Shown here: positions 1 through 64,000 of the stretch, piece by piece | Layout: each line of letters begins with the position of its first letter | Numbering within the stretch: position 1 is the stretch's first letter | Source: Sipunculus nudus | Taxonomy: Eukaryota > Annelida > Sipuncula > Golfingiida > Sipunculidae | Assembly: GCA_026874595.1 (NCBI GenBank) | Contig: CM049309.1 | Coordinates: 10,379,076 to 10,443,075, forward strand | Length of the DNA stretch: 64,000 nucleotides | Direction: 5' to 3' | Program-made: the position numbers and the translations under genes | The notes under the pieces: generated by a model | Told to the model about the DNA's origin: nothing | The model's input: the letters and a program-made list of their open reading frames with translations, nothing else | Database searches by the model: none

Positions 1-153
1 CCCTGTTAACTGTCAGGTCATAGAGGTGGCACCCTGGTAATCGTCAGGTCATTAATGTGGCACCCTGATAATTGTCAGGTCATAAAGGTGGCACCCTGGT
101 AATCGTCACGTCATAAATGTGGCACCCTGGTAATTATGAGTTTTTAAAGGTGA
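1..153. repeat. 31-bp tandem repeat array, cut by window edge
   Basis: Five consecutive units share the pattern caccctggtaatcgtcaggt followed by cataaatgtgg. Unit starts at 30, 61, 92 and 123 are exactly 31 bases apart. The first unit is cut by the window start and the last (123-153) is degenerate. Units differ by a few substitutions, alternating between 'aaggtgg' and 'aatgtgg' endings. The array probably continues upstream of the window. It is non-coding minisatellite or satellite DNA. Confidence 0.9.
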
Positions 154-944
154 TACCGCAATAATGATTACATTTGTTTATATTATATCTTTACCCATTA
201 AACTAATAATTCCCTGCTCTTACGAGGGCATCCCGGTAACGCTCCTGTAAACAACCTTTTCTGGTACCACTTAAGTCTAAAGGTGATCTTCCGTAGACGC
301 ACTCAATGGTGACAAAACGTGTCCAGTGCAGGCATTTTAGGTCATTTCCAGTTCATTTGGTTAGAAGTGTTAGATGGACACTGCGTGTGTGACTTGAAAA
401 TATATACATCCCAGTGCCCGTGGAAGATATATGCATCATGTTGTAATATACACATATATCGAGAATGCATTTTCAAGCCGAAGTGGGAAGCGGTATTTTG
501 TGACAAGCACCGTAAAAGCTTTCAAAGTGATTTTGAAATACAGCATAAAAAATCATCCGGTTGAGTTGGGGGGCTCATTAAATATTCTGTGGGTTCCTCA
601 TGTAGAGTTCTTGCCATTGGAAGCTTATGCCAGCTCCAGTCTGATATCCCCGACTAGAATAGATAATGTACTCGTAAATTGTTTCCAGATCTTAGGGCAT
701 AAAAGGATGGATTATTCCTAAGCCATCCTTTTACGCCATAGCCGCTCTCGGATAAATATGGTAGTTCAGATCATGCTTTCTCTAAGCTCCCTTAGCAAAT
801 TAATAATAAGCCGGCCTTTGCCGACTATAGTGGTATTGAACAGTTTCTTGTGTATTGAAATTTTTGGGATATATAATAAAGTTTATATGAAGAATTCTGG
901 ATGTATTATATTCAATGTTGTAGTAGGGTCCACACCACCCGAGT
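154..944. other. Non-coding stretch
   Basis: No gene or recognisable element is visible apart from the short hairpin at 696-737. The 80-130 codon open frames here overlap each other in several frames and show no domain, signal peptide or splice context. Confidence 0.5.
696..737. other. Perfect-but-one 15-bp hairpin
   Basis: ggcataaaaggatgg (696-710) and ccatccttttacgcc (723-737) are inverted copies with one mismatch around a 12-base loop. It is too short for a typical animal pre-miRNA. It could be a remnant of a small inverted-repeat element or a fortuitous palindrome. Confidence 0.5.
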
Positions 945-1065
945 GCAAATCGGAATCAAGTCACACAAGTCTTAGTCCAAGTCCGACTTATAAAGGCTCG
1001 AGACCAAGTCCATCATCTTCGGGTTCAAATCTAAGCTCGAGTCCAAGTCCAAGTCCAATAAAAAT
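945..1065 (+). repeat. Degenerate GAGTCC/AAGTCC hexamer repeat
   Basis: The hexamer gtccaa/gagtcc recurs imperfectly across the stretch (agtccaagtccgac, tcgagtccaagtccaagtcc). In one frame it reads as Ser-Pro dipeptides, which explains the apparent 130-codon frame at 758-1150; I regard that frame as an artefact. Related tracts occur at 35085-35180 and 35370-35500, and a short one at about 62505, so this is a dispersed low-complexity repeat. Confidence 0.6.
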
Positions 1066-2012
1066 ATCTTTATATAAAACACATTTTATATTGGATTTTC
1101 CAGATAATCATGATTATTTCCTTTATTGTTTACACAAGCTTATGCCTTGATCTTTAATTACATTTAGCTCCTAATGTAGGGATAAATCTTTGTATATATA
1201 ATACAGTCCTCAATGTTTTAATTTTCTGTCAATACTTAACATAATGTCCATATTTGAACATCCTAGTTTATGTGAAGTCTTTTTCCTTGTCCATTTATAT
1301 ATGTACCTGACCCAAAAATGTGTTTTCATTGATGATTGGCAGCAGATGACCGCTGTTTGTTCAGTTGTGAATGGAAATGTGCAGTTGGAATTAAATATGT
1401 TATGGTTCTAAAATGTGTTATATAGTTCTGGTCATAGGCTGGAATATGCTTTATGCCCATTAGTGAATAACTGAATTCCATTAACCACTCATATCAAGGC
1501 TGTACCCCATATAACAAGCTGTGTTATTAGTTTGCAATCTTTCTGTTAAATTTCCGTAAGACTGATATACATCCTGGCAATATGGCCGCCAGTTCTTCCT
1601 GGGACTGTACTCGGGTTTTCATTGTTAACAGGAGACGTTAAGGCCATGCGCCTTTAAAACAGTGCCGCTTCTGCATACATCTTAATTACTGTCGAAATGC
1701 TTAAATTTTACCTTTATCATTTGAAACAACCCGTCAACTATTATAACTACATTGTTCTGTCCAGATGCGTCACGCGTTTTCCATCACCCGCCACTTGCAA
1801 ATCGAAATTCGTGGCGGTCAAAGATTCATTTTTGTCGCCAATTTTTATGCTAAAACACACTAGCAATAATTATCATCAATTAACTTTTTCCCCAAAATTA
1901 ATACTCCCGATCAACATTTTTATCCTGAGTTAATGTTTTTCCCTAGTAAAAATGATAAATTAATACTCTCGACCATTAGCCATTCTCACATACAGCCAAT
2001 TTGGTGATTGGC
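1066..2012. other. Non-coding stretch
   Basis: AT-rich unique-looking DNA. I see no exon, RNA gene or named repeat. Confidence 0.5.
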
Positions 2013-2400
2013 TTCATATTCGCGGGGTTGAAATTTCGCGATATTCCGTGTTTCGCTAGATTTCTCTTTTAGCCACCCCACCATTTAAAAGGTCTAGAGT
2101 ATAACCTTAATTTTGAATTTTATTGAATAATTTGTGCAACATCATAAAAATCGAACGCTGACTGAACTAAACATCGACTGAGTGGAAGTAATTGTTCATT
2201 CATTTCACATAATTGCAAAGATCTGATATCATTTATAAAGCGATATCTGAACATACAAAATCTATCATTGTTCATAATATCAACCTTTTACCTTTCAACT
2301 CGCCTTCGCCGATGGGACCTCTTATTTACGAATGTTTATTTTCGCGATATTCCAGCTATAGCGAATATCGCAAATTTTAAAACATCGCGAACAAAAAGGC
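2013..2400 (-). repeat. Dispersed repeat family B (TTCGCG-rich), copy 1
   Basis: The left end has tattcgcggggttgaaattt and cgcgatattcc. The right end has ttttcgcgatattcc and gcgaatatcgcaaatttt. The reverse complement matches 62858-63165: both share a 'aataagaggycccaycg...ggtaaaag' segment followed by an unrelated-looking AT-rich core, and both end in gcgaaat..aacc..gaatatgaa. Clusters of CGCG-containing half-palindromes at both ends give imperfect terminal inverted symmetry, so a non-autonomous DNA element is likely. The family is not identified. Confidence 0.6.
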
Positions 2401-3585
2401 AAATACAGTAATTGGTATGGTTCTGTTGATGATGTTAAGGGGTTTATAGTGTATGAAAGATTGACAATGGATCACCAGAGTGGCTGTCATTCTCTTGTCA
2501 GTTTACATTGATAAGTAATGACAACCGTGAGAGGACAAAAATCCAAATGTCAGCTGTTTGACGCATTAGTTTGTTGTGTAATTTATCAAACTTCCCCTGG
2601 ATTGCAAAATAAATTAACTTCCCTGCACAGAGATTGTTAATTATTCCAAGTTAAACCAGCATCAAATTGAAGGGTTCAGAGTCAGTTTTAATTAAACACA
2701 GTTGTTTTGTTTATGAGGATGATAAGGTGAAGCGAATAAATGAACACTTGAAAATAAATGTTACGGAGACACGGGCGATGGTTTCCACGGGTTACGAAAG
2801 GTCCCGCAGAAGCAACTTAAAAAGAAGGAGGATTTGCCACATTATGTATCCCGTGGGATTATCAATAATAAAATAAGATCAATCTATTCACCATGAGAAG
2901 TTTTAACTGCGTGATGGGCCTACAAACGGGGACGCCGCATAATAAAAACTCTAATAAAGCCCTGATGTATTATGTATATCCGACTGGCCGTTCCATGCCA
3001 AACTGTATGCTTTGTCTTAAACCGAGGGAGGGCGTTCAGTGCAGAAACCGTGACACGCTAAGCCCCGATTCCGACACGGCCCCACCAGACTTCTTGGCTT
3101 GTTGAATTTATTATTTAACATTCTCGCCAGGCCCAAGAAGCATAGAATCCGTGTCACTGAGTGCAAAGGAACACTACCCCTCAAGTAATGAAGGATTGCT
3201 AGATCAATTCTCCTATAGGAAAGTCAAGGTCACCGGAAGTTGCCAAATGCGCTTGCCCCTACGCTTTCCACTAATATAAAGGAATTTTTCAATATATCTT
3301 ATTCAAAGGAAGAATCGTGTGAACGACGGGTAGACTTTTGAAGCCAAGACTGAGAATTTTTATCTTCAACCCCTGATGAATGACACGTGCAACATAACAA
3401 GGGTGACTGCGTAAATAAGCATAATATCAATCCTTCTCTGGTTGAAACGGAGACTATCTAATTGATAAATATATTAATTGATAAATCATTTCAATAAAAT
3501 CAGTTTACAGATTACACCAAAACAATGCCTTAGACGTAATAAAGGATTTCAAAATGCATTTTGTAATCATCAATCTAAGTCCCTC

Positions 3586-3588
<3 letters not shown>
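2401..3588. other. Non-coding stretch
   Basis: Two adjacent 70-codon frames (2667-2876, 2893-3105) lie in a slightly GC-richer patch. They have no family resemblance, no splice context and no conserved motif. Nothing else is recognised. Confidence 0.5.

Positions 3589-3653
<65 letters not shown>
3589..3653. repeat. (AT)n microsatellite
   Basis: An uninterrupted AT dinucleotide run of about 65 bases directly precedes the fold-back element that starts near 3664. Confidence 0.98.
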
Positions 3654-3658
<5 letters not shown>

Positions 3659-3663
3659 CTGAA

Positions 3664-3900
3664 ACACTCTAAGGCCTTCAGACAAGGTCAGAACGATAAA
3701 ACACTAAAGAAAAACAACACTGTAAATTCACTGCCGACTGTTTCACGGGATGCGACCCGATCCTCAGGTGAATGTTGTTAGAATCCTCATTCACCTGAGG
3801 ATCGGGTCGCATCCCGTGAAACAGTATGTGGTGAATTTACAGTTTTTTTTTATTTATTTCAGTGTTTATTGCTCTGGCATTGTTTGAAGGCCATAGAGCA
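3664..3900. mobile_element. Fold-back (long hairpin) element
   Basis: Two arms of about 115 bases are inverted copies of each other. The inner 38 bases are perfect: 3737-3774 (starts actgtttcacggg, ends aggtgaatg) pairs with 3788-3825 around a 13-base loop. Outside that, the symmetry continues imperfectly: cactgtaaattcac with gtgaatttacagt, and ctaaggccttcagacaaggt with the complement of tgtttgaaggccatag. The element has no coding capacity. It resembles a fold-back or hairpin MITE, and the high identity of the inner arms suggests recent formation or gene-conversion-like maintenance. Superfamily is unknown. Confidence 0.75.
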
Positions 3901-3929
3901 CTTTACACCGGAGGGTAACTATATCATAT

Positions 3930-3936
3930 ATATATA

Positions 3937-3968
<32 letters not shown>

Positions 3969-4027
3969 AAGAGAGAGAGACAGAGAGAGAGAAAGAGAGG
4001 GAAAGAGAGGGAAAGAGAGAGAGAGAA
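3930..4027. repeat. Compound (AT)(GT)(GA) microsatellite
   Basis: A short atatat run passes into gtgtgt and then about 75 bases of imperfect GA/GAAA repeats. Confidence 0.95.
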
Positions 4028-5119
4028 TTGGCCGCTCTACCTCGGTAAATAGCTCTCTTCCACTCTCTCATGAAATTTATGCATACAGAGACGGTCTATA
4101 AATATGTCATATAAGGTGGACATGTAAAGAAATATATATATACCCAATAATCCTAATCCCGACAGGGGAGCCATCAATCCCGCAGGACTCCCCGAGGACG
4201 GTCCCTTCTCTGAGAGGTATAACCTAACCTCGCAGAAACACGGGGGCCAAGGAATATTTATGTGCGCGCTAAGCTCAACTGTCACCTTAAATCATATTTA
4301 TGCTGTGCCGAGCTTTTGGCGCTTTATAAGGCGCCTCCATCCAAAGCTACCCAGGTTTTTGTAGGCTCTTTCTTGGACATGCGCCCGACAGATCCAGTTC
4401 TTTTTATATGCACAAATAACACTACTGGTCCAAGGAAATAACATCAACTGCCATGCTTGCTTTGTTACTATGTGAGTCAGCATAATTTGAGGACTTATTG
4501 TTCAGTGAGCTTAAAACATGAACAATGTAGTGTTCATTGCTATTTGATACAAACACTATAATCAGCTCATCATTTGCTCTATGTCGGAAATTTGGTTGCC
4601 TCGGTTTTGATTAGATATTTCGGATATGTCTCGCTAATGTGTATTGAATGTAGCAGATCTGTTGCCGTAATGTGTATTAAATACTCCAGATCTGTAGGTC
4701 AAAGTCAGTCAGTTATCATTTGTTTACCCATTCACTATCTGACATAACACTCTACAAACGCTCACATTTCAAATTTAATTTCTCTAATTTCTATTCCCGA
4801 GACTGCCTAATTAAACAATGGAAGGAACATGATCTGATTTTGTCATTGGAATGTTTTAAAAACTGGATTTGACGTCGATGTGGGATCTGGCCGGGTAACT
4901 GAGACGTTAAATATAAGAGCTTTAAATGTAACTGGAGACAACCGACAAATTAATATTGTATAGAAATTCGAGATAATGTCTAATCTTAGCTATGATTCTG
5001 GGTTCATCCACTCGAAATTGTAAAAAAGAACTTCAGCTACAAAAAGACACGTTCCTGTTCCACATTACCGCCTCAATCTTTTGAATATCTGTGTACCGTA
5101 CATAATAAAATTTAATAAA
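4028..5119. other. Non-coding stretch
   Basis: No recognisable feature. The minus-strand frames of 61-82 codons at 4037-4483 show no domain. Confidence 0.5.
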
Positions 5120-5341
5120 CTAGAAATCAGAATTCTAACGTATCCAAGCCTCCGCCATTCACTTATTCGGCCCATATTCATGTTCATTCGTGCATAAGTG
5201 ATTATACATTGGCGAATATCTCTTGATGACGTTCTTGGATCTGGAGCATATGCCGGATGCACACCAAAATCTGATCGATTCTTGTTTGGTCCATTCCCGA
5301 AATGCCCTGAAAATTTCATATGATTCCGTTCATGATTACAT
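5120..5341 (+). repeat. Dispersed repeat family A, copy 1 (left part)
   Basis: It begins ctagaaat, then has cctccgccat, attcacttattcggcccat, cgtgcataagtgat, atgacgttcttggatc, gatcgattctt and cgaaatgccctgaaaattt, in the same order as four other copies (21988, 37381, 54300, 55261). It stops after ttcatgattaca, where the other copies continue with gttatg.tgtgaacaaacac. The missing tail reappears at 5884-5940, so the intervening LTR element was inserted into this copy. Confidence 0.8.
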
Positions 5342-5372
5342 GTTCGGTCCTCTTTTATGTCACTCCGTAATA
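5342..5372 (-). repeat. LTR 3 of miniature retrotransposon, truncated
   Basis: The minus strand reads ttacggagtgacataaaag and then gaggaccgaac, matching the first 31 bases of the other LTRs. The remaining roughly 125 bases are missing at the junction with family A sequence. Immediately before it on the minus strand is gagggggtg (5381-5373), a short purine-rich tract in the place expected of a polypurine tract. Confidence 0.75.
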
Positions 5373-5470
5373 CACCCCCTCATAAGAGCGTTCTGCTATC
5401 AGAACAAGACTAATTATCCCAGGAGTCACACTTCCCTGGGCCACAAAGTTTACCGTCTCGTTAGACGAGT

Positions 5471-5622
5471 TGTTACGAAGACAAATTACTCAGGGGAAAA
5501 TTCTTGGCCGATCCGGGATTCGAACCCATAATTGTGGCGCACAAGTCCTGCGTACCAACCGCTTCGCTAGCAAAGCAAGCTTCACTAGCGAAACAGTTCG
5601 GTCCGCTTTTATGTCACCCCGT

Positions 5623-5626
<4 letters not shown>
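5471..5626 (-). repeat. LTR 2 of miniature retrotransposon (shared middle LTR)
   Basis: 156 bases, same ends as LTR 1 and clearly homologous throughout. On the minus strand it has a perfect A box tagcgaagcgg (5569-5559), 32 intervening bases, and a perfect B box ggttcgaatcc (5526-5516). The segment around ggacttgtgcgcc resembles a tRNA anticodon arm. The TATA position reads cataaaagc (5613-5605). It is followed on the minus strand by ctcgtct and gacggtaaacttt, a decayed version of the primer-site region next to LTR 1. Confidence 0.82.

Positions 5627-5674
<48 letters not shown>
5627..5674. repeat. (AT)n inside the LTR element
   Basis: A pure AT run of about 48 bases fills the end of the first internal region and abuts the middle LTR. 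It replaces the position where a purine tract would be expected. Confidence 0.95.
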
Positions 5675-5676
<2 letters not shown>

Positions 5677-5706
5677 GCACTGTAAGTTTACTGTAAGTTT
5701 ACCGTC

Positions 5707-5724
5707 ATCCCGGACGAGCCCCCA
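5707..5724 (-). promoter_or_regulatory. Primer binding site for tRNA-Pro
   Basis: On the minus strand, TGGGGGCTCGTCCGGGAT lies three bases after the LTR end. It is an 18-base complement of the 3' end of tRNA-Pro, the same primer site used by murine gammaretroviruses (established knowledge). It fixes the element's orientation and shows that the flanking repeat is a true LTR rather than a SINE or MITE. Confidence 0.88.
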
Positions 5725-5727
5725 TTT

Positions 5728-5883
5728 TGTTACGAAGACATTGCTCAGGGGAAAGCATAGGGCCGATCCCGGTTTCGAACCCATATCGGTGGCGCACAAG
5801 TCCGGTGTACCTACCGCTTCGCAAGAAAAGCAAGCTTCACTAGCGAGACAGTTCGGTCCGCTTTTATATGTCACCCCGTAACA
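5728..5883 (-). repeat. LTR 1 of miniature retrotransposon (5' LTR)
   Basis: 156 bases with TG...CA ends inside 7-base inverted termini (TGTTACG/CGTAACA). Reading the minus strand, a TATA-like box catataaaag (5870-5861) lies near the LTR start. A tRNA-like A box ttgcgaagcgg (5824-5814) and a perfect B box ggttcgaaacc (5781-5771) follow at tRNA-like spacing. The A box fits the eukaryotic consensus except at its second position. The LTR therefore carries both Pol II-type and Pol III-type promoter signals. Function is inferred. Confidence 0.8.
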
Positions 5884-5940
5884 ACACAAACACAAACACA
5901 CATCAACACGAACGGGTATGAACGCAATTAGGTTAATTTC
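5884..5940 (+). repeat. Dispersed repeat family A, copy 1 (right part)
   Basis: acacaaacacaaacacaca then cgaacgggtatgaacgca matches the tails of the other family A copies (for example cgcggatgaacgcataacc at about 22290). It is the continuation of 5120-5341 beyond the inserted LTR array. Confidence 0.7.
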
Positions 5941-6539
5941 ATGGACTCGAGGCAAAGAGGATCTTCTTGATTTATTAAAGAGATATAGCGGACATGGGCC
6001 ATTTTTCGGGGGGTGTGGGGGGGGGGGTGGATGTTCCCCTCACCTTTTAAGGGGTGGAGAACAAAGGTCCTATTGTCCCCTTCACTTTTAAGGGGTAAAT
6101 CAAGATACTTGTATGTCAAAATAATTCTATCAATCATTTTATAGTTTTAACTTATTTTCCTCCGTAATCTTACAATTAGACATTTTATATTGAGAAAATT
6201 TAGGATTTTGTATGGGCCAAATCCTTCACTGAACCTTGATAAATGTTTGCTCATATTTTCAAATGTTTTAATCATATGTAAATTATGATTAATAGAGTGC
6301 CGAAAATTGAGCAAAAATGATTTACATCTGATGGAAAAAGTTCATAATATGTGTGGGAATGAAGAAATAATGATATTCAGGGAGAGCAATATTATCCTCT
6401 TGGGGTGGGGATGGCGGGCGGGGGGGGGGGGGTAGTTCCGAGCGCTTCTTCTTGATCCTGGACGGGAGGGGGGTCGCTTTTGTCATTACTCCTGTGGATT
6501 GTCCCACTCAAATTTTCTCGGCATATAAGGCACGCCACA
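5941..6539. other. Non-coding stretch with G-runs and a short local duplication
   Basis: A G-rich run at about 6009-6028 precedes two similar segments, ttcccctcaccttttaaggg and gtccccttcacttttaaggg, about 40 bases apart. A 13-base G run lies at 6420-6432. No gene is seen. Confidence 0.6.
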
Positions 6540-6688
6540 ACCGTTTTAAGGGTTTCAGACCAATTTTGCGGCCTTGACCCCCCCCCCCCTTTCCTAACCT
6601 GGGGACCTGTTTTTAGGCTTTTTCTTTAGTCCACCTGGATTGGAATCCCCCTCCCCCTTTTTCCTATATCCGGGATCTGCCCTTGCTC
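6540..6688 (-). mobile_element. hAT-like miniature element, copy 1
   Basis: The reverse complement reads gggcagatcccggatatagg, a G-rich run, cctaaaaacaggtcccc, a run of Gs, and then ccaaaattggtctgaaac. This is the same order as the better copy at 38922-39130. The consensus end CAGGGGCGGATCC is typical of hAT-type non-autonomous elements in invertebrates. The left boundary is uncertain. Confidence 0.6.
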
Positions 6689-8309
6689 ATATACCTCTCA
6701 GTGATTTCAATTTCATATTTAGGCCATATCCACTCCAAGTTAAGTTACACCTGTCTCGATTAACAGTTGTGAAACCCGAGTTAGAATCGATTCAAAGTGA
6801 TTTCGTTAAAACGATAAAACGTAAAATATTTATAATGTTCATTTCGTCCTAGTGCATTTTGTTTAAATCCTAGAACTTATAATCTCCCGTTGCAGACCCA
6901 ATGCTTTATAAATGTATAATTTATAATTTTTTATACTTAAAAAATTGTTGTAGTTTAAAAAAAACCTTTGTCTGAGGGTACCAGCTAGACTAGGCAGAGA
7001 TATTGACCAGTATAAGTAAATTATTATTGATATCCTGATATCTAACTTCTTAGATATATACCCGAATGGCATTTTTGTAACTCCTTTTTAAATAACCAGG
7101 AACTTTATATTTAAAAATGTAAAGATATATGGTCATAATAATTCACACGAATAACATTTCAAAGAACATAAGAATTTTCTAGTTTTTTCTGTTTGCCATC
7201 ATTTAATCCTGCGGTTGTCTAGGTGCGTATATCTACCTCCCTCCCCAGATAGAATCAGATAAAGCACCATTACATAAATCCATTGAACACATTTAACTTA
7301 ATATGTAGATGTAAACGAAATCATTTTTCATGGACTGGAAGCCAGTTCTTTCCAGCATTATAATCTCGGTGTTATCTGTTTCCTAAAACCACAATGTTTA
7401 TATTCAGATAACCAGCTCCCGTGCATTTTATCTTGAAACTAGGATGCATAAAAAAATCATGTCTTGAACTTACTTATCGTTATCAGAAAAAGTCCAATCC
7501 TACGCATTGTCATTTTCTATAATAAAGAAAGCACCGACAGATAGTGATTGATGGATAATTTTAAATTACACCCGAATTCAAATATTTATATGCGCAAAAA
7601 TAAAGGCAGTCATTCCTGCTCTGACAGTCAGGGTATCTTATTGCCCTTACACATTTCCTGTCCTAGCTGTTATGCTTTCATTCCTATTAATATTATATAC
7701 TAGCTGCTCTCGTGGAAAATCCACGGCTCTATCTGATGCCTATTTTGTAATGATCTGATAGGAACTAAACGACGCATATTTTAATCCTAAGGTTTTTGCA
7801 GGAACTTTTGTCATGTGTTTCACTTATATGATATAAGGCATATACAGGGTGTACGAATTTTTAAGTGAGATATTTTTTTTTTCGATAAGCAACATAGGTC
7901 CGACAGTTTCATTGCTTGGGAAATATCGTAGATATAACGATTGTATAAAGAAGTATTCTACCGTGAAATAATATGAAAGATGCTTTGTATTAGTTGAAGC
8001 TCAGGCGACATCGTGAAACACGATGTTTATTCAGTGTAGTCAGTTGAGGGTATAGTCTAAGTCATGTTAACAGACACATGCGTTATTTGTATACACATTC
8101 ATATGTCGTGGAAGTCCCTTGTACGCGAAACGTATAGTTGGCAATTTTTGGTTTAAGTAATGAAAATTGTCATGGAATAAGCAGGTCTGATGCAAAATGG
8201 ACAACTCTCCCAGATAAAAAAACCAGGTTGAATGGTTCGTTGCATTGTCTTTCAGCAAATTAACGCGAAATGTAATATACAGATTTTGCTCAAAATTTGT
8301 AGAGGGGTA
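6689..8309. other. Non-coding stretch
   Basis: AT-rich. A possible transposon-end string tacagggtgtac occurs at about 7844 without a matching partner nearby. No gene is seen. Confidence 0.5.
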
Positions 8310-8880
8310 GAGTAAAAATGCATCCGTAATCCATTACATTTTTGGAGGTAATCGTAATAACTATAATATATTTTTTTTCTTAAGTGCCATAATCACAATT
8401 CCACAAAGGAATAATTTAAAGCGGCTATTCCTTTGTCCCCGAGTGATGCCGCCCATTCGTATGGCACTCGCCTGGTGAACCCGTGTTTCCACTCAACGGA
8501 AAAGTGCTCCCTATTAAAAGATTCATGTGGACATGTGTTTGGCGCTTGAATTTAAAATCTTTACTTCCTTTTGACAGAGTAGAATTCCTTAACAGGCGAT
8601 ATAATGGAAAAGGGGTTCCGTGAGGATTATATGTCGCCTCCTGAAAAAGCGTGACAGGCGAAAAATGTTTTGCTGAACCTTTGTACAGGTTAAGGGTATA
8701 GGCATATCAATAGTCCGTTTCATTTTGGAGGTAATAAGAATCGCCATCATATACATTTTCTTAAAAATAAACCATTATGACAAAGGACCATTCCTTTGTC
8801 CCCGCGTGGAAGCTACCCATTCGTGTTTATTTGTTCTGCCACTCGCTAGGTGAACTCGTGTTACTGAAGCATGACAGTGG
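8310..8880 (+). repeat. Family C repeat fragment with internal direct duplication
   Basis: Two segments about 385 bases apart (roughly 8330-8500 and 8720-8870) share tttggaggtaat, attcctttgtccccg, cccattcgt, gccactcgc and ggtgaac.cgtgtt. Between them, 8541-8660 (ctttacttccttttgacaga, tcgcctcctgaaaaa) matches the copy at 11440-11930 but lacks a central part. It is a diverged, rearranged member of family C. No coding capacity is evident. Confidence 0.65.
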
Positions 8881-8965
8881 TCACACGTGAAACGCATACA
8901 CTGAAAACATAGGTTCGTCAAGCGGTTAGTCAAAATTACGGCCGACTAAGCTGTTCGTCATTAGA

Positions 8966-10660
8966 GGCAGGTAGGACGAACTTTACTACTCCTTGGAAGA
9001 GACTGGACGAACAGAGTTAGTCGGCGGGGCTACTTTGACCTTTGCGCTCGGGTCACCACTGAAGCGCGCCAACTTTCTTTGTCTGGACTACCATCCACTG
9101 TGCTGTCCAGCCACGCGGTGTTTACTGTCACAGCCCTGCTTCTGAAGGCCAACGAATCCGTTTTGCAAGCTGAAATTAAGCTGTGTTTCCCTGATTTTGT
9201 GAGTATATCATATGTTTTTGTGGATATCATTACATAAGTTTTAATGTTTTTCCTCTAAATTGTAAAAATCATCTAAATAAGCAACATTTGTTAGTTCAAC
9301 GTGTCGATATCCTCTCAATATCGCTCAGATGGCACATAAGATGTATATTATGTTCTAAATGTATATTATATACGTATAAAATTCTTTCAGTGTTTCTAAA
9401 AATTATTACTAAAACTTTGAATCATAAATAGTAGATTTCTTTACAGATGCCAGAGTTTGTGCCGTACTGCTAGGAACAGAGCATCTTCTAAGAAGACTTC
9501 TTGGAGAAAAAAAGGACTCTATATAAGGTAAGTCATTAGGTATGAGGACTGGAATATACCTAGATTTTTATTTTAACTATAGGCAGACATCAGTGTGATT
9601 AACTGAGAATTTTTTTTATTTCTAGGTTAAATATGATCAACAAAGGAAAGACATATGAATGATAATAGCCTTACCAATACATATTTACTTAATTACAGAT
9701 CAGTTTTTGTCTCATTGTTATATATTGGCTAATTAATGTTTTATTTAAAAAAAAAACATTTACATAAAGTATCTGTCACTGTAATCCTCAAACTGATACT
9801 TCATTATACATACACATAAAGACATTATTATTATTATTATTATTCACTCTTCAGAATATTCATTAACGCAAAACATATTAATAAATAAATTCCTTTCATT
9901 CTTTTTAAGGTTCAGGAAGAGGGTGCAGAAGATCCAGAGGAGCGCATCAAGTATCATGAAGGTGATATTCACAAGGCTGAGAGTTCCAGCATCATCATGG
10001 ATGGGGTGCAGGTTGCAGAGAGTGCAGAGAGCAGCAGTGTACTTGTCCATTGCATATACAACAGAGACTACATGAATAACAATCACATAGATGAATATTA
10101 CTGTCAGATAGCTATGCGACTTCAATTGAGACTTATATTTTATGTATTGAAAACTTGAAAATGTGTGTTTATGTGTGTGTGTAATGTTTCACAGATGTAT
10201 GCATTTAAAATATATACTGTGTACAGATATAGTTTCTTGCAAACGAGCCGTGACATTTCCAGTCTTGTTTTGTTGTATATTATTTTGTTTTACTGTTTTA
10301 AACAGCATTTCTCATGGTCAGGATTTCTCAGCCTTTGAAACACCAGTTAAGCATTTAAATTGTGAATAGTTAAATCTCTAATTTCTCTTTTGGCTCATTA
10401 TATAACATTCATATTTTATAGCCATATAGATAATATCCATATTTCAATTTTCACAAGTATATAATTGCAATGTTAGACGACAAACAAAAGCAGTTTTATT
10501 TCTGGTATATATGTATTTTAATATGTTTGTTCAACTTCTTCAGGTGATTGTGTAACCTTTAGGCCAGGTTTACTCAATATGTGAAATTTGGGACAGATGT
10601 TATTGTTTTGAATGATGTATCTCTAACTTGATTTTCTTAATAAATATTTAAAATTTACTC
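8966..10660 (+). other. Spliced-gene-like segment inside the transposon
   Basis: The plus strand shows consensus splice signals in order: an open frame from about 8966 ending ttt|gtgagt (9198/9199), tttctttacag acceptor at 9446, aag|gtaagt donor at 9527/9528, and a pyrimidine-rich attctttttaag acceptor at about 9909. The last exon-like block stays open for over 75 codons in one frame (to about 10158) and for about 58 codons in another, and the minus strand is also open there. AATAAA occurs at about 10639. In one frame 9448-9527 joins 9910 onward without a stop. Frame choice is unresolved and no domain is recognised. It may be a captured host gene fragment, an unknown element gene, or a non-coding transcript. 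Confidence 0.3.
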
Positions 10661-10762
10661 TGTTTGAATGGCATTTTTCACCCTAAATAAAAATTAGCGA
10701 CACAATTTGAACTCCCTGCAGTTCCTTCAACATCTTGCGTTGGTGGTTCCAGAGGGTCACGA

Positions 10763-10789
10763 CCCCCCCCCCCCCCCCCCCCCCCCCCC
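10763..10789. repeat. Poly-C run (27 bases)
   Basis: Uninterrupted C27 lies within the right part of the transposon. It has quadruplex/i-motif potential and its length is prone to assembly error. Confidence 0.95.
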
Positions 10790-11090
10790 GCAATTCACCC
10801 ATCAACTCCCTTCTTCTTTTAGAGACCCACAACCTCTTTAGGGATAAAAATCGATATTTTGGAACATCCCCTCTCCTAATTCCATCAAATGAAGAAACTT
10901 TTGACCAACATCTTCGTCCAGCAGACTAACAAGGGCCCTGTAATCCTGGACTAACAGGTTCGTCTGGATGACCAATCACTTCGTCCAGCTGACTAAGAGC
11001 GTTCGTCAGTTTGACTAACCCCCTACTCGCTGGAGACCCCATGGCTGGACTAACCTAAGTTAGTCACCATGACTAACTATGTTTTCAGTG

Positions 11091-11439
11091 TACACATGAC
11101 TGATATTAAAGGAGATTCTGGTGGAGGTCTGTACACCCTGACCACAGATTCTAGTTTTTTATCAATTTAGAGATGTACTGGTGATATTTTTTTCATGTTT
11201 CACCGTTCCTACAGACAACGGATCTTAACAAATATATGTGACCACCCCCCCCCCCCCCCCCTCCCGACCCCACCGCCATTCAACCCGAATGATAATTAAG
11301 TTTAGGTGTTTTTTTTATAAAAAAAAACCTTCATAAAACACATGACTTGGCCGAATATTTGAATCCATGGTTATCATGGAAAGATATTTTTGAATGTATA
11401 AAAATCAACATAAAAACCCATAAAAAATTTGTCAAACGG
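11091..11439. other. Short non-coding stretch with poly-C
   Basis: C17 at 11245-11261 lies in an otherwise AT-rich spacer between the transposon and the family C copy. Confidence 0.6.
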
Positions 11440-11930
11440 TGGTCACACCACTGCACTCAGTGCCCATTCTTGACCAAACTGAAAAGCCGTCGCATTGAAA
11501 GCGGAGTCATGTGGTCTTTGGAATAAAATTTTTACTTCCTTTTGAGAGACAAAATTCCTTTAGAGGCGTTACAATGGATATGGGGGATCAATGGGGATTA
11601 TAGTGGACCCACATGACGGCGTATGGCACGGAAATGCCTTTAAAGCAGATCATGCGCCCTAGCCACGGTCTTAACAGGCCAATGAATATCCCCGGGTCGC
11701 CTCCTGAAAAATTGTCACATGCGTTGAGGACCTTGCAGCACAGAAGAAATAGGGACACCTTACAGGAAAATATCAAAATTATTAATTATTCAGCTTAAGA
11801 GGGCATAATCCCGCAAAATAAAACAAACTTGTCCCAGAAGAGCGCACCATCGATACGTGTGCCGAATTTAGGGAGTCAAATCAGAACGGAAGCACGTACA
11901 CCGTGGTATAGAAAAAAAAAACCAACTCCG
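11440..11930 (+). repeat. Dispersed repeat family C, longest copy
   Basis: Its reverse complement aligns along nearly its whole length with 38312-38700. Shared anchors are attgaaagcggagt, tcatgtggtctttgga, acttccttttgaga, aattcctttagaggcgttac, gggggatcaatgg, cacggtcttaacaggcca, cataatcccgcaaaataaaa and a closing gtatagaaaaaaaaaa. Relative to that copy it carries an extra segment of about 55 bases (near 11690-11745) containing gtcgcctcctgaaaaat, which the 8.5-kb copy also has. Small open frames on both strands are not conserved between copies, so it is probably non-coding. The shared A-run near the end hints at a retroposed 3' end. Confidence 0.75.
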
Positions 11931-11937
11931 TATTAAT

Positions 11938-11970
<33 letters not shown>

Positions 11971-12251
11971 TTGAAACGCATTTCTACACTCTGCGTAATA
12001 AATAGGTTATGCCAGGGTTTGCAGAGAATTCTCTCATCATTAACAGAGAAATTAAGCAATTTGGTAAAGTTTTGCAAAATGTACATATCCTTTGTTTCAG
12101 TAAATTTTGAACAGACATTTTCCTGTGTGAAAACCATGTGTGAATATCAACAAGATTAGGTCGTATCTGGCAGACTTGCATTTGGTTTGAGTACAACTAC
12201 AAGAATGCTAAATCCTAATTCTAATTGCCTAGTTTTTACAGGATTCTGTGC

Positions 12252-12335
<84 letters not shown>

Positions 12336-13424
12336 CGGTTAAAGCATGAGCAAGCGTTTAGTGTAATTTGTGCCGCAACACACCGTAATTCACTGTTTTC
12401 TATCACATTTTATATACCAAATAAAACAGCTATTTGAATAATACTTTTTTACTATGTAAAAATAACTTTTTATATTAAGCAAATTTAGCTTTTTATGTGT
12501 GCGGCCCGCTATTTAGACCTTACTAATGTTCATTGTGGCCTCCATGAAGAAAGGTTATCAGAATTAACAATTTCGAACGAATGCACCTATATTACCATAT
12601 ATTGCTATTTACAATTGAAAGGACCTAATTTAAAGTGAAACATTTTGCAAGAACCCCTCTTTATCGCTTACCATAGTAGTAAAGGGAAAACCGGTTCTGT
12701 GCATCATTCTGCATCAGGCTATGAAAGCCAAATGCTCTTTAGGTCGATTATCTCGAAAATATGAGCTATTAATTTCAGATTTAATAAAGATCGCCTTTCT
12801 GTGAGACCTGCATATTTAATCACATCAGCGGTAAAGCGTGCACTTTCAGCAATGTCACCTTGAGGGCCATGTATCGTGTTAGGGCCATTGTGTGACCCTG
12901 TTTTATCTGCTAAAGAATAAAACAATTATTATCATGAATGATTTATTAGTCCATATAAAGGATGACAGCTACAAGACTAAGAGCTACGATCCGTCACAAA
13001 CAGTGAACTCTGGGAATGATTTATGATATGTGAGAGTTATAACGACTCAATTTTTTTCCTATCTCGGGGATTATTTGTTAATTAAATAAATAAAGAAAGT
13101 ACGCTACTTATATCTAGGGTGTCGATGAGTATTGAGGGAAAAGCATATATGATACAAAACATATGATTGAGACCTTATAAAATTAATACTGGAGTTAAAA
13201 AAGGCAATAATTAATATGGGTCCATAAATGAGACTTGAGGCTTAATTTGAAGTAAATATGTATTCATTAAATTTTAAATAAATTTATTTTGTGAATACTT
13301 TTAAGTATTCCATTTGATCTAATGCAAAAATTTGTAAATTTTCAGTAAGTTGTGTCTGCATGTATAATTATAAGTATATAAAGTTAATAATAACAATGTG
13401 AAGACATGTATTTACTTGCTACAC
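11931..13424. other. Non-coding stretch with AT microsatellites
   Basis: It holds (AT)n(GT)n at 11939-11971 and two (AT)n runs separated by tttataca at 12254-12333. The rest is AT-rich with no recognised element. Confidence 0.6.
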
Positions 13425-13841
13425 CATTCAGAGCTGTGGAATAAATTTCCTAGCAGCTATACAGAAGCAAAAACTTTTTCTAGTTTCAAGAAATTACTTC
13501 AAACCTTTTTTAAGGTCCATTTTGCAGCACCACCTACGCGTTAGTTATACACTGATTCATAGCTGTACACAAATGATTTAAAATTTTTTATCACCATTTC
13601 AGGTTTTTACTTCTATCAGTCTTCTTAATTCTTACTTTATCATTCTCGCTTGTCCAGACGATATTTTTTTAAATCTCTGAGTATTAATTTATTTTTTTAT
13701 TAGTTCATACTGTTTATACTGTAATTTTGACATTCTTTTATATAGGCTTTTTGTTCATCATTAAATAAGAAATCTACATTGTAAAGCACTTTTGAACACT
13801 CTTTGGGCGAAAATAGTGCTATATAAATATGGTATAATAAC
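13425..13841 (+). mobile_element. LINE 3' end (reverse-transcriptase ORF C-terminus plus 3' UTR)
   Basis: In one frame 13425-13544 encodes HSELWNKFPSS, then EAKTFSSFKKLLQTFF, and ends at TAG 13542-13544. This is the typical extreme C-terminus of Jockey/CR1-type non-LTR retrotransposon polyproteins (pattern LWNSLP..., then FK..LKT.LF). It is followed by about 300 bases and a terminal gtaaagcac...agtgctatataaatatgg tail, which is also typical of such elements. Everything upstream (endonuclease and RT domains) is missing, so this is a 5'-truncated dead copy. Confidence 0.75.
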
Positions 13842-14081
13842 TACTTGATTCCTGTGAAAGGAAAAGACAGTTTTATACACCACACTGCTCATACATTTTC
13901 GCATCCTAATCTGGATCATTTAAAAAATTTTAATCCACAATTTTTGGCGATCCCTCTCAATAACAATTCTCTCATTTTTTTATTAATCTTGCAAACAAAC
14001 AAAATGTCAAACAACAAACAGAAGAACAGACAAATATGATGTTTACATTTCTTTTTTATGTAAGTATCAAATATACAAATG

Positions 14082-14084
<3 letters not shown>

Positions 14085-14155
<71 letters not shown>
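14085..14155. repeat. (AT)n microsatellite
   Basis: Pure AT run of about 71 bases. Confidence 0.98.
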
Positions 14156-14157
<2 letters not shown>

Positions 14158-14940
14158 GCATTGTATGTACTTAAACATTTAATTATAACCCTACTTTTAC
14201 ACAGATCCAGTGATCAGTATTTTGGCCATGTTGTATGCTTTATAGCTGCTTCTCTGTCCCGCCGTATTAATATCACGTGACCAGGGTCATACTTGTCGTC
14301 TGCTTCACCTGTCAGAAAAGGCTAGACAGATTTACCATATAGACAGACAATTTGTTGAAATAAATAACCCTATCAAAAATGTGACGAGAAAAGCGGCTGG
14401 TCGTTATGTGAGCTGACAAACGTTTAATTTTGTACCTGAATATTTTTCTGTGCTTATATGTTGCAGGAAAGATGATACCCGTATGAAACAAAAAATATTA
14501 AAACAAAGACGATTCCAAATACATCATTTTAATTCTAATCTGCTAGACAGACACACATTTCGACACAAATTCATGCTTAAATTTCTTTCTGCACAGAAAC
14601 CTTAAGTAGGCAGAAATTTACAAAAAGCACAAAGGTTTTTAACCGAAAGCCTCTTTAATAAGAAAGCTAAGACATCCGGGATACTTTCACTTTTATAACT
14701 GTTTGCTCTAACAATCCGCAACCGAAATGGTCAAGGAATAAATATGTAAAATATTTCTTTAAAATAAATTATATTCGTTTAAAATAATGAAGGTTATTAC
14801 TGCATTGTAAATGTAAATTTATTGGTTAAAAAATAAATGAATATATAACTTTTTTTTTAATATATGTGTTCATTGTATTCCAGTGTACATATTCTATATA
14901 AATAATAAATTTTTAAAAAAATATTTGATCCTATTGATTA

Positions 14941-14991
<51 letters not shown>

Positions 14992-15908
14992 TGCACATTC
15001 TTCTTATCTTGATAGAATAATGGTCGTATAACACTATTACGGTTGTAGAAAGTATGTGCTTCACAATCTAACACTGAATACATAAAAATACAAAACGGAA
15101 ACGAATTTGTCAATACTATGCATGGCCAAAATGATAAAAAATGACAGAAAATAAACATTTTTTTTGTGAACACCCCGAGCTCAACACTGAACCCCTTTTC
15201 GCCCACGCTGCTTGTAAAATTTCTGACAATAGCATTTTGGGAGGTTGCCATGGCAACATCGCATTAAATATGTATCGGAGTTTTACGATGACCTTTCGCC
15301 TTATTTCTTCTTGCAAAGATTTTGCGCAGTATACGACCTATTGATGTAGCCGGCCCGAAATAAAGTCGCTGACGGGCACGTTGTTAAGTTATTTATACGT
15401 CAGCGTTGGGCATCTAACTAGAATCGTTGGCAGGTCGGCTTGGAGCACCATGTTTTGTGGATGGACGAACCAATATTTTGTGTCAGTGACTGTATGACCT
15501 TTCGGTTGTTACAAGGACACCATTTTTACCGGGATCACGAATTTTCTAGTTGACTGAAAACGAGATCATAAACGTATTGCAACAAAACATTCGTGACCCA
15601 GTGAATAAAGATTTAAAGCATTCATTTTGATAACGTTTCTTACTGACATCTGAAATATACTCTGAGGTTTATAATGTGTGCTGAAAAATAAAAGAATCTT
15701 TTACCAGGTAATTCAGATATATAATAATATTAAAAGTAAATATAATAAAAAACCAGTTTAATAATAAAGAGTGTAATGATAGTGATTTATATAGATTAAT
15801 TACTAAATTATTCCAGGATTTTGGAATAGTTTTTTTTTAATAAACTGTATCTTATATGAACTAAGGTTTATAATAATGATCATGTATTCTGTAAATAATG
15901 TAATGTAT

Positions 15909-15911
<3 letters not shown>

Positions 15912-15958
<47 letters not shown>
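15912..15958. repeat. (AT)n microsatellite
   Basis: Pure AT run of about 47 bases. A similar run at 14947-14987 lies within a minus-strand frame that is therefore spurious. Confidence 0.97.
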
Positions 15959-15960
<2 letters not shown>

Positions 15961-18900
15961 AACTTCTTATATCATATATCTCTTCTTAAATCACATAGCA
16001 CCTTCAGGTATGATAGCTAGACAACAGAAAACAGTTTATAGAAGATGCTAAGATTTAAGAATCATTTATTTGGAATTATACTTCTATGTTTGTACTTGAA
16101 TATATCTTTTTTTTGTACTGAAGCAGAACGGGATAGTGAAGCTGTGTTATTATTAAATTTTCGATTTTAATCAGGTAATAAAGAATATTCAGGTATAAAT
16201 ATAATGATACAATGAACATGAATTAATCGAGTCAAGAGAAAAGGACGCCTCCAAAATAAAATTTTCTACCTTGGTTGGAGTGGTGCTAATTGAAAAATTA
16301 ATTATTAATGAAGCGCCGTCGGCCTTCCCTTCGTTACACTTAACTACACTAGTCACCAGTGTCAATATAAAATCTACTTATACATAACAATCTATGTTCC
16401 TCTCTGTTAAACCGAACAAAACAATCAATTTTAATTGACATTACCTACTGTAAAATAATAAATATATAAAATCCATCTTTATCATATGCTATGATTCTGT
16501 ACTAAAGCATACAGAAACGGTAACCGTTGTCCCTTTAAATTATAATCAACAACAAATGTTAATGCCTTACAGTCCTCTACGGGTTATCTCGATGGAGTTG
16601 TGGCCTACGTGCGGTGAATTTGATGGAGGGTTAGCATTAACGATTGCACTATGTGCACTGATGTATTGTTTTAAAAAATCACGAACGGCTGTTCCATACA
16701 ATCTCTTACCTTTATCATTAATATTTCACTGTCTTGTAATGTAACTGACGGACAAATGGATTTCTTGGAGGAGAAAAAAAAATCACCTGTTGCCATTAGT
16801 ACCACTTGGTCTTTTCCCTGAAAAGAAAATCGTGAAGAATTTTTTATGATGTGTCACGCCGTCCGCAAGTTCAATTTCTTCCATTGACTCTGCTGTAATT
16901 ATATTGGCTCACAGTCCGAACACCTTAAGTCTGTAATTACGGCATGGTCGAAAAGCATAAAAGAGTTGCGAAAACGTTACTTCCAATAGATTGCTCACTT
17001 TCTTCAGCTTATACTGTTTAGATTGAATGAGGAAAGAAAGAAGCAATTTAAAATGCATTGCATGTCACTAAGATATTAATGCAAAATTAGACTTGTTAGG
17101 TCTGTGTGGCATGGCAATTTTCAACATGTACATGCCTGTTTTCCATATTACCAGTATAAGGTGAACAGGTGTAGAAGCAAACCGGCACAGTAATGAAGGA
17201 TTTTTTATCTATACTATGGTCGGGAGCTTAAGTAAACAGTTTAACAGTGATTCTGACCGTGTCAGGTCTTAGGTTTGATATAAACTGCTTGGCTTATGTA
17301 AATTTAAACGTGACAGATACAAGTCTCCTCGGAAAAATTTTACAAATGTGAAACTTAAATTCCTAATTGAAGGAAGTTTCAACATAACAAGTATATACGT
17401 GTAGTACATAAAGTGAAAATGCGGAAAGTTCATGATTTCTACTGGTTTCACAGTCACTCCTTAAGTAACATCATGAACACCAAAGGTAATTCTTATTTTG
17501 TGCCTTTCTCCAACAACCAGCCTTCTGATCAAGATAAAAATACAACCCCACGAAGAGAAGACAAAATATTTAAAAGTCCAATATACATGATGTATAATAA
17601 ATTCTTCCAAATTCAACAATTTTGTAAACCCTGTCAATTAAAAAGTGTCAATTAATTTTTATAGGGAAATGAGAATATAAAATGATAAAGTAAACAGGAA
17701 ATATATGATTTTCTTTTTAATGAATATGGTTCGGGTTACTTAGTTTAATGCATCTTAACACTAAAACCTTGAATATCCATGTAACAATCAATTTTAAATA
17801 TTCCAAGTGTTACATTACAGAAATAAGTATTTGTTTCACAAAAAAAATAAGAAGAAGACATAAAAAATATTCTTTGGTCATTGTTTGTCTTTTCTTTAAA
17901 AAATTTATAATTTCGTGTGAATATAAATCTTTTCATAAGGAACTAGCCCCCTAATCCTGAGAGACAGCATATGTAAACAATACATATTTGTAGTGAAATT
18001 TATGTTAACGTGATAAGTAATAGAAGAAGTTTTACAGGCCATAAAAGGCACTTTGTTTATAACATCAGCGTTCCGACAAAATCATCAGACAAATGCTTCA
18101 TTCATATTTATGAGACAAAACTATCACTAAGAGATAATTTTTAAGTACGCTTGGTCTCTAAGTAAACTTCCTATTTCAGGGCAGAGTTTAATTTCACTTA
18201 ACACCGTTAAACCAGATACCTTAAGTGTAAACGATAAAAGTGAATTTAATAATAAAAGTAACATTTTGCCACAGATGAATATATTCTAACGTCGACTTTA
18301 GATGAAAACTACCTAAGTAGCAAAACTTTATATCATATTATATAACATTTATATTTATAGAAAATTACATTAAACATTTGTACGTTAATATGTCTCTATA
18401 TTTTTATTGATATTATATTTATATTAACACACATAGCATTGCTACATTTGCATGTGTCTAAGTATGTAATCCTAAACGACTGATTTTGGTATATGTTCTA
18501 CACAAACAAAGATAAACAAGCATGCAAACCAAAGCCCTGAGTAACATGAATAATACAACATACAAGTGACATTGCCTGCCATAACATACGGACATGGGAT
18601 GTAATCTTTATCAAGATAATCAATCACTCCAGGATCACCCAGTTATAGTCTTTCATGTCACAATAATACAGAGACCAAACACTAGGAGACCCACTTCTTG
18701 CAAACTGACTCACTTTCTGGGTCATTCTTACATGATACAGCCCTAGGTTACAACAGCATGGTTGAAAAGTCTACCCCAAACCCAGTCGATCAGAGGTTAT
18801 ATTGTGACGGGCAAATCTGTAAAATTTATCACTTAATATATCACCCAAGTAAATACCTAAAGTTTGGCGCTCAAATAAATCTTTAAAAAATATCTATGAC

Positions 18901-20159
18901 CCAGAAAATTCATCTTGCCTATCACTCAAACAAATTGCCAAGCTTGTCTCTAAGTTAATTGTTAAAAAAGAGCCATCACTCAAGAATTTGTTTAGAACCA
19001 ATAACAACTAAATATACACTAATCGCCTGTCATTGTCAAAGCTGTATCGAACATCATACACACCGTAGGGTCACATTCTTTACATTTTGCAGATAAACCC
19101 AAGCGATTTTAGCGGCGGATCCTTAACGTGGGTTTCGATAACAAGTTGGACAAAATAAAAATTAAAAAGAAATCGGATTAAAACAAATGAGAGGAACGCA
19201 TCATGCAAGGTTCTTCTTTCTTCTAATAATTTTGTTACTTGTAATATGTTGTGGTTATTTTATTAATACACATCAATAAATAATGAGACGGATTTCGACT
19301 CTTCATTCAACTCTTGATGCAATATAACAAGTTTCCATAAGTTATTTAGATCTAATATTTTTCTAGTTAGGTCTTGTAAAGAGCTTTTAAGTAAGTTTGC
19401 TTTTATTGAACATTTCAGTCGTATAAAAACATTAGCAAAAGACAAAGTGGAATTTAAGCATTGTTTACCAATAGAAGCCATCGTTGTTGTTTATTCCACA
19501 GACTGGAATGAAGTTCTTTTGAAAAATTTATAGAAAAAAAAATCTTATATTTGAAAAGCGGTTTTATTACAAATATGATCCACCTATACGGAATATATTT
19601 CTTCACATAACTCCATATATCAAGACAAACATCTCCATACCGTTTGTAAACAATATTGCGGGTGGCAGCTGAAACGCTTCAAGCGTGTATGAAAGGGAAG
19701 CTCTTTGAATTATATCCCCGTATATGTCAGCAAAAGCTGATGTCTGACGATAAAAAATAGTGTATAGAAGCGGATCAAGTGCAGGATTGCGTAAATAAAA
19801 CGACAAATGACCATTCTGCCATTTGGGCAACCGACCTCTCCGGAGAAACTCGGTAGTTTTCTCTCGCTTCATTTGACTTAACAAATAAAGCTCTGGCCGA
19901 CAGCCAGTTTGGGAGAGGTGTTAATATGATATTAAACCGCCATATTACGAGCGGAAACCCATTAAGTTCTGGACAACGTAAATGAACTGCACGGCATTAA
20001 TGTGTTTACACGCATTGTTTAGACCATCTGTGCATGGGAGCGCCAGAAACCTTAAAACGCACTTGTGTGCTATTCAACAGCACGTAGTATTAGTCGGTAT
20101 TGGAGGAACGAAACCCTAAGACGTCTAATGTTGTGAAAGAACAAACAATATCTGAAACC

Positions 20160-20980
20160 TATCAGTCCCAGGCGGCTGGAGTTGTCGTCACTGAGGCAAA
20201 AAATCGCGCAAGATGGATGAGATGAGCGGCCGGCATTCAGAGAAGAAGAAGAAATTGCGTCCATTCATGATTGATAAGGCTAGTAAGGCGGATGTGGCGG
20301 GCTAGATTACCACCAATTCTGGAAATTCGCGGTTTCCCTGCGGAGCCATTACTTTGGCCTCAGTGAAGCATAAAGCCAAGAGAAGCCCCCTTACGTCAAA
20401 GTCAGTCCCATAAAGTATCACTGGGCGATATGGCAGGGCCTTCCATGACGCGACTTGACTCTACAGAGTTCCAACCACATACCAACTCCACCAGCTCGCC
20501 CAATCATCTTTTGCCTAACCTAAAATTTGTTCCATTTGATAAAGCCCCATGACATTTGAGAATTTTCCCGCGTACATAAGGAAGTTGCGATGTATTTCTT
20601 TCAAGCTGACACAGTGTTCCCCAATTATCCACCAGATCGATACCCAATTACCGTCTCGATGCGTGTGGGACCACTAGCGGGGCCCAGGCCTGAAGAAGAG
20701 GACCGCCATTACAGATAGGCAGGTTAACTGGGTTACCTTGCTGGGCTCGACAGTGTCCGCCATCGCCCGGCGGGAGGGCTCTCTGGCTGAAATGGAGCGA
20801 CGACCAGATCATCAAGGCACTGTTTGTCTCACCGACTATATTCTACTTAGCCCGGCCTGGGGTTCACTTACGTGTCTTGCACACACTGTTTGGTTACCCG
20901 CCTGCACTTTCACATGTGGGACCAATATTGGAATTATGTCCCCGCTAAGTATTTTTATTCAGACCTCCGAGTCAATGGAA
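20160..20980. promoter_or_regulatory. GC-richer island without ORF, possible regulatory region
   Basis: By eye this stretch is clearly less AT-rich than its surroundings and contains no microsatellite or recognised repeat. The only frames are short and without a domain. Conserved non-coding DNA is one explanation; the sequence alone cannot show it. Confidence 0.2.
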
Positions 20981-21530
20981 AAGAAACAACCGCGTCTGTC
21001 TATCAAACATGAACTGTCCATGATTTATGTTATATTTTGATATTGAAGGAAAAAATTAACCTTTTTTGTGTGCTGATATAGTTGAACATTTTTTGCTGAT
21101 TCTACAAAAAAAAATATATAGTATATATAAAATGACAACAGGAAGGTACTAAATATTTTGTTAGAGAAATTTGAAGAAACAGATATCTGTTGAGGGCTAT
21201 GATTCTTCCATAAGATGTGTGTTTCCTCCAAAAATATATCGATTAAGGTGCAAAAAAAAGAAAATTAAAGTCGAAGAGCACAGAACAATGCAGATTAACT
21301 AGAAAGGTGTATGAGAAATATAAATGAATAATCCGAGCTTTTTCTAAAAAAGGGTAAAGGATAAAAAAAAGTAAATGATGTGATTGTTTTATGAACAGTC
21401 TTCCCTTATAACGTTACATTATTTAGAATAAGATACGATCAAAAGGAAAGGCAACACAATTTAAGTACATTAAGTACATTTTTCTGCAGAAACGATATCA
21501 GAACACACCAACATAACCACACACGCACAC

Positions 21531-21532
<2 letters not shown>

Positions 21533-21577
<45 letters not shown>
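21533..21577. repeat. (AT)n microsatellite, left of solo LTR
   Basis: AT run of about 45 bases ending eight bases before the solo LTR. Confidence 0.97.
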
Positions 21578-21580
<3 letters not shown>

Positions 21581-21584
21581 TTAT

Positions 21585-21719
21585 TGTTAGGGAATGCGTA
21601 TAAAAGCGGACCGAACTGTCTCGCTAGTGAATCGTGTTTTTTTCTAGTGAATCGGTTGGATGTGTGCGCCACCTACATGGGTTCGAATATTTTCCCCTGA
21701 GCAAAATTTCCACGTAACA
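21585..21719 (+). repeat. Solo LTR of the miniature retrotransposon family
   Basis: 135 bases from tgttagg to cgtaaca, in the opposite orientation to the 5.3-5.9 kb array. It keeps a strong TATA box gtataaaagcgg, then accgaactgtctcgctagtg and gcgccac, and the first half of the B box (gggttcgaat), but about 20 bases after the B box are deleted, which breaks it. The end cccctgagcaaa is kept. No primer site or internal region follows, so it is a solo LTR. It is flanked on both sides by (AT)n. Confidence 0.78.
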
Positions 21720-21725
21720 ATATAT

Positions 21726-21728
<3 letters not shown>

Positions 21729-21766
<38 letters not shown>
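21729..21766. repeat. (AT)n microsatellite, right of solo LTR
   Basis: AT run of about 38 bases starting about ten bases after the LTR end. It is followed to about 21870 by further AT-rich imperfect palindromic repeats. Confidence 0.96.
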
Positions 21767-21773
<7 letters not shown>

Positions 21774-21987
21774 TTACATGTATTATTGAGCGGAACCACA
21801 CAAGAAATATATATATAAATATAATATAATATAATATATGTATATACATATATATATTTATTTATATATATATGTTCAATTCGGGAAAGTACGTAGTCAT
21901 TTTTTCAATGAAAGCATCCATTGAGAACTATGTAGGCAAAATGGTGACATCTACAAGAATCTAGATGTCTTCTGGACCATATCATGT

Positions 21988-22325
21988 GTAAATTTGCATT
22001 ATAAGGAATGTAAGCCTCCGCCATGAGGGGAGTCTTTATTGTGGTACGCTCCCGAACTCGTGTTTCACTTATTCGGGCCATATTCACTGGTTGAATGATG
22101 CATAAGTGACTGTACGTTTGTGCAGATTCCTTGATAACGTTCCTGAAAACGGATCATATGCCGGATCTACACAAAAATCTTATCGATTCTTTATTGTCAC
22201 ATTCGTGAAAAGATTTTATGAAATTCCCTTCATCGTTACATGAGTTATGATGTAAAGAATCACACAAACACACACAAACACATGTACGCGGATGAACGCA
22301 TAACCTTTTGGGAGAGGCAAAAATC
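21988..22325 (+). repeat. Dispersed repeat family A, copy 2
   Basis: taagcctccgccatgagggg, cacttattcgggccatattc, gcataagtgactgtacg, ttgataacgttcctg, atcttatcgattcttt, cacacaaacacacac and gcggatgaacgcataacc occur in family order. The tail ends in a degenerate gggagagg instead of the ggcggagg seen at 37.8 kb. It is non-coding. Confidence 0.78.
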
Positions 22326-24786
22326 TGAAATTCTAGAGAGCATCCTTAAAATATTATTATTTGCTTATTGTTCCCTGTAATATTGTGATCATTCTGATTC
22401 AGTTAAGGTTATGCCAACTACACACTATCTATACTAGGTTTTTAATAGTTTTTATTCTCAATCGAGTTCATTCGATCATATAACACTACACTCATTCAGG
22501 TTATGTATTATAATAATCATTTATCATGCAAATGTCCAATTTCTATCCGTTGGCATTTTTCTTTTCTTTTGCGTTGCTTAAAAATGATTGCTTAACAATG
22601 TAGAAACACCGAGCCCCATAACTGATGGTATATTTCTGCTACTTCACTGAAAACTAGCAACTGGGGCAACGATAGTGACTGTTCCACAAAAATAATCGAT
22701 TACTGAAAAGAACTTGCCTCATCCTAGCTCTCTAACACAATATTACTATGTGTGAACATGATATTTGTTGATGACAATTCGCACCTTAATGCCTGGATGT
22801 AAAACTAAGTACCAATATATACTTCACACATTCAGCTTAAAGACTGAGCAAATCTCACCACAAGTCCTACTATTGAATTAAAATGATAGATAATGTACTT
22901 TAGTAGCTAGTGCTTCTAATAATTAGAATTACCGTGTAACACGGCTTTAGTGCGGCACTGTAAGAAACCGAACGTAAATCGCGGAAGCTCCTTACTCAGA
23001 ACTCCTTGATCAGGACTGTTCACTGCAGGACGGCTCACGCCTGATGTCGCAGTTTAATGCTCTAGCGCTGGTGAGGTCAGACGAGCTTTGTGCGAATGGT
23101 TGAGTGATGATGCCACTTCAAACCTGTGATAGACAGATCTGGCTACCTTTGTTAAGGATTTCCCACTAAGAACTTTCCACAGATAATAGGAAGAAGCAAT
23201 TTAAAGAGGTAGCCATATACATGATGCGTATTAGACACATGACTGCAAGTCACTTTTCTCGTAGCCAGAAGCTGAACTGTGTGAAATGTTTAATTCTTCA
23301 GTCAATATGTGCAGGCCAAATGGATGCATCCTGGAGGGTTTTTTAAAATAAAATATTGATGTGTTTAAATGTCTATAAAATCAGTAAATCTGAGGCCTGA
23401 TTCTGTTTAAAACAGCCTGCGCTTTATTTACGTTCAATAAATTTAATTATCAATGTTAAGTTTTGCTGTCCTTTTCTTCACCGCGTCGTTTCGCGTTTAT
23501 TATTTCCACTGCAGCAAGCAAAATTTCATTTCTTGTCACAAATACATCAAGATTTAAGAGTTCCTTTACTGCAATCCAGATAATTGTTTTTATGACACAT
23601 TAAGTGCAATCAGTGACAGATAATAGTAGAATTACAGAGACCAAAGATGTTCTTGTTAAGCTAGACGCTAGACGCTTCCCAGAAACTCATCGCGTAAATA
23701 TATTCAGTCTTGATTACAATAGGCCTGCGGCCATATAAAGTAAATATAAGTTAACTTCCCTTATGTCTCCGAAAGTCATTTCCTTCTACTGTCATTCGAT
23801 GACTTTGAGCCAAGTTCTTTATTATAAGATCATCCACTAGGCTGTTCCCTCGGCCCCAACAACAAGTCTGGGGAGACACGTGTTGCCTCAGGCTGCCTCA
23901 GGCAGCGATGACCCTGTTAGACACATAAGGCCACTCAACTGGGAGAAGAACGGTGCACAAAACTGATTACTTCCTTGTATATAAAAGATGAGCTTTGTGA
24001 ACCGGTTCAAGATCTTTCATGAGTATATTGAGAAACGAAGACATTCTGATGAACTGATTCCTACATTACAAGTATGCCTATTTACCATGGCCAGGGATGT
24101 AACGAATCTGTCCTTCCAAATGTATAGATATTCCAGTCTACTTATTTACAACAGACATATCTTAGTGCCTTAACCTTCCAGGAAATGTTCATCAATGTTC
24201 AGTCATTTAGACATCACTGAAGGACGTTGTTTTGATGTAACACTTGTTGCAGCTTTTATCTCATTTAACAGGATATTTCTGCGCTTCCGTTTGACTCTGC
24301 CTACTTATAATGTATCTCGGGGAGATGAATTTAGAATCAATTATTTTGCCTTTATATCTTTAACTTCCTGTTTCATATGAATAACACATTTTTTGTGACA
24401 ACAGACTTATATATGTGCAAGGGCGTAGACTGCATGTTTAATGTATCATCTCAGCCATTTTCCATTTAAAATACCTCTAAAAGTTGTGTTCAATTTATAT
24501 AGAGTCCATTAAATCCATAATATCCCTATTTTCAATATATTTGAACATCTACGGTGCATCTTTCATATATAACTTCAAGACTGAACAATAATGTTTCAAA
24601 AACATTTGGCATTCAATCGTCAACAATTAAGAGGCATGTCAGATGTATAAATAAAAGTCCGGGATTTTTCATTCACTTTATTATGACCCCTAAAAATTGG
24701 TTCGCTATAAATATGTGCTTTGAATAACTCGTTTCTATTTTCACTAATGCTCAAATATAATAAAAACTTAAAGAGATTATCCATCA

Positions 24787-24788
<2 letters not shown>

Positions 24789-24836
<48 letters not shown>
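24789..24836. repeat. (AT)n microsatellite
   Basis: Pure AT run of about 48 bases. Confidence 0.97.
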
Positions 24837-24838
<2 letters not shown>

Positions 24839-27800
24839 TAAGAAAGCACACTGTACAAGGTTTTAAAATATATATACTTTATTAGGTCGGTTATGGATCT
24901 AAAAGCGTTTTTATTGTTTTTTTTTTCCTCTCAGAAATACCTCCTTGACAGATATATTTGGTATATTGACACCATTATATTGCTGTTGGTCAGATGCAAT
25001 TATTTGTTTGCATGATTTAACAATTTTAGATATTCTAAACATAAATAATACTGCCACTAAAAGCTTTATATATTAAAACCCCAACAGCGTTGTCAAGAGA
25101 TGTTTCCGCCAGTAATTATGCAATCCTCCTTAAGAATTACTTATTATATTTTTAACGTCATTAAAGTCATTGGGCTAATTGTTACGATGCCTTTTCAATC
25201 TTCAATTTCTGAAACAAAGGCTCATAATACCGCATAATACTGTTTCACAAAGATATATCATACCCGTGCAGGAAGTCTGACATTGAACGGCTAGTACCTG
25301 CAGGGTTTAAGCGCAAAAGAATATATCAGGTGCATGGATGTGGTGGTCCAAAACATCCACTAGAAAAAAACTAGCATAATACAAAACGAATAAAAAACTA
25401 CCGACGGTCGCGGAGGTTGAATTTGATCAATGTTCTGTCATGCTCCTGGAGAGCTTGTTTGGCTGAGTCACACATGTATACACCGGTACAAACGTCCAAG
25501 GGCTGTACAATGAAAACCGTAAGGAAGCTGAAAATATCCATTCTTTTTCAGATGAGACTTTGCTCGGAGCTGGTACTGGCGGTTTAGAACAAGGGAATAA
25601 AGAAAATGCCATTTCTTTGCATAAGAAATGATCCACAAATGTAAATGATATTTGTTCTGAGCTGAAATTTCTCATGTAGGATATGGAAGTTTTTTTGCTA
25701 CATCAGCTGTGGAGTTCCACAATCTCTTCTTCAGATCACAAAATCACATAAGAGATACAGACACAAACCTTGATTTATATACTTACATCAAGTTTGTTCT
25801 GATGCAAAATTATTAAATAAAGATTTAGCATTTAAAATCAATAAAATTGTTTAGATTCATACTTGACTCAATATAGCAAATATAAATGTAAAAGGTGCTA
25901 TCGATTATTTTAAGCAAACAGTAGGAGATGTGGTAATACTTTGTTAGTTAATAATCAACCAAACCATTTTAGTTTTACAATTAGATTTTACAATTTGGTT
26001 TTAAAGAGTTGTGATTAGATGATGTCTAATAGATGAGCAACCAAAAAGTCGAAATGTTAAAAAAACTATTAATACAAAAATCTTACTAGATAACCTAATA
26101 TAAAGAGTACACTATTTGCTTCGTATGAAAACGTATGAATTACCATTAATAAGTAAATACACAAAAGTGTTACAAATTTAATATGAAAAAAATTCAATGT
26201 ACTTCTATAATATTTGAAGTCGATGTATACAAGTGGTGCTGATGTTTTGTTTAAAATACTGTTGGGACAGAAGAATACACGGAAGAAGCTGACCAAGATC
26301 AATATAGAAGACATATTGCACAGGCCGCTCAGCGTCGGCTAGGGGTGGTGGAGTGCGGTGCACAGACCAACTGGGTCCCGGGGAGGCTGAAATAATATTC
26401 TACACCAAGCAAGCTGATTCAAAATATAAATCAACCCGCATTCAACGAGCCTCGGGCAAAATGCAACCGCTCTCATCTGTCTTCATTAGGCAGGACGTGA
26501 TGAACTCCGCAAAAGCCGGACAGAGAAAAAAAGGGCCAACTGATTTGCAGAATTATACAGAGGCGTCGCGACTGTGTTATAATGCAGGAGAGAGCCAATT
26601 CGACGCACACAGGCTAGATCAATGGAGTTAGTCTGCTGTACAGACAAGAGGGTCGGTCAGCTAAACAACCCCCGGGTGTGGGGCCTCGGTCTCACAAACT
26701 TCATTTGCATTATTTCGCTCCGTTATAAGCTGCAATTAAAGCCTTGATTTACTGAGAGCCAACAACAAGTAACAACAGAAATCAATAATTATACTTGCTC
26801 CGGGGGAAAAAATCATCCAGTTTTGGCTGATTGTTACTTAGTTGGATGTCTCCAAGGAAAACGACGCCGTTCGCCAAACGACAGTTTCTCACCAAACGAA
26901 ACTTGCTGCTCCACAAAGATTCTGCACTTCGAGGTCTGACCCTGCTCCCGATAAGGGTTGAATGATCTTATCGTAATCAGATCGACTCCGACTTATCAAC
27001 AAAAAATCCAGATATAATCAAATTATACTAGTGATCGGCTATAAAATTATGGAAATTCGGGCAATAAAATGTATTTCACGCGGTTCGACTTGACACATCT
27101 TTATTTTTTGCGTAATCTTTTTGGATCAAATGGTATCTAATATTCCAATCAATCTGAAGACATTTTGCACACGGACCGCAGTTTCTTCCGCCACAGTGGA
27201 AGTAAACTGAAACATTTAAATGTATGACTATATGGTCCTCGATCTATCTTTTTCACACGGCTGCAGTTTCTTCCCTTACGCTGAATATCTGACGTATTGC
27301 ATTTGGATATTTTTTTCGAACCTGTGACGTCATATTTATAAGTGGTTGACATGACAACCTCCTCTTTAGTTTAATTTGCGTTGCTTGGAAACTCGAACAC
27401 GTGCATGGGTCTTGTTTACTGAGAACATGTGAGGGGCAATCCAAACATTTACCGAAAGAAGCCCCCCCCCCCCCTCCCCTTTTGACCAACAATACATATT
27501 ATGCATTATCTTGAAATATATATTTTATTAAACGATATTAAATTTTGCAAAATTTTCATCATTATATTATTTATTATTGACTTTTCATTTAAACATTCAA
27601 AGCATGGATGAACACTTATGACATATGATTCACTTTACACATGCACTTTTGAAAATTGTCTCATTATAAAGGATGGATAATTGAGAAAGTAATGAAGGAA
27701 ACATGACGAAAGTAAATATTGACAGATAAGAATACCTTTAAGTTTAAAATTGTTTTATTGGCCTAAAAGGTGGGGTACAAAAGGCACTGTGTCCTAATCC

Positions 27801-29170
27801 TTAAAATAGTGACAGGGGTCATGACCCTCAGCCCCCCCCCCTTCTGAAATAAGGCCCATGATCCTCTCTTTTCTTAAATATTAATATTGAACTATTTTTA
27901 CTTTTACTCTAATTCTTTATGCAGTTGTTCTCTTAAATAAGAGTATATCGGATTTTCGTAGCAATAATGCTTTTCGTTCCCGAAAAATTTTGAATGAGAC
28001 CGATATTTTTACACGATTATATTTTTGGATGAATAATATTGTTGTTAATATAAGTGTCTATGTTGTAAACACTCTGTATAATTGACCCCTATTACAAATG
28101 TTCTTCTTGAAGTTAAAGCTAAGAATGTGGAGAGTAATTACATCGTCAACATAAATATACATATCAACTATAGCAAATGTTATAGCCTGTTCCACTTGTA
28201 GGGGCCCATTGAAATTTGCCGATTATTCTCTCGTACATTCATATGATCATAGTGTGAATAAATATGATGAAGGACTAAAGGCCTAATCTTAGAGTGAACC
28301 CTCTTGCCAAAAACCAACATTTATATTTTACAGCCTTCCGGTTTTTCTTTAAAATGTTTTGACCAATTTACAGGGCTTCTGTCATTGGGTTTCAGCATCT
28401 GACACCCTTTTTCATAGAATATTCATGATACTGCTCAACCAGTCAAAGCTTTGAAATGTAGTTTGTTTTAACATGTGACCAGTCACCTTGACCTTCATCA
28501 GCAGAGTTGAGATGTTGTTAAAAATATAGACAGTTTCTCAGAAATTGATGTTAATGAATTATTGAAATTTATTAATTGGTATGGTTTTGTTTTCTAATAG
28601 ATAATTACGCCTATACCTCATTTTCATTGCAGCTTACTTTTTAGAAATGAAAATATTCCGAAAGTTCAGTGGGCACCCCAAAGTGGAACAGACTGTATAT
28701 TTTTCTTCAAATTAAAGAAAGACATATTGAAAGACCATTACATATCGCATTAAACAATATCTCGACTCTACCGTAAAGCACCTAAAGAGAATAAAACTGG
28801 CACTTGTACCGTAAAGAACAGGAAGTGGACAATACTGTTTATATATAGACCGACCACGGGGGACCAGCGGTCTGGCCGTACCGGTGGACGAGACACAAGC
28901 TTCGGGGTGTCTCACGCTGCTGGATTTGGATCTCCCAAGCTGGGCTATATAATAACCAGGAAATAATGATATATCGACTTTGAGGTCTTTAGTGGGATGA
29001 TAAATGTATCCATGGGGGCCGCCCGGTCTGATACTCTGGGATGGATGTGCCGGTCTGATAAGGAAAGGCCTCGTGAAGTCCATCAGGAAAGATGTGTAAT
29101 ATCTATTACTCCCACTAACTGTTATTTATTGAATCATTTGTTTTAATTTCATTTGTGTACTTTTTCACTT

Positions 29171-29190
29171 ACACACACACACACACACAC

Positions 29191-29234
<44 letters not shown>

Positions 29235-29304
29235 TCATACATAACGTATACATTCATACATAGACATATATGTGTGTGTGTGAGGGTGTGTGTGTGTGTG
29301 TGTG
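29171..29304. repeat. Compound CA / AT / GT microsatellites
   Basis: (CA)n at 29171-29190, (AT)n at 29197-29229 and (GT)n at 29271-29304, followed by a C run. Outer CA and GT are mutually complementary and could form a hairpin around the AT tract. Confidence 0.93.
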
Positions 29305-30690
29305 CCTGCGAGTCATCCCCCCCCCCACCCTGGAAGATAAATTGACGCCACTTAACACATAAATGATTAGATGACACTTCAAGGAGACGTGCGTTCATAC
29401 ATGTTTAATACATATATCTATTATGTACATCTAAAGATAAAAAGAACAATATAATTTGCATTATTTGGCACCATGCACAGCAATATGATTAGAAATACTC
29501 AATGAATTCAAAAGGTTTTATAATAACATATCAGTCATTATGCATTTGATGATCTTAATCCTTATTCTGTAAAAAGTGTCCACTACAAGCTAATGACATT
29601 TGACATGAAAAAAAATTTCCCGTTAAAAATATTTTCCATAAAAAATACAACATAAAAACAAACGACGTAACGAGTAGAAGTTTTTTTGTATAACTGTTTA
29701 AGTCTTTAAAATCTTACTGAAATAGTTTCTATCAAATTTTAAGTCCAAATCGTTCTAAAGTATACATAAATCGGTACACAATCACCGTCACCGAGACAAA
29801 ATTCCCATCAGTGCACCGAGACGGACACACAGCGGGACAGCACCAGCTGTATGTATGGGACATTACAGAAATTGGATTTGGGACCGAGTCTCTCCTTAAA
29901 ACAACTGGAGAAATTGTTGAACGGCCCCTTTCCAGAGCGCAGTACCACTCAGACACGGCCGTTTGAAGACTAGAATTGTGTCTGGCGAAGAATGTACAGC
30001 ACTCAAGACATGGGCCCTAACGATCACTTGGGACTTTTACTCATTCCTGCGTCTGCATTTAAGTACACTATTGCTAAACTTAACATTTTCCAAAGGGACT
30101 CCATTGCATGAAAACCAAGGCTACATGCGAAACCGACAGACTGAGAGTCTCTTTGGGACGCAAAAATGTCACCAAGTCTGATTTGTATAACAACGGAAAC
30201 TAACACCTTGATTTTAAAAGCGCATACAAATTTTAACAAAAGAAACGGAGATCATCGGGATGCAAATATTTTATGTTACATTCCCCACGTCCGCTGGCAT
30301 ATCCATTTTATTTTCCGCTTTTCTTCAGTGGCTTTGGGCTTTGCCCAAACTACAGTTGGTTTAGTATAGATGTGGTCATGTCGGGTTTGATTCTGAACCG
30401 CATGAGTCATCGTCCGGGAAGCATTAAATGTGGGAGGCTGATCTTCATCTGCTAGCGTCCGAGATCAGTCCCTGAATCCTTCTACTACTTTAGTGATAAA
30501 CTTCTTCTTCATTCCTAGGCCTGCTCCGTAAGCATCCGATGAATCCTTATTATGTTCGGATCAAGGTCGTGAGATTAAGTAAGAACTCGGGTCGTTAAGA
30601 CGTCGGGGTCCTTTGATATGACGTGAAGATATGGCCAGGCCCGTCGGTGCAGCGTTCCACCCAATCTAACTTTAATAAAGTCATACATTG

Positions 30691-30718
30691 TGGGCTGACA
30701 GACCAAATGGTCAGCCCA
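30691..30718. other. 9-bp perfect hairpin tgggctgac/gtcagccca
   Basis: Two perfect 9-base inverted arms flank a 10-base loop in a GC-richer island. The halves contain TGAC/GTCA half-sites, so this could be a dimeric transcription-factor site or a chance palindrome. Confidence 0.45.
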
Positions 30719-31839
30719 TTATCTGCATTTGCCGGATCGACTTTTTGGCCCCGTGGGCTGCAGCAAAACTTGTTTGAGCTTTTAAGAGCTCATCACGTGG
30801 TTTCTCCCGGGAACCCTGATCCGCGGAGAGTCCAGGAATGTCGTGACGAACATGTATTTGTCTTGTTTACCAAGGTACCGAATACCACGACGCATGACAA
30901 AATGTGACAGAAAAATATCCCTATACCACACGGGATGTAAACTCTCAAAACTTCACAGACCCAGAATTTATTAGTCTTCTTTTAATCCGAAAACAAAATA
31001 GTTGTAAACTCATGCAGGTGTTAATAATGCAAAATTGATAGTTAATTGTTTTCCAAATATAAATATGATATATTTTTCAAATCTTTTCACAGAGAAGACG
31101 TCATAAGTAAATTCTAGTTAACAATTATATAAAGAGTCAATATAGTACAAAATGCCTCTATTTTTTTTTCTAAACTGTAACTTTACACAAAGTGCATATA
31201 TGGTTATTAATGTCAGAAGGAAAAACAAAACAAATCCTTAAAAAAATACTAAAAGCAGCGCCGGCACTGGCGCGAGCTTCCTTCAATAGGCATGATAGCA
31301 TTCATTGTTACTGGGGGTTTCCCCGGTTCAATTCCTTTCAGTTTATAATGACAGCTTTTTACAAAACGAGCTATGTGCCTGGGAATTTTTCTTATAGAAA
31401 ACCAAGACCGCCTATAATGGCAATGGATGGCATGTTTCTCATGTTTCTTGTTTTTTATATTTCAAACATACCTCCCCCTCATTCGAAATTCAAAGAGTGT
31501 CCTATTTGCAATCAAATGAAAAATAGGCTGTTATTTATTCAATAAGGGTCGTTCGTGTCCTGTTAGTTAAAATACTGGACACCTATGTATCAGTTTATAC
31601 AAATTTATTTTCCACGGGTTCAGAAAAAAAGAAACAAGTTTACACGAATATTTCGAAGATTCATCTGATATATTTTAACAAATTCTCTGCATTATTTATT
31701 TATTTAAAAGTGAAAGTGTGACCTTTTTGGACTACTTTTTTCAATGATCCATAAATATATACGTAACGTTCACAGAAATTGATGATAATCATAAATTTTC
31801 ATGTTACAGTCATCTCTGCGTATTATACGTCAATACATA

Positions 31840-31988
31840 CAGTAACACCGACCACCTCAAAATAACGGCCAATTTTTCACGGTCCCAATACTTTATTGTT
31901 CTTTAAATAAGACCCTGATCAGACGACCACCTCGAAAATGTGACAGCTTTATCAAGGTCCCATTAGTGGTCGTAATTTAGAGGTTTCA

Positions 31989-31991
<3 letters not shown>
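31840..31991. mobile_element. pogo/Tigger-like miniature element
   Basis: The left end cagtaacaccgaccacct and the right end gtggtcgtaatttagaggtttcactg are imperfect inverted repeats, each flanked by TA (31838-31839 and 31992-31993). CAGT...ACTG ends on a TA target with a 'CAGTGAAACCTC' consensus are typical of pogo/Tigger-type MITEs (family knowledge). Subterminal gaccacct repeats occur inside. At 152 bases it is non-coding. Confidence 0.68.

Positions 31992-32049
<58 letters not shown>
31992..32049. repeat. (AT)n microsatellite at a transposon TA site
   Basis: AT run of 58 bases that begins exactly at the TA flanking the miniature element's right end. Confidence 0.97.
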
Positions 32050-32054
<5 letters not shown>

Positions 32055-33229
32055 GCCATTTATACTTAAATAAATATAAAATCAAAATTAAAAAATCAAA
32101 ATAATTAAGTACATAACTCACCTATTCATAGTGAAGGCAGTTGCACAATGCTTTAGGCGGTACTGAAACGAATTTCGCTTTGAAAATTACCACTTTAAGT
32201 TACTCATTAGAGTTTTTAGTTATTTTTTTAATTCAGTAAATGTTTTAGTTATTATTGCCTCGTTGATCAAGTATCATGAAACCAGTGCCCGAGCTTTAAT
32301 TCCAGCTTGGTCGTAATGCGTGTCAGGGGTGACCTGGGAGTAAATGCCATTTTTGATTAATGTCTTACTTGACAGCTTGGTGGCGCGTCGGTTAGTTAAT
32401 TTCAGTCTTATTATGAAAAAACTCACAGGCAATAAAAAGACAACTTATCTGAAACCATTAAAGATGAAGTCATTTGGAATATCTGGCCTGGTTCGCTGCG
32501 GGGATCCCTGGGTTCTCTTTTTGATACACGGATAAAGCAATACTTTCGAGAGTGGCAAGGAGCACGTTGTAGGGTCAACCTATACAGTAGTTAAATTGTT
32601 GGAATTTCGGAATTTCAGGTATCTAGTCCGATTCCCAACTTAAGCCGGTTCCACACTGCAAGCGTGGTGAATACTGTTCCACCAATATTAAAAGTACCAT
32701 ATACTCCGTGTTTACACTGCACAAAAAATCACTACTCATTATCGTTTTCAATATGATATTTAAACCACTTATCGCGTACACAATACATGCATTTCGAATC
32801 CGGGATCGAATCCTGTTTCAGTTTGCACCTGTAGCAGATGCGTGCATGAAAAGGCAGAATAGTGAAAATGTAACAGAATCAAGGAGTTTAACTCCTGAAG
32901 GTAAAATTCTACTGAGGTAACAATATTTTTCATTTCCTCAAAATTGATAATAAAAGTGTTGTTTGTATGGCAGCTTTTCGACTAAAGGTCCTGTCATTTG
33001 CTGTTACACGAGGCTTTAAATATACAGATATAGAGCATGCATGTTTGTTCGTTTTTGTTGATTTTTATGTTTATTTTAAAGTGACTGATTAGGAATAAAA
33101 TGCATTTTCCATGCACTGTATATTCGATTACATAGATAATTAATAATGAAATAATAATTTACTAGATACTAGATTATAAAGTGAAAATAAACTTTCATAG
33201 AACTGACACATGAACCAGTGCTGAGGCTA
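32050..33229. other. Non-coding stretch
   Basis: No gene or named repeat is recognised. The short frames at 32344-32920 have no domain. Confidence 0.5.
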
Positions 33230-33760
33230 CTTTAATACGCACACCTGTGACATGACGTATTCTAGGTATACCCATGCACGGTCCGTCAGTCCGTCCGTCT
33301 GTCTTTCCTTCCGTTTGTTACCTTTAAATGTGGCCGCAATATTTTAACAGGGCTTTGATTGATTTTCACGAAACTTCGCATAACTACTTCCCAATATATT
33401 ATCTCTCCCAAGTTCAATTATGGACAAATTCATGCATATTTAATAAGGTCAGAGGTAAAAAGATCCAGAAATATAATGGACTTTGATAAAACTCAACAGA
33501 AATATTAAAAAATAAAAGATTTTTCCTAAGTTTGATTTCCGGCAAAATCCATGCATATTTACTCAGGTCACGAAACTTTGGTGGCGCCGTGATGACTTGC
33601 AAAAAAAACTGATAGATTTTCCTGAGACCCATCCCTTAGATTTTATCACCTGAGTTACATTCTCGGCAAAATTCACGCATATATAATGAGGTCAGAGGTC
33701 ACAAGACATGCGACGGGCATAATGTGGACCATTTGCGGTGCGGTTGTTATCGCTTGGCTT
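33230..33760 (+). repeat. Dispersed repeat with (GTCC)n head and three internal repeats
   Basis: The head cagtccgtccgtctgtcttt is followed by ttgattttcacgaaactt. A motif of the form aattcatgcatatttaataa then ggtcagaggt recurs near 33430, 33548 and 33672, giving an internal period of about 120 bases. The end has cgggcataatgtggacc and gcggtgcggttgtt. Repeats of this build (GTCC head, tgcatatt..ggtcagaggt core) are familiar to me from lophotrochozoan genomes. The 72-codon minus frame at 33414-33632 is a by-product of the repeat. Confidence 0.6.
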
Positions 33761-34126
33761 TGACACTGTCTATTCATTGCGGGTGAGGATATAAACAGGA
33801 TAAGAATATACATGTAATTATGTCGCTATGACATTAGAGCGAATCTCTGAGGTTCTATCAAGATTTTAAATTTTAAATTCTTAAATCCAGCGGTTTTATT
33901 ACTGGTCACAGTGTTCCTCTTTATATAAAAAGATCGGCTGTATTAAAACAACCTGCATCGCGGCACGTACTTTACAGCAAAGTACGCTCAGGTACAGCCG
34001 CACTCATTCTTGTAGGATAATTATATCCTGTTGAGACGGACATAGAATTTTAGAACAGAGGATCAAAACATCCTGGCCCAGGTTAATACGTGTAAAGGAA
34101 ATAACAGTACACTTTTTACATAACTC

Positions 34127-34279
34127 TCCCATGCAGTGAGGAAGAAAAAAGGGGGGGGGGGGCGCAAATCCGGCGAATTTTTCTTCTTAAGCGTAATTTT
34201 TTATTATTTAGGTCGAAAAAGATATACGCGGCCCCTGCCCCCCCCCCCTCCTTTCCCCTCCGCAAGTACGTCCCTTGTT
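34127..34279 (-). mobile_element. hAT-like miniature element, CAGGGACGTA variant
   Basis: The reverse complement begins caagggacgtacttgcgg, then a G-rich run. At the other end it has a C run of about 12 (complement of 34151-34162). The end sequence is close to the CAGGGRCGTA type common in invertebrate miniature elements with G-rich interiors. No clear target duplication is seen. Confidence 0.4.
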
Positions 34280-35084
34280 GTGGAAAATAGAGCATAATAA
34301 AAAAAAAATGCTTGACTTCATAAGTTGAAGAGGGCTCACATTTGGATGATGTGTCCACGATATTTCTTGATGTGTCTTCGACTACACATCGAGGGTGATC
34401 GGTAAGCCCGGTAATATCAAGAAGATATAGTCATTGAGAGAAGATCCCGGAGCCTTTTTTAAAATAATTCTTAAATAATGTTCTTCTTTATAAGGGGACA
34501 CCGATATAATAAGCAGTAACGTCGATACAAAGCTGGAAATATCGGTAGACTTCAGTAAACATCCTTTGACATTAGTTGACATGTTATATGTTTCCTTTTA
34601 TTCCTGAACACTGCGCAGAATCGGACTCACAAGTGTACGACTCTGCTGGTTAGGGTTTGTCGGCGTGTCATTCTGACCCACAATATACCCAGGCTTCTAA
34701 ATACGCCCGCGGCGTGGGTATAAGTGGAGTGAAGATGGTATAATGTAGTCTGGTCAAGTACGTTGGATAAGAATTGTTCCAAGGCATATTACAGAAATAA
34801 GGGTGATATTTTTAAATGGACTTCATGGAATAAGTAAAATTCTGCAAGCATGCGCATGTGAAATGTAAACAGGAGGTGTTTCTTTGAGTACAAATTTTGA
34901 TTTTAAAGTTTGTCAGTTGAGATAAGTAGTCCCTGCCGTCTCACACTGCCTATCAGGAAGATGTTGAAACGACCTGATGTTGATGTTACCTTATTGTGTC
35001 CCGGTGTGATACCAACATTATCGCGATGTTTGTGATTCATGGACTAATTGCTATAATCAGAATGCTTATTTTGTCACTGATGAA
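34280..35084. other. Non-coding stretch
   Basis: Nothing recognised. Confidence 0.5.
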
Positions 35085-35500
35085 GGACACGAGTCCGCTC
35101 TCGGAGTCCATTTTTAGGGACCCGGACTTGTACTCGGAGAGGACTCGAATAATCAGGCCGAGTTCATGTCGAGTCCAGCGGAAGGAAAGCTCCTAAAAGA
35201 TATTTTTATACATGTGCGAACTACTCAATAATATTACAAAAAAGACTGTTCATACCAAACTTAAGTCTGCATTGGAAGGTAAATGTAATTCAACCTTAAA
35301 GTTAAAGGCATTTGTAAACCAACATAAAAATACTTAGGGTAGTCTCAAAGTGCCATTTAAAATTCTTTTGTAAAGGACTCGCACTTGAAATCGGGTTCTA
35401 GTCGACTCAGACTCGAAGAAAGTGGACTTGGACTCCAACCTCAAAGACTCGGACTCGTGCAGCCTGGACACGGACATGGACTCGGACAGACTTTGATGGA
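35085..35500. repeat. Two GAGTCC/GGACTC hexamer tracts in opposite orientation
   Basis: 35085-35180 is rich in gagtcc/gactcg (acgagtccgctctcggagtc). 35370-35500 is rich in the complementary ggactc (cggacatggactcggaca). The tracts enclose about 190 bases of AT-rich DNA. The apparent 143-codon minus frame 35334-35765 is largely the translated hexamer (Ser-Glu repeats) and I do not consider it a gene. The same hexamer forms the tract at 945-1065. Confidence 0.55.
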
Positions 35501-35881
35501 GTGGACTGCACTTTACCACTGTGGGGCTCTTATAATTGCTGTTGATCATATATATCTTCCCTGGTATAATTCGCAATATTAACAGAATGTTACAAAAACA
35601 GAAACAAATTGATAGCTGCAAAACCCTTTCAATAAATTGTTGATTATGATAAATTGTACCTAGGCTAGCAGACAAAGGACGAAAATGCTGGATTAATTGG
35701 TAAGTTACGCCGAGACAGGAATTAATGAGGCTAAATTGGCCAACTCGCGCGAACCTGGGAGTCAATAAGATTATGATTTGCCGAATTGTTTTAACAAATG
35801 TTAATGTGACATTTCAAGCATGGCAGGCAGTAGATCTCTTTTCAGCTATCAGTTTTTCAGCTAGTTTCGTTGAAAAGGTTC

Positions 35882-35882
<1 letters not shown>

Positions 35883-35942
<60 letters not shown>
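35883..35942. repeat. (AT)n microsatellite
   Basis: Pure AT run of about 60 bases. It accounts for both the plus and minus frames overlapping it. Confidence 0.97.
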
Positions 35943-35944
<2 letters not shown>

Positions 35945-36519
35945 AACTTATCTTTATTTTTGTATTAATATGTGTTTCAATAACCGGCGAACAGGTAATG
36001 TAAAAATGAATAAATAAAATTAAACATATAAAAAATATTTTCAAAAATATTAACCTTGATCGTCTGGACAATGCCCGATTGAATCTAAAAACCCGCCCAA
36101 ACAATGGATAAAATAGTCAAAAGGTTTAAAGTTGTGAGAAAAAATGTACTTGTAATGAGACGTGAACCTTCCCTTCAGAAATGTGAAAACATGAAATAAG
36201 GCCAAGCAGAGTCTGATATCAAAGAGTGCCCTCGTGAAATGTTTATTTAGAATTGTAACATTATTTTCATTACCTTTATAATCTTTCTACTGAAATTAAA
36301 AAGAAAAAGTTTAAATAGGAAATCTAATGTAGGAAGATAATAAATAAAATGCTACACTAATAAGCTTACCTTTCTCGCGAAAGACTGGGTGTCTGCCAAT
36401 AGCGTCTTGTTTTTTTAAATGGCTCGCAAAATCTATACATTTGCTTTACAACCACATATTGAACGTTGAATTTATATAAGGGGGCCTATTCTGATATCTA
36501 ACTAAAGATAATCCTTTTC

Positions 36520-36890
36520 ATAAAAATAGGCCAGAAAACCTATATCCCAGGGTCCAAAAGTGTCCGTTTTGTTTATTACATATGTTTAGAACATATGGAG
36601 GTCCCACCACAATAATCCAAACACATTCAGCAAGGACATATAGCTTCAATTCAGGCGAACTAGAGTTTTGCAAATGACGTTTTGCAATTAGTGACCTTTC
36701 AACATCCCGACATCTGCAACCAACCGCCCCCAGTTACAATGTTTTATTTTCCTGTTTGCCAACATCAGCGCTTGTACCCTGGTTTACTTAAAGCTTTAAG
36801 TCCAAGAACCATTCTTAACAGGAATTGTTGACAGTTCATTAATGTGTGCGCAAAGTAAACCAGAAATCCCATTAATTCTACAGATAAACT
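36520..36890 (+). repeat. Dispersed repeat family D, copy 1
   Basis: It aligns in the same orientation with 45865-46210: aataggccagaaaacc, aataatccaaacacattca, gttttgcaattagtgacctt, tcaacatcccgacatctgca, caaccaac, cagttcattaatgtgt. Identity is roughly 70-80 percent by eye with several indels. There are no open frames and no clear terminal repeats. It could be an old transposable element or a segmentally duplicated non-coding sequence. Confidence 0.6.
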
Positions 36891-37380
36891 ACAATTAGAG
36901 GCATTAATTTACTGACAAGGAAATAAGCCGAAAGAAATAAGGTGTCAGTGATTCAAAGGAACAGCTAACTATACTAAGTGTGTGTGTATATATGTTTGTT
37001 TGCATATAAACATATGTGAGGTGTGGTAGTTTTTATGTATAACTTCCCCGGAAAACTATTTTTTCCATTAAAAAAATCGTGCAATATTTACATAAAACTT
37101 CCTCCGACTATATTTATACAAAATACACGCTGTTTTGGTTGGTTTATGCCACTCTGATATCTTTGCTGAAGACCTTTCTCGAACTGGCAATAATAAATCA
37201 AGCATCCGTGTTCAGGTCCCACTGTGGTTTTATGAAACATTATTCAAACAGATCTTTCATCAACCAAATCCATGCTCATGTGGATAATCGTACTTGTGAT
37301 TGTCTTGTTTACACACAAGAGGGGATGGGGTTATTTCTTTGTATTTTCCATCCAATCCAGAAAAAAAAATGTACAACAAA
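36891..37380. other. Non-coding stretch
   Basis: The 101-codon plus frame 37079-37384 has no recognisable domain. Otherwise unremarkable. Confidence 0.45.
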
Positions 37381-37709
37381 CTAGAAATATGCATTCTCAG
37401 GAATGCAGGCCTCCGCCATATGGGTGGTCCTACATGAGGGGTACTCCGCAATCTGTGTTTTCACTTACTGATTGAGCCCATATCCCAAGGTTCCTTACGT
37501 CTACCCATAAGTCTACCCAACAAGTGTTAGCATTCACTCATTCGGACCATATTACCATGTTCAATCGTTCATAAGTGACTGCACATTTGTAAATATTCCT
37601 AGAAGTCCTTCCTGGGTCCTGTGCCACATCCACACCATAATTTGATCGATTCTTCAAAGGTCTCTCCCAAGGTGCTCTGAAAATGCCATGATTGCGTGAG
37701 TTATGTTGT

Positions 37710-37753
<44 letters not shown>

Positions 37754-37785
37754 GAATGAACGCATACCCTCCCGGCGGAGGTGAT
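37381..37785 (+). repeat. Dispersed repeat family A, copy 3 (most complete ends)
   Basis: It starts ctagaaatatgcattctc, then aggcctccgccatatggg. The 'attcac.tattcgg..catatt' segment is partly duplicated (37464 and 37532). Then come cataagtgactgcacatttg, ttgatcgattctt and a (CA)n tail at 37713-37751, and it ends gaatgaacgcataccctccc, ggcggaggtg. Head and tail both carry cctccgcc/ggcggagg motifs that are mutually complementary, which may reflect terminal hairpins or inverted ends of a non-autonomous element. Confidence 0.8.
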
Positions 37786-37938
37786 GAAAAGTCTACCTTC
37801 AGAGTTTATTGTCAAATTATTCATAGAATAATTACACTAGAGTGCTTTCCAATGTCTCAAGGTCGTTCATGGCTGTATTTTAATGGAGCAAAACACATAC
37901 CGACGACTTAAACTTGATCTATAACAACTTAAGGGATT

Positions 37939-38310
37939 ATGTCTTACATGTTCCATTCACAAGGTTATAGACCATATATGCATGAGAGATTTGGTGTAGC
38001 TGTTCCTTAAGTTTGGAATGAATTACCACAGTACCTGCGATCACAGTCCAGTGTGTCAGCTGTTAAACCCCATCCGACAACTTGTTTGCTCAGACAGTTT
38101 TACGGATATTGTAGTTCATGAATTTTTGCGATACGGAATTTTTTTATTGTTTTAAACTGAATTTTGTATATTTATTTTTTGTTTTATTTCCATCGCTTAT
38201 TACTAATATAATACTATTTTTCACCTTTTAGTCATATAGAGCGCTTAGGGCACCATTTTCTGGTGGATTTTACGCTTTATAAAATAAATTATTATCAATA
38301 TAATCAATTC
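37939..38310 (+). mobile_element. LINE 3' end, second fragment
   Basis: The frame encodes ERFGVAVP, a stop (TAA 38008-38010), VWNELPQYLRSQSSVSAV and then LLRQFY. This matches the C-terminal 'F.V..P..WN.LP..LR......FK' signature of Jockey/CR1-like non-LTR retrotransposons. The 3' region ends in atagagcgcttagggcacc and ttttacgctttataaaataa, the usual gcgctttata-type tail. It is degenerate, 5'-truncated, and lies between family A copy 3 and a family C copy. Confidence 0.65.
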
Positions 38311-38311
38311 G

Positions 38312-38700
38312 GAGTTTTTTTTTTCTATACCATGGTTTACCTGCTTCCATTTTGATTTGACTCTCCGATTTCGGCAGACGTATCGGTGGTGTGCTCTTCT
38401 AGGACAAGTTTGTTTTATTTTGCGGGATTATGCACAATTAATAATTTGACTATTTCCCCATTAGGTGCCCCTATTTCTTTTGTTTTCACTGGCCTGTTAA
38501 GACCGTGGCCAGAGCGCATGCCCAAAAGGCATTTCCGTGCAATAGGCGGTCACGCGGGTCCACTATAATTTCCATTGATCCCCCAACCATTGTAACGCCT
38601 TTAAAGGAATTTTCTCTCTCAAAAGGAGTAAAGGTTTTTGATCCAAAGACCACATAACTCCGCTTTCATTGCGGGTACTTTTCAGACAGAAGAAGAAAAG
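38312..38700 (-). repeat. Dispersed repeat family C, third copy
   Basis: It is the reverse complement of most of 11440-11930 at roughly 80-85 percent identity by eye. It starts at the T-run (complement of the closing gtatagaaaaaaaaaa) directly after the LINE fragment. It lacks the roughly 55-base segment found in the 11.7-kb copy. Confidence 0.75.
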
Positions 38701-38921
38701 TCTTACAACCGAGCAGAATCGTGATTGTTTATGTTTAGTTTATTGACATTTGTACTTGCCGCTTATTGTTAAAAACATTTATGTATAAAGTGTTTAAAGT
38801 GTCTAGTGTGCGCCTTTTTCCCCTACAATCACAGCAGTTATACAATAATGAATGTCAACGTGAGGATACACTTATTTAAAAACAATACCCCCTTTCGAAT
38901 CATCAAGTGAACATTATTGTG

Positions 38922-39130
38922 CAGGGGCGGATCCTGGATTTAGGGAAAAGGAGGGTTCCGGCTAAGGAGGACCAATGACAAAACCTAAAAAGGTTCCCCG
39001 GGTCGTAAGGGGGGGGGGAAGGCAGACCGCCAAAATTGGTCTGAAACTCTTAAAAAAAGGTTGCACTGGCTGAAAAACTGTGTGTGTGTGTGTCTGCGGA
39101 CTCCCTGGACCCCACCCCTGGATCCGCTTT
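38922..39130 (+). mobile_element. hAT-like miniature element, copy 2
   Basis: The left end caggggcggatcctggattt and the right end cccacccctggatccgc form imperfect terminal inverted repeats around the core gcggatcc. The interior has aggaccaatgacaaaacct, a G run, ccaaaattggtctgaaac and ggttgcactggctgaaaaac, plus a short (GT)n. It is the reference copy for the family in this window. Confidence 0.72.
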
Positions 39131-41657
39131 AGTTATGTTAATGTGAGAACAAGTTTAATCAATCCAAGCCGGAAACCTGTAAAAGCCCGTTTAAACGTCA
39201 CCATTTATCAGTCTCTGAAGTGGACATATTGGGGAGGTTTATTCATTTTTCAAATTAAGCCAAGTCATCTTTGAAACTCGATCAGTCCCTAATAACCAAA
39301 AAGGGAGTACTCATTTTTTCTTTGTTTCCTTATGTATCAATAAATAATTTTATTTTCTTGTGACTGTTTTTTATAAGGTTTGTAAGACAGTCATATTTCA
39401 AGTAACGGTTTAATAAATTGTAATGATTTAAATCATGGTCTTAACTAGAGAGACGTCAAAAATCCATCGGTAGATCGGGTGCCTATCAGTTTCGGCGGTA
39501 ATTATGAAATAGTCTAGTCCAATTCAAATATAGAATGAGCATCACCGCGATAGAGAATGAAATATTTGATTCAATTCATTAATTTTATGACTTTCTTGGC
39601 GACTCTTCGTGAATTAAAGGCGACGGATTGGCGTCTTTCAGCTTACCATTCATTTCCTCATATTAAAGGTGCCAGGCATTACCATCATCCATCTCTAGCA
39701 TAGCGTCCTTTATCTTGTGACTTAGTCAATATGTAAAACAGCATATATACTCAGACATCGGTGGCCTTGTTTTCTGTTCAAGTTACAATGTGGATTGTTC
39801 CTGAATATGTACTGGAAAGCCTAATTCAGTAACTGATAGAAATGTGTGAATTTAAATTGATTATGTTGGAAAAATATATCTAAAACTTGATTGATACTGT
39901 ATGGTAGGACACACTAAAACAAAGAGGAAAATAATGACCATATAACAAACGGTGGTCGGTGAGATGTGATAATGAGACAGCCGCAATGGTGAAAGCATGC
40001 CACCTGGAATATACGATCAAGAATCCTAAATGTAAACTGAGGCTTTTAGTTACACATTTTGTCGACAATATAAAAAATTGTCAGAGTACTCCAAAACCGT
40101 TTTTTTTTACACGCTGAGAATAAATCCCGCGTGAACACGGCTGGACAAGATGGCGACAGCATTACAGAATGTCTGACCACGGTTAGCGTTAAACTTAAAG
40201 GCTTAATTGACTTTACCATGATCTCCAGGTGACCTTAATCGCATATTCCTCCTATGACTAATCATAAGCGGAACAACTGCAAGTTACTTTTAGCAATGTA
40301 AACAGTCAATCACAAATTTACATAATTTCTGACTTCACTATAGTCTTATAAACGGCTTTCGCAACCATAATCATGAAAGCCTTCTGTGTAGGAGCGTTTG
40401 GTGCTCATTAGCATAATTCGGTCAAAGGGGCGGAGCATACAGGCTACGTTGCGGAGGTCAATTTAGTGTCCAAGTGCACTGCTCGACCATACCACATAGT
40501 ATAAGAGAGAAAGGTTATACTGTAATACATGTCGCTTCGGCTGCCGATATAATTACAAAACAAAAGAAGAAACGATAAAACTGTACATATATATATTTCA
40601 AACGAACTTTCTAATTTCGCCATTTTATTATGGAATTCGTGTGCCTTGTAGAAATTGAGTTACCTTAGGTACTATATAATCCAGTTTTTTTTTAATTATT
40701 TTTCACAAACAAAATTAGGAAAGAAGCAGGGTATTTTTTTGTGCTTCTCTATTATGGGCAAGAGCCACAGTCAAACTATGTATGACAAGAATTATATTTC
40801 TCTATAAAAATGAGGTTTCTTAGTCTGTTGCCACTAATATTCGCGGGAGGATAACGGAAGCATACGTCACTACATTGTCTTTTTCCAGGTCATAACGCCT
40901 CAAGAGGAGCCAATCACATCAGCGACGGTGTTGAGCTCAACCGCAACAAACACTTGTCAATATGTATGCTTTGTCTTCAAGGAATACTGGCGGGTGGGCG
41001 CTAGTGTCGCCATCTGGTGTAGCAATCGGCAAAGTTCGCCATCTCTGACACGTTTTCACCAGACACATTCCCTTGCCATATTTGCATAAACCAGTCAACA
41101 GTGACCATTCACTCACTGACTTGAATCTGACTAGAGTTGATGACTCTGGCGACCACGATGCGACCACGTACATTTTCATTCACCGCTTAAACACAATTAT
41201 CTGCCCCAGGGATGTTTTCCCATTTCGATTTATGTGACAACTAAACTTTTTTTTTCTTGGCTCAGAATTTCTTGTCTTCTCTCTCCATACGTAGATATAT
41301 AGTTATAAAATTATAGATGGATTTAGAAATTTTGTTTGACATAGTTACTACTAAGTAGTTTCGTGCAACATGTTGCTGCAGTCGTCTTTTATAACTCGTT
41401 TACACATTTTATTGTTTTTAACTCAAAACTGCAATTCAAACTACATAGTATGGTTTACATGTCCGACAAACTTTGATTCCTTTATATTTGTATAACTTTA
41501 CAGCTCTGGTTCCGTGCCAAAGAGTTCTCTAGCTATTAACAAACAATACGATAATATATGTATATATTTATATTATAGTGTTTACCAACACTACCTACAC
41601 TTCGATACAGAATAACACGGCTATAACATTAAATATATATATATGTGTGTAGAAATG
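39131..41657. other. Non-coding stretch
   Basis: No recognised gene. A GC-richer part at 40140-40500 and another at 40830-41210 (with a CCAAT-box-like gagccaatcaca at about 40915) could be regulatory. Confidence 0.45.
41008..41022. promoter_or_regulatory. CTCF-like motif
   Basis: tcgccatctggtgta matches the reverse-oriented CTCF core GCCMYCTRSTGG at 11 of 12 positions. A second cgccatct lies 30 bases on, and weaker related strings occur at about 44291 and 47568. Bilaterian CTCF shares this motif, but occupancy cannot be judged from sequence. Confidence 0.3.
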
Positions 41658-41907
41658 ATCTGCGAGAATGCAGTCTTTCCTCCGCGGTCACACAGCGCTC
41701 TATGTTAAGTAACAGAGCATAGTATGTTATGATAAGTGATAGATCTGAGTCACTACCGCCGGTTCCGCCACATCGGCTCATCAGATGACTGACGTTTTAT
41801 TCTACGTCGGTTTTATCGTTTCTTTTTTGCATGGTTGGATATCCTTGATCCTTGGCGACAAGTTGATTCAATTGTGTGACCGCGGAGGAAAGACTGCATT
41901 CTCGCAG

Positions 41908-41909
<2 letters not shown>
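41658..41909. mobile_element. Miniature element with perfect 36-bp terminal inverted repeats
   Basis: 41658-41693 (starts atctgcgagaatgcagtc, ends cggtcacac) and 41874-41909 are exact inverted copies over 36 bases. The 180-base interior is non-coding and not itself inverted. The right end abuts (AT)n 41910-41955; the left is preceded by atatatatatgtgtgtag. No protein frame and no clear target duplication beyond AT-rich flanks. It could be a non-autonomous DNA transposon or a fold-back at a microsatellite. Confidence 0.72.

Positions 41910-41955
<46 letters not shown>
41910..41955. repeat. (AT)n microsatellite at element end
   Basis: AT run of about 46 bases starting at the last base of the inverted repeat. 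Confidence 0.97.
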
Positions 41956-41956
<1 letters not shown>

Positions 41957-42719
41957 GGGGACTCATTTTCTTAGTCAGCAACAGTAGACTTATGCAAGAT
42001 ACAACATACTATAAAAGTTTGATAAACAAATGCGACTCCCGTTTAGTGTAATGATTTACATACAACTTTCATCTCGTGGCATAAATACGATAAGACATGC
42101 CAATGAAGTGCGTCCCCATTTATTCTGGGTAATATGCAGGACTATGAAATTTATTACTGGGACCGGTGAAGGCTTATTACTGCTGACGAGCTAGGCTTTA
42201 CCGGGAGACTATCTAACATGGGGGGTCGCGTTGATGAGAAACGGAAAAATATACTGCGTGTCATAGGGATTGGAATATTTACAAAATGTCTGAGCTCTCC
42301 GATTTGACTTGGGTTCTCAGACCTGCTGGATCAATTATCGTTTTGTCTGGTATGCAGAACATCCGGCCCCCCGCATTTTAGTGTTTAACTGTATCACATT
42401 GTCTGACGGCCATCATTTGGCTTATGTTTTAGGGATTCTCGTATACCTTAAATTTAAAATTCAAATAAATTCTTAATCCATGTATATGTGGTACATAAAC
42501 CATATGCTTTTTATTTAGATAATATTTATTATGCTATACTATAATATGAAAAAAGTAATTGATTTTTTGATTTCATGTTAATTATATATTTATAAATAAA
42601 ACATAAAAATTCAGTAGGATAGCTATAATTATGTAACATTTGAGCCTCTTAGAAAAATTTGAATGATAAAGAAGTAAGTTTCAAGCAGGACTGATCTGAA
42701 ATAGATTATGTAAGACATA

Positions 42720-42870
42720 ATTCAGAAAAGAATAGAATAGCTTAAAAAGATAAGAAGGTATAAGAACAGAATAGTTTAGAATTTAATAGAATAGAATAAA
42801 ATAGAATAGAACTGAATACAAATGAATTGAATGAGATTGAATGAATCGGAATGAAAGAGATAATTTAACA
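42720..42870 (+). repeat. Degenerate (GAATA)n tract
   Basis: Repeated agaatagaata-like pentamers with many substitutions. A shorter tract of the same kind recurs at about 43100-43120. Confidence 0.75.
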
Positions 42871-44969
42871 CAGTAGAATGGAATAAATTGCAATGCAAAT
42901 GGCGGTGACAATATTTTGTTTGAACCCACAAAGACTAAAACTAGATCCATCGAGAATAAACTGTACTCGTCAAAATTAAACTGGAACAGGATATATAAAC
43001 AATGACAAAATAGAACAGCATGGCATGGACCAGAAATTAGGAGGAATTTTTTTTGTCTGATCCTTTGTGCAAGGAGGCATACAAAAAGGCCAGCTCATAG
43101 AATATAACAGAATAGAATAATACAAGCATAACATAATTTTGCCTTGTAGAAATAATATTTCTTTTTTTACTGATTTTGGAGTGATTGGCTTGAGGACCCT
43201 TCAAGGACGGCAGACCTCTACCCCTGCGGATATCTAAATTACTGTGATGCGCAGCGTAACACTCTTGAAAGGGGCGAAAGGTGGTCCTGTCGGTGCACGC
43301 TCCATTCCGCCATTTTGGTCTCCCAAAGCGAGGCTACCTCGGGGACATGGCACATGGAGACAAATAAAACGAAATAAAAAGCTTTTATCGTCAGATAAAC
43401 GGACAAACAGGGCCACGGGGGGATGACTGCAAATTGCTATTTACTTGCTAGCGTCTTATGTCGTGACATGGGTTCGTCTATTCTTGCCTTTATACAGAAC
43501 CAACGGGACATGGCGGCGCCAGTGGTGGGACTTCCTTTTGCATTTCATATTCAAGTAACGTAGAAAAAATTGCTTCTCTCAGCTCCAAGGTCAGCGTTTT
43601 GCCTGCTGGTCTAAATTAGTCAGCCCGGCTAAATCTTCTCTGGCCCTTGGCCCGCGCTTGCCCCTTGCCCCTGAGGACCTGAAAGATGACGCCCATTGGA
43701 AGAGGGCCGGTTCCAAACGCGTTATGATGCATCAGCGAAGCGCGGGCCCATGGCTCTGCCGGCCATAATGATGTGGCTCAAGCCTGGCCTCTGTGACTCC
43801 CTTCCCAATATCCCATCAATCTATCCTTTTCCCGACACTTCATTTCTCCGCCAGGAATTGCGTGTCCGCGCAGCACAAAGACACCAGCTGACTTTTTTTC
43901 ATACTTAACGGCAGGTGCCGTGGTGCTCGGCTTGGTTCTGCTTATACACAGTGATCAACTGTTACACAACTATGTCGCAATGCGCTGTTGTGGAATGGGG
44001 GGTAGTTAAATGTGTGAGGGGGTCACTGTATTTACAGCAAACCTTACAGCCAAGCGGGGCCAAACATGGCGTGATAGATTCTCAGGTCAGCTGATATCAT
44101 TTGCCGAGCTTGATTGGTTAAAAAATAAACAGTTCCGCTGTGCTACGTAAATAGGATGCTGTCTGGTGCCGGATCCTGGGAGGGCAATCAATATTTAACT
44201 AACTTGGTATTCTATTATCTACAAGAAACCTGAACGTCGGTAAGGAATTCTGTTATGACTTGAGTGTGCAGAGGTTGCATTATGTTCGCTATAGCGCCAT
44301 CTATTTATCCTCCTGGTCGATTTTAACGTCTGCCTCTCCCAAATAGATCCCCCCAAACAGTTTCCTAACAGTCGGTCGTTCCGGGCACACAGCAAATTTC
44401 CTCTTTACTGTAAAGCTGTATTTACTTTGATTCCCCTGCGTTGGCTGTAAACGCTGCCGTGATTTGGAACAGTTATTGTGCGTTGACGTTTTGTGTGGCA
44501 CAAATAAAACCACGGACCCCTTGTCTCTTCATCGCGCCATGCAGATCTTGGAGGTTTCCCAAGACGGTCTGTTAGGAGGGTATTCTCGGAAAGACAACAC
44601 TGGGAGTTAATAATTTATGATGCGCCTCTAGCGCTGAGCCAAAATGTTCCCCTAGGCATACTCAAGTAATATAACGTCTTAAAGTTCTCTCTCCTTCTCT
44701 TACGCCCCCAGAGTAGTCCAAGAATACGGTTAGAGAATCAAGACAAGCATACACTTAACAGTCCGGCTTCTATTTTTTAACTATCTGCATGTGACACTGA
44801 AAACTGTACGTCGTTAATGGAGCACTGACGGTTAAGCTTGTTTGAAATACAATGTAATTTTTTTTAGAATTGCATTTATTCAGCTAGATAAAAAAAAACT
44901 CAGTCAGGGACATGATAATCTGGGTGAATGGAAGATTCCGGGGAAGAGGGGAAAACGTTCGTTATCTTC

Positions 44970-45180
44970 TCAAGACAGATTGAGTGACAGACAATGAACG
45001 AAACTGACAACTAAATAAAAAAAATATAGACAGGAAGAAATGGAGATACGAAGAGACAGTTAGACAGAAGTCATATATAGAGGAACTGACAGACATACAA
45101 TCAGACTGATAGACAGATAGCTAGATAGACAAAATGTATAGACAGAGAACAAACCAAGGGAGAGATGCAGACAGACAATA
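44970..45180 (+). repeat. Degenerate GACA/GATA tract
   Basis: Runs such as agacagatagctagatagac and tagacagag recur over about 200 bases. Confidence 0.75.
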
Positions 45181-45864
45181 ATTAAATAGGTAGTATGGAT
45201 TATTGATCCATTCATTGAGAAATGCTGTCATAGCAACTCTATAGTATCATCCACTAATCGAACTCGGGAATACTTAACTTGGTTTATATTCTTGTTGCTT
45301 AACCTACTACATTTCAGCTTTGAAGGTAGAATGAGTCTGGTTTAACTGACATGGCCTGGTCTAAAAGTGGTCATAGATAACACAATAACACCATATAATA
45401 TTATGAATATTAATAACTTTAATAAAGATTTAGTTGCCATGGAAATGCGCCTTATTTTGCATGTTTGTTCCTCCTCCTTTCAAGAGACGATGGCAAATAA
45501 AAATGACAAACTCAATTTCGGAAAAATCGGCCCGATTGTAAATCGGCATAAAACGCATCTGTGTAAATAAGCAGGAAGTAATTTACTAAACTTGAGAAGT
45601 TATGATGAACACACAGTTTGGTATGCCCTTGTTAAGTATACATGATAGACGCCTGCGTTAGGAATGGGAACATGTAGAATGTCGAACGTACAATGTTAAT
45701 GTATTTGCACTTACAACATTGCACATTCTCACTGCAAATAAGTATAATTCTAGTATTCCTCCCACGAGCGTGAGATGCCCGTTGGGGGGGGGGGGGGGGA
45801 ACAACCCTGACAAAAATATCCAAGCCACTACTCATTTTAAGGGGATTATTTCGAGTTTTCTTCT

Positions 45865-46210
45865 ATGAGAAATAAATAGGTCAGGAAACCCTGATCCCAC
45901 CGCACACAGGCTGATAATATTATGGGGGTGGGGGACTACAAAATAATCCAAATACATTCAACAATGACATCTAGCGGCAAGTCAAACGAACAAGAGTTTT
46001 GAAAAAAGAGCGTTTTGAAACTAGTGACTTTTCAACCCTTAACATATGCAACCAACTGCCTTGGGTTACGTGGCTTTTATGTTGGTTAACATTGGTGCAT
46101 GTACCGTATTTAACAGGTTATTGATAAAAAATCCGGCACAGATGCGTTATAAGAACTTTTCCACAGTTCATTAATATGTACACAGAGCAAGTCAGATGTC
46201 ATATACATTT
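45865..46210 (+). repeat. Dispersed repeat family D, copy 2
   Basis: It matches 36520-36890 in the same orientation (aataatccaaatacattcaa, aactagtgacttttcaaccc, tatgcaaccaactgcc, cagttcattaatatgt). It is non-coding. Confidence 0.6.
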
Positions 46211-47550
46211 TACACTAATGTTTAGTGTATAGCCGACTATAAAGAAACCCTGGATTCCGCCCTATTCTTGCAAACTGTATATCTTTCCATTTCTCAGACA
46301 CCAATTTATTATTTTTTTACTTGTACGCACGGACATTACTGATCTCTGCAATATGCCGTCTCCGACTAAATATATACTAGTATATTATCTTTTGGTCATA
46401 CACGTCAGAACTGCTACATGACAATGAGGGAAATATTAATCGATGTTTCATTAGGATGATTTACCCCAGTAGTGAACATATCGTCCTGATTTTGGAAAAC
46501 AAAGGTTGAAAATGTATTTGTACGTATTTTTTCTGATAATGGTGTGCTTTCGACCACTGGTTCTCTTTATTTTGGCATGTGGATATTATTATGAACCAGG
46601 ATATATTTTCACTGCTTTTACGTAAAGTCAGTTTAAATCTACACGTTAAATTAAACAGGTTTCCACATTTTAATTTGCCGATTTCCATCAGGCCGATTTG
46701 CCCATGGCAATCAATATTATCATCCTCATTTAGGGTCACACTTTTTTACTTTTTTATCATAGGCCCGGGATCGAGGATAAATACAGATCTGCAGATAAAG
46801 ACGTTTTTGCCTTGACACAAGTAAACAAAATGGCTTCTCTCCTAATGGAAACCACTCCAATAAATATATTTTAAAATGGCGGGAACCTGCCTGTCGATAT
46901 ATAAGGCTAGATCCATACGTTAATTTCTTCCACATGTAGTGGATTAATGTCATATAGTTTTTACTCTTATCAATTAATTTAGCCACTTTTTTTCCCTTAA
47001 AGCTTTAAACTTTTTTTATGAAATAATAAAAATACATATGGCTTAAGTACATTCGTTCCAAATATATGACACGAAAACACCTTATGCACCATGTATCTGC
47101 TAGTAGCCGGGTCCTAATATCCTTCATTTAGTCACATACCAATGTGCCTAACTTAAAAAATGTCAACTACTATACTAGACAATGTCTGAAGTAATGATAC
47201 TGTTGTCTTAGGTGAATGCTCTTGATTGATAGTTTGAGATCATATACCATAGTCAGTATATCGTTACGAATTATTGTGTTTAAGATTGTCCGCATGTCAA
47301 TTTGCCAGCTTGTTATGTAAAAATATGTATCAAAATTATGGATGTATTACGATAAAAACTTGTAAAGATTTGATTTTAATAGGTCAAGTGCGCAGGGTTA
47401 CATTTTGTTTGATGTTCTTAAATAATTACAATTAGAGTTGGGTTTGGTTTTATAATGCAAGTACACATGTATATCAGAGATATACATGTATTCTCTTCAT
47501 TTGAAGATGACCAGTATGCATGGTTTATATTAAATCTGCTCTAGCAAAGG
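46211..47550. other. Non-coding stretch
   Basis: Overlapping frames of 78-92 codons on both strands at 46461-46986 show no domain. Nothing else is seen. Confidence 0.45.
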
Positions 47551-47559
47551 TGTGCGCTC

Positions 47560-47760
47560 TCCGCTTGCGCCCTCTAGATGTGGATCAGAGGGCAATAATA
47601 GCGCAAGGTACCAGGCTGGTTTGATTCGAGAGTTACAGGTCAAGACTTAAAACCCCAAGTCATAAAACTCACAGACCAGCTTCCGAATCCTTCCCAGACC
47701 AATATATAAAAAGCCGTCAACCAGAGGGCTTATCTTCCGGTACCATACGGTCGTTTTAAA
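47560..47760 (+). promoter_or_regulatory. Candidate TATA promoter
   Basis: A GC-richer patch (ctccgcttgcgccctctaga) leads to a good TATA box, aatatataaaaagcc at about 47701-47715, with ccggtaccatacgg 30-45 bases downstream where a start site would be. The next ATG (47792) opens only 19 codons, so any product would need splicing or be non-coding. A chance TATA in AT-rich DNA is a real alternative. Confidence 0.25.
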
Positions 47761-49598
47761 CCTCATTTCAACGAGAGTGTCACCCAGAGACCATGCTTTT
47801 CTATACCCTTCAGAAGTTATTTAAGTATCATCACTCTAATTCCGCAGTGTGACATATTGCCATGATTTCTGATTGGTATTGTTAATTTTATCATTTTTAT
47901 CAATAATATTAAATATTTATATTAAATCATATCAAAAGGAAACATAAAATCATCGTAGTCGGGGAAACATACGAAAAATATAGCTGAATCACCCAAAATT
48001 GTAAGAAATTGGTTAATAGTGATTTTCTGTAATTTAGTTTCCACTTTAATTAAATTATTTATATGTGAACACATTTTAATTTTAATTATTCAGGACATAC
48101 ATTCCAATTTATAGAAACTGACCCATTCTTCTTATGTATGAAAACATTATATTTTTTCTATTTTATGTTCAGTTATATTTTTGTACTTTTGTTGATAACG
48201 CAGCTTCTCTTAACGGTAGGCAAAATTTCATGGATGGTAGGTTAAAATATTCAAGGCGTAAGCGGCTTTGATCATTCGGAAGAAAGTGTCCAGGGAAGCT
48301 TTAAGAGCAGACTAATTGTGGTTTGGCATCGGGACAAATGGCCCCGGAGCTGGATAATAGGTGACCATCAGCACAATGATAAAAGAGATATTTGGATGTC
48401 ACATTACGTCAAGAGCTCCAGGTGATCTATTCCGGAAGTCGTGACCTAGCTCCGGGGCTGTTCCAATAAATTCTTGCTCGTATATGAGGCATACGAAAAT
48501 CCGACAGACGTGGGCCATTGGTTTTCGGTCCGCAGACAAATCTGGCTGTATCCGACCTGTCCAGCGATTGTGTCCTGCCCGGGATCCCGGAGCTCGTAAT
48601 GGCAAAGCATCCCAGAATTGATCTCCCAGTCTCCCCATCTACCTCTTCCCCCGCTCGATCTTTTCCTGCAGATTTATGCGCAGTCTTTGTCACAATAAGT
48701 CTTTTATCCCATCAGCCTTTCTGTGCTTGTCCCCGGAGCTACCATTGGTGAAAATAAAGGACAAATAATGCGTTCCCGCTGACCATAAAGGACGGCTTAT
48801 ATGTGCTATTAGGTCTGAATATCATGTTGAGTGATAGGTACATAGATGATGCCATACACTTTGACAGCTGACGTTGACAGCTGGATTTTTTTTTATACAG
48901 GAATATACGGTGGTACCTCTGCCACACTGTCAGCATCTTCTAAGCACCTGGGGAATAACAGCAACCTTTCTGAAGGTCCCAAATATCTAACAGACATATC
49001 GTGTGACAGGAACGCCAAAGCATGCAGTTGGACATGCACCTCTTTTCATTTTTATACCGGGGGATGGATGGGTGCGGTGGGTTGCGTGTGTTTTAAGTTC
49101 ATTCGAGGGTGCTTAAAGAGACCAATCCACAAACCAGGTTTGGTAAGTACACACGACACACTCGTCTGCTTAATTCTTCACATAAGTGGGAAAAAAACTT
49201 CCACCGGGAGCAATCAGTGGGGAAAAATTTAAACATAGCGGGAACGCCACCCGATGGCTGTACTGCCCGACTTCACATTCAAGATTTTTCAAGCTTCCAA
49301 CCTGTGTTAATTGCTTCTTTTATGTGACTTGTTTGGCAACTGCCGCATATGCGAAAGGTCGGTCCTAAAACAGTCATGTTATGGTCAAAATACACGCGGA
49401 ATGTGTTTACTCACACGCAGAACCATAAAAAGATATTGAATGGTTTTCCTGATTAACTTTTGTATCCTGTCATAATGAACTTATGTTAATTTGTAGATTA
49501 ATATCTCGCTTTCAGTTACAACTAAGAGTGTTCTTGATAAGGCGGTTTGTGGTGTTAAACAAGACATCTTGTCATATATAGCAGATATCTTTATAGAT
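47761..49598. other. Non-coding stretch with GC-richer island
   Basis: The island at about 48240-48960 is GC-richer and open in several frames on both strands (77-88 codons), a consequence of low stop density rather than evidence of coding. The 128-codon frame 48846-49232 has no recognisable domain. Confidence 0.45.
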
Positions 49599-49770
49599 CA
49601 GAAGCGGATGCAGTGGAGGGGTGAGAGAATCCGGTGCCCTCCTTTTTCAGCCACTGCAACCTCTTTTAAAGTTTTTTTTTGCGCCCTGGACCTGAGGACC
49701 TTTTTTTTAGGTTTGTATTTGTCCTCTAGGGTTGGACCCCTCCATATTCTAAATCCTGGATCAGTCCCTG
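49599..49770 (-). mobile_element. hAT-like miniature element, copy 3
   Basis: The reverse complement starts cagggactgatccaggattt, continues with acctaaaaaaaggtcctcag and ggttgcagtggctgaaaaag, and ends catccgcttctg. This matches the 38922-39130 copy in order. Both ends are recognisable inverted repeats. Confidence 0.65.
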
Positions 49771-50197
49771 ATGGTTATGTTATCATGGTTGATAACCCGG
49801 TCTAGGCACACATAAACTAATTTGGTAAATTGTGGTCTGGCCCAGATGTAGCCAAATCCAGGACACCAAGCTAAACCAACACCTCACAAATACCGTACAT
49901 TGTACAAGTGAAGCGTTGTGTAAGGGCATAACCATGAATATGATGGTGGAATGATTCAATAATTAAGTACGTGAACCAAGATAATTATTAGTGACACATG
50001 TAGATCTTACACATGCAGGTTTTATTTGTTATGTGTAACACCAAATATGTTTTTTATTTTGGAGTTATTATAATACCAATCTATCCGTTTATTATAAAAC
50101 ATCTATTTTAAATAACAGCAGCACACAAAACTATTATCATTATAATAATAACAATAATATAATATAGTTTTATAATTATTATTATTATCATTATAAC

Positions 50198-50350
50198 CAG
50201 GGGCGGATCAAGATTTACACAAAGGAAAGGGGTTCTAACCCAATAGGACTAATGATAAACCTTAAACAAGATATTGAGTCCGGAAAGGGGGGGGGCGCTG
50301 TAAAAAGGGGATTCGTTTCTAATAATTATTTACTGGATTTCGCTCCTTGG
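50198..50350 (+). mobile_element. hAT-like miniature element, copy 4
   Basis: caggggcggatcaagattta, then ggactaatgataaacctt and a G run, ending actggatttcgctccttgg. Same family as 38922-39130, shorter by an internal deletion. Confidence 0.65.
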
Positions 50351-51944
50351 ATTACGTATGGGGAATACAGACGTCATGATCTGACGTCACTAGTTTAATA
50401 AGTCAAAATATGCTCTGTTTAGATGAGATGTCAAATTTATTTCTATCCTTTTTAATTTACAGATGTATTAAGTCATAGATACATTTATGTTAAAACGGAC
50501 ATGGCCAAAAAGTAGCTTTTAATTTACTTTCATGGATATATCCTTTAAAGACATATTACATGAGCAAAACAGTATGCATTTATTTTAATATTCATTAAAG
50601 TCTTATATGGTTAAACCTCGTGATCAATCCTTTAATTAATGAATTGAGTAAAATTGTAGGCTATTTAAATATACGAATTAAGTATAAAGGTGTTTTAATA
50701 TTGGTATGTAATGTCAAGAGATGTCTTCCCAATCATTCTATTTCATTGCTACGATGAATTCTTTGAAAAATTCTTCTGCTTTGGGTGTTTTAAAACCTAC
50801 GAATAAATTGATAAATTTCATCATAAGTTTTATCAGAGCATTTGTAGTTCCGAATTTGCTCTTCTGTTGTGTCGTCTTTGTGGCATTCCGTTTTCCTTTG
50901 TGTACACAAAAATATCAAATAATCTACAGAAACATCAATCCCATTGTCCCAAAGTGGAAAAGGCTTTAAAGCCAAAGCGAGGCTGGCATGAATGGTTGAG
51001 TCCCTTTGTTACAGATATGTTTGTAAGCTTTTATTGTCAGTGTGTGATTGATGCCGGTGTGTTGCGTCGTTTTTCTTGGATCTCAGGAACGTTAGGGTAA
51101 TACTTAATTTTCATCTAGCAAGCAAGGAACGAAATCAACCCCTCGCCTGACAGTTGGCCTGGGAGAGGATATAGGTCTGTGAATGACTTCGGCTCAGGTG
51201 GTTGCTTTGAAGTGTAAATAAATAATGCTGTCATGGTTGCGTTATCTTGTTTGTTTCTTGATATACGCAGGGTACGGCCGATTTTAGATGCTGTGGTGAC
51301 CATTATCCTGTTTATGAGTCTAACCTTGATCTGGACAGGGAAGGCGGGCCCTTTATCTTTGATGCTTCTCCAGTGTATCTCCTGTTGGTGAAGTTGATGG
51401 ATCGACTTCCGGTTGCTCACTTCCGGCACACTGTCCGGAGTTTCCGTTGTAGGCCGGTGTCTCATCAGCTATTTTTCAGTCTTGTTGTGCATAATCTGAA
51501 AAATAAATTGTTTGCCCAATACTTGTACTATCATTTCCAGCGTAAAACGATGGTGCGCTTACAGCAGTTTTAAATGAAAATATAGCAAAAGCGAACTTTA
51601 TTCATAGAAATCACTAGGAATATTTATTATGCAAAATAACATACCATTATGATCTGATACCTTAATGTTAAAGACGCAGAATTTGCAGCTGTAGCTCCCA
51701 GTTTCATCCCTGATAGCTCATGATATAAGCAGTTTTTTCTTCTCGGGTATGTTTGAACGGCATTCTCTCTAGCGGCGTGTATAAAAAAAACCTTAACTCA
51801 TAAGGCTAAATGATAAAAAAAGGTTGAGGTTTCATCCGACTTTACATTTTGCCTTCCTAGTCTTTCAGTTCTTTCCATTCTTGTAGATTCTCGGCTGCCT
51901 GGGAGTACAAACTAAGCAACCATAACAGGCGCTAGTATGTAATT
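50351..51944. other. Non-coding stretch; overlapping open frames at 51.1-51.57 kb
   Basis: A plus frame is open for about 108 codons from near 51250 to the stop at about 51571, and a minus frame spans 51115-51465 (116 codons). The patch is GC-richer than its surroundings. The plus frame contains DLDREGGPFIFDASPVYLLL; I could not place it in a family with confidence. A decayed transposon protein is possible. Confidence 0.3.
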
Positions 51945-52127
51945 CGTTCAGTTTTTGTCTGCCGCCAATGACCAGTACATAATTACTCATTGGTCGCGAG
52001 AGAGCAACTCTGTGGTAGATACTTTGGCTAGGAGTCTTAGTGCAGACGGCGGTAATAACGGGACGCGAACCTACGACCTTGCTGTCACAAGTCCAGCTCG
52101 CTAACCATTACGCCACCATCCGTAACA
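51945..52127 (-). mobile_element. tRNA-derived SINE
   Basis: The minus strand reads gatggtggcgtaatggttag then cgagctggacttgtgac, with an A box tggcgtaatgg (52115-52105) and a perfect B box ggttcgcgtcc (52071-52061), 33 bases apart, as in tRNA genes. The T-arm and acceptor stems do not pair, so it is not a working tRNA. It continues for about 100 bases of unrelated body (accgccgtctgcac, gaccaatgagtaattatg). Its 5' end reads tgttacgg, like the start of the miniature LTRs at 5.3-5.9 kb. Confidence 0.65.
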
Positions 52128-54299
52128 TATCATTCTCATCACACTCTTTCTTCATTCCATATGTAATGAAAATGCCACCTTACAATAGACTCATCATTAC
52201 TAAATGAACGTAACAAGTGCTGTGAGCGAATTGAAATTATAATTTGTCATCTTAATTTTAGCTGTACTTACATATTGTTATAAGTCTTAATGATACTGAG
52301 AAAATTAATCGATGGAATATGCCGCTATAGATAGTTTAGTAAAGAGAACCCATATTGAAATTACATATCTTATTATAAACGTATGAGAAAATAGGTTATG
52401 ACTCTTCGGAAAGTTACATTATGTAATAATCAAGGGAAAGATAAGCTGTAGCGAATACTGATCCCTTTTTGTTCTTTGTATAAAACTGATTGAAGCAGCC
52501 TAATGCACTATTTTGTATCAGACACTCCGAATATATTGTGCTGAACAGTCAGGGGTGTTCGTGAGACTGATATGAGGATCCAATTAAGACACAGTTAATA
52601 ATCCATTTTGTACTGTTACTAATATATGCAATGAGGCTCAGTTTACTGATCCAAACCTTTGGAACAATGCAATCAGCTCTGAATAGAAGCTGTTGTAAAT
52701 TACAGCTTTAGGTAAGAGCGCAACGATCATCAATAAATTCAAACCAGAAAACGTAAATGGCTTATTTGGACATGAAATGCGGGATTATAAGACCATTCAC
52801 GCTACATTTTGCGCTTAATTAGTTATATCTTGATAACAGCGCAGTTTTCTAACTTCAGCCGTGTATTTTAGTTTACAGCTCTTTAATACTGTTACGATGA
52901 GTGAGTCCGGGCGCCCGCCATGCTTGTTTTCAGAGTACTTCCCCTGATTACCTCAGTTACAAATGATAAAAAACCGTATTCCTGTTTTTGATGACTCACT
53001 GGAACTCTCATGTAGTCCACTATCTAGGCCTGTTATTTATGCTCATCTGCTGAAAATGAAAGTTTTTACATCTGTCCCAACGAAGCGACAAATTTAATAT
53101 TTCGTACCATGGAAACCCTGTCACCAAGGAGTCACCGAAAGAATAAAAAAATCACTGCTTTGGAAAAAAAAATAAAATATTCGCTAATCTTGAGAATGCA
53201 TACGAAATGGAGCTCAGTTTTATTATCATAATGGATTTTGTACACATACACACAAATACACACCCAACTTTTTATATGATTAATATCTATAAAATATACC
53301 TTGATGTTTCAATTTATTTAAAGATTTTCTTGGTGGAGGTGACCGCCTCCATTAAAAAAAATGACTTATCTATTCTTTACCTAAACATGTATTGCTGCAG
53401 AATTCCATTTGGGTTTGGGACTACATGAACAGGTAATAGCACTCGCTTCCTGTTATTGTTATATGCTAGTGTCATATACACCCTATGTCTACCGCACCTG
53501 CGGGTCCAACGTCAGAGGTCGATTGACATTAAAAAAATGATTTTAATAAGTTCGTGCATCTACCAATAGCGAATGCTGATGACTACTTATTCTTTAGAAG
53601 AGGGTGTCCTTGTAATTCATAAAAATACACGGTATATTCCTTTGTTTTTGGAATTGTAATTATTATTTGAAAACCTCAACCGTTTTTGTTTTGCAGTTGT
53701 ACAGCACCAAAATTAGTGCGTAAATACTAACTCTAGAGACACCTTGATTGTGTCATATGCTTTATCTTCTAAGAAATCGGGCTAACATGGGGTTATACGG
53801 ACGTAATTTGTACACGTCTTTACTGCGTTGAAATTTCATTTTATAATATTTAATTTTAATATCTAAATCGACAAAATTTACTTGAAACCATTACACTTTT
53901 TTCTTTCAGATAAGAATAAAACTGTACATCTGTGCCAGAAATAGGCTCAAATGCGGTAAACACTAAATACTTTAGCCCCAGGGGATAAGGAATGAACAAT
54001 TGGTCTTCACGTGAACACAAACAACGAACCGGTCCCCTGAGTGCTATGAAAACCAGAAATGTCTGGAGTACACCATACGTGCGTGAGAGGAAAACATCTT
54101 TCCTGACTTGCACCGAATCTGGAACTCTACATCAAGACCACTCTTTCAAGTGAAAGACTTGTCAAATCGCCGGAAATTCTCCATACTGACTACATTTTGG
54201 CGATATGCGAACAATCAATGAACCGGAAGTTCATTTGAACCCTGTATTACAATCAACATTTCAAAACATTGTCTGAAGGGTCAATAGTAGCACTGAAGA
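52128..54299. other. Non-coding stretch
   Basis: No gene or recognised repeat. Confidence 0.5.
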
Positions 54300-54607
54300 C
54301 AAAATTAAAATATAAACTAAGGCCTTCGCCAGGTGGAGGTTCCTCTTGTGAGATCTTCTAAAACTGTGTTTGCATTCACTTATTCGGCCCAGGTTCATTC
54401 GTGCATGATTGTTTTTACATTTGTAAATATTCCTTGACGACATTAATTAATCCAGATCAAAATTTAATCGTTTTTTATTGTTTTATTCCCGACATGCCCT
54501 GAATATTTCATGATATTCCGTTCATGATTACGTGATATATATTGTGAACAAACACAAAAACACGCACACGAAAGGAGATGAACGCAAATCCTCCTGGATG
54601 AGGCAAT
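54300..54607 (+). repeat. Dispersed repeat family A, copy 4
   Basis: aggccttcgccaggtggagg, tgcattcacttattcggccc, tttgtaaatattccttgacg, atgccctgaatatttcatga, gtgaacaaacacaaaaacac and gagatgaacgcaaatcctcc follow family order. It ends ggatgaggcaat. Confidence 0.8.
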
Positions 54608-55260
54608 AATTCCATAAGACGCGATCATGTGTAAATAGTACAGTTAAACAGATAATTATATGCCCAATTAATTTTTTTTTCTCCAAAGTTCAGAGACAAG
54701 CACCAGTCAGATTTTCCGCTATACATTCTAATATCAGGCTTAATGACTTCTAGGACTAGTTCCTGTTACATTATTGAAGTCTTAAAGTAGGCACGGAAGT
54801 AGACCTCACTACCAAGGTAACAAATGTATCCATAATGGTTGCCTTAGAACTCGAGCACAGCTCCTGACTCAAGGCTGAATAGTTATAGAAGTAATTCAAG
54901 TGACGCCAGGGGTCACAGAATATGAGCTGGAAAACGATAGATATTTCAGATGGCATTCTCAAATATCCAGTTGAATATACTATAATTTCATCATTTTACA
55001 TTGGTCTGAAAAATGTGTCAGCGATCTATATGTAATTTGTTGTTAAAGGAAAAGAATGAGCTGAATTTGATTTAAAATATTGAGAGACGACAATTGAAAA
55101 TCGGAAAGGAAACATCTGTGTACATTTATTTTATTCCTGAGTGGAAAAGTTAAAAAATTTCCAAAAGTAAATTTTATATACAGTTCATAAATGAACTGTT
55201 CGGAAAGTAACCGAGAATCGATCATCAGAGTACAAAAGCATAATGGCAAAACATGTTTAA
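54608..55260. other. Non-coding stretch
   Basis: Nothing recognised. Confidence 0.5.
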
Positions 55261-55565
55261 CTAGAAATATGCATTCTAATTAAAGCAAGCTTCCGCCATA
55301 GGGGGATGGTCCCCAACCCGTGTTGGCATTCACTTATTCAGCCCATTTTCCGAGGTGCATAAGTAACTGTACATTTGTAAATAGGTCTTTATGACGTTCC
55401 TGATCCACAGCAAATCTAAACGGTTCTTCATTGACCCATTCCGGAAATGCCCTAAAAATTTTATGAGATCCCGTTTATTATTGTGTGAGTAATGCTGTGA
55501 ACAAACAGACAAACCTACACAAACACATACACACATACTCCAACGACGATGAAAGCGGAGACAAT
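55261..55565 (+). repeat. Dispersed repeat family A, copy 5
   Basis: ctagaaatatgcattctaat, gcttccgccatagggggatg, ggcattcacttattcagccc, gcataagtaactgtacattt, gaaatgccctaaaaatttta and gtgaacaaacagacaaacc. The tail is degenerate (gatgaaagcggagacaatg). It lies 650 bases after copy 4 in the same orientation. Confidence 0.8.
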
Positions 55566-56764
55566 GCTATTATAATATACTATATTATATAATATTGCAA
55601 CTTGCCCATGTGAATGCAGGATGGGACTCGATAAGTTCTGTATATGATTCCCTGTAAGTCACACCACAATCTATGATGTGAGACTGGCATATGAGCTCAT
55701 CAAAATTATAATTCGACAGAGGAATATGCCGGGGGCTCTTCATGTATCGGTGCTGTATGGGAACAGGTTTTAAATTAGAAGCGTGAGAGTCGATCATGTG
55801 TACATGCAGACAAACCCTCAAGTTGATCACTTTCTCATTAAGGCTAGTCAGCTACTACTTGCGTCACTTCCGGTTTTAAATTGTCTCTCTTGCAGGAGAA
55901 AGAAATAGACTAATAACTATATCTTCTTTGCCAAGCCACGCTCATACAATAGCAACTCTTTGTGAATAACAAGCATTTTATTTAATTCTATTTACTATAA
56001 AATGACACTCGGGTTTTTGTTCTTCCGGTACCCTCTGACGATAGACTTGTTTCACCTACAGTTGAATTACTTTCTATTATTTTGCTTGTTTTCGACGCCG
56101 GCGTGGGTACTTTGTAGCTCCAGCATTTGCCATCACCACTTAAATATGGCCAGTTGTTATCAGTCGGGCTATATAAAACGTTGGGTATCAACCAATAAGG
56201 CCAGCACGAAATCGATGGCAACTATGAAATAATGTAAAACCGTATACCAACTTTTATATTTGGATGCTGCACGCAAACACACAGGAAATAAAAAAAAAAA
56301 ACACCTTTCTTTTCATCAATATGTTCCTAGCATGTAATCAAATTAGAAGATCTTATACTGGATATAACATACTCAGGAATCTGGTACACAAAGGGTGCTT
56401 GTGGCATGAAATTTTATAACGAAAAACTAGCTCACAATTCCTTTTAGCGGGACTAAGGAATTTTATTCTCTCGGCAGAAAGCAAGTGACTCTCCAAGCTA
56501 AAGTAGTGGAATTGACCTTGCTCTGTTTAATGTACATATGATATAATGGAAGCAATGCATCTGAAAACAAACTGTCTTTCTGTTGCTTCTTCAATACATT
56601 GTGAAGCCAGCGCTCTACTCGCAGCTATATGAAAGATGCTTTGTCCCTCGCGATAAAAACATTACCGTATACAGTCCAGACGACACAATGACGTCTTTGT
56701 TCTCTTATACTAGCCATTTTGCTTACCTCTGGCAGGTGTAGCTTTCGCTGGTGTAGTTAACGTA

Positions 56765-56766
<2 letters not shown>

Positions 56767-56817
<51 letters not shown>
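56767..56817. repeat. (AT)n microsatellite
   Basis: Pure AT run of about 51 bases. Confidence 0.97.
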
Positions 56818-56823
<6 letters not shown>

Positions 56824-58321
56824 AATTTCTAGAGCGTAAGTCTATGTGGACACATTTATATGCGTTTTTGTCTGCTGCTTAAACAGTGTTCTTCAGGTTC
56901 TTTTTTTAAGTCAGAACTGAAGATGGCTCGCATTGTTTTGGGTTAAGTGCATTCCATAAACGGGGGGGGGGATCTTTCACCAGCTCTCCTGGAAATTTTA
57001 GGTATGTGTAGCAAACCAATATCACTATGCCCAATTACATGATCAAAATATATTATCTTGTTATATATATGCTTCATGTAATTCATGGCAAAGACTTTTC
57101 GATTTTTTTATCAAAGCAAGCACACATTACACATAAGCTCAAGTGCATGTTTGGTGTAAATGTCGGCTTTCGTTCATGGTCCTCATTTTATGACACCATA
57201 TCGACTAGCCACAACATGTCGTAAATGTTTATACATGTCAAAAAATATTTAAAGCAGTGATATTTATTAGTAAGTTAGTTATTGCTGAGATATATTATAT
57301 TAACTAATTTGCTGAGGAATTATTTACATTCTACTTTTGAAGTATGAAGAATAGATATAGATGTCATATATTTCTAAATATAATTTTTCATAATGATTCT
57401 TGCAACAATTTGTCAATACTTCTGACTGATGATAGAGCTTATAAAAAACAGTAGATCAAATGCTGGTCCCTCTTTGAGCATTATAGGACTTTTATCATAG
57501 GTTCATTAAAGGATCTCTTACAACATCTGCTCAGTGAATTTGTTAATATACGTATTTTATTTGGGAAGGACAATAGGCAAAAGTGCCTATGTCTAAAACC
57601 AAATCAAAAGTTGTTTAAAATTCATAACAGACCCCATAAAGTAAACCTTATTGTAATGGTAGTACAGAGTTTATTCATTTAAACGTGACTTTGTAACATT
57701 TGAAAAAAAATTAGGCACCCAGTAACAGTAAGCCACGTTTTAGTAGACTAATATTAAACTACATTAAAATATCTGAATTTTTTTTTGTTCATCCTCTAAT
57801 GTGTGTCTTGCTTGTTGGAAAATGAAATTTTAATTAGTTTATTGATTCAAAATAAAATTTCAGTTTTAAGGAAGAAAAAGACAGGATCTAATTGATCAGC
57901 CTTACCTTAAACTGCACTTCAACTGCTATGCACACTATTGCATCTATATAGCTGTACACAGCCTGTCAATTTAATATTAGTCATATATAGTGGAATAAAC
58001 ACAAGAATACGAATACACATGAATATATGAACCAATGTGTATATCCCGTCTCAATGGTAGATGCACTCATTTGCTGCGTCTCGCATGACTTGGATGCCAA
58101 TCTCATTTCCCATTGGAGATATGCAGATATTCAGCAAACATACAGGGAGATAAAATGTTGTTAGAAATTGCACAAACATATCTAATAGCTGGTCTGGTTT
58201 AAGTGAAACCAAACTTATAGGCCGTGACGAACGTCTTTGTTTTCTCATCCATATCATCAATGCGAATTTCGATATGACCAGTACCTCCAATGTGACATCT
58301 CCGCAGAAAACAGCAAAGATG

Positions 58322-58350
58322 CATGGTGGTGTCGTGGTTCAACCACCATG

Positions 58351-58425
<75 letters not shown>
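58322..58425. repeat. Small hairpin plus (AT)n microsatellite
   Basis: catggtggt and accaccatg are 9-base inverted arms (58322-58350), followed at once by an AT run of about 73 bases (58353-58425). It is another case of an inverted repeat abutting an AT tract. Confidence 0.85.
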
Positions 58426-58428
<3 letters not shown>

Positions 58429-59433
58429 GTTCAAGAATTCCTAATGTCATGAAATTTGAACTGTGACTAGAATTATTTTAAATTCCATGACATTTCAGGA
58501 AATAGTCAAAATCAAGAACAATAAAACAAAGCAAGAAGGAGCTGGTAGTCACTTTGAACTTTATTCCCTAAATTTCATATTCAATATGAAATTATAATTA
58601 TAACTCACCAAATTAGAAATCGAGCAATCTTCATGATAACCTTAGGATCATTTTTTCGCATCATTTAACAAATAGTCCCTACTACAACCTGACCTACACA
58701 TAAACACACACACATATATATATATGTTAACACTTTGTTGGTACATTTAGTCAAAATACCCAAATACCTTGCTTGGTGGCCATGAGATAATGGAATGAAC
58801 TTGTTTGCGTTTGAAGATTATAAACTGGGTGGATATTAAAGGTATATATTAAATGATTTTTAAAGTAACGTGCTCACGATTAAATGTTTGTGTAAGTTTA
58901 TAGACTGCACGCGTGCAGTACAGGGCGACCAGAGCATGTGTCACTCCGCGTCTGACAAGTTAGTAACAACACGAGTTAACAAAACATGTGGATGTTATGA
59001 TGGATTGTTTAAAGTGCAAGGACTGGGAGCGCAAAATTAATAAAACGCTGTCATACAGATCAAGCGCAAAGCAAATGACATTCCACTAATTCCATGAACT
59101 GGCTTTGATTACAGAACCAGGTTATGTATGATGCAAATACACTGAGAGACCGCATAGCGGTTAATGCCAGGCGGATTCCATTAAAATTGTGGTGTAGTCG
59201 CCGTTCAAAACGCTCCTATTAACGGGTGTACATGAAACAAGGATGAAATAATGACAGCAATTTCAAGAAATCCATACATTTCTAATGAGAATATGGGAAA
59301 ACTGTTAATTATACTACAATACGTCAAACCCGATTTGTCAGCGGGAAATTTGCTGCATTAATAATTACGGCTGGTTTTGTGTACCGCTTCGCTCGGACGG
59401 CCGTACGAGGAATGAAATGGATTGTATATTACC

Positions 59434-59468
59434 GGGTATATAAGCGCTATGACATAAGCTCTCAGATA
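59434..59468 (+). promoter_or_regulatory. Candidate core promoter (TATA plus initiator)
   Basis: gggtatataagcgc (59434-59447) is a near-ideal metazoan TATA box with GC-rich flanks. An initiator-like ctcagata has its A at 59464, 27 bases after the first T of TATA, the expected spacing. The upstream 500 bases are GC-richer with homeodomain-type cores. It precedes a 52-codon frame at 59479. It remains a prediction, since AT-rich DNA produces TATA strings often. Confidence 0.35.
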
Positions 59469-59478
59469 TAAAGAAACA

Positions 59479-59637
59479 ATGTTCATCAACGCAAAGAGAA
59501 GGATGCCTAGTTTTCATCTTTCATATCACTTCTGGTCACGCTACTCTAGCGTCATAAGAACCATCCAGTGTTCCTGGGCAAAATTGTCCAATTTCTCAAT
59601 AACTCATTTGTGTCGTTGCCGCCGTGATGCGGTATGA
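59479..59637 (+). CDS. Candidate small ORF or first exon downstream of TATA promoter
   Basis: The frame starts at ATG 59479 (context aacaATGt, A at -3) and encodes 52 residues beginning MFINAKRRMP and ending CRCRRDAV before TGA 59635-59637. It starts 15 bases after the predicted initiator. It is basic, with no signal peptide, membrane segment or recognised domain. A gcg|gtatga donor-like string at its 3' end would allow it to be a first exon. It could equally be chance. Confidence 0.18.
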   Translation: MFINAKRRMPSFHLSYHFWSRYSSVIRTIQCSWAKLSNFSITHLCRCRRDAV

Positions 59638-62420
59638 ATTATTAAATTTTCTTATTGCGAGATGATCGCGATATTTTACTTGAAAGAGAATCTGGAAAGA
59701 TTATGAGAATAGATAAAGCTGCTGATGGTTGAGAAAACACTATAACACACATTTCCTGGAAAAAAAGGATTTTGATATGAACAATCCCATTAACAATTTG
59801 CCGCTAGTTTCCGATTACTACTAACTGCATGTGAGTAACCAGATGCCAGAGATTTATTCTAATCTCCTTAACGAACTGGTATGAATAATTAAATAATCTG
59901 AGTTAAAGAAGACATACAGTTCAAACGACTCATCAGTCATTTTCATACGATTACGTATTCAGGGGAGGAAAAAGAAAATTCAAAACTTAAAAACATAAAT
60001 TTCACTGTCTGAAAAGCACACGAAAAGATCTTACTTCGATTTGTATAACGCATTGAAACTTGCCAGTTCGGCATGAGCAGTACTCTTTAACATAAGAACA
60101 TATATGATAAAGAGGAGGAATCAATTGATGTTTTATCAGATATGGTAGCATTGTTAATATTATAACTTGCCCTCCAACTGGATGTGTTCATTCCGTAGTG
60201 CTCGAATAATTTATGTCGCAGAAATTGATATATATATATATAAATGATATTTTACCGAAACATATTCTGTTCCTGATTTAAACGTTTCTCGAAAAAATGA
60301 CTTTTAATTAGCCAACCAGATGGCTGGTAGATATGAACAAATAAAAGCCGAAAACTTATCTTCAACATCAGTTACGTCCGCTGAACGAAACTCCATTATG
60401 AACATGGACATATATGTGCAAAGTGCAACATAAATACACGAACAAGAATTTGAGTCGGTTGTCAATTTATCAAATATAAAATGGTCAGAGTGCACAAATA
60501 GTTTCATCTATTATCTCTGTCGGTTTCTCTTGGGAAATTTTCTGTTGAAAACCTAACATTAGGTGGGAGTGAGAAACAGTTGGCGTAATAAGAACTTGAG
60601 AGAAGAGTGCGCTTGGCAACTCTCTTACATTTTGTCATTTTGCCACATTTAACAAAAGCAGCTCACGTACCCGAGGACGTAACTTATTATACAAGAATGG
60701 GTTGTACATTATAAGAAATTAACGTTCCAGGTAGCCATGCCTATATAAACGGCAACAACAGAAGATTTAACAGAAATTTGACAAGCAGCATGGTACCATG
60801 TTTACCATAAACAAAAAAAGACTCGGTCCAAAAGTAAATATGGTCATGCTGTAATGCAGTCAGGAGATGCTTTTGTATCTGCTGTTGACATTTTCTATAA
60901 CTCCCTTGATGTCCTTTTAAAAGGACCTCATGTTAAATGTATATATTCTCTTTCCGGCGTTGGCTTGTGAGCCACGTCAAAATCTTAAATAACTGTACAG
61001 ACACCTGCATTTACGAACGCAGGGGATTTCGTTTTTGCTCGGTCGGCTTTGAGGGCCATGGGGGTTAATGAATACTAATAAATGATTTATCTTCAATTGT
61101 CCCGCAGTTCTCTCCTTGACTTTGTCCTTTTGGTTGTTTATGGCACCAGCCGTTCCTTATCAGTAATTGAAAATCCACACCGAATGTCTGTAATATATAA
61201 AGAAAATGACTAAAACTAAGAAATTTGTAATTAACCTTAGTAAACATTAGAATGATCACTAACGATTTTTCCTTGCACCTCTAGACAACGTATTATCCCA
61301 CATTTGCTTACTGGTTTCGTGTAGCACGATGTTTTGGGTAAGATGCCTGTTCCTTAATTTCACTGGTGGCCTGAGTTTTCGGTCTATTTTTTATCCATGT
61401 CCTAGTCTTTAATTAACTATATGACAGTGCTTATCGTTTGTCTGTTATTTATCTTTAAAATCATTACTATTATCTTTGCGTTTGGGAAATAAATATGTTT
61501 CGAAGAAAGCCACATTTCCTTAATTCCTGTAGTCTTTTTTTCAGGTGATCCCTAGTTTTACAATTACTTGTTCGCTTGTATTCCCTCAGTTTATTTATTT
61601 ATTTGTATAAATACCGTTAATGGTTAGGTTTTAAGGCAGAGACGCGACTTTTGAGTTGAAAATACCATTTTCTTCTTTTAACTTTGGATTGGTGTACTGT
61701 TTTTTTCGGAATGAAAGAATAATGATCGTGGACCAGCAGTCTGTTTCAGGACAGCTTCTAAATCTTTCATTTTCTTCTTGTCTGTAGTTTGTCTGAAAGA
61801 AAAATCTTATGTTGTACATCTTTGGAAAAGAATATTCATTTTGAAGAAAGAACAATGTCCGTAGTTTAGCCCGTCTGGATTTTAAAGTAAAAGCTCGCAT
61901 GCTTTCTGTAGTTTGTTATTTATTGCATTGTTAACAATATAGCTTTTCTTTCAGAGAGTATAGAGAAAAGTAAGAGTTTTTTTTCTCCGTTGTACAATCG
62001 TTCAGGCGTACTTATGGTTTGCATTAGTATTGCTATAAAACACTTAATTTAAGTAGATTCACTGTGCAGTGAAAAGCACAAGTATATTCCATAATATTTA
62101 GTCTGAATAATATGTTTCCAAGAAATGTACTATGTCCTCAATATCAAACTCCGTCGGAGAATGTTTCTATTCTAAACATATCTCTTCTATTTGGGCATTG
62201 TTGGATAGCGGGGACTACTTGTCTCAGCTGTTGATTTTTCAAATCAAAATTTATTACATTTGCAAAAAAACAACCTGTTTACATTCCACATGCGCATGCT
62301 TACAAAATATTACTTATTGCTTAAAGTCCTCACCATAAAACACCGATGTTAATGTAATTTGCCTAGAAACAATTATTTTCCTACACATTTGAACGGACTT
62401 CACTATATTTGTACATACAC
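59638..62420. other. Non-coding stretch
   Basis: No gene is recognised. A 16-base perfect palindrome gtccttttaaaaggac lies at 60911-60926. Confidence 0.5.
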
Positions 62421-62422
62421 CG

Positions 62423-62505
62423 ATGGTGTAGTTAGAAGCCCCGGTTCATTGTGGGGAACAGAGTTTGACTCCAAAAATCCCTTAACAGCATCGTCATACT
62501 CTTGC
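62423..62505 (+). mobile_element. Degenerate tRNA-derived SINE head
   Basis: gatggtgtagttagaagccc resembles a tRNA D-arm/A box, and gagtttgactcc about 28 bases beyond it resembles a decayed B box (consensus GGTTCGANNCC). The anticodon-like loop and spacing are approximate. It is followed by a short gagtccgagtc string. Confidence 0.4.
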
Positions 62506-62857
62506 GAGTCCGAGTCTGCGCAGTGTGACTGATTATAACTAGAGATCCTTGCACTGCTTTTTCAACAAACATTTTGTTTTGAGTTTTATAAACGGGGGGC
62601 CTGGAAATATACAGGGATTAACGTTAATCAGCTCTCCATGCGGCTACAGTCCAATTGTTTTATATTATCGGCCACTGTAGTTTTTTTTAAACTCGAGCCG
62701 TACAGTTTTGCCAAGCATGGATTTATATCACAGGAATTATCTATGTATATGGTGTTGCAGAGACAGATTCTATGGATCCACGTCTGAAAGGCATTTTGTT
62801 CAAAATGTTATGTATCATGACATGGATACTGTGGTTGTCTATTTGTTACTGAGGGTT

Positions 62858-63165
62858 TCAAATTCGCGATATATCACGAAATAAAGTTTTCGCGAATAAG
62901 AGGCCCCACCGCGGAAGACAAGTCAACAGGTAAAAGAGACAGATATTTTAAATTATATCAAATCTTTCTAATTAACCGCCAATAACAAACAGTAATTTGG
63001 GTTTCCGACCAATCGTTACGAATATTTTGCAATTTTTTTTTCAAGATTTTGTGTAGATTATTGTAAGGTGAGATCGCGGAACTTGAACCCTAGGTTAAAT
63101 GATAGAGGAAATAAACAAAGGAAAATGCGAAATTGTAACCTCGAGAATATGAAACCACAGTGCCT
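62858..63165 (+). repeat. Dispersed repeat family B, copy 2
   Basis: aaattcgcgatatatcacga, ttttcgcgaataagaggccc, aagtcaacaggtaaaag and, at the far end, aatgcgaaattgtaacctcg then agaatatgaaacca. It matches the reverse complement of 2013-2400 in order. Confidence 0.6.
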
Positions 63166-63679
63166 GGCGGTTGCAAAACAACGTATGAATATATTATAGA
63201 TATCGGGTTAATTTTCTTGTTAGTCCTATAAATCTTGATGTCTTTGGGTCTGTTTGTTTCAAAGAAATTACGGTTTCTAGTTCACAGAGCCAGCTTCTGA
63301 CTCCCCCACACTGTTTCCTTCTTCTATGAATTGCTTGCAATAACACTAACCATAATACTGGTAATCATAAGCATATAATGTTTTATATACACCTTGCATT
63401 CACATCATATCGAAATATTACCACTTATCAGGTTCAGGCAGACTGGGATCAATGTGGCATAGACCTAGCAGAGTAATCAATATTTATAAATATTATTACG
63501 TTGGAGCAAAACTTCCTACAAGGAACAATGCAACCTTTCATAATGACGTGTGTTGTATAGTGAATGACACATGGAATTATTGAATAAAATTATAAATTTA
63601 TAAATTTTGATTTATATTTTTTTTTATTTCTTTTCATTAATGTATTTTGTTCTTATGTAATTTTATTTATATCAAGTAG

Positions 63680-63681
<2 letters not shown>

Positions 63682-63738
<57 letters not shown>
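63682..63738. repeat. (AT)n microsatellite
   Basis: Pure AT run of about 57 bases. The final 260 bases of the window after it hold nothing recognisable. Confidence 0.97.
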
Positions 63739-63741
<3 letters not shown>

Positions 63742-64000
63742 TAGTTTTGAATTCATAATCGGTGTTTGAAAATAAATACGACCGATGATCGATTATTAAT
63801 CGATTATTTTATGTACTTTCTATATTACTTTGATATCTGCTGTATAGTAGTACCTAGAATATTGACCCCAGATTGACAGGTACATCGGTATTCATAATGA
63901 AACCATCTATCCATCCACATCCAAAGTCGACTTGCCGTCGGACTATTGTTGGTTGCGCAAGATTCCGTTTTGATGCTGTTCGTTACTTTGTGATCTCTGA

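Follow-up and report, generated by a model that had tools for sequence, protein, structure and literature searches.

A family of short non-coding LTR elements with tRNA-like promoter boxes, assigned to the Helenus-type TRIMs

The window analysed here, a stretch of 64,000 nucleotides, carries on its minus strand at positions 5342-5883 a cluster of short repeats with LTR-like ends, a tRNA-Pro primer site and tRNA-like promoter boxes. A preliminary description of this DNA presented the cluster as a single miniature LTR retrotransposon and named no described animal equivalent, which raises the questions of what kind of element it is, whether one element or several lie at the locus, and which polymerase would transcribe it. 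The comparisons reported below indicate, with high confidence, that the family is a Helenus-type TRIM, i.e. a non-coding LTR retrotransposon with a tRNA-derived promoter in its LTR.

Structure of the locus and of its family

The features read at the locus, and a further LTR found elsewhere in the window, are the following.

5728..5883, minus strand: LTR A, 156 bp, read from the sequence as the 5' LTR of the first segment
5814-5824, minus strand: imperfect A-box equivalent of LTR A, TTGCGAAGCGG, off consensus
5771-5781, minus strand: perfect B box of LTR A
5707..5724, minus strand: primer binding site (PBS) TGGGGGCTCGTCCGGGAT, 18 nt, 3 nt from LTR A, exact complement of tRNA-Pro
5627..5727, minus strand: internal region 1, cut short, consisting of the PBS end and then a (TA)n run
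5627-5674, minus strand: (TA)n run replacing the rest of internal region 1 and the purine tract (PPT)
5471..5626, minus strand: LTR B, the middle LTR, 156 bp, of a subfamily other than that of LTR A
5606..5612, minus strand: TATA-like ATAAAAG of LTR B, LTR position 15-21
5559..5569, minus strand: A box of LTR B, TAGCGAAGCGG, LTR position 58, perfect match to TRGYNNARNNG
5516..5526, minus strand: B box of LTR B, GGTTCGAATCC, LTR position 101, perfect match to GGTTCGANNCC
5373..5470, minus strand: internal region 2, 98 bp, having lost its PBS core by deletion
5373-5384, minus strand: PPT of internal region 2, TATGAGGGGGTG, kept and adjoining LTR C
5342..5372, minus strand: LTR C, truncated, first 31 nt only
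21584..21719, plus strand: decayed LTR belonging to this family, with AT-rich flanks, 77% identity over its first part

On the minus strand the order is LTR A, an AAA spacer, the PBS, internal region 1, LTR B, internal region 2 and LTR C. Most of the parts first noticed are confirmed: the two 156-bp LTRs with TGTTACG...CGTAACA ends, the tRNA-Pro primer site lying 3 nt off one of them, the purine tract that adjoins the truncated third LTR, and in the middle LTR the TATA-like motif and two perfect boxes (32 nt between them, 43 nt from the start of A to the start of B). The claim that both boxes occur in each LTR stands for LTR B and for the B box of LTR A, while the A-box equivalent of LTR A breaks the consensus. 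Those reading frames at the locus that exceed 130 codons all pass through the (TA)n stretch, and no target duplication is readable at the window copy. Judged by its letters, the LTR at 21584..21719 is an older relic of the family of LTRs A and B.

The genome searched comprises 1.43 Gb, contains the window and was read, from its Toll-like receptor and HSP70 genes, as that of an animal, probably a mollusc; no match of a Toll-like receptor frame exceeded 37% identity, a Mytilus protein being the best one with a name, and HSP70 was not discriminating. A search with the LTR gave 44 matches, the best 40 of 1843 candidates having been scored, and a search with the internal region gave 40 matches (best 40 of 1156 candidates scored). 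The 60 loci analysed, which encompass 30 of the 44 and 30 of the 40 matches, lean toward well-kept copies, and sampling of the best 40 does not yield a copy total. After merging of overlaps they comprise 71 chains, of which 27 have one LTR, 38 have two and six have three or four, paired LTRs being found in 44 of the 71. Fifty unique LTR-internal-LTR pairs were obtained from the 60 loci, with 117-121 bp between the LTRs in 37 of them. The family element is non-coding and about 430 bp long, with a 156-bp LTR, an internal region of about 119 bp and, in the 60 loci, TAAGAGGGGGTG as the usual PPT; at least eight of the last 12 nt before the 3' LTR are purines in 45 of the 50 pairs. Two exact patterns searched in viral contigs gave no match each.

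Only copies with two complete outer ends, i.e. 12 one-LTR copies, 30 two-LTR copies and four longer chains, were scored for target duplications. Exact 4-bp duplications flank 20 of the 30 two-LTR copies, three of the four chains of three or four LTRs (at their outermost ends) and two of five solo LTRs, and none of the seven copies with one LTR plus a PBS or PPT; counted by adjacent LTR pair, they are found in 19 of 40 with complete ends. Among 41 copies, a set which includes the seven copies with one LTR plus a PBS or PPT and omits the five solo LTRs, 23 have a 4-bp duplication, compared to a mean of 1.5 and a largest value of seven in 2000 shuffles of the right flanks. Duplications of 5 bp are absent from all 46 copies with complete outer ends, and 6-bp matches occur in two of the 30 two-LTR copies, which is the number expected from two copies flanked by long AT repeats. 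Such 4-bp duplications are marks of integrase-made insertions.

These features also bear on whether the repeat is an LTR element at all. The tRNA-like boxes, the inverted 7-nt ends (TGTTACG/CGTAACA) and the single LTR in 27 of the 71 chains would suit a SINE or a MITE with short inverted ends. SINEs have no LTRs, insert by target priming and leave duplications of variable length, whereas the present family has paired LTRs in most chains, a PBS to the host tRNA-Pro, a PPT, and duplications of 4 bp in two-thirds of the complete two-LTR copies. Both readings were rejected on the LTR pairs and the 4-bp duplications, and we regard them as highly improbable. The checks proposed beforehand gave results in line with an LTR element: of 29 distinct loci that had been selected through the LTR only, 21 have a second LTR adjoining the first, the target duplications of the sampled copies are of 4 bp, and the A and B boxes are usually kept in the sampled copies, these checks covering the best-matching 40 of 1843 candidates.

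The single element proposed at 5342-5883 fares less well than the family. Seven of 11 subfamily-diagnostic sites distinguish LTR A from LTR B, whereas 19 duplication-bearing pairs elsewhere show differences in 31 of 183 site comparisons. Furthermore, internal region 1 has a PBS and no PPT, a (TA)n run standing between LTR A and LTR B, while internal region 2 has a PPT, lacks the PBS core and carries the other PBS type. Given this discordance and the missing PPT and PBS core, the primer site and purine tract that had been combined into one element are considered to stem from different units. In addition, among 86 LTRs elsewhere there are 39 that resemble LTR A more closely than LTR B does. A single true element, its LTRs merely diverged with age, would agree with the 90.8% identity of LTRs A and B (ungapped columns), which is close to the mean of 0.905 for 26 two-LTR copies, and with the fact that the neighbour is the nearest LTR in just four of 15 duplication-bearing pairs; the diagnostic sites make this quite unlikely. 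On their comparison a single intact element was rejected with good confidence, and a nearest-neighbour test of LTR partners was set aside as uninformative because duplication-bearing pairs often fail it. Since the LTRs are discordant at four or more diagnostic sites in five of the 19 duplication-bearing pairs as well, the inference of two units is good rather than certain. The window copy is probably either a chain of three LTRs that has decayed or a pair of copies that abut and belong to different subfamilies, and the remains at the locus most likely represent two copies. The notion of an animal TRIM with a tRNA-like promoter region in its LTR is supported for the family, with its A and B boxes, tRNA-Pro PBS, PPT and 4-bp duplications, and is not supported for the window copy as one element.

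Five duplication-bearing copies (L022, L043, L045, L011 and L028) have two LTRs from different subfamilies. As LTR replication is expected to yield alike LTRs, these mixed pairs are likely due to conversion after insertion or to chance duplications, those of L011 and L028 being ATAT.

Relationship to described TRIMs

In the part of Kojima 2024 (PMC10886601) drawn on here, the name Helenus is given to TRIMs whose LTR contains a Pol III promoter of tRNA origin; they are reported from fungi, from animals including bivalves and from one plant, and grouped with Cassandra and Ajax as TRIMp3. The same part gives a length of 311-1263 bp, tandem arrays in one family and, for the animal members, 4-bp duplications with Gypsy as the suggested helper; the bivalve families use tRNA-Pro among other primers. 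Pol III transcription is proposed there and unvalidated for Helenus, Cassandra alone being called validated.

The present family resembles Helenus, as characterized in those sections, in being a short two-LTR TRIM without coding capacity whose length of about 430 bp falls within the published range, in carrying A and B boxes within a tRNA-derived region of the LTR, in having a PBS for a tRNA 3' end just after the 5' LTR and a PPT before the 3' LTR, and in the 4-bp duplications shared with the animal members. It differs in the A box, for which the published form is TRGCY and that of the window family TAGCG, one position off. The match to the class, as far as the sections used go, rests on structural features and not on the letters of the published consensus sequences. 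Helenus having been described in animals already (Kojima 2024, PMC10886601), the implied novelty of the element kind is unsupported; by the published outline of the class, the window family is a member of it and not a new kind of element. In the literature searched, the name Helenus in an LTR context was found only in Kojima 2024 (PMC10886601), and TRIMp3 appeared elsewhere in work unrelated by title.

Another short element, the bivalve biv-TRIM, has, according to the portion of Satovic 2019 used here (PMC6934838), repeats of 202-218 bp, an inner domain of 77-80 bp, a PPT that is mostly GGGGAGA and no clear PBS. The window family shares with it tandem LTR-internal-LTR chains and solo LTRs, and departs from it in its 156-bp LTR, its internal region of about 119 bp, its PPT AAGAGGGGGTG and its tRNA-Pro PBS, the sizes lying outside those published; as judged from that portion, biv-TRIM is a different family. 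In some cockle biv-TRIMs the left LTR is reported in the same portion to differ systematically from the right one (PMC6934838), and in the window family none of 11 sites differs significantly between left and right (smallest p 0.19). Cassandra of plants and Ajax of nemerteans likewise have a Pol III-type promoter inside a TRIM LTR, which in the account consulted is derived from 5S rRNA, in contrast to the window family: the 5S model matched neither the window stretch nor seven loci, and a 5S-type promoter was rejected for these stretches.

Promoter signals in the LTR

Among 40 LTRs found via the internal region (two of an original 42 were dropped as common to the other set), a strict-consensus A box occurs anywhere in the LTR in 32 and a B box in 26, compared to 7% and 0.1% of shuffled LTRs. 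Both boxes are present in 20 of the 40, and in 18 of these 20 their starts are 43 nt apart, a spacing that fits an intronless tRNA gene. A TATA-like motif is found in 37 of 48 and in 25 of 40 LTRs of the two sets, nearly always at position 14-17. LTR positions 58-119 align to the body of a host tRNA-Gln gene with a score reached by none of 300 shuffles, while two of 300 shuffles reach the score of the alignment to the host tRNA-Pro and nine of 300 that to a tRNA-Lys sequence. No tRNA gene was detected in the window by ARAGORN and the Rfam tRNA model matched neither the window stretch nor seven loci; a tRNA gene inside the LTR was accordingly rejected for the stretches searched.

The conservation of the boxes (0.925 for A and 0.920 for B) is no decisive argument, lying slightly above that of the whole LTR (0.903), the two ranking 39th and 54th of 146 windows. 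In 88 LTRs, common variants occur at 19 of the 140 positions outside the fixed part of the boxes and at none of its 16 positions, and both free positions of the B box vary. When CpG sites are set aside, the conservation of the boxes exceeds that of the remainder, with a permutation p of 0.037 that is uncorrected and one of several comparisons. The pattern of variants at the box positions lends modest support to a function of these sequences.

Pol III transcription from tRNA-type promoters starts about 10-18 nt before the A box, and a TATA box 25-30 nt upstream of the start is also compatible with Pol III. Both signals in the LTR therefore point to one start, and a putative Pol III start may be placed at LTR position 40-48. 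In 72 of 88 LTRs a run of at least four T follows the B box, and in 54 of 88 such a run lies within LTR positions 45-111; at either place Pol III could stop early, so that a full-length RNA would need read-through of the first LTR. A like need would follow for Cassandra, whose transcript, in the part of Kojima 2024 referred to above (PMC10886601), starts and stops inside its two 5S-bearing LTRs.

These signals may also be read as those of a conventional TRIM transcribed by Pol II from the LTR TATA (ATAAAAG), the boxes being a passenger from an old SINE insertion; the element would be of the same type as in the Helenus-type reading and only the polymerase would differ. The frequency of the TATA-like motif in both LTR sets would suit Pol II and would put a start near position 45, the conservation of the boxes is barely above the LTR mean, and the T-runs could stop Pol III. 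The same TATA spacing suits Pol III, however, the spacing of the boxes is that of an intronless tRNA gene, and the fixed box positions are free of common variants. Moreover, AATAAA is found in none of 88 LTRs and ATTAAA in four, unlike the LTR of the Gypsy element described below, which has one AATAAA. Taken together, this makes transcription by Pol II rather unlikely, while the family LTRs are reasonably likely to be transcribed by Pol III, judging from the boxes, their spacing and their variants.

Primer, candidate helper and proposed life cycle

The PBS is exactly complementary to host tRNA-Pro-TGG genes at their 3' end with CCA added. A pattern of CANNN followed by the 18-nt PBS occurs at 202 sites in the genome and the reversed pattern at none, which, like the 44 LTR matches, speaks against a chance arrangement. 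These sites are not all TRIMs, at least three being coding Gypsy copies; of four fetched sites with unusual spacers, three belong to the coding Gypsy element. In the sampled junctions, a count that keeps only junctions with GGGG and leaves overlapping loci unmerged, all 18 nt are matched in five of 45 and the first 13 nt in 32 of 45. The commonest PBS form continues as AACGTGAC past the first 13 nt, and the window copy belongs to the smaller full-match set. Over 18 nt, three or fewer mismatches are found in nine of 50 pairs, the commonest value being four. The tRNA-Pro genes themselves are arranged in arrays (C14:19081274-19154855 and C5:41625442-41776451), the primer tRNA thus being itself amplified in this genome; in the C14 array the spacing is about 3.6 kb, with a tRNA-Gln gene inside the unit in the two units examined.

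The coding Gypsy element (L145-L147) has a 3-nt spacer, TTT, followed by the same 18-nt PBS, and its copies are 97-99% identical over the stretches compared. It has a 382-aa frame, without a Pfam match when tested in L145, which is called gag-like by position, and a second frame in L145 with a MYND finger and a below-cutoff match to aspartic protease. Downstream of L145 (L151) an integrase core and an H2C2 domain are found, integrase being found in this one copy, while in the second copy the stretch after L146 (L152) lacks both a frame of 100 codons and a match to the LTR; no 3' LTR end and no target duplication were found for that element. From L146 and L151 the Gypsy LTR appears to follow a GTGGGGGGAGAG tract, its first letters being TGTAACGG and its last GGGGTAACA, with tips of TGTAACGG...GTAACA. 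A comparison of 2.7-kb 5' pieces with the TRIM internal region gave 19 nt in common at the PBS and nothing else above chance. The same primer, the same spacer length and the similar LTR tips make this element a candidate helper, and it is possible, at somewhat less than even chances, that Gypsy elements of this type mobilize the TRIM in trans.

A life cycle may be proposed from the parts observed directly, namely the LTRs, PBS, PPT, 4-bp duplications, copy structure and boxes, and a coding Gypsy with the same PBS. TFIIIC would bind the A and B boxes and Pol III would start at about LTR position 40-48, read through the T-run of the 5' LTR, cross the internal region and stop in the 3' LTR. Synthesis of the minus strand would be primed at the PBS by the tRNA-Pro and that of the plus strand by the purine tract, and an autonomous Gypsy with the same tRNA-Pro PBS would supply reverse transcriptase and integrase, giving rise to the 4-bp target duplications. 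Of these steps we infer the use of Pol III, its start and stop points and the identity of the helper.

Pol III promoters within LTRs blur the division between SINEs, which are transcribed by Pol III and driven by LINEs, and LTR elements, which are transcribed by Pol II and self-driven. As many copies, a primer match to a host tRNA and a coding candidate helper occur in one genome, both the use of Pol III and the dependence on a helper are testable directly. The most far-reaching reading is that of a working animal TRIMp3 with a Pol III-transcribed LTR of TATA plus A and B boxes, present in probably hundreds of copies or more and moved in trans by the MYND-finger Gypsy, in a host whose lineage may not be among those given for Helenus. 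As a whole it is doubtful. If true, matching of primer and integrase site alone would suffice for mobilization in trans, as the Gypsy shares little with the TRIM apart from the tips of the LTR and the site for the tRNA-Pro primer.

Some further observations concern the assembly. Near-identical genes for COX1 (nine matches) and DnaK (ten matches) lie on several of the contigs C60-C90, of which two with COX1 and one DnaK were inspected. Ten long COX1 matches are on small contigs and the two inspected both read as bacterial, the closest COX1 relatives kept being 58% identical; contig C123 presumably represents another bacterium, from its gene names. The assembly seems to hold bacterial contigs (C60-C90 and C123), and C60-C90 look as though one bacterium were represented by several strains or copies. 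A search for the TIR domain gave 150 matches, the best 150 of 299 candidates having been scored, many of which lie in open frames of 700-1160 aa, and these matches represent a large set of Toll-like receptors.
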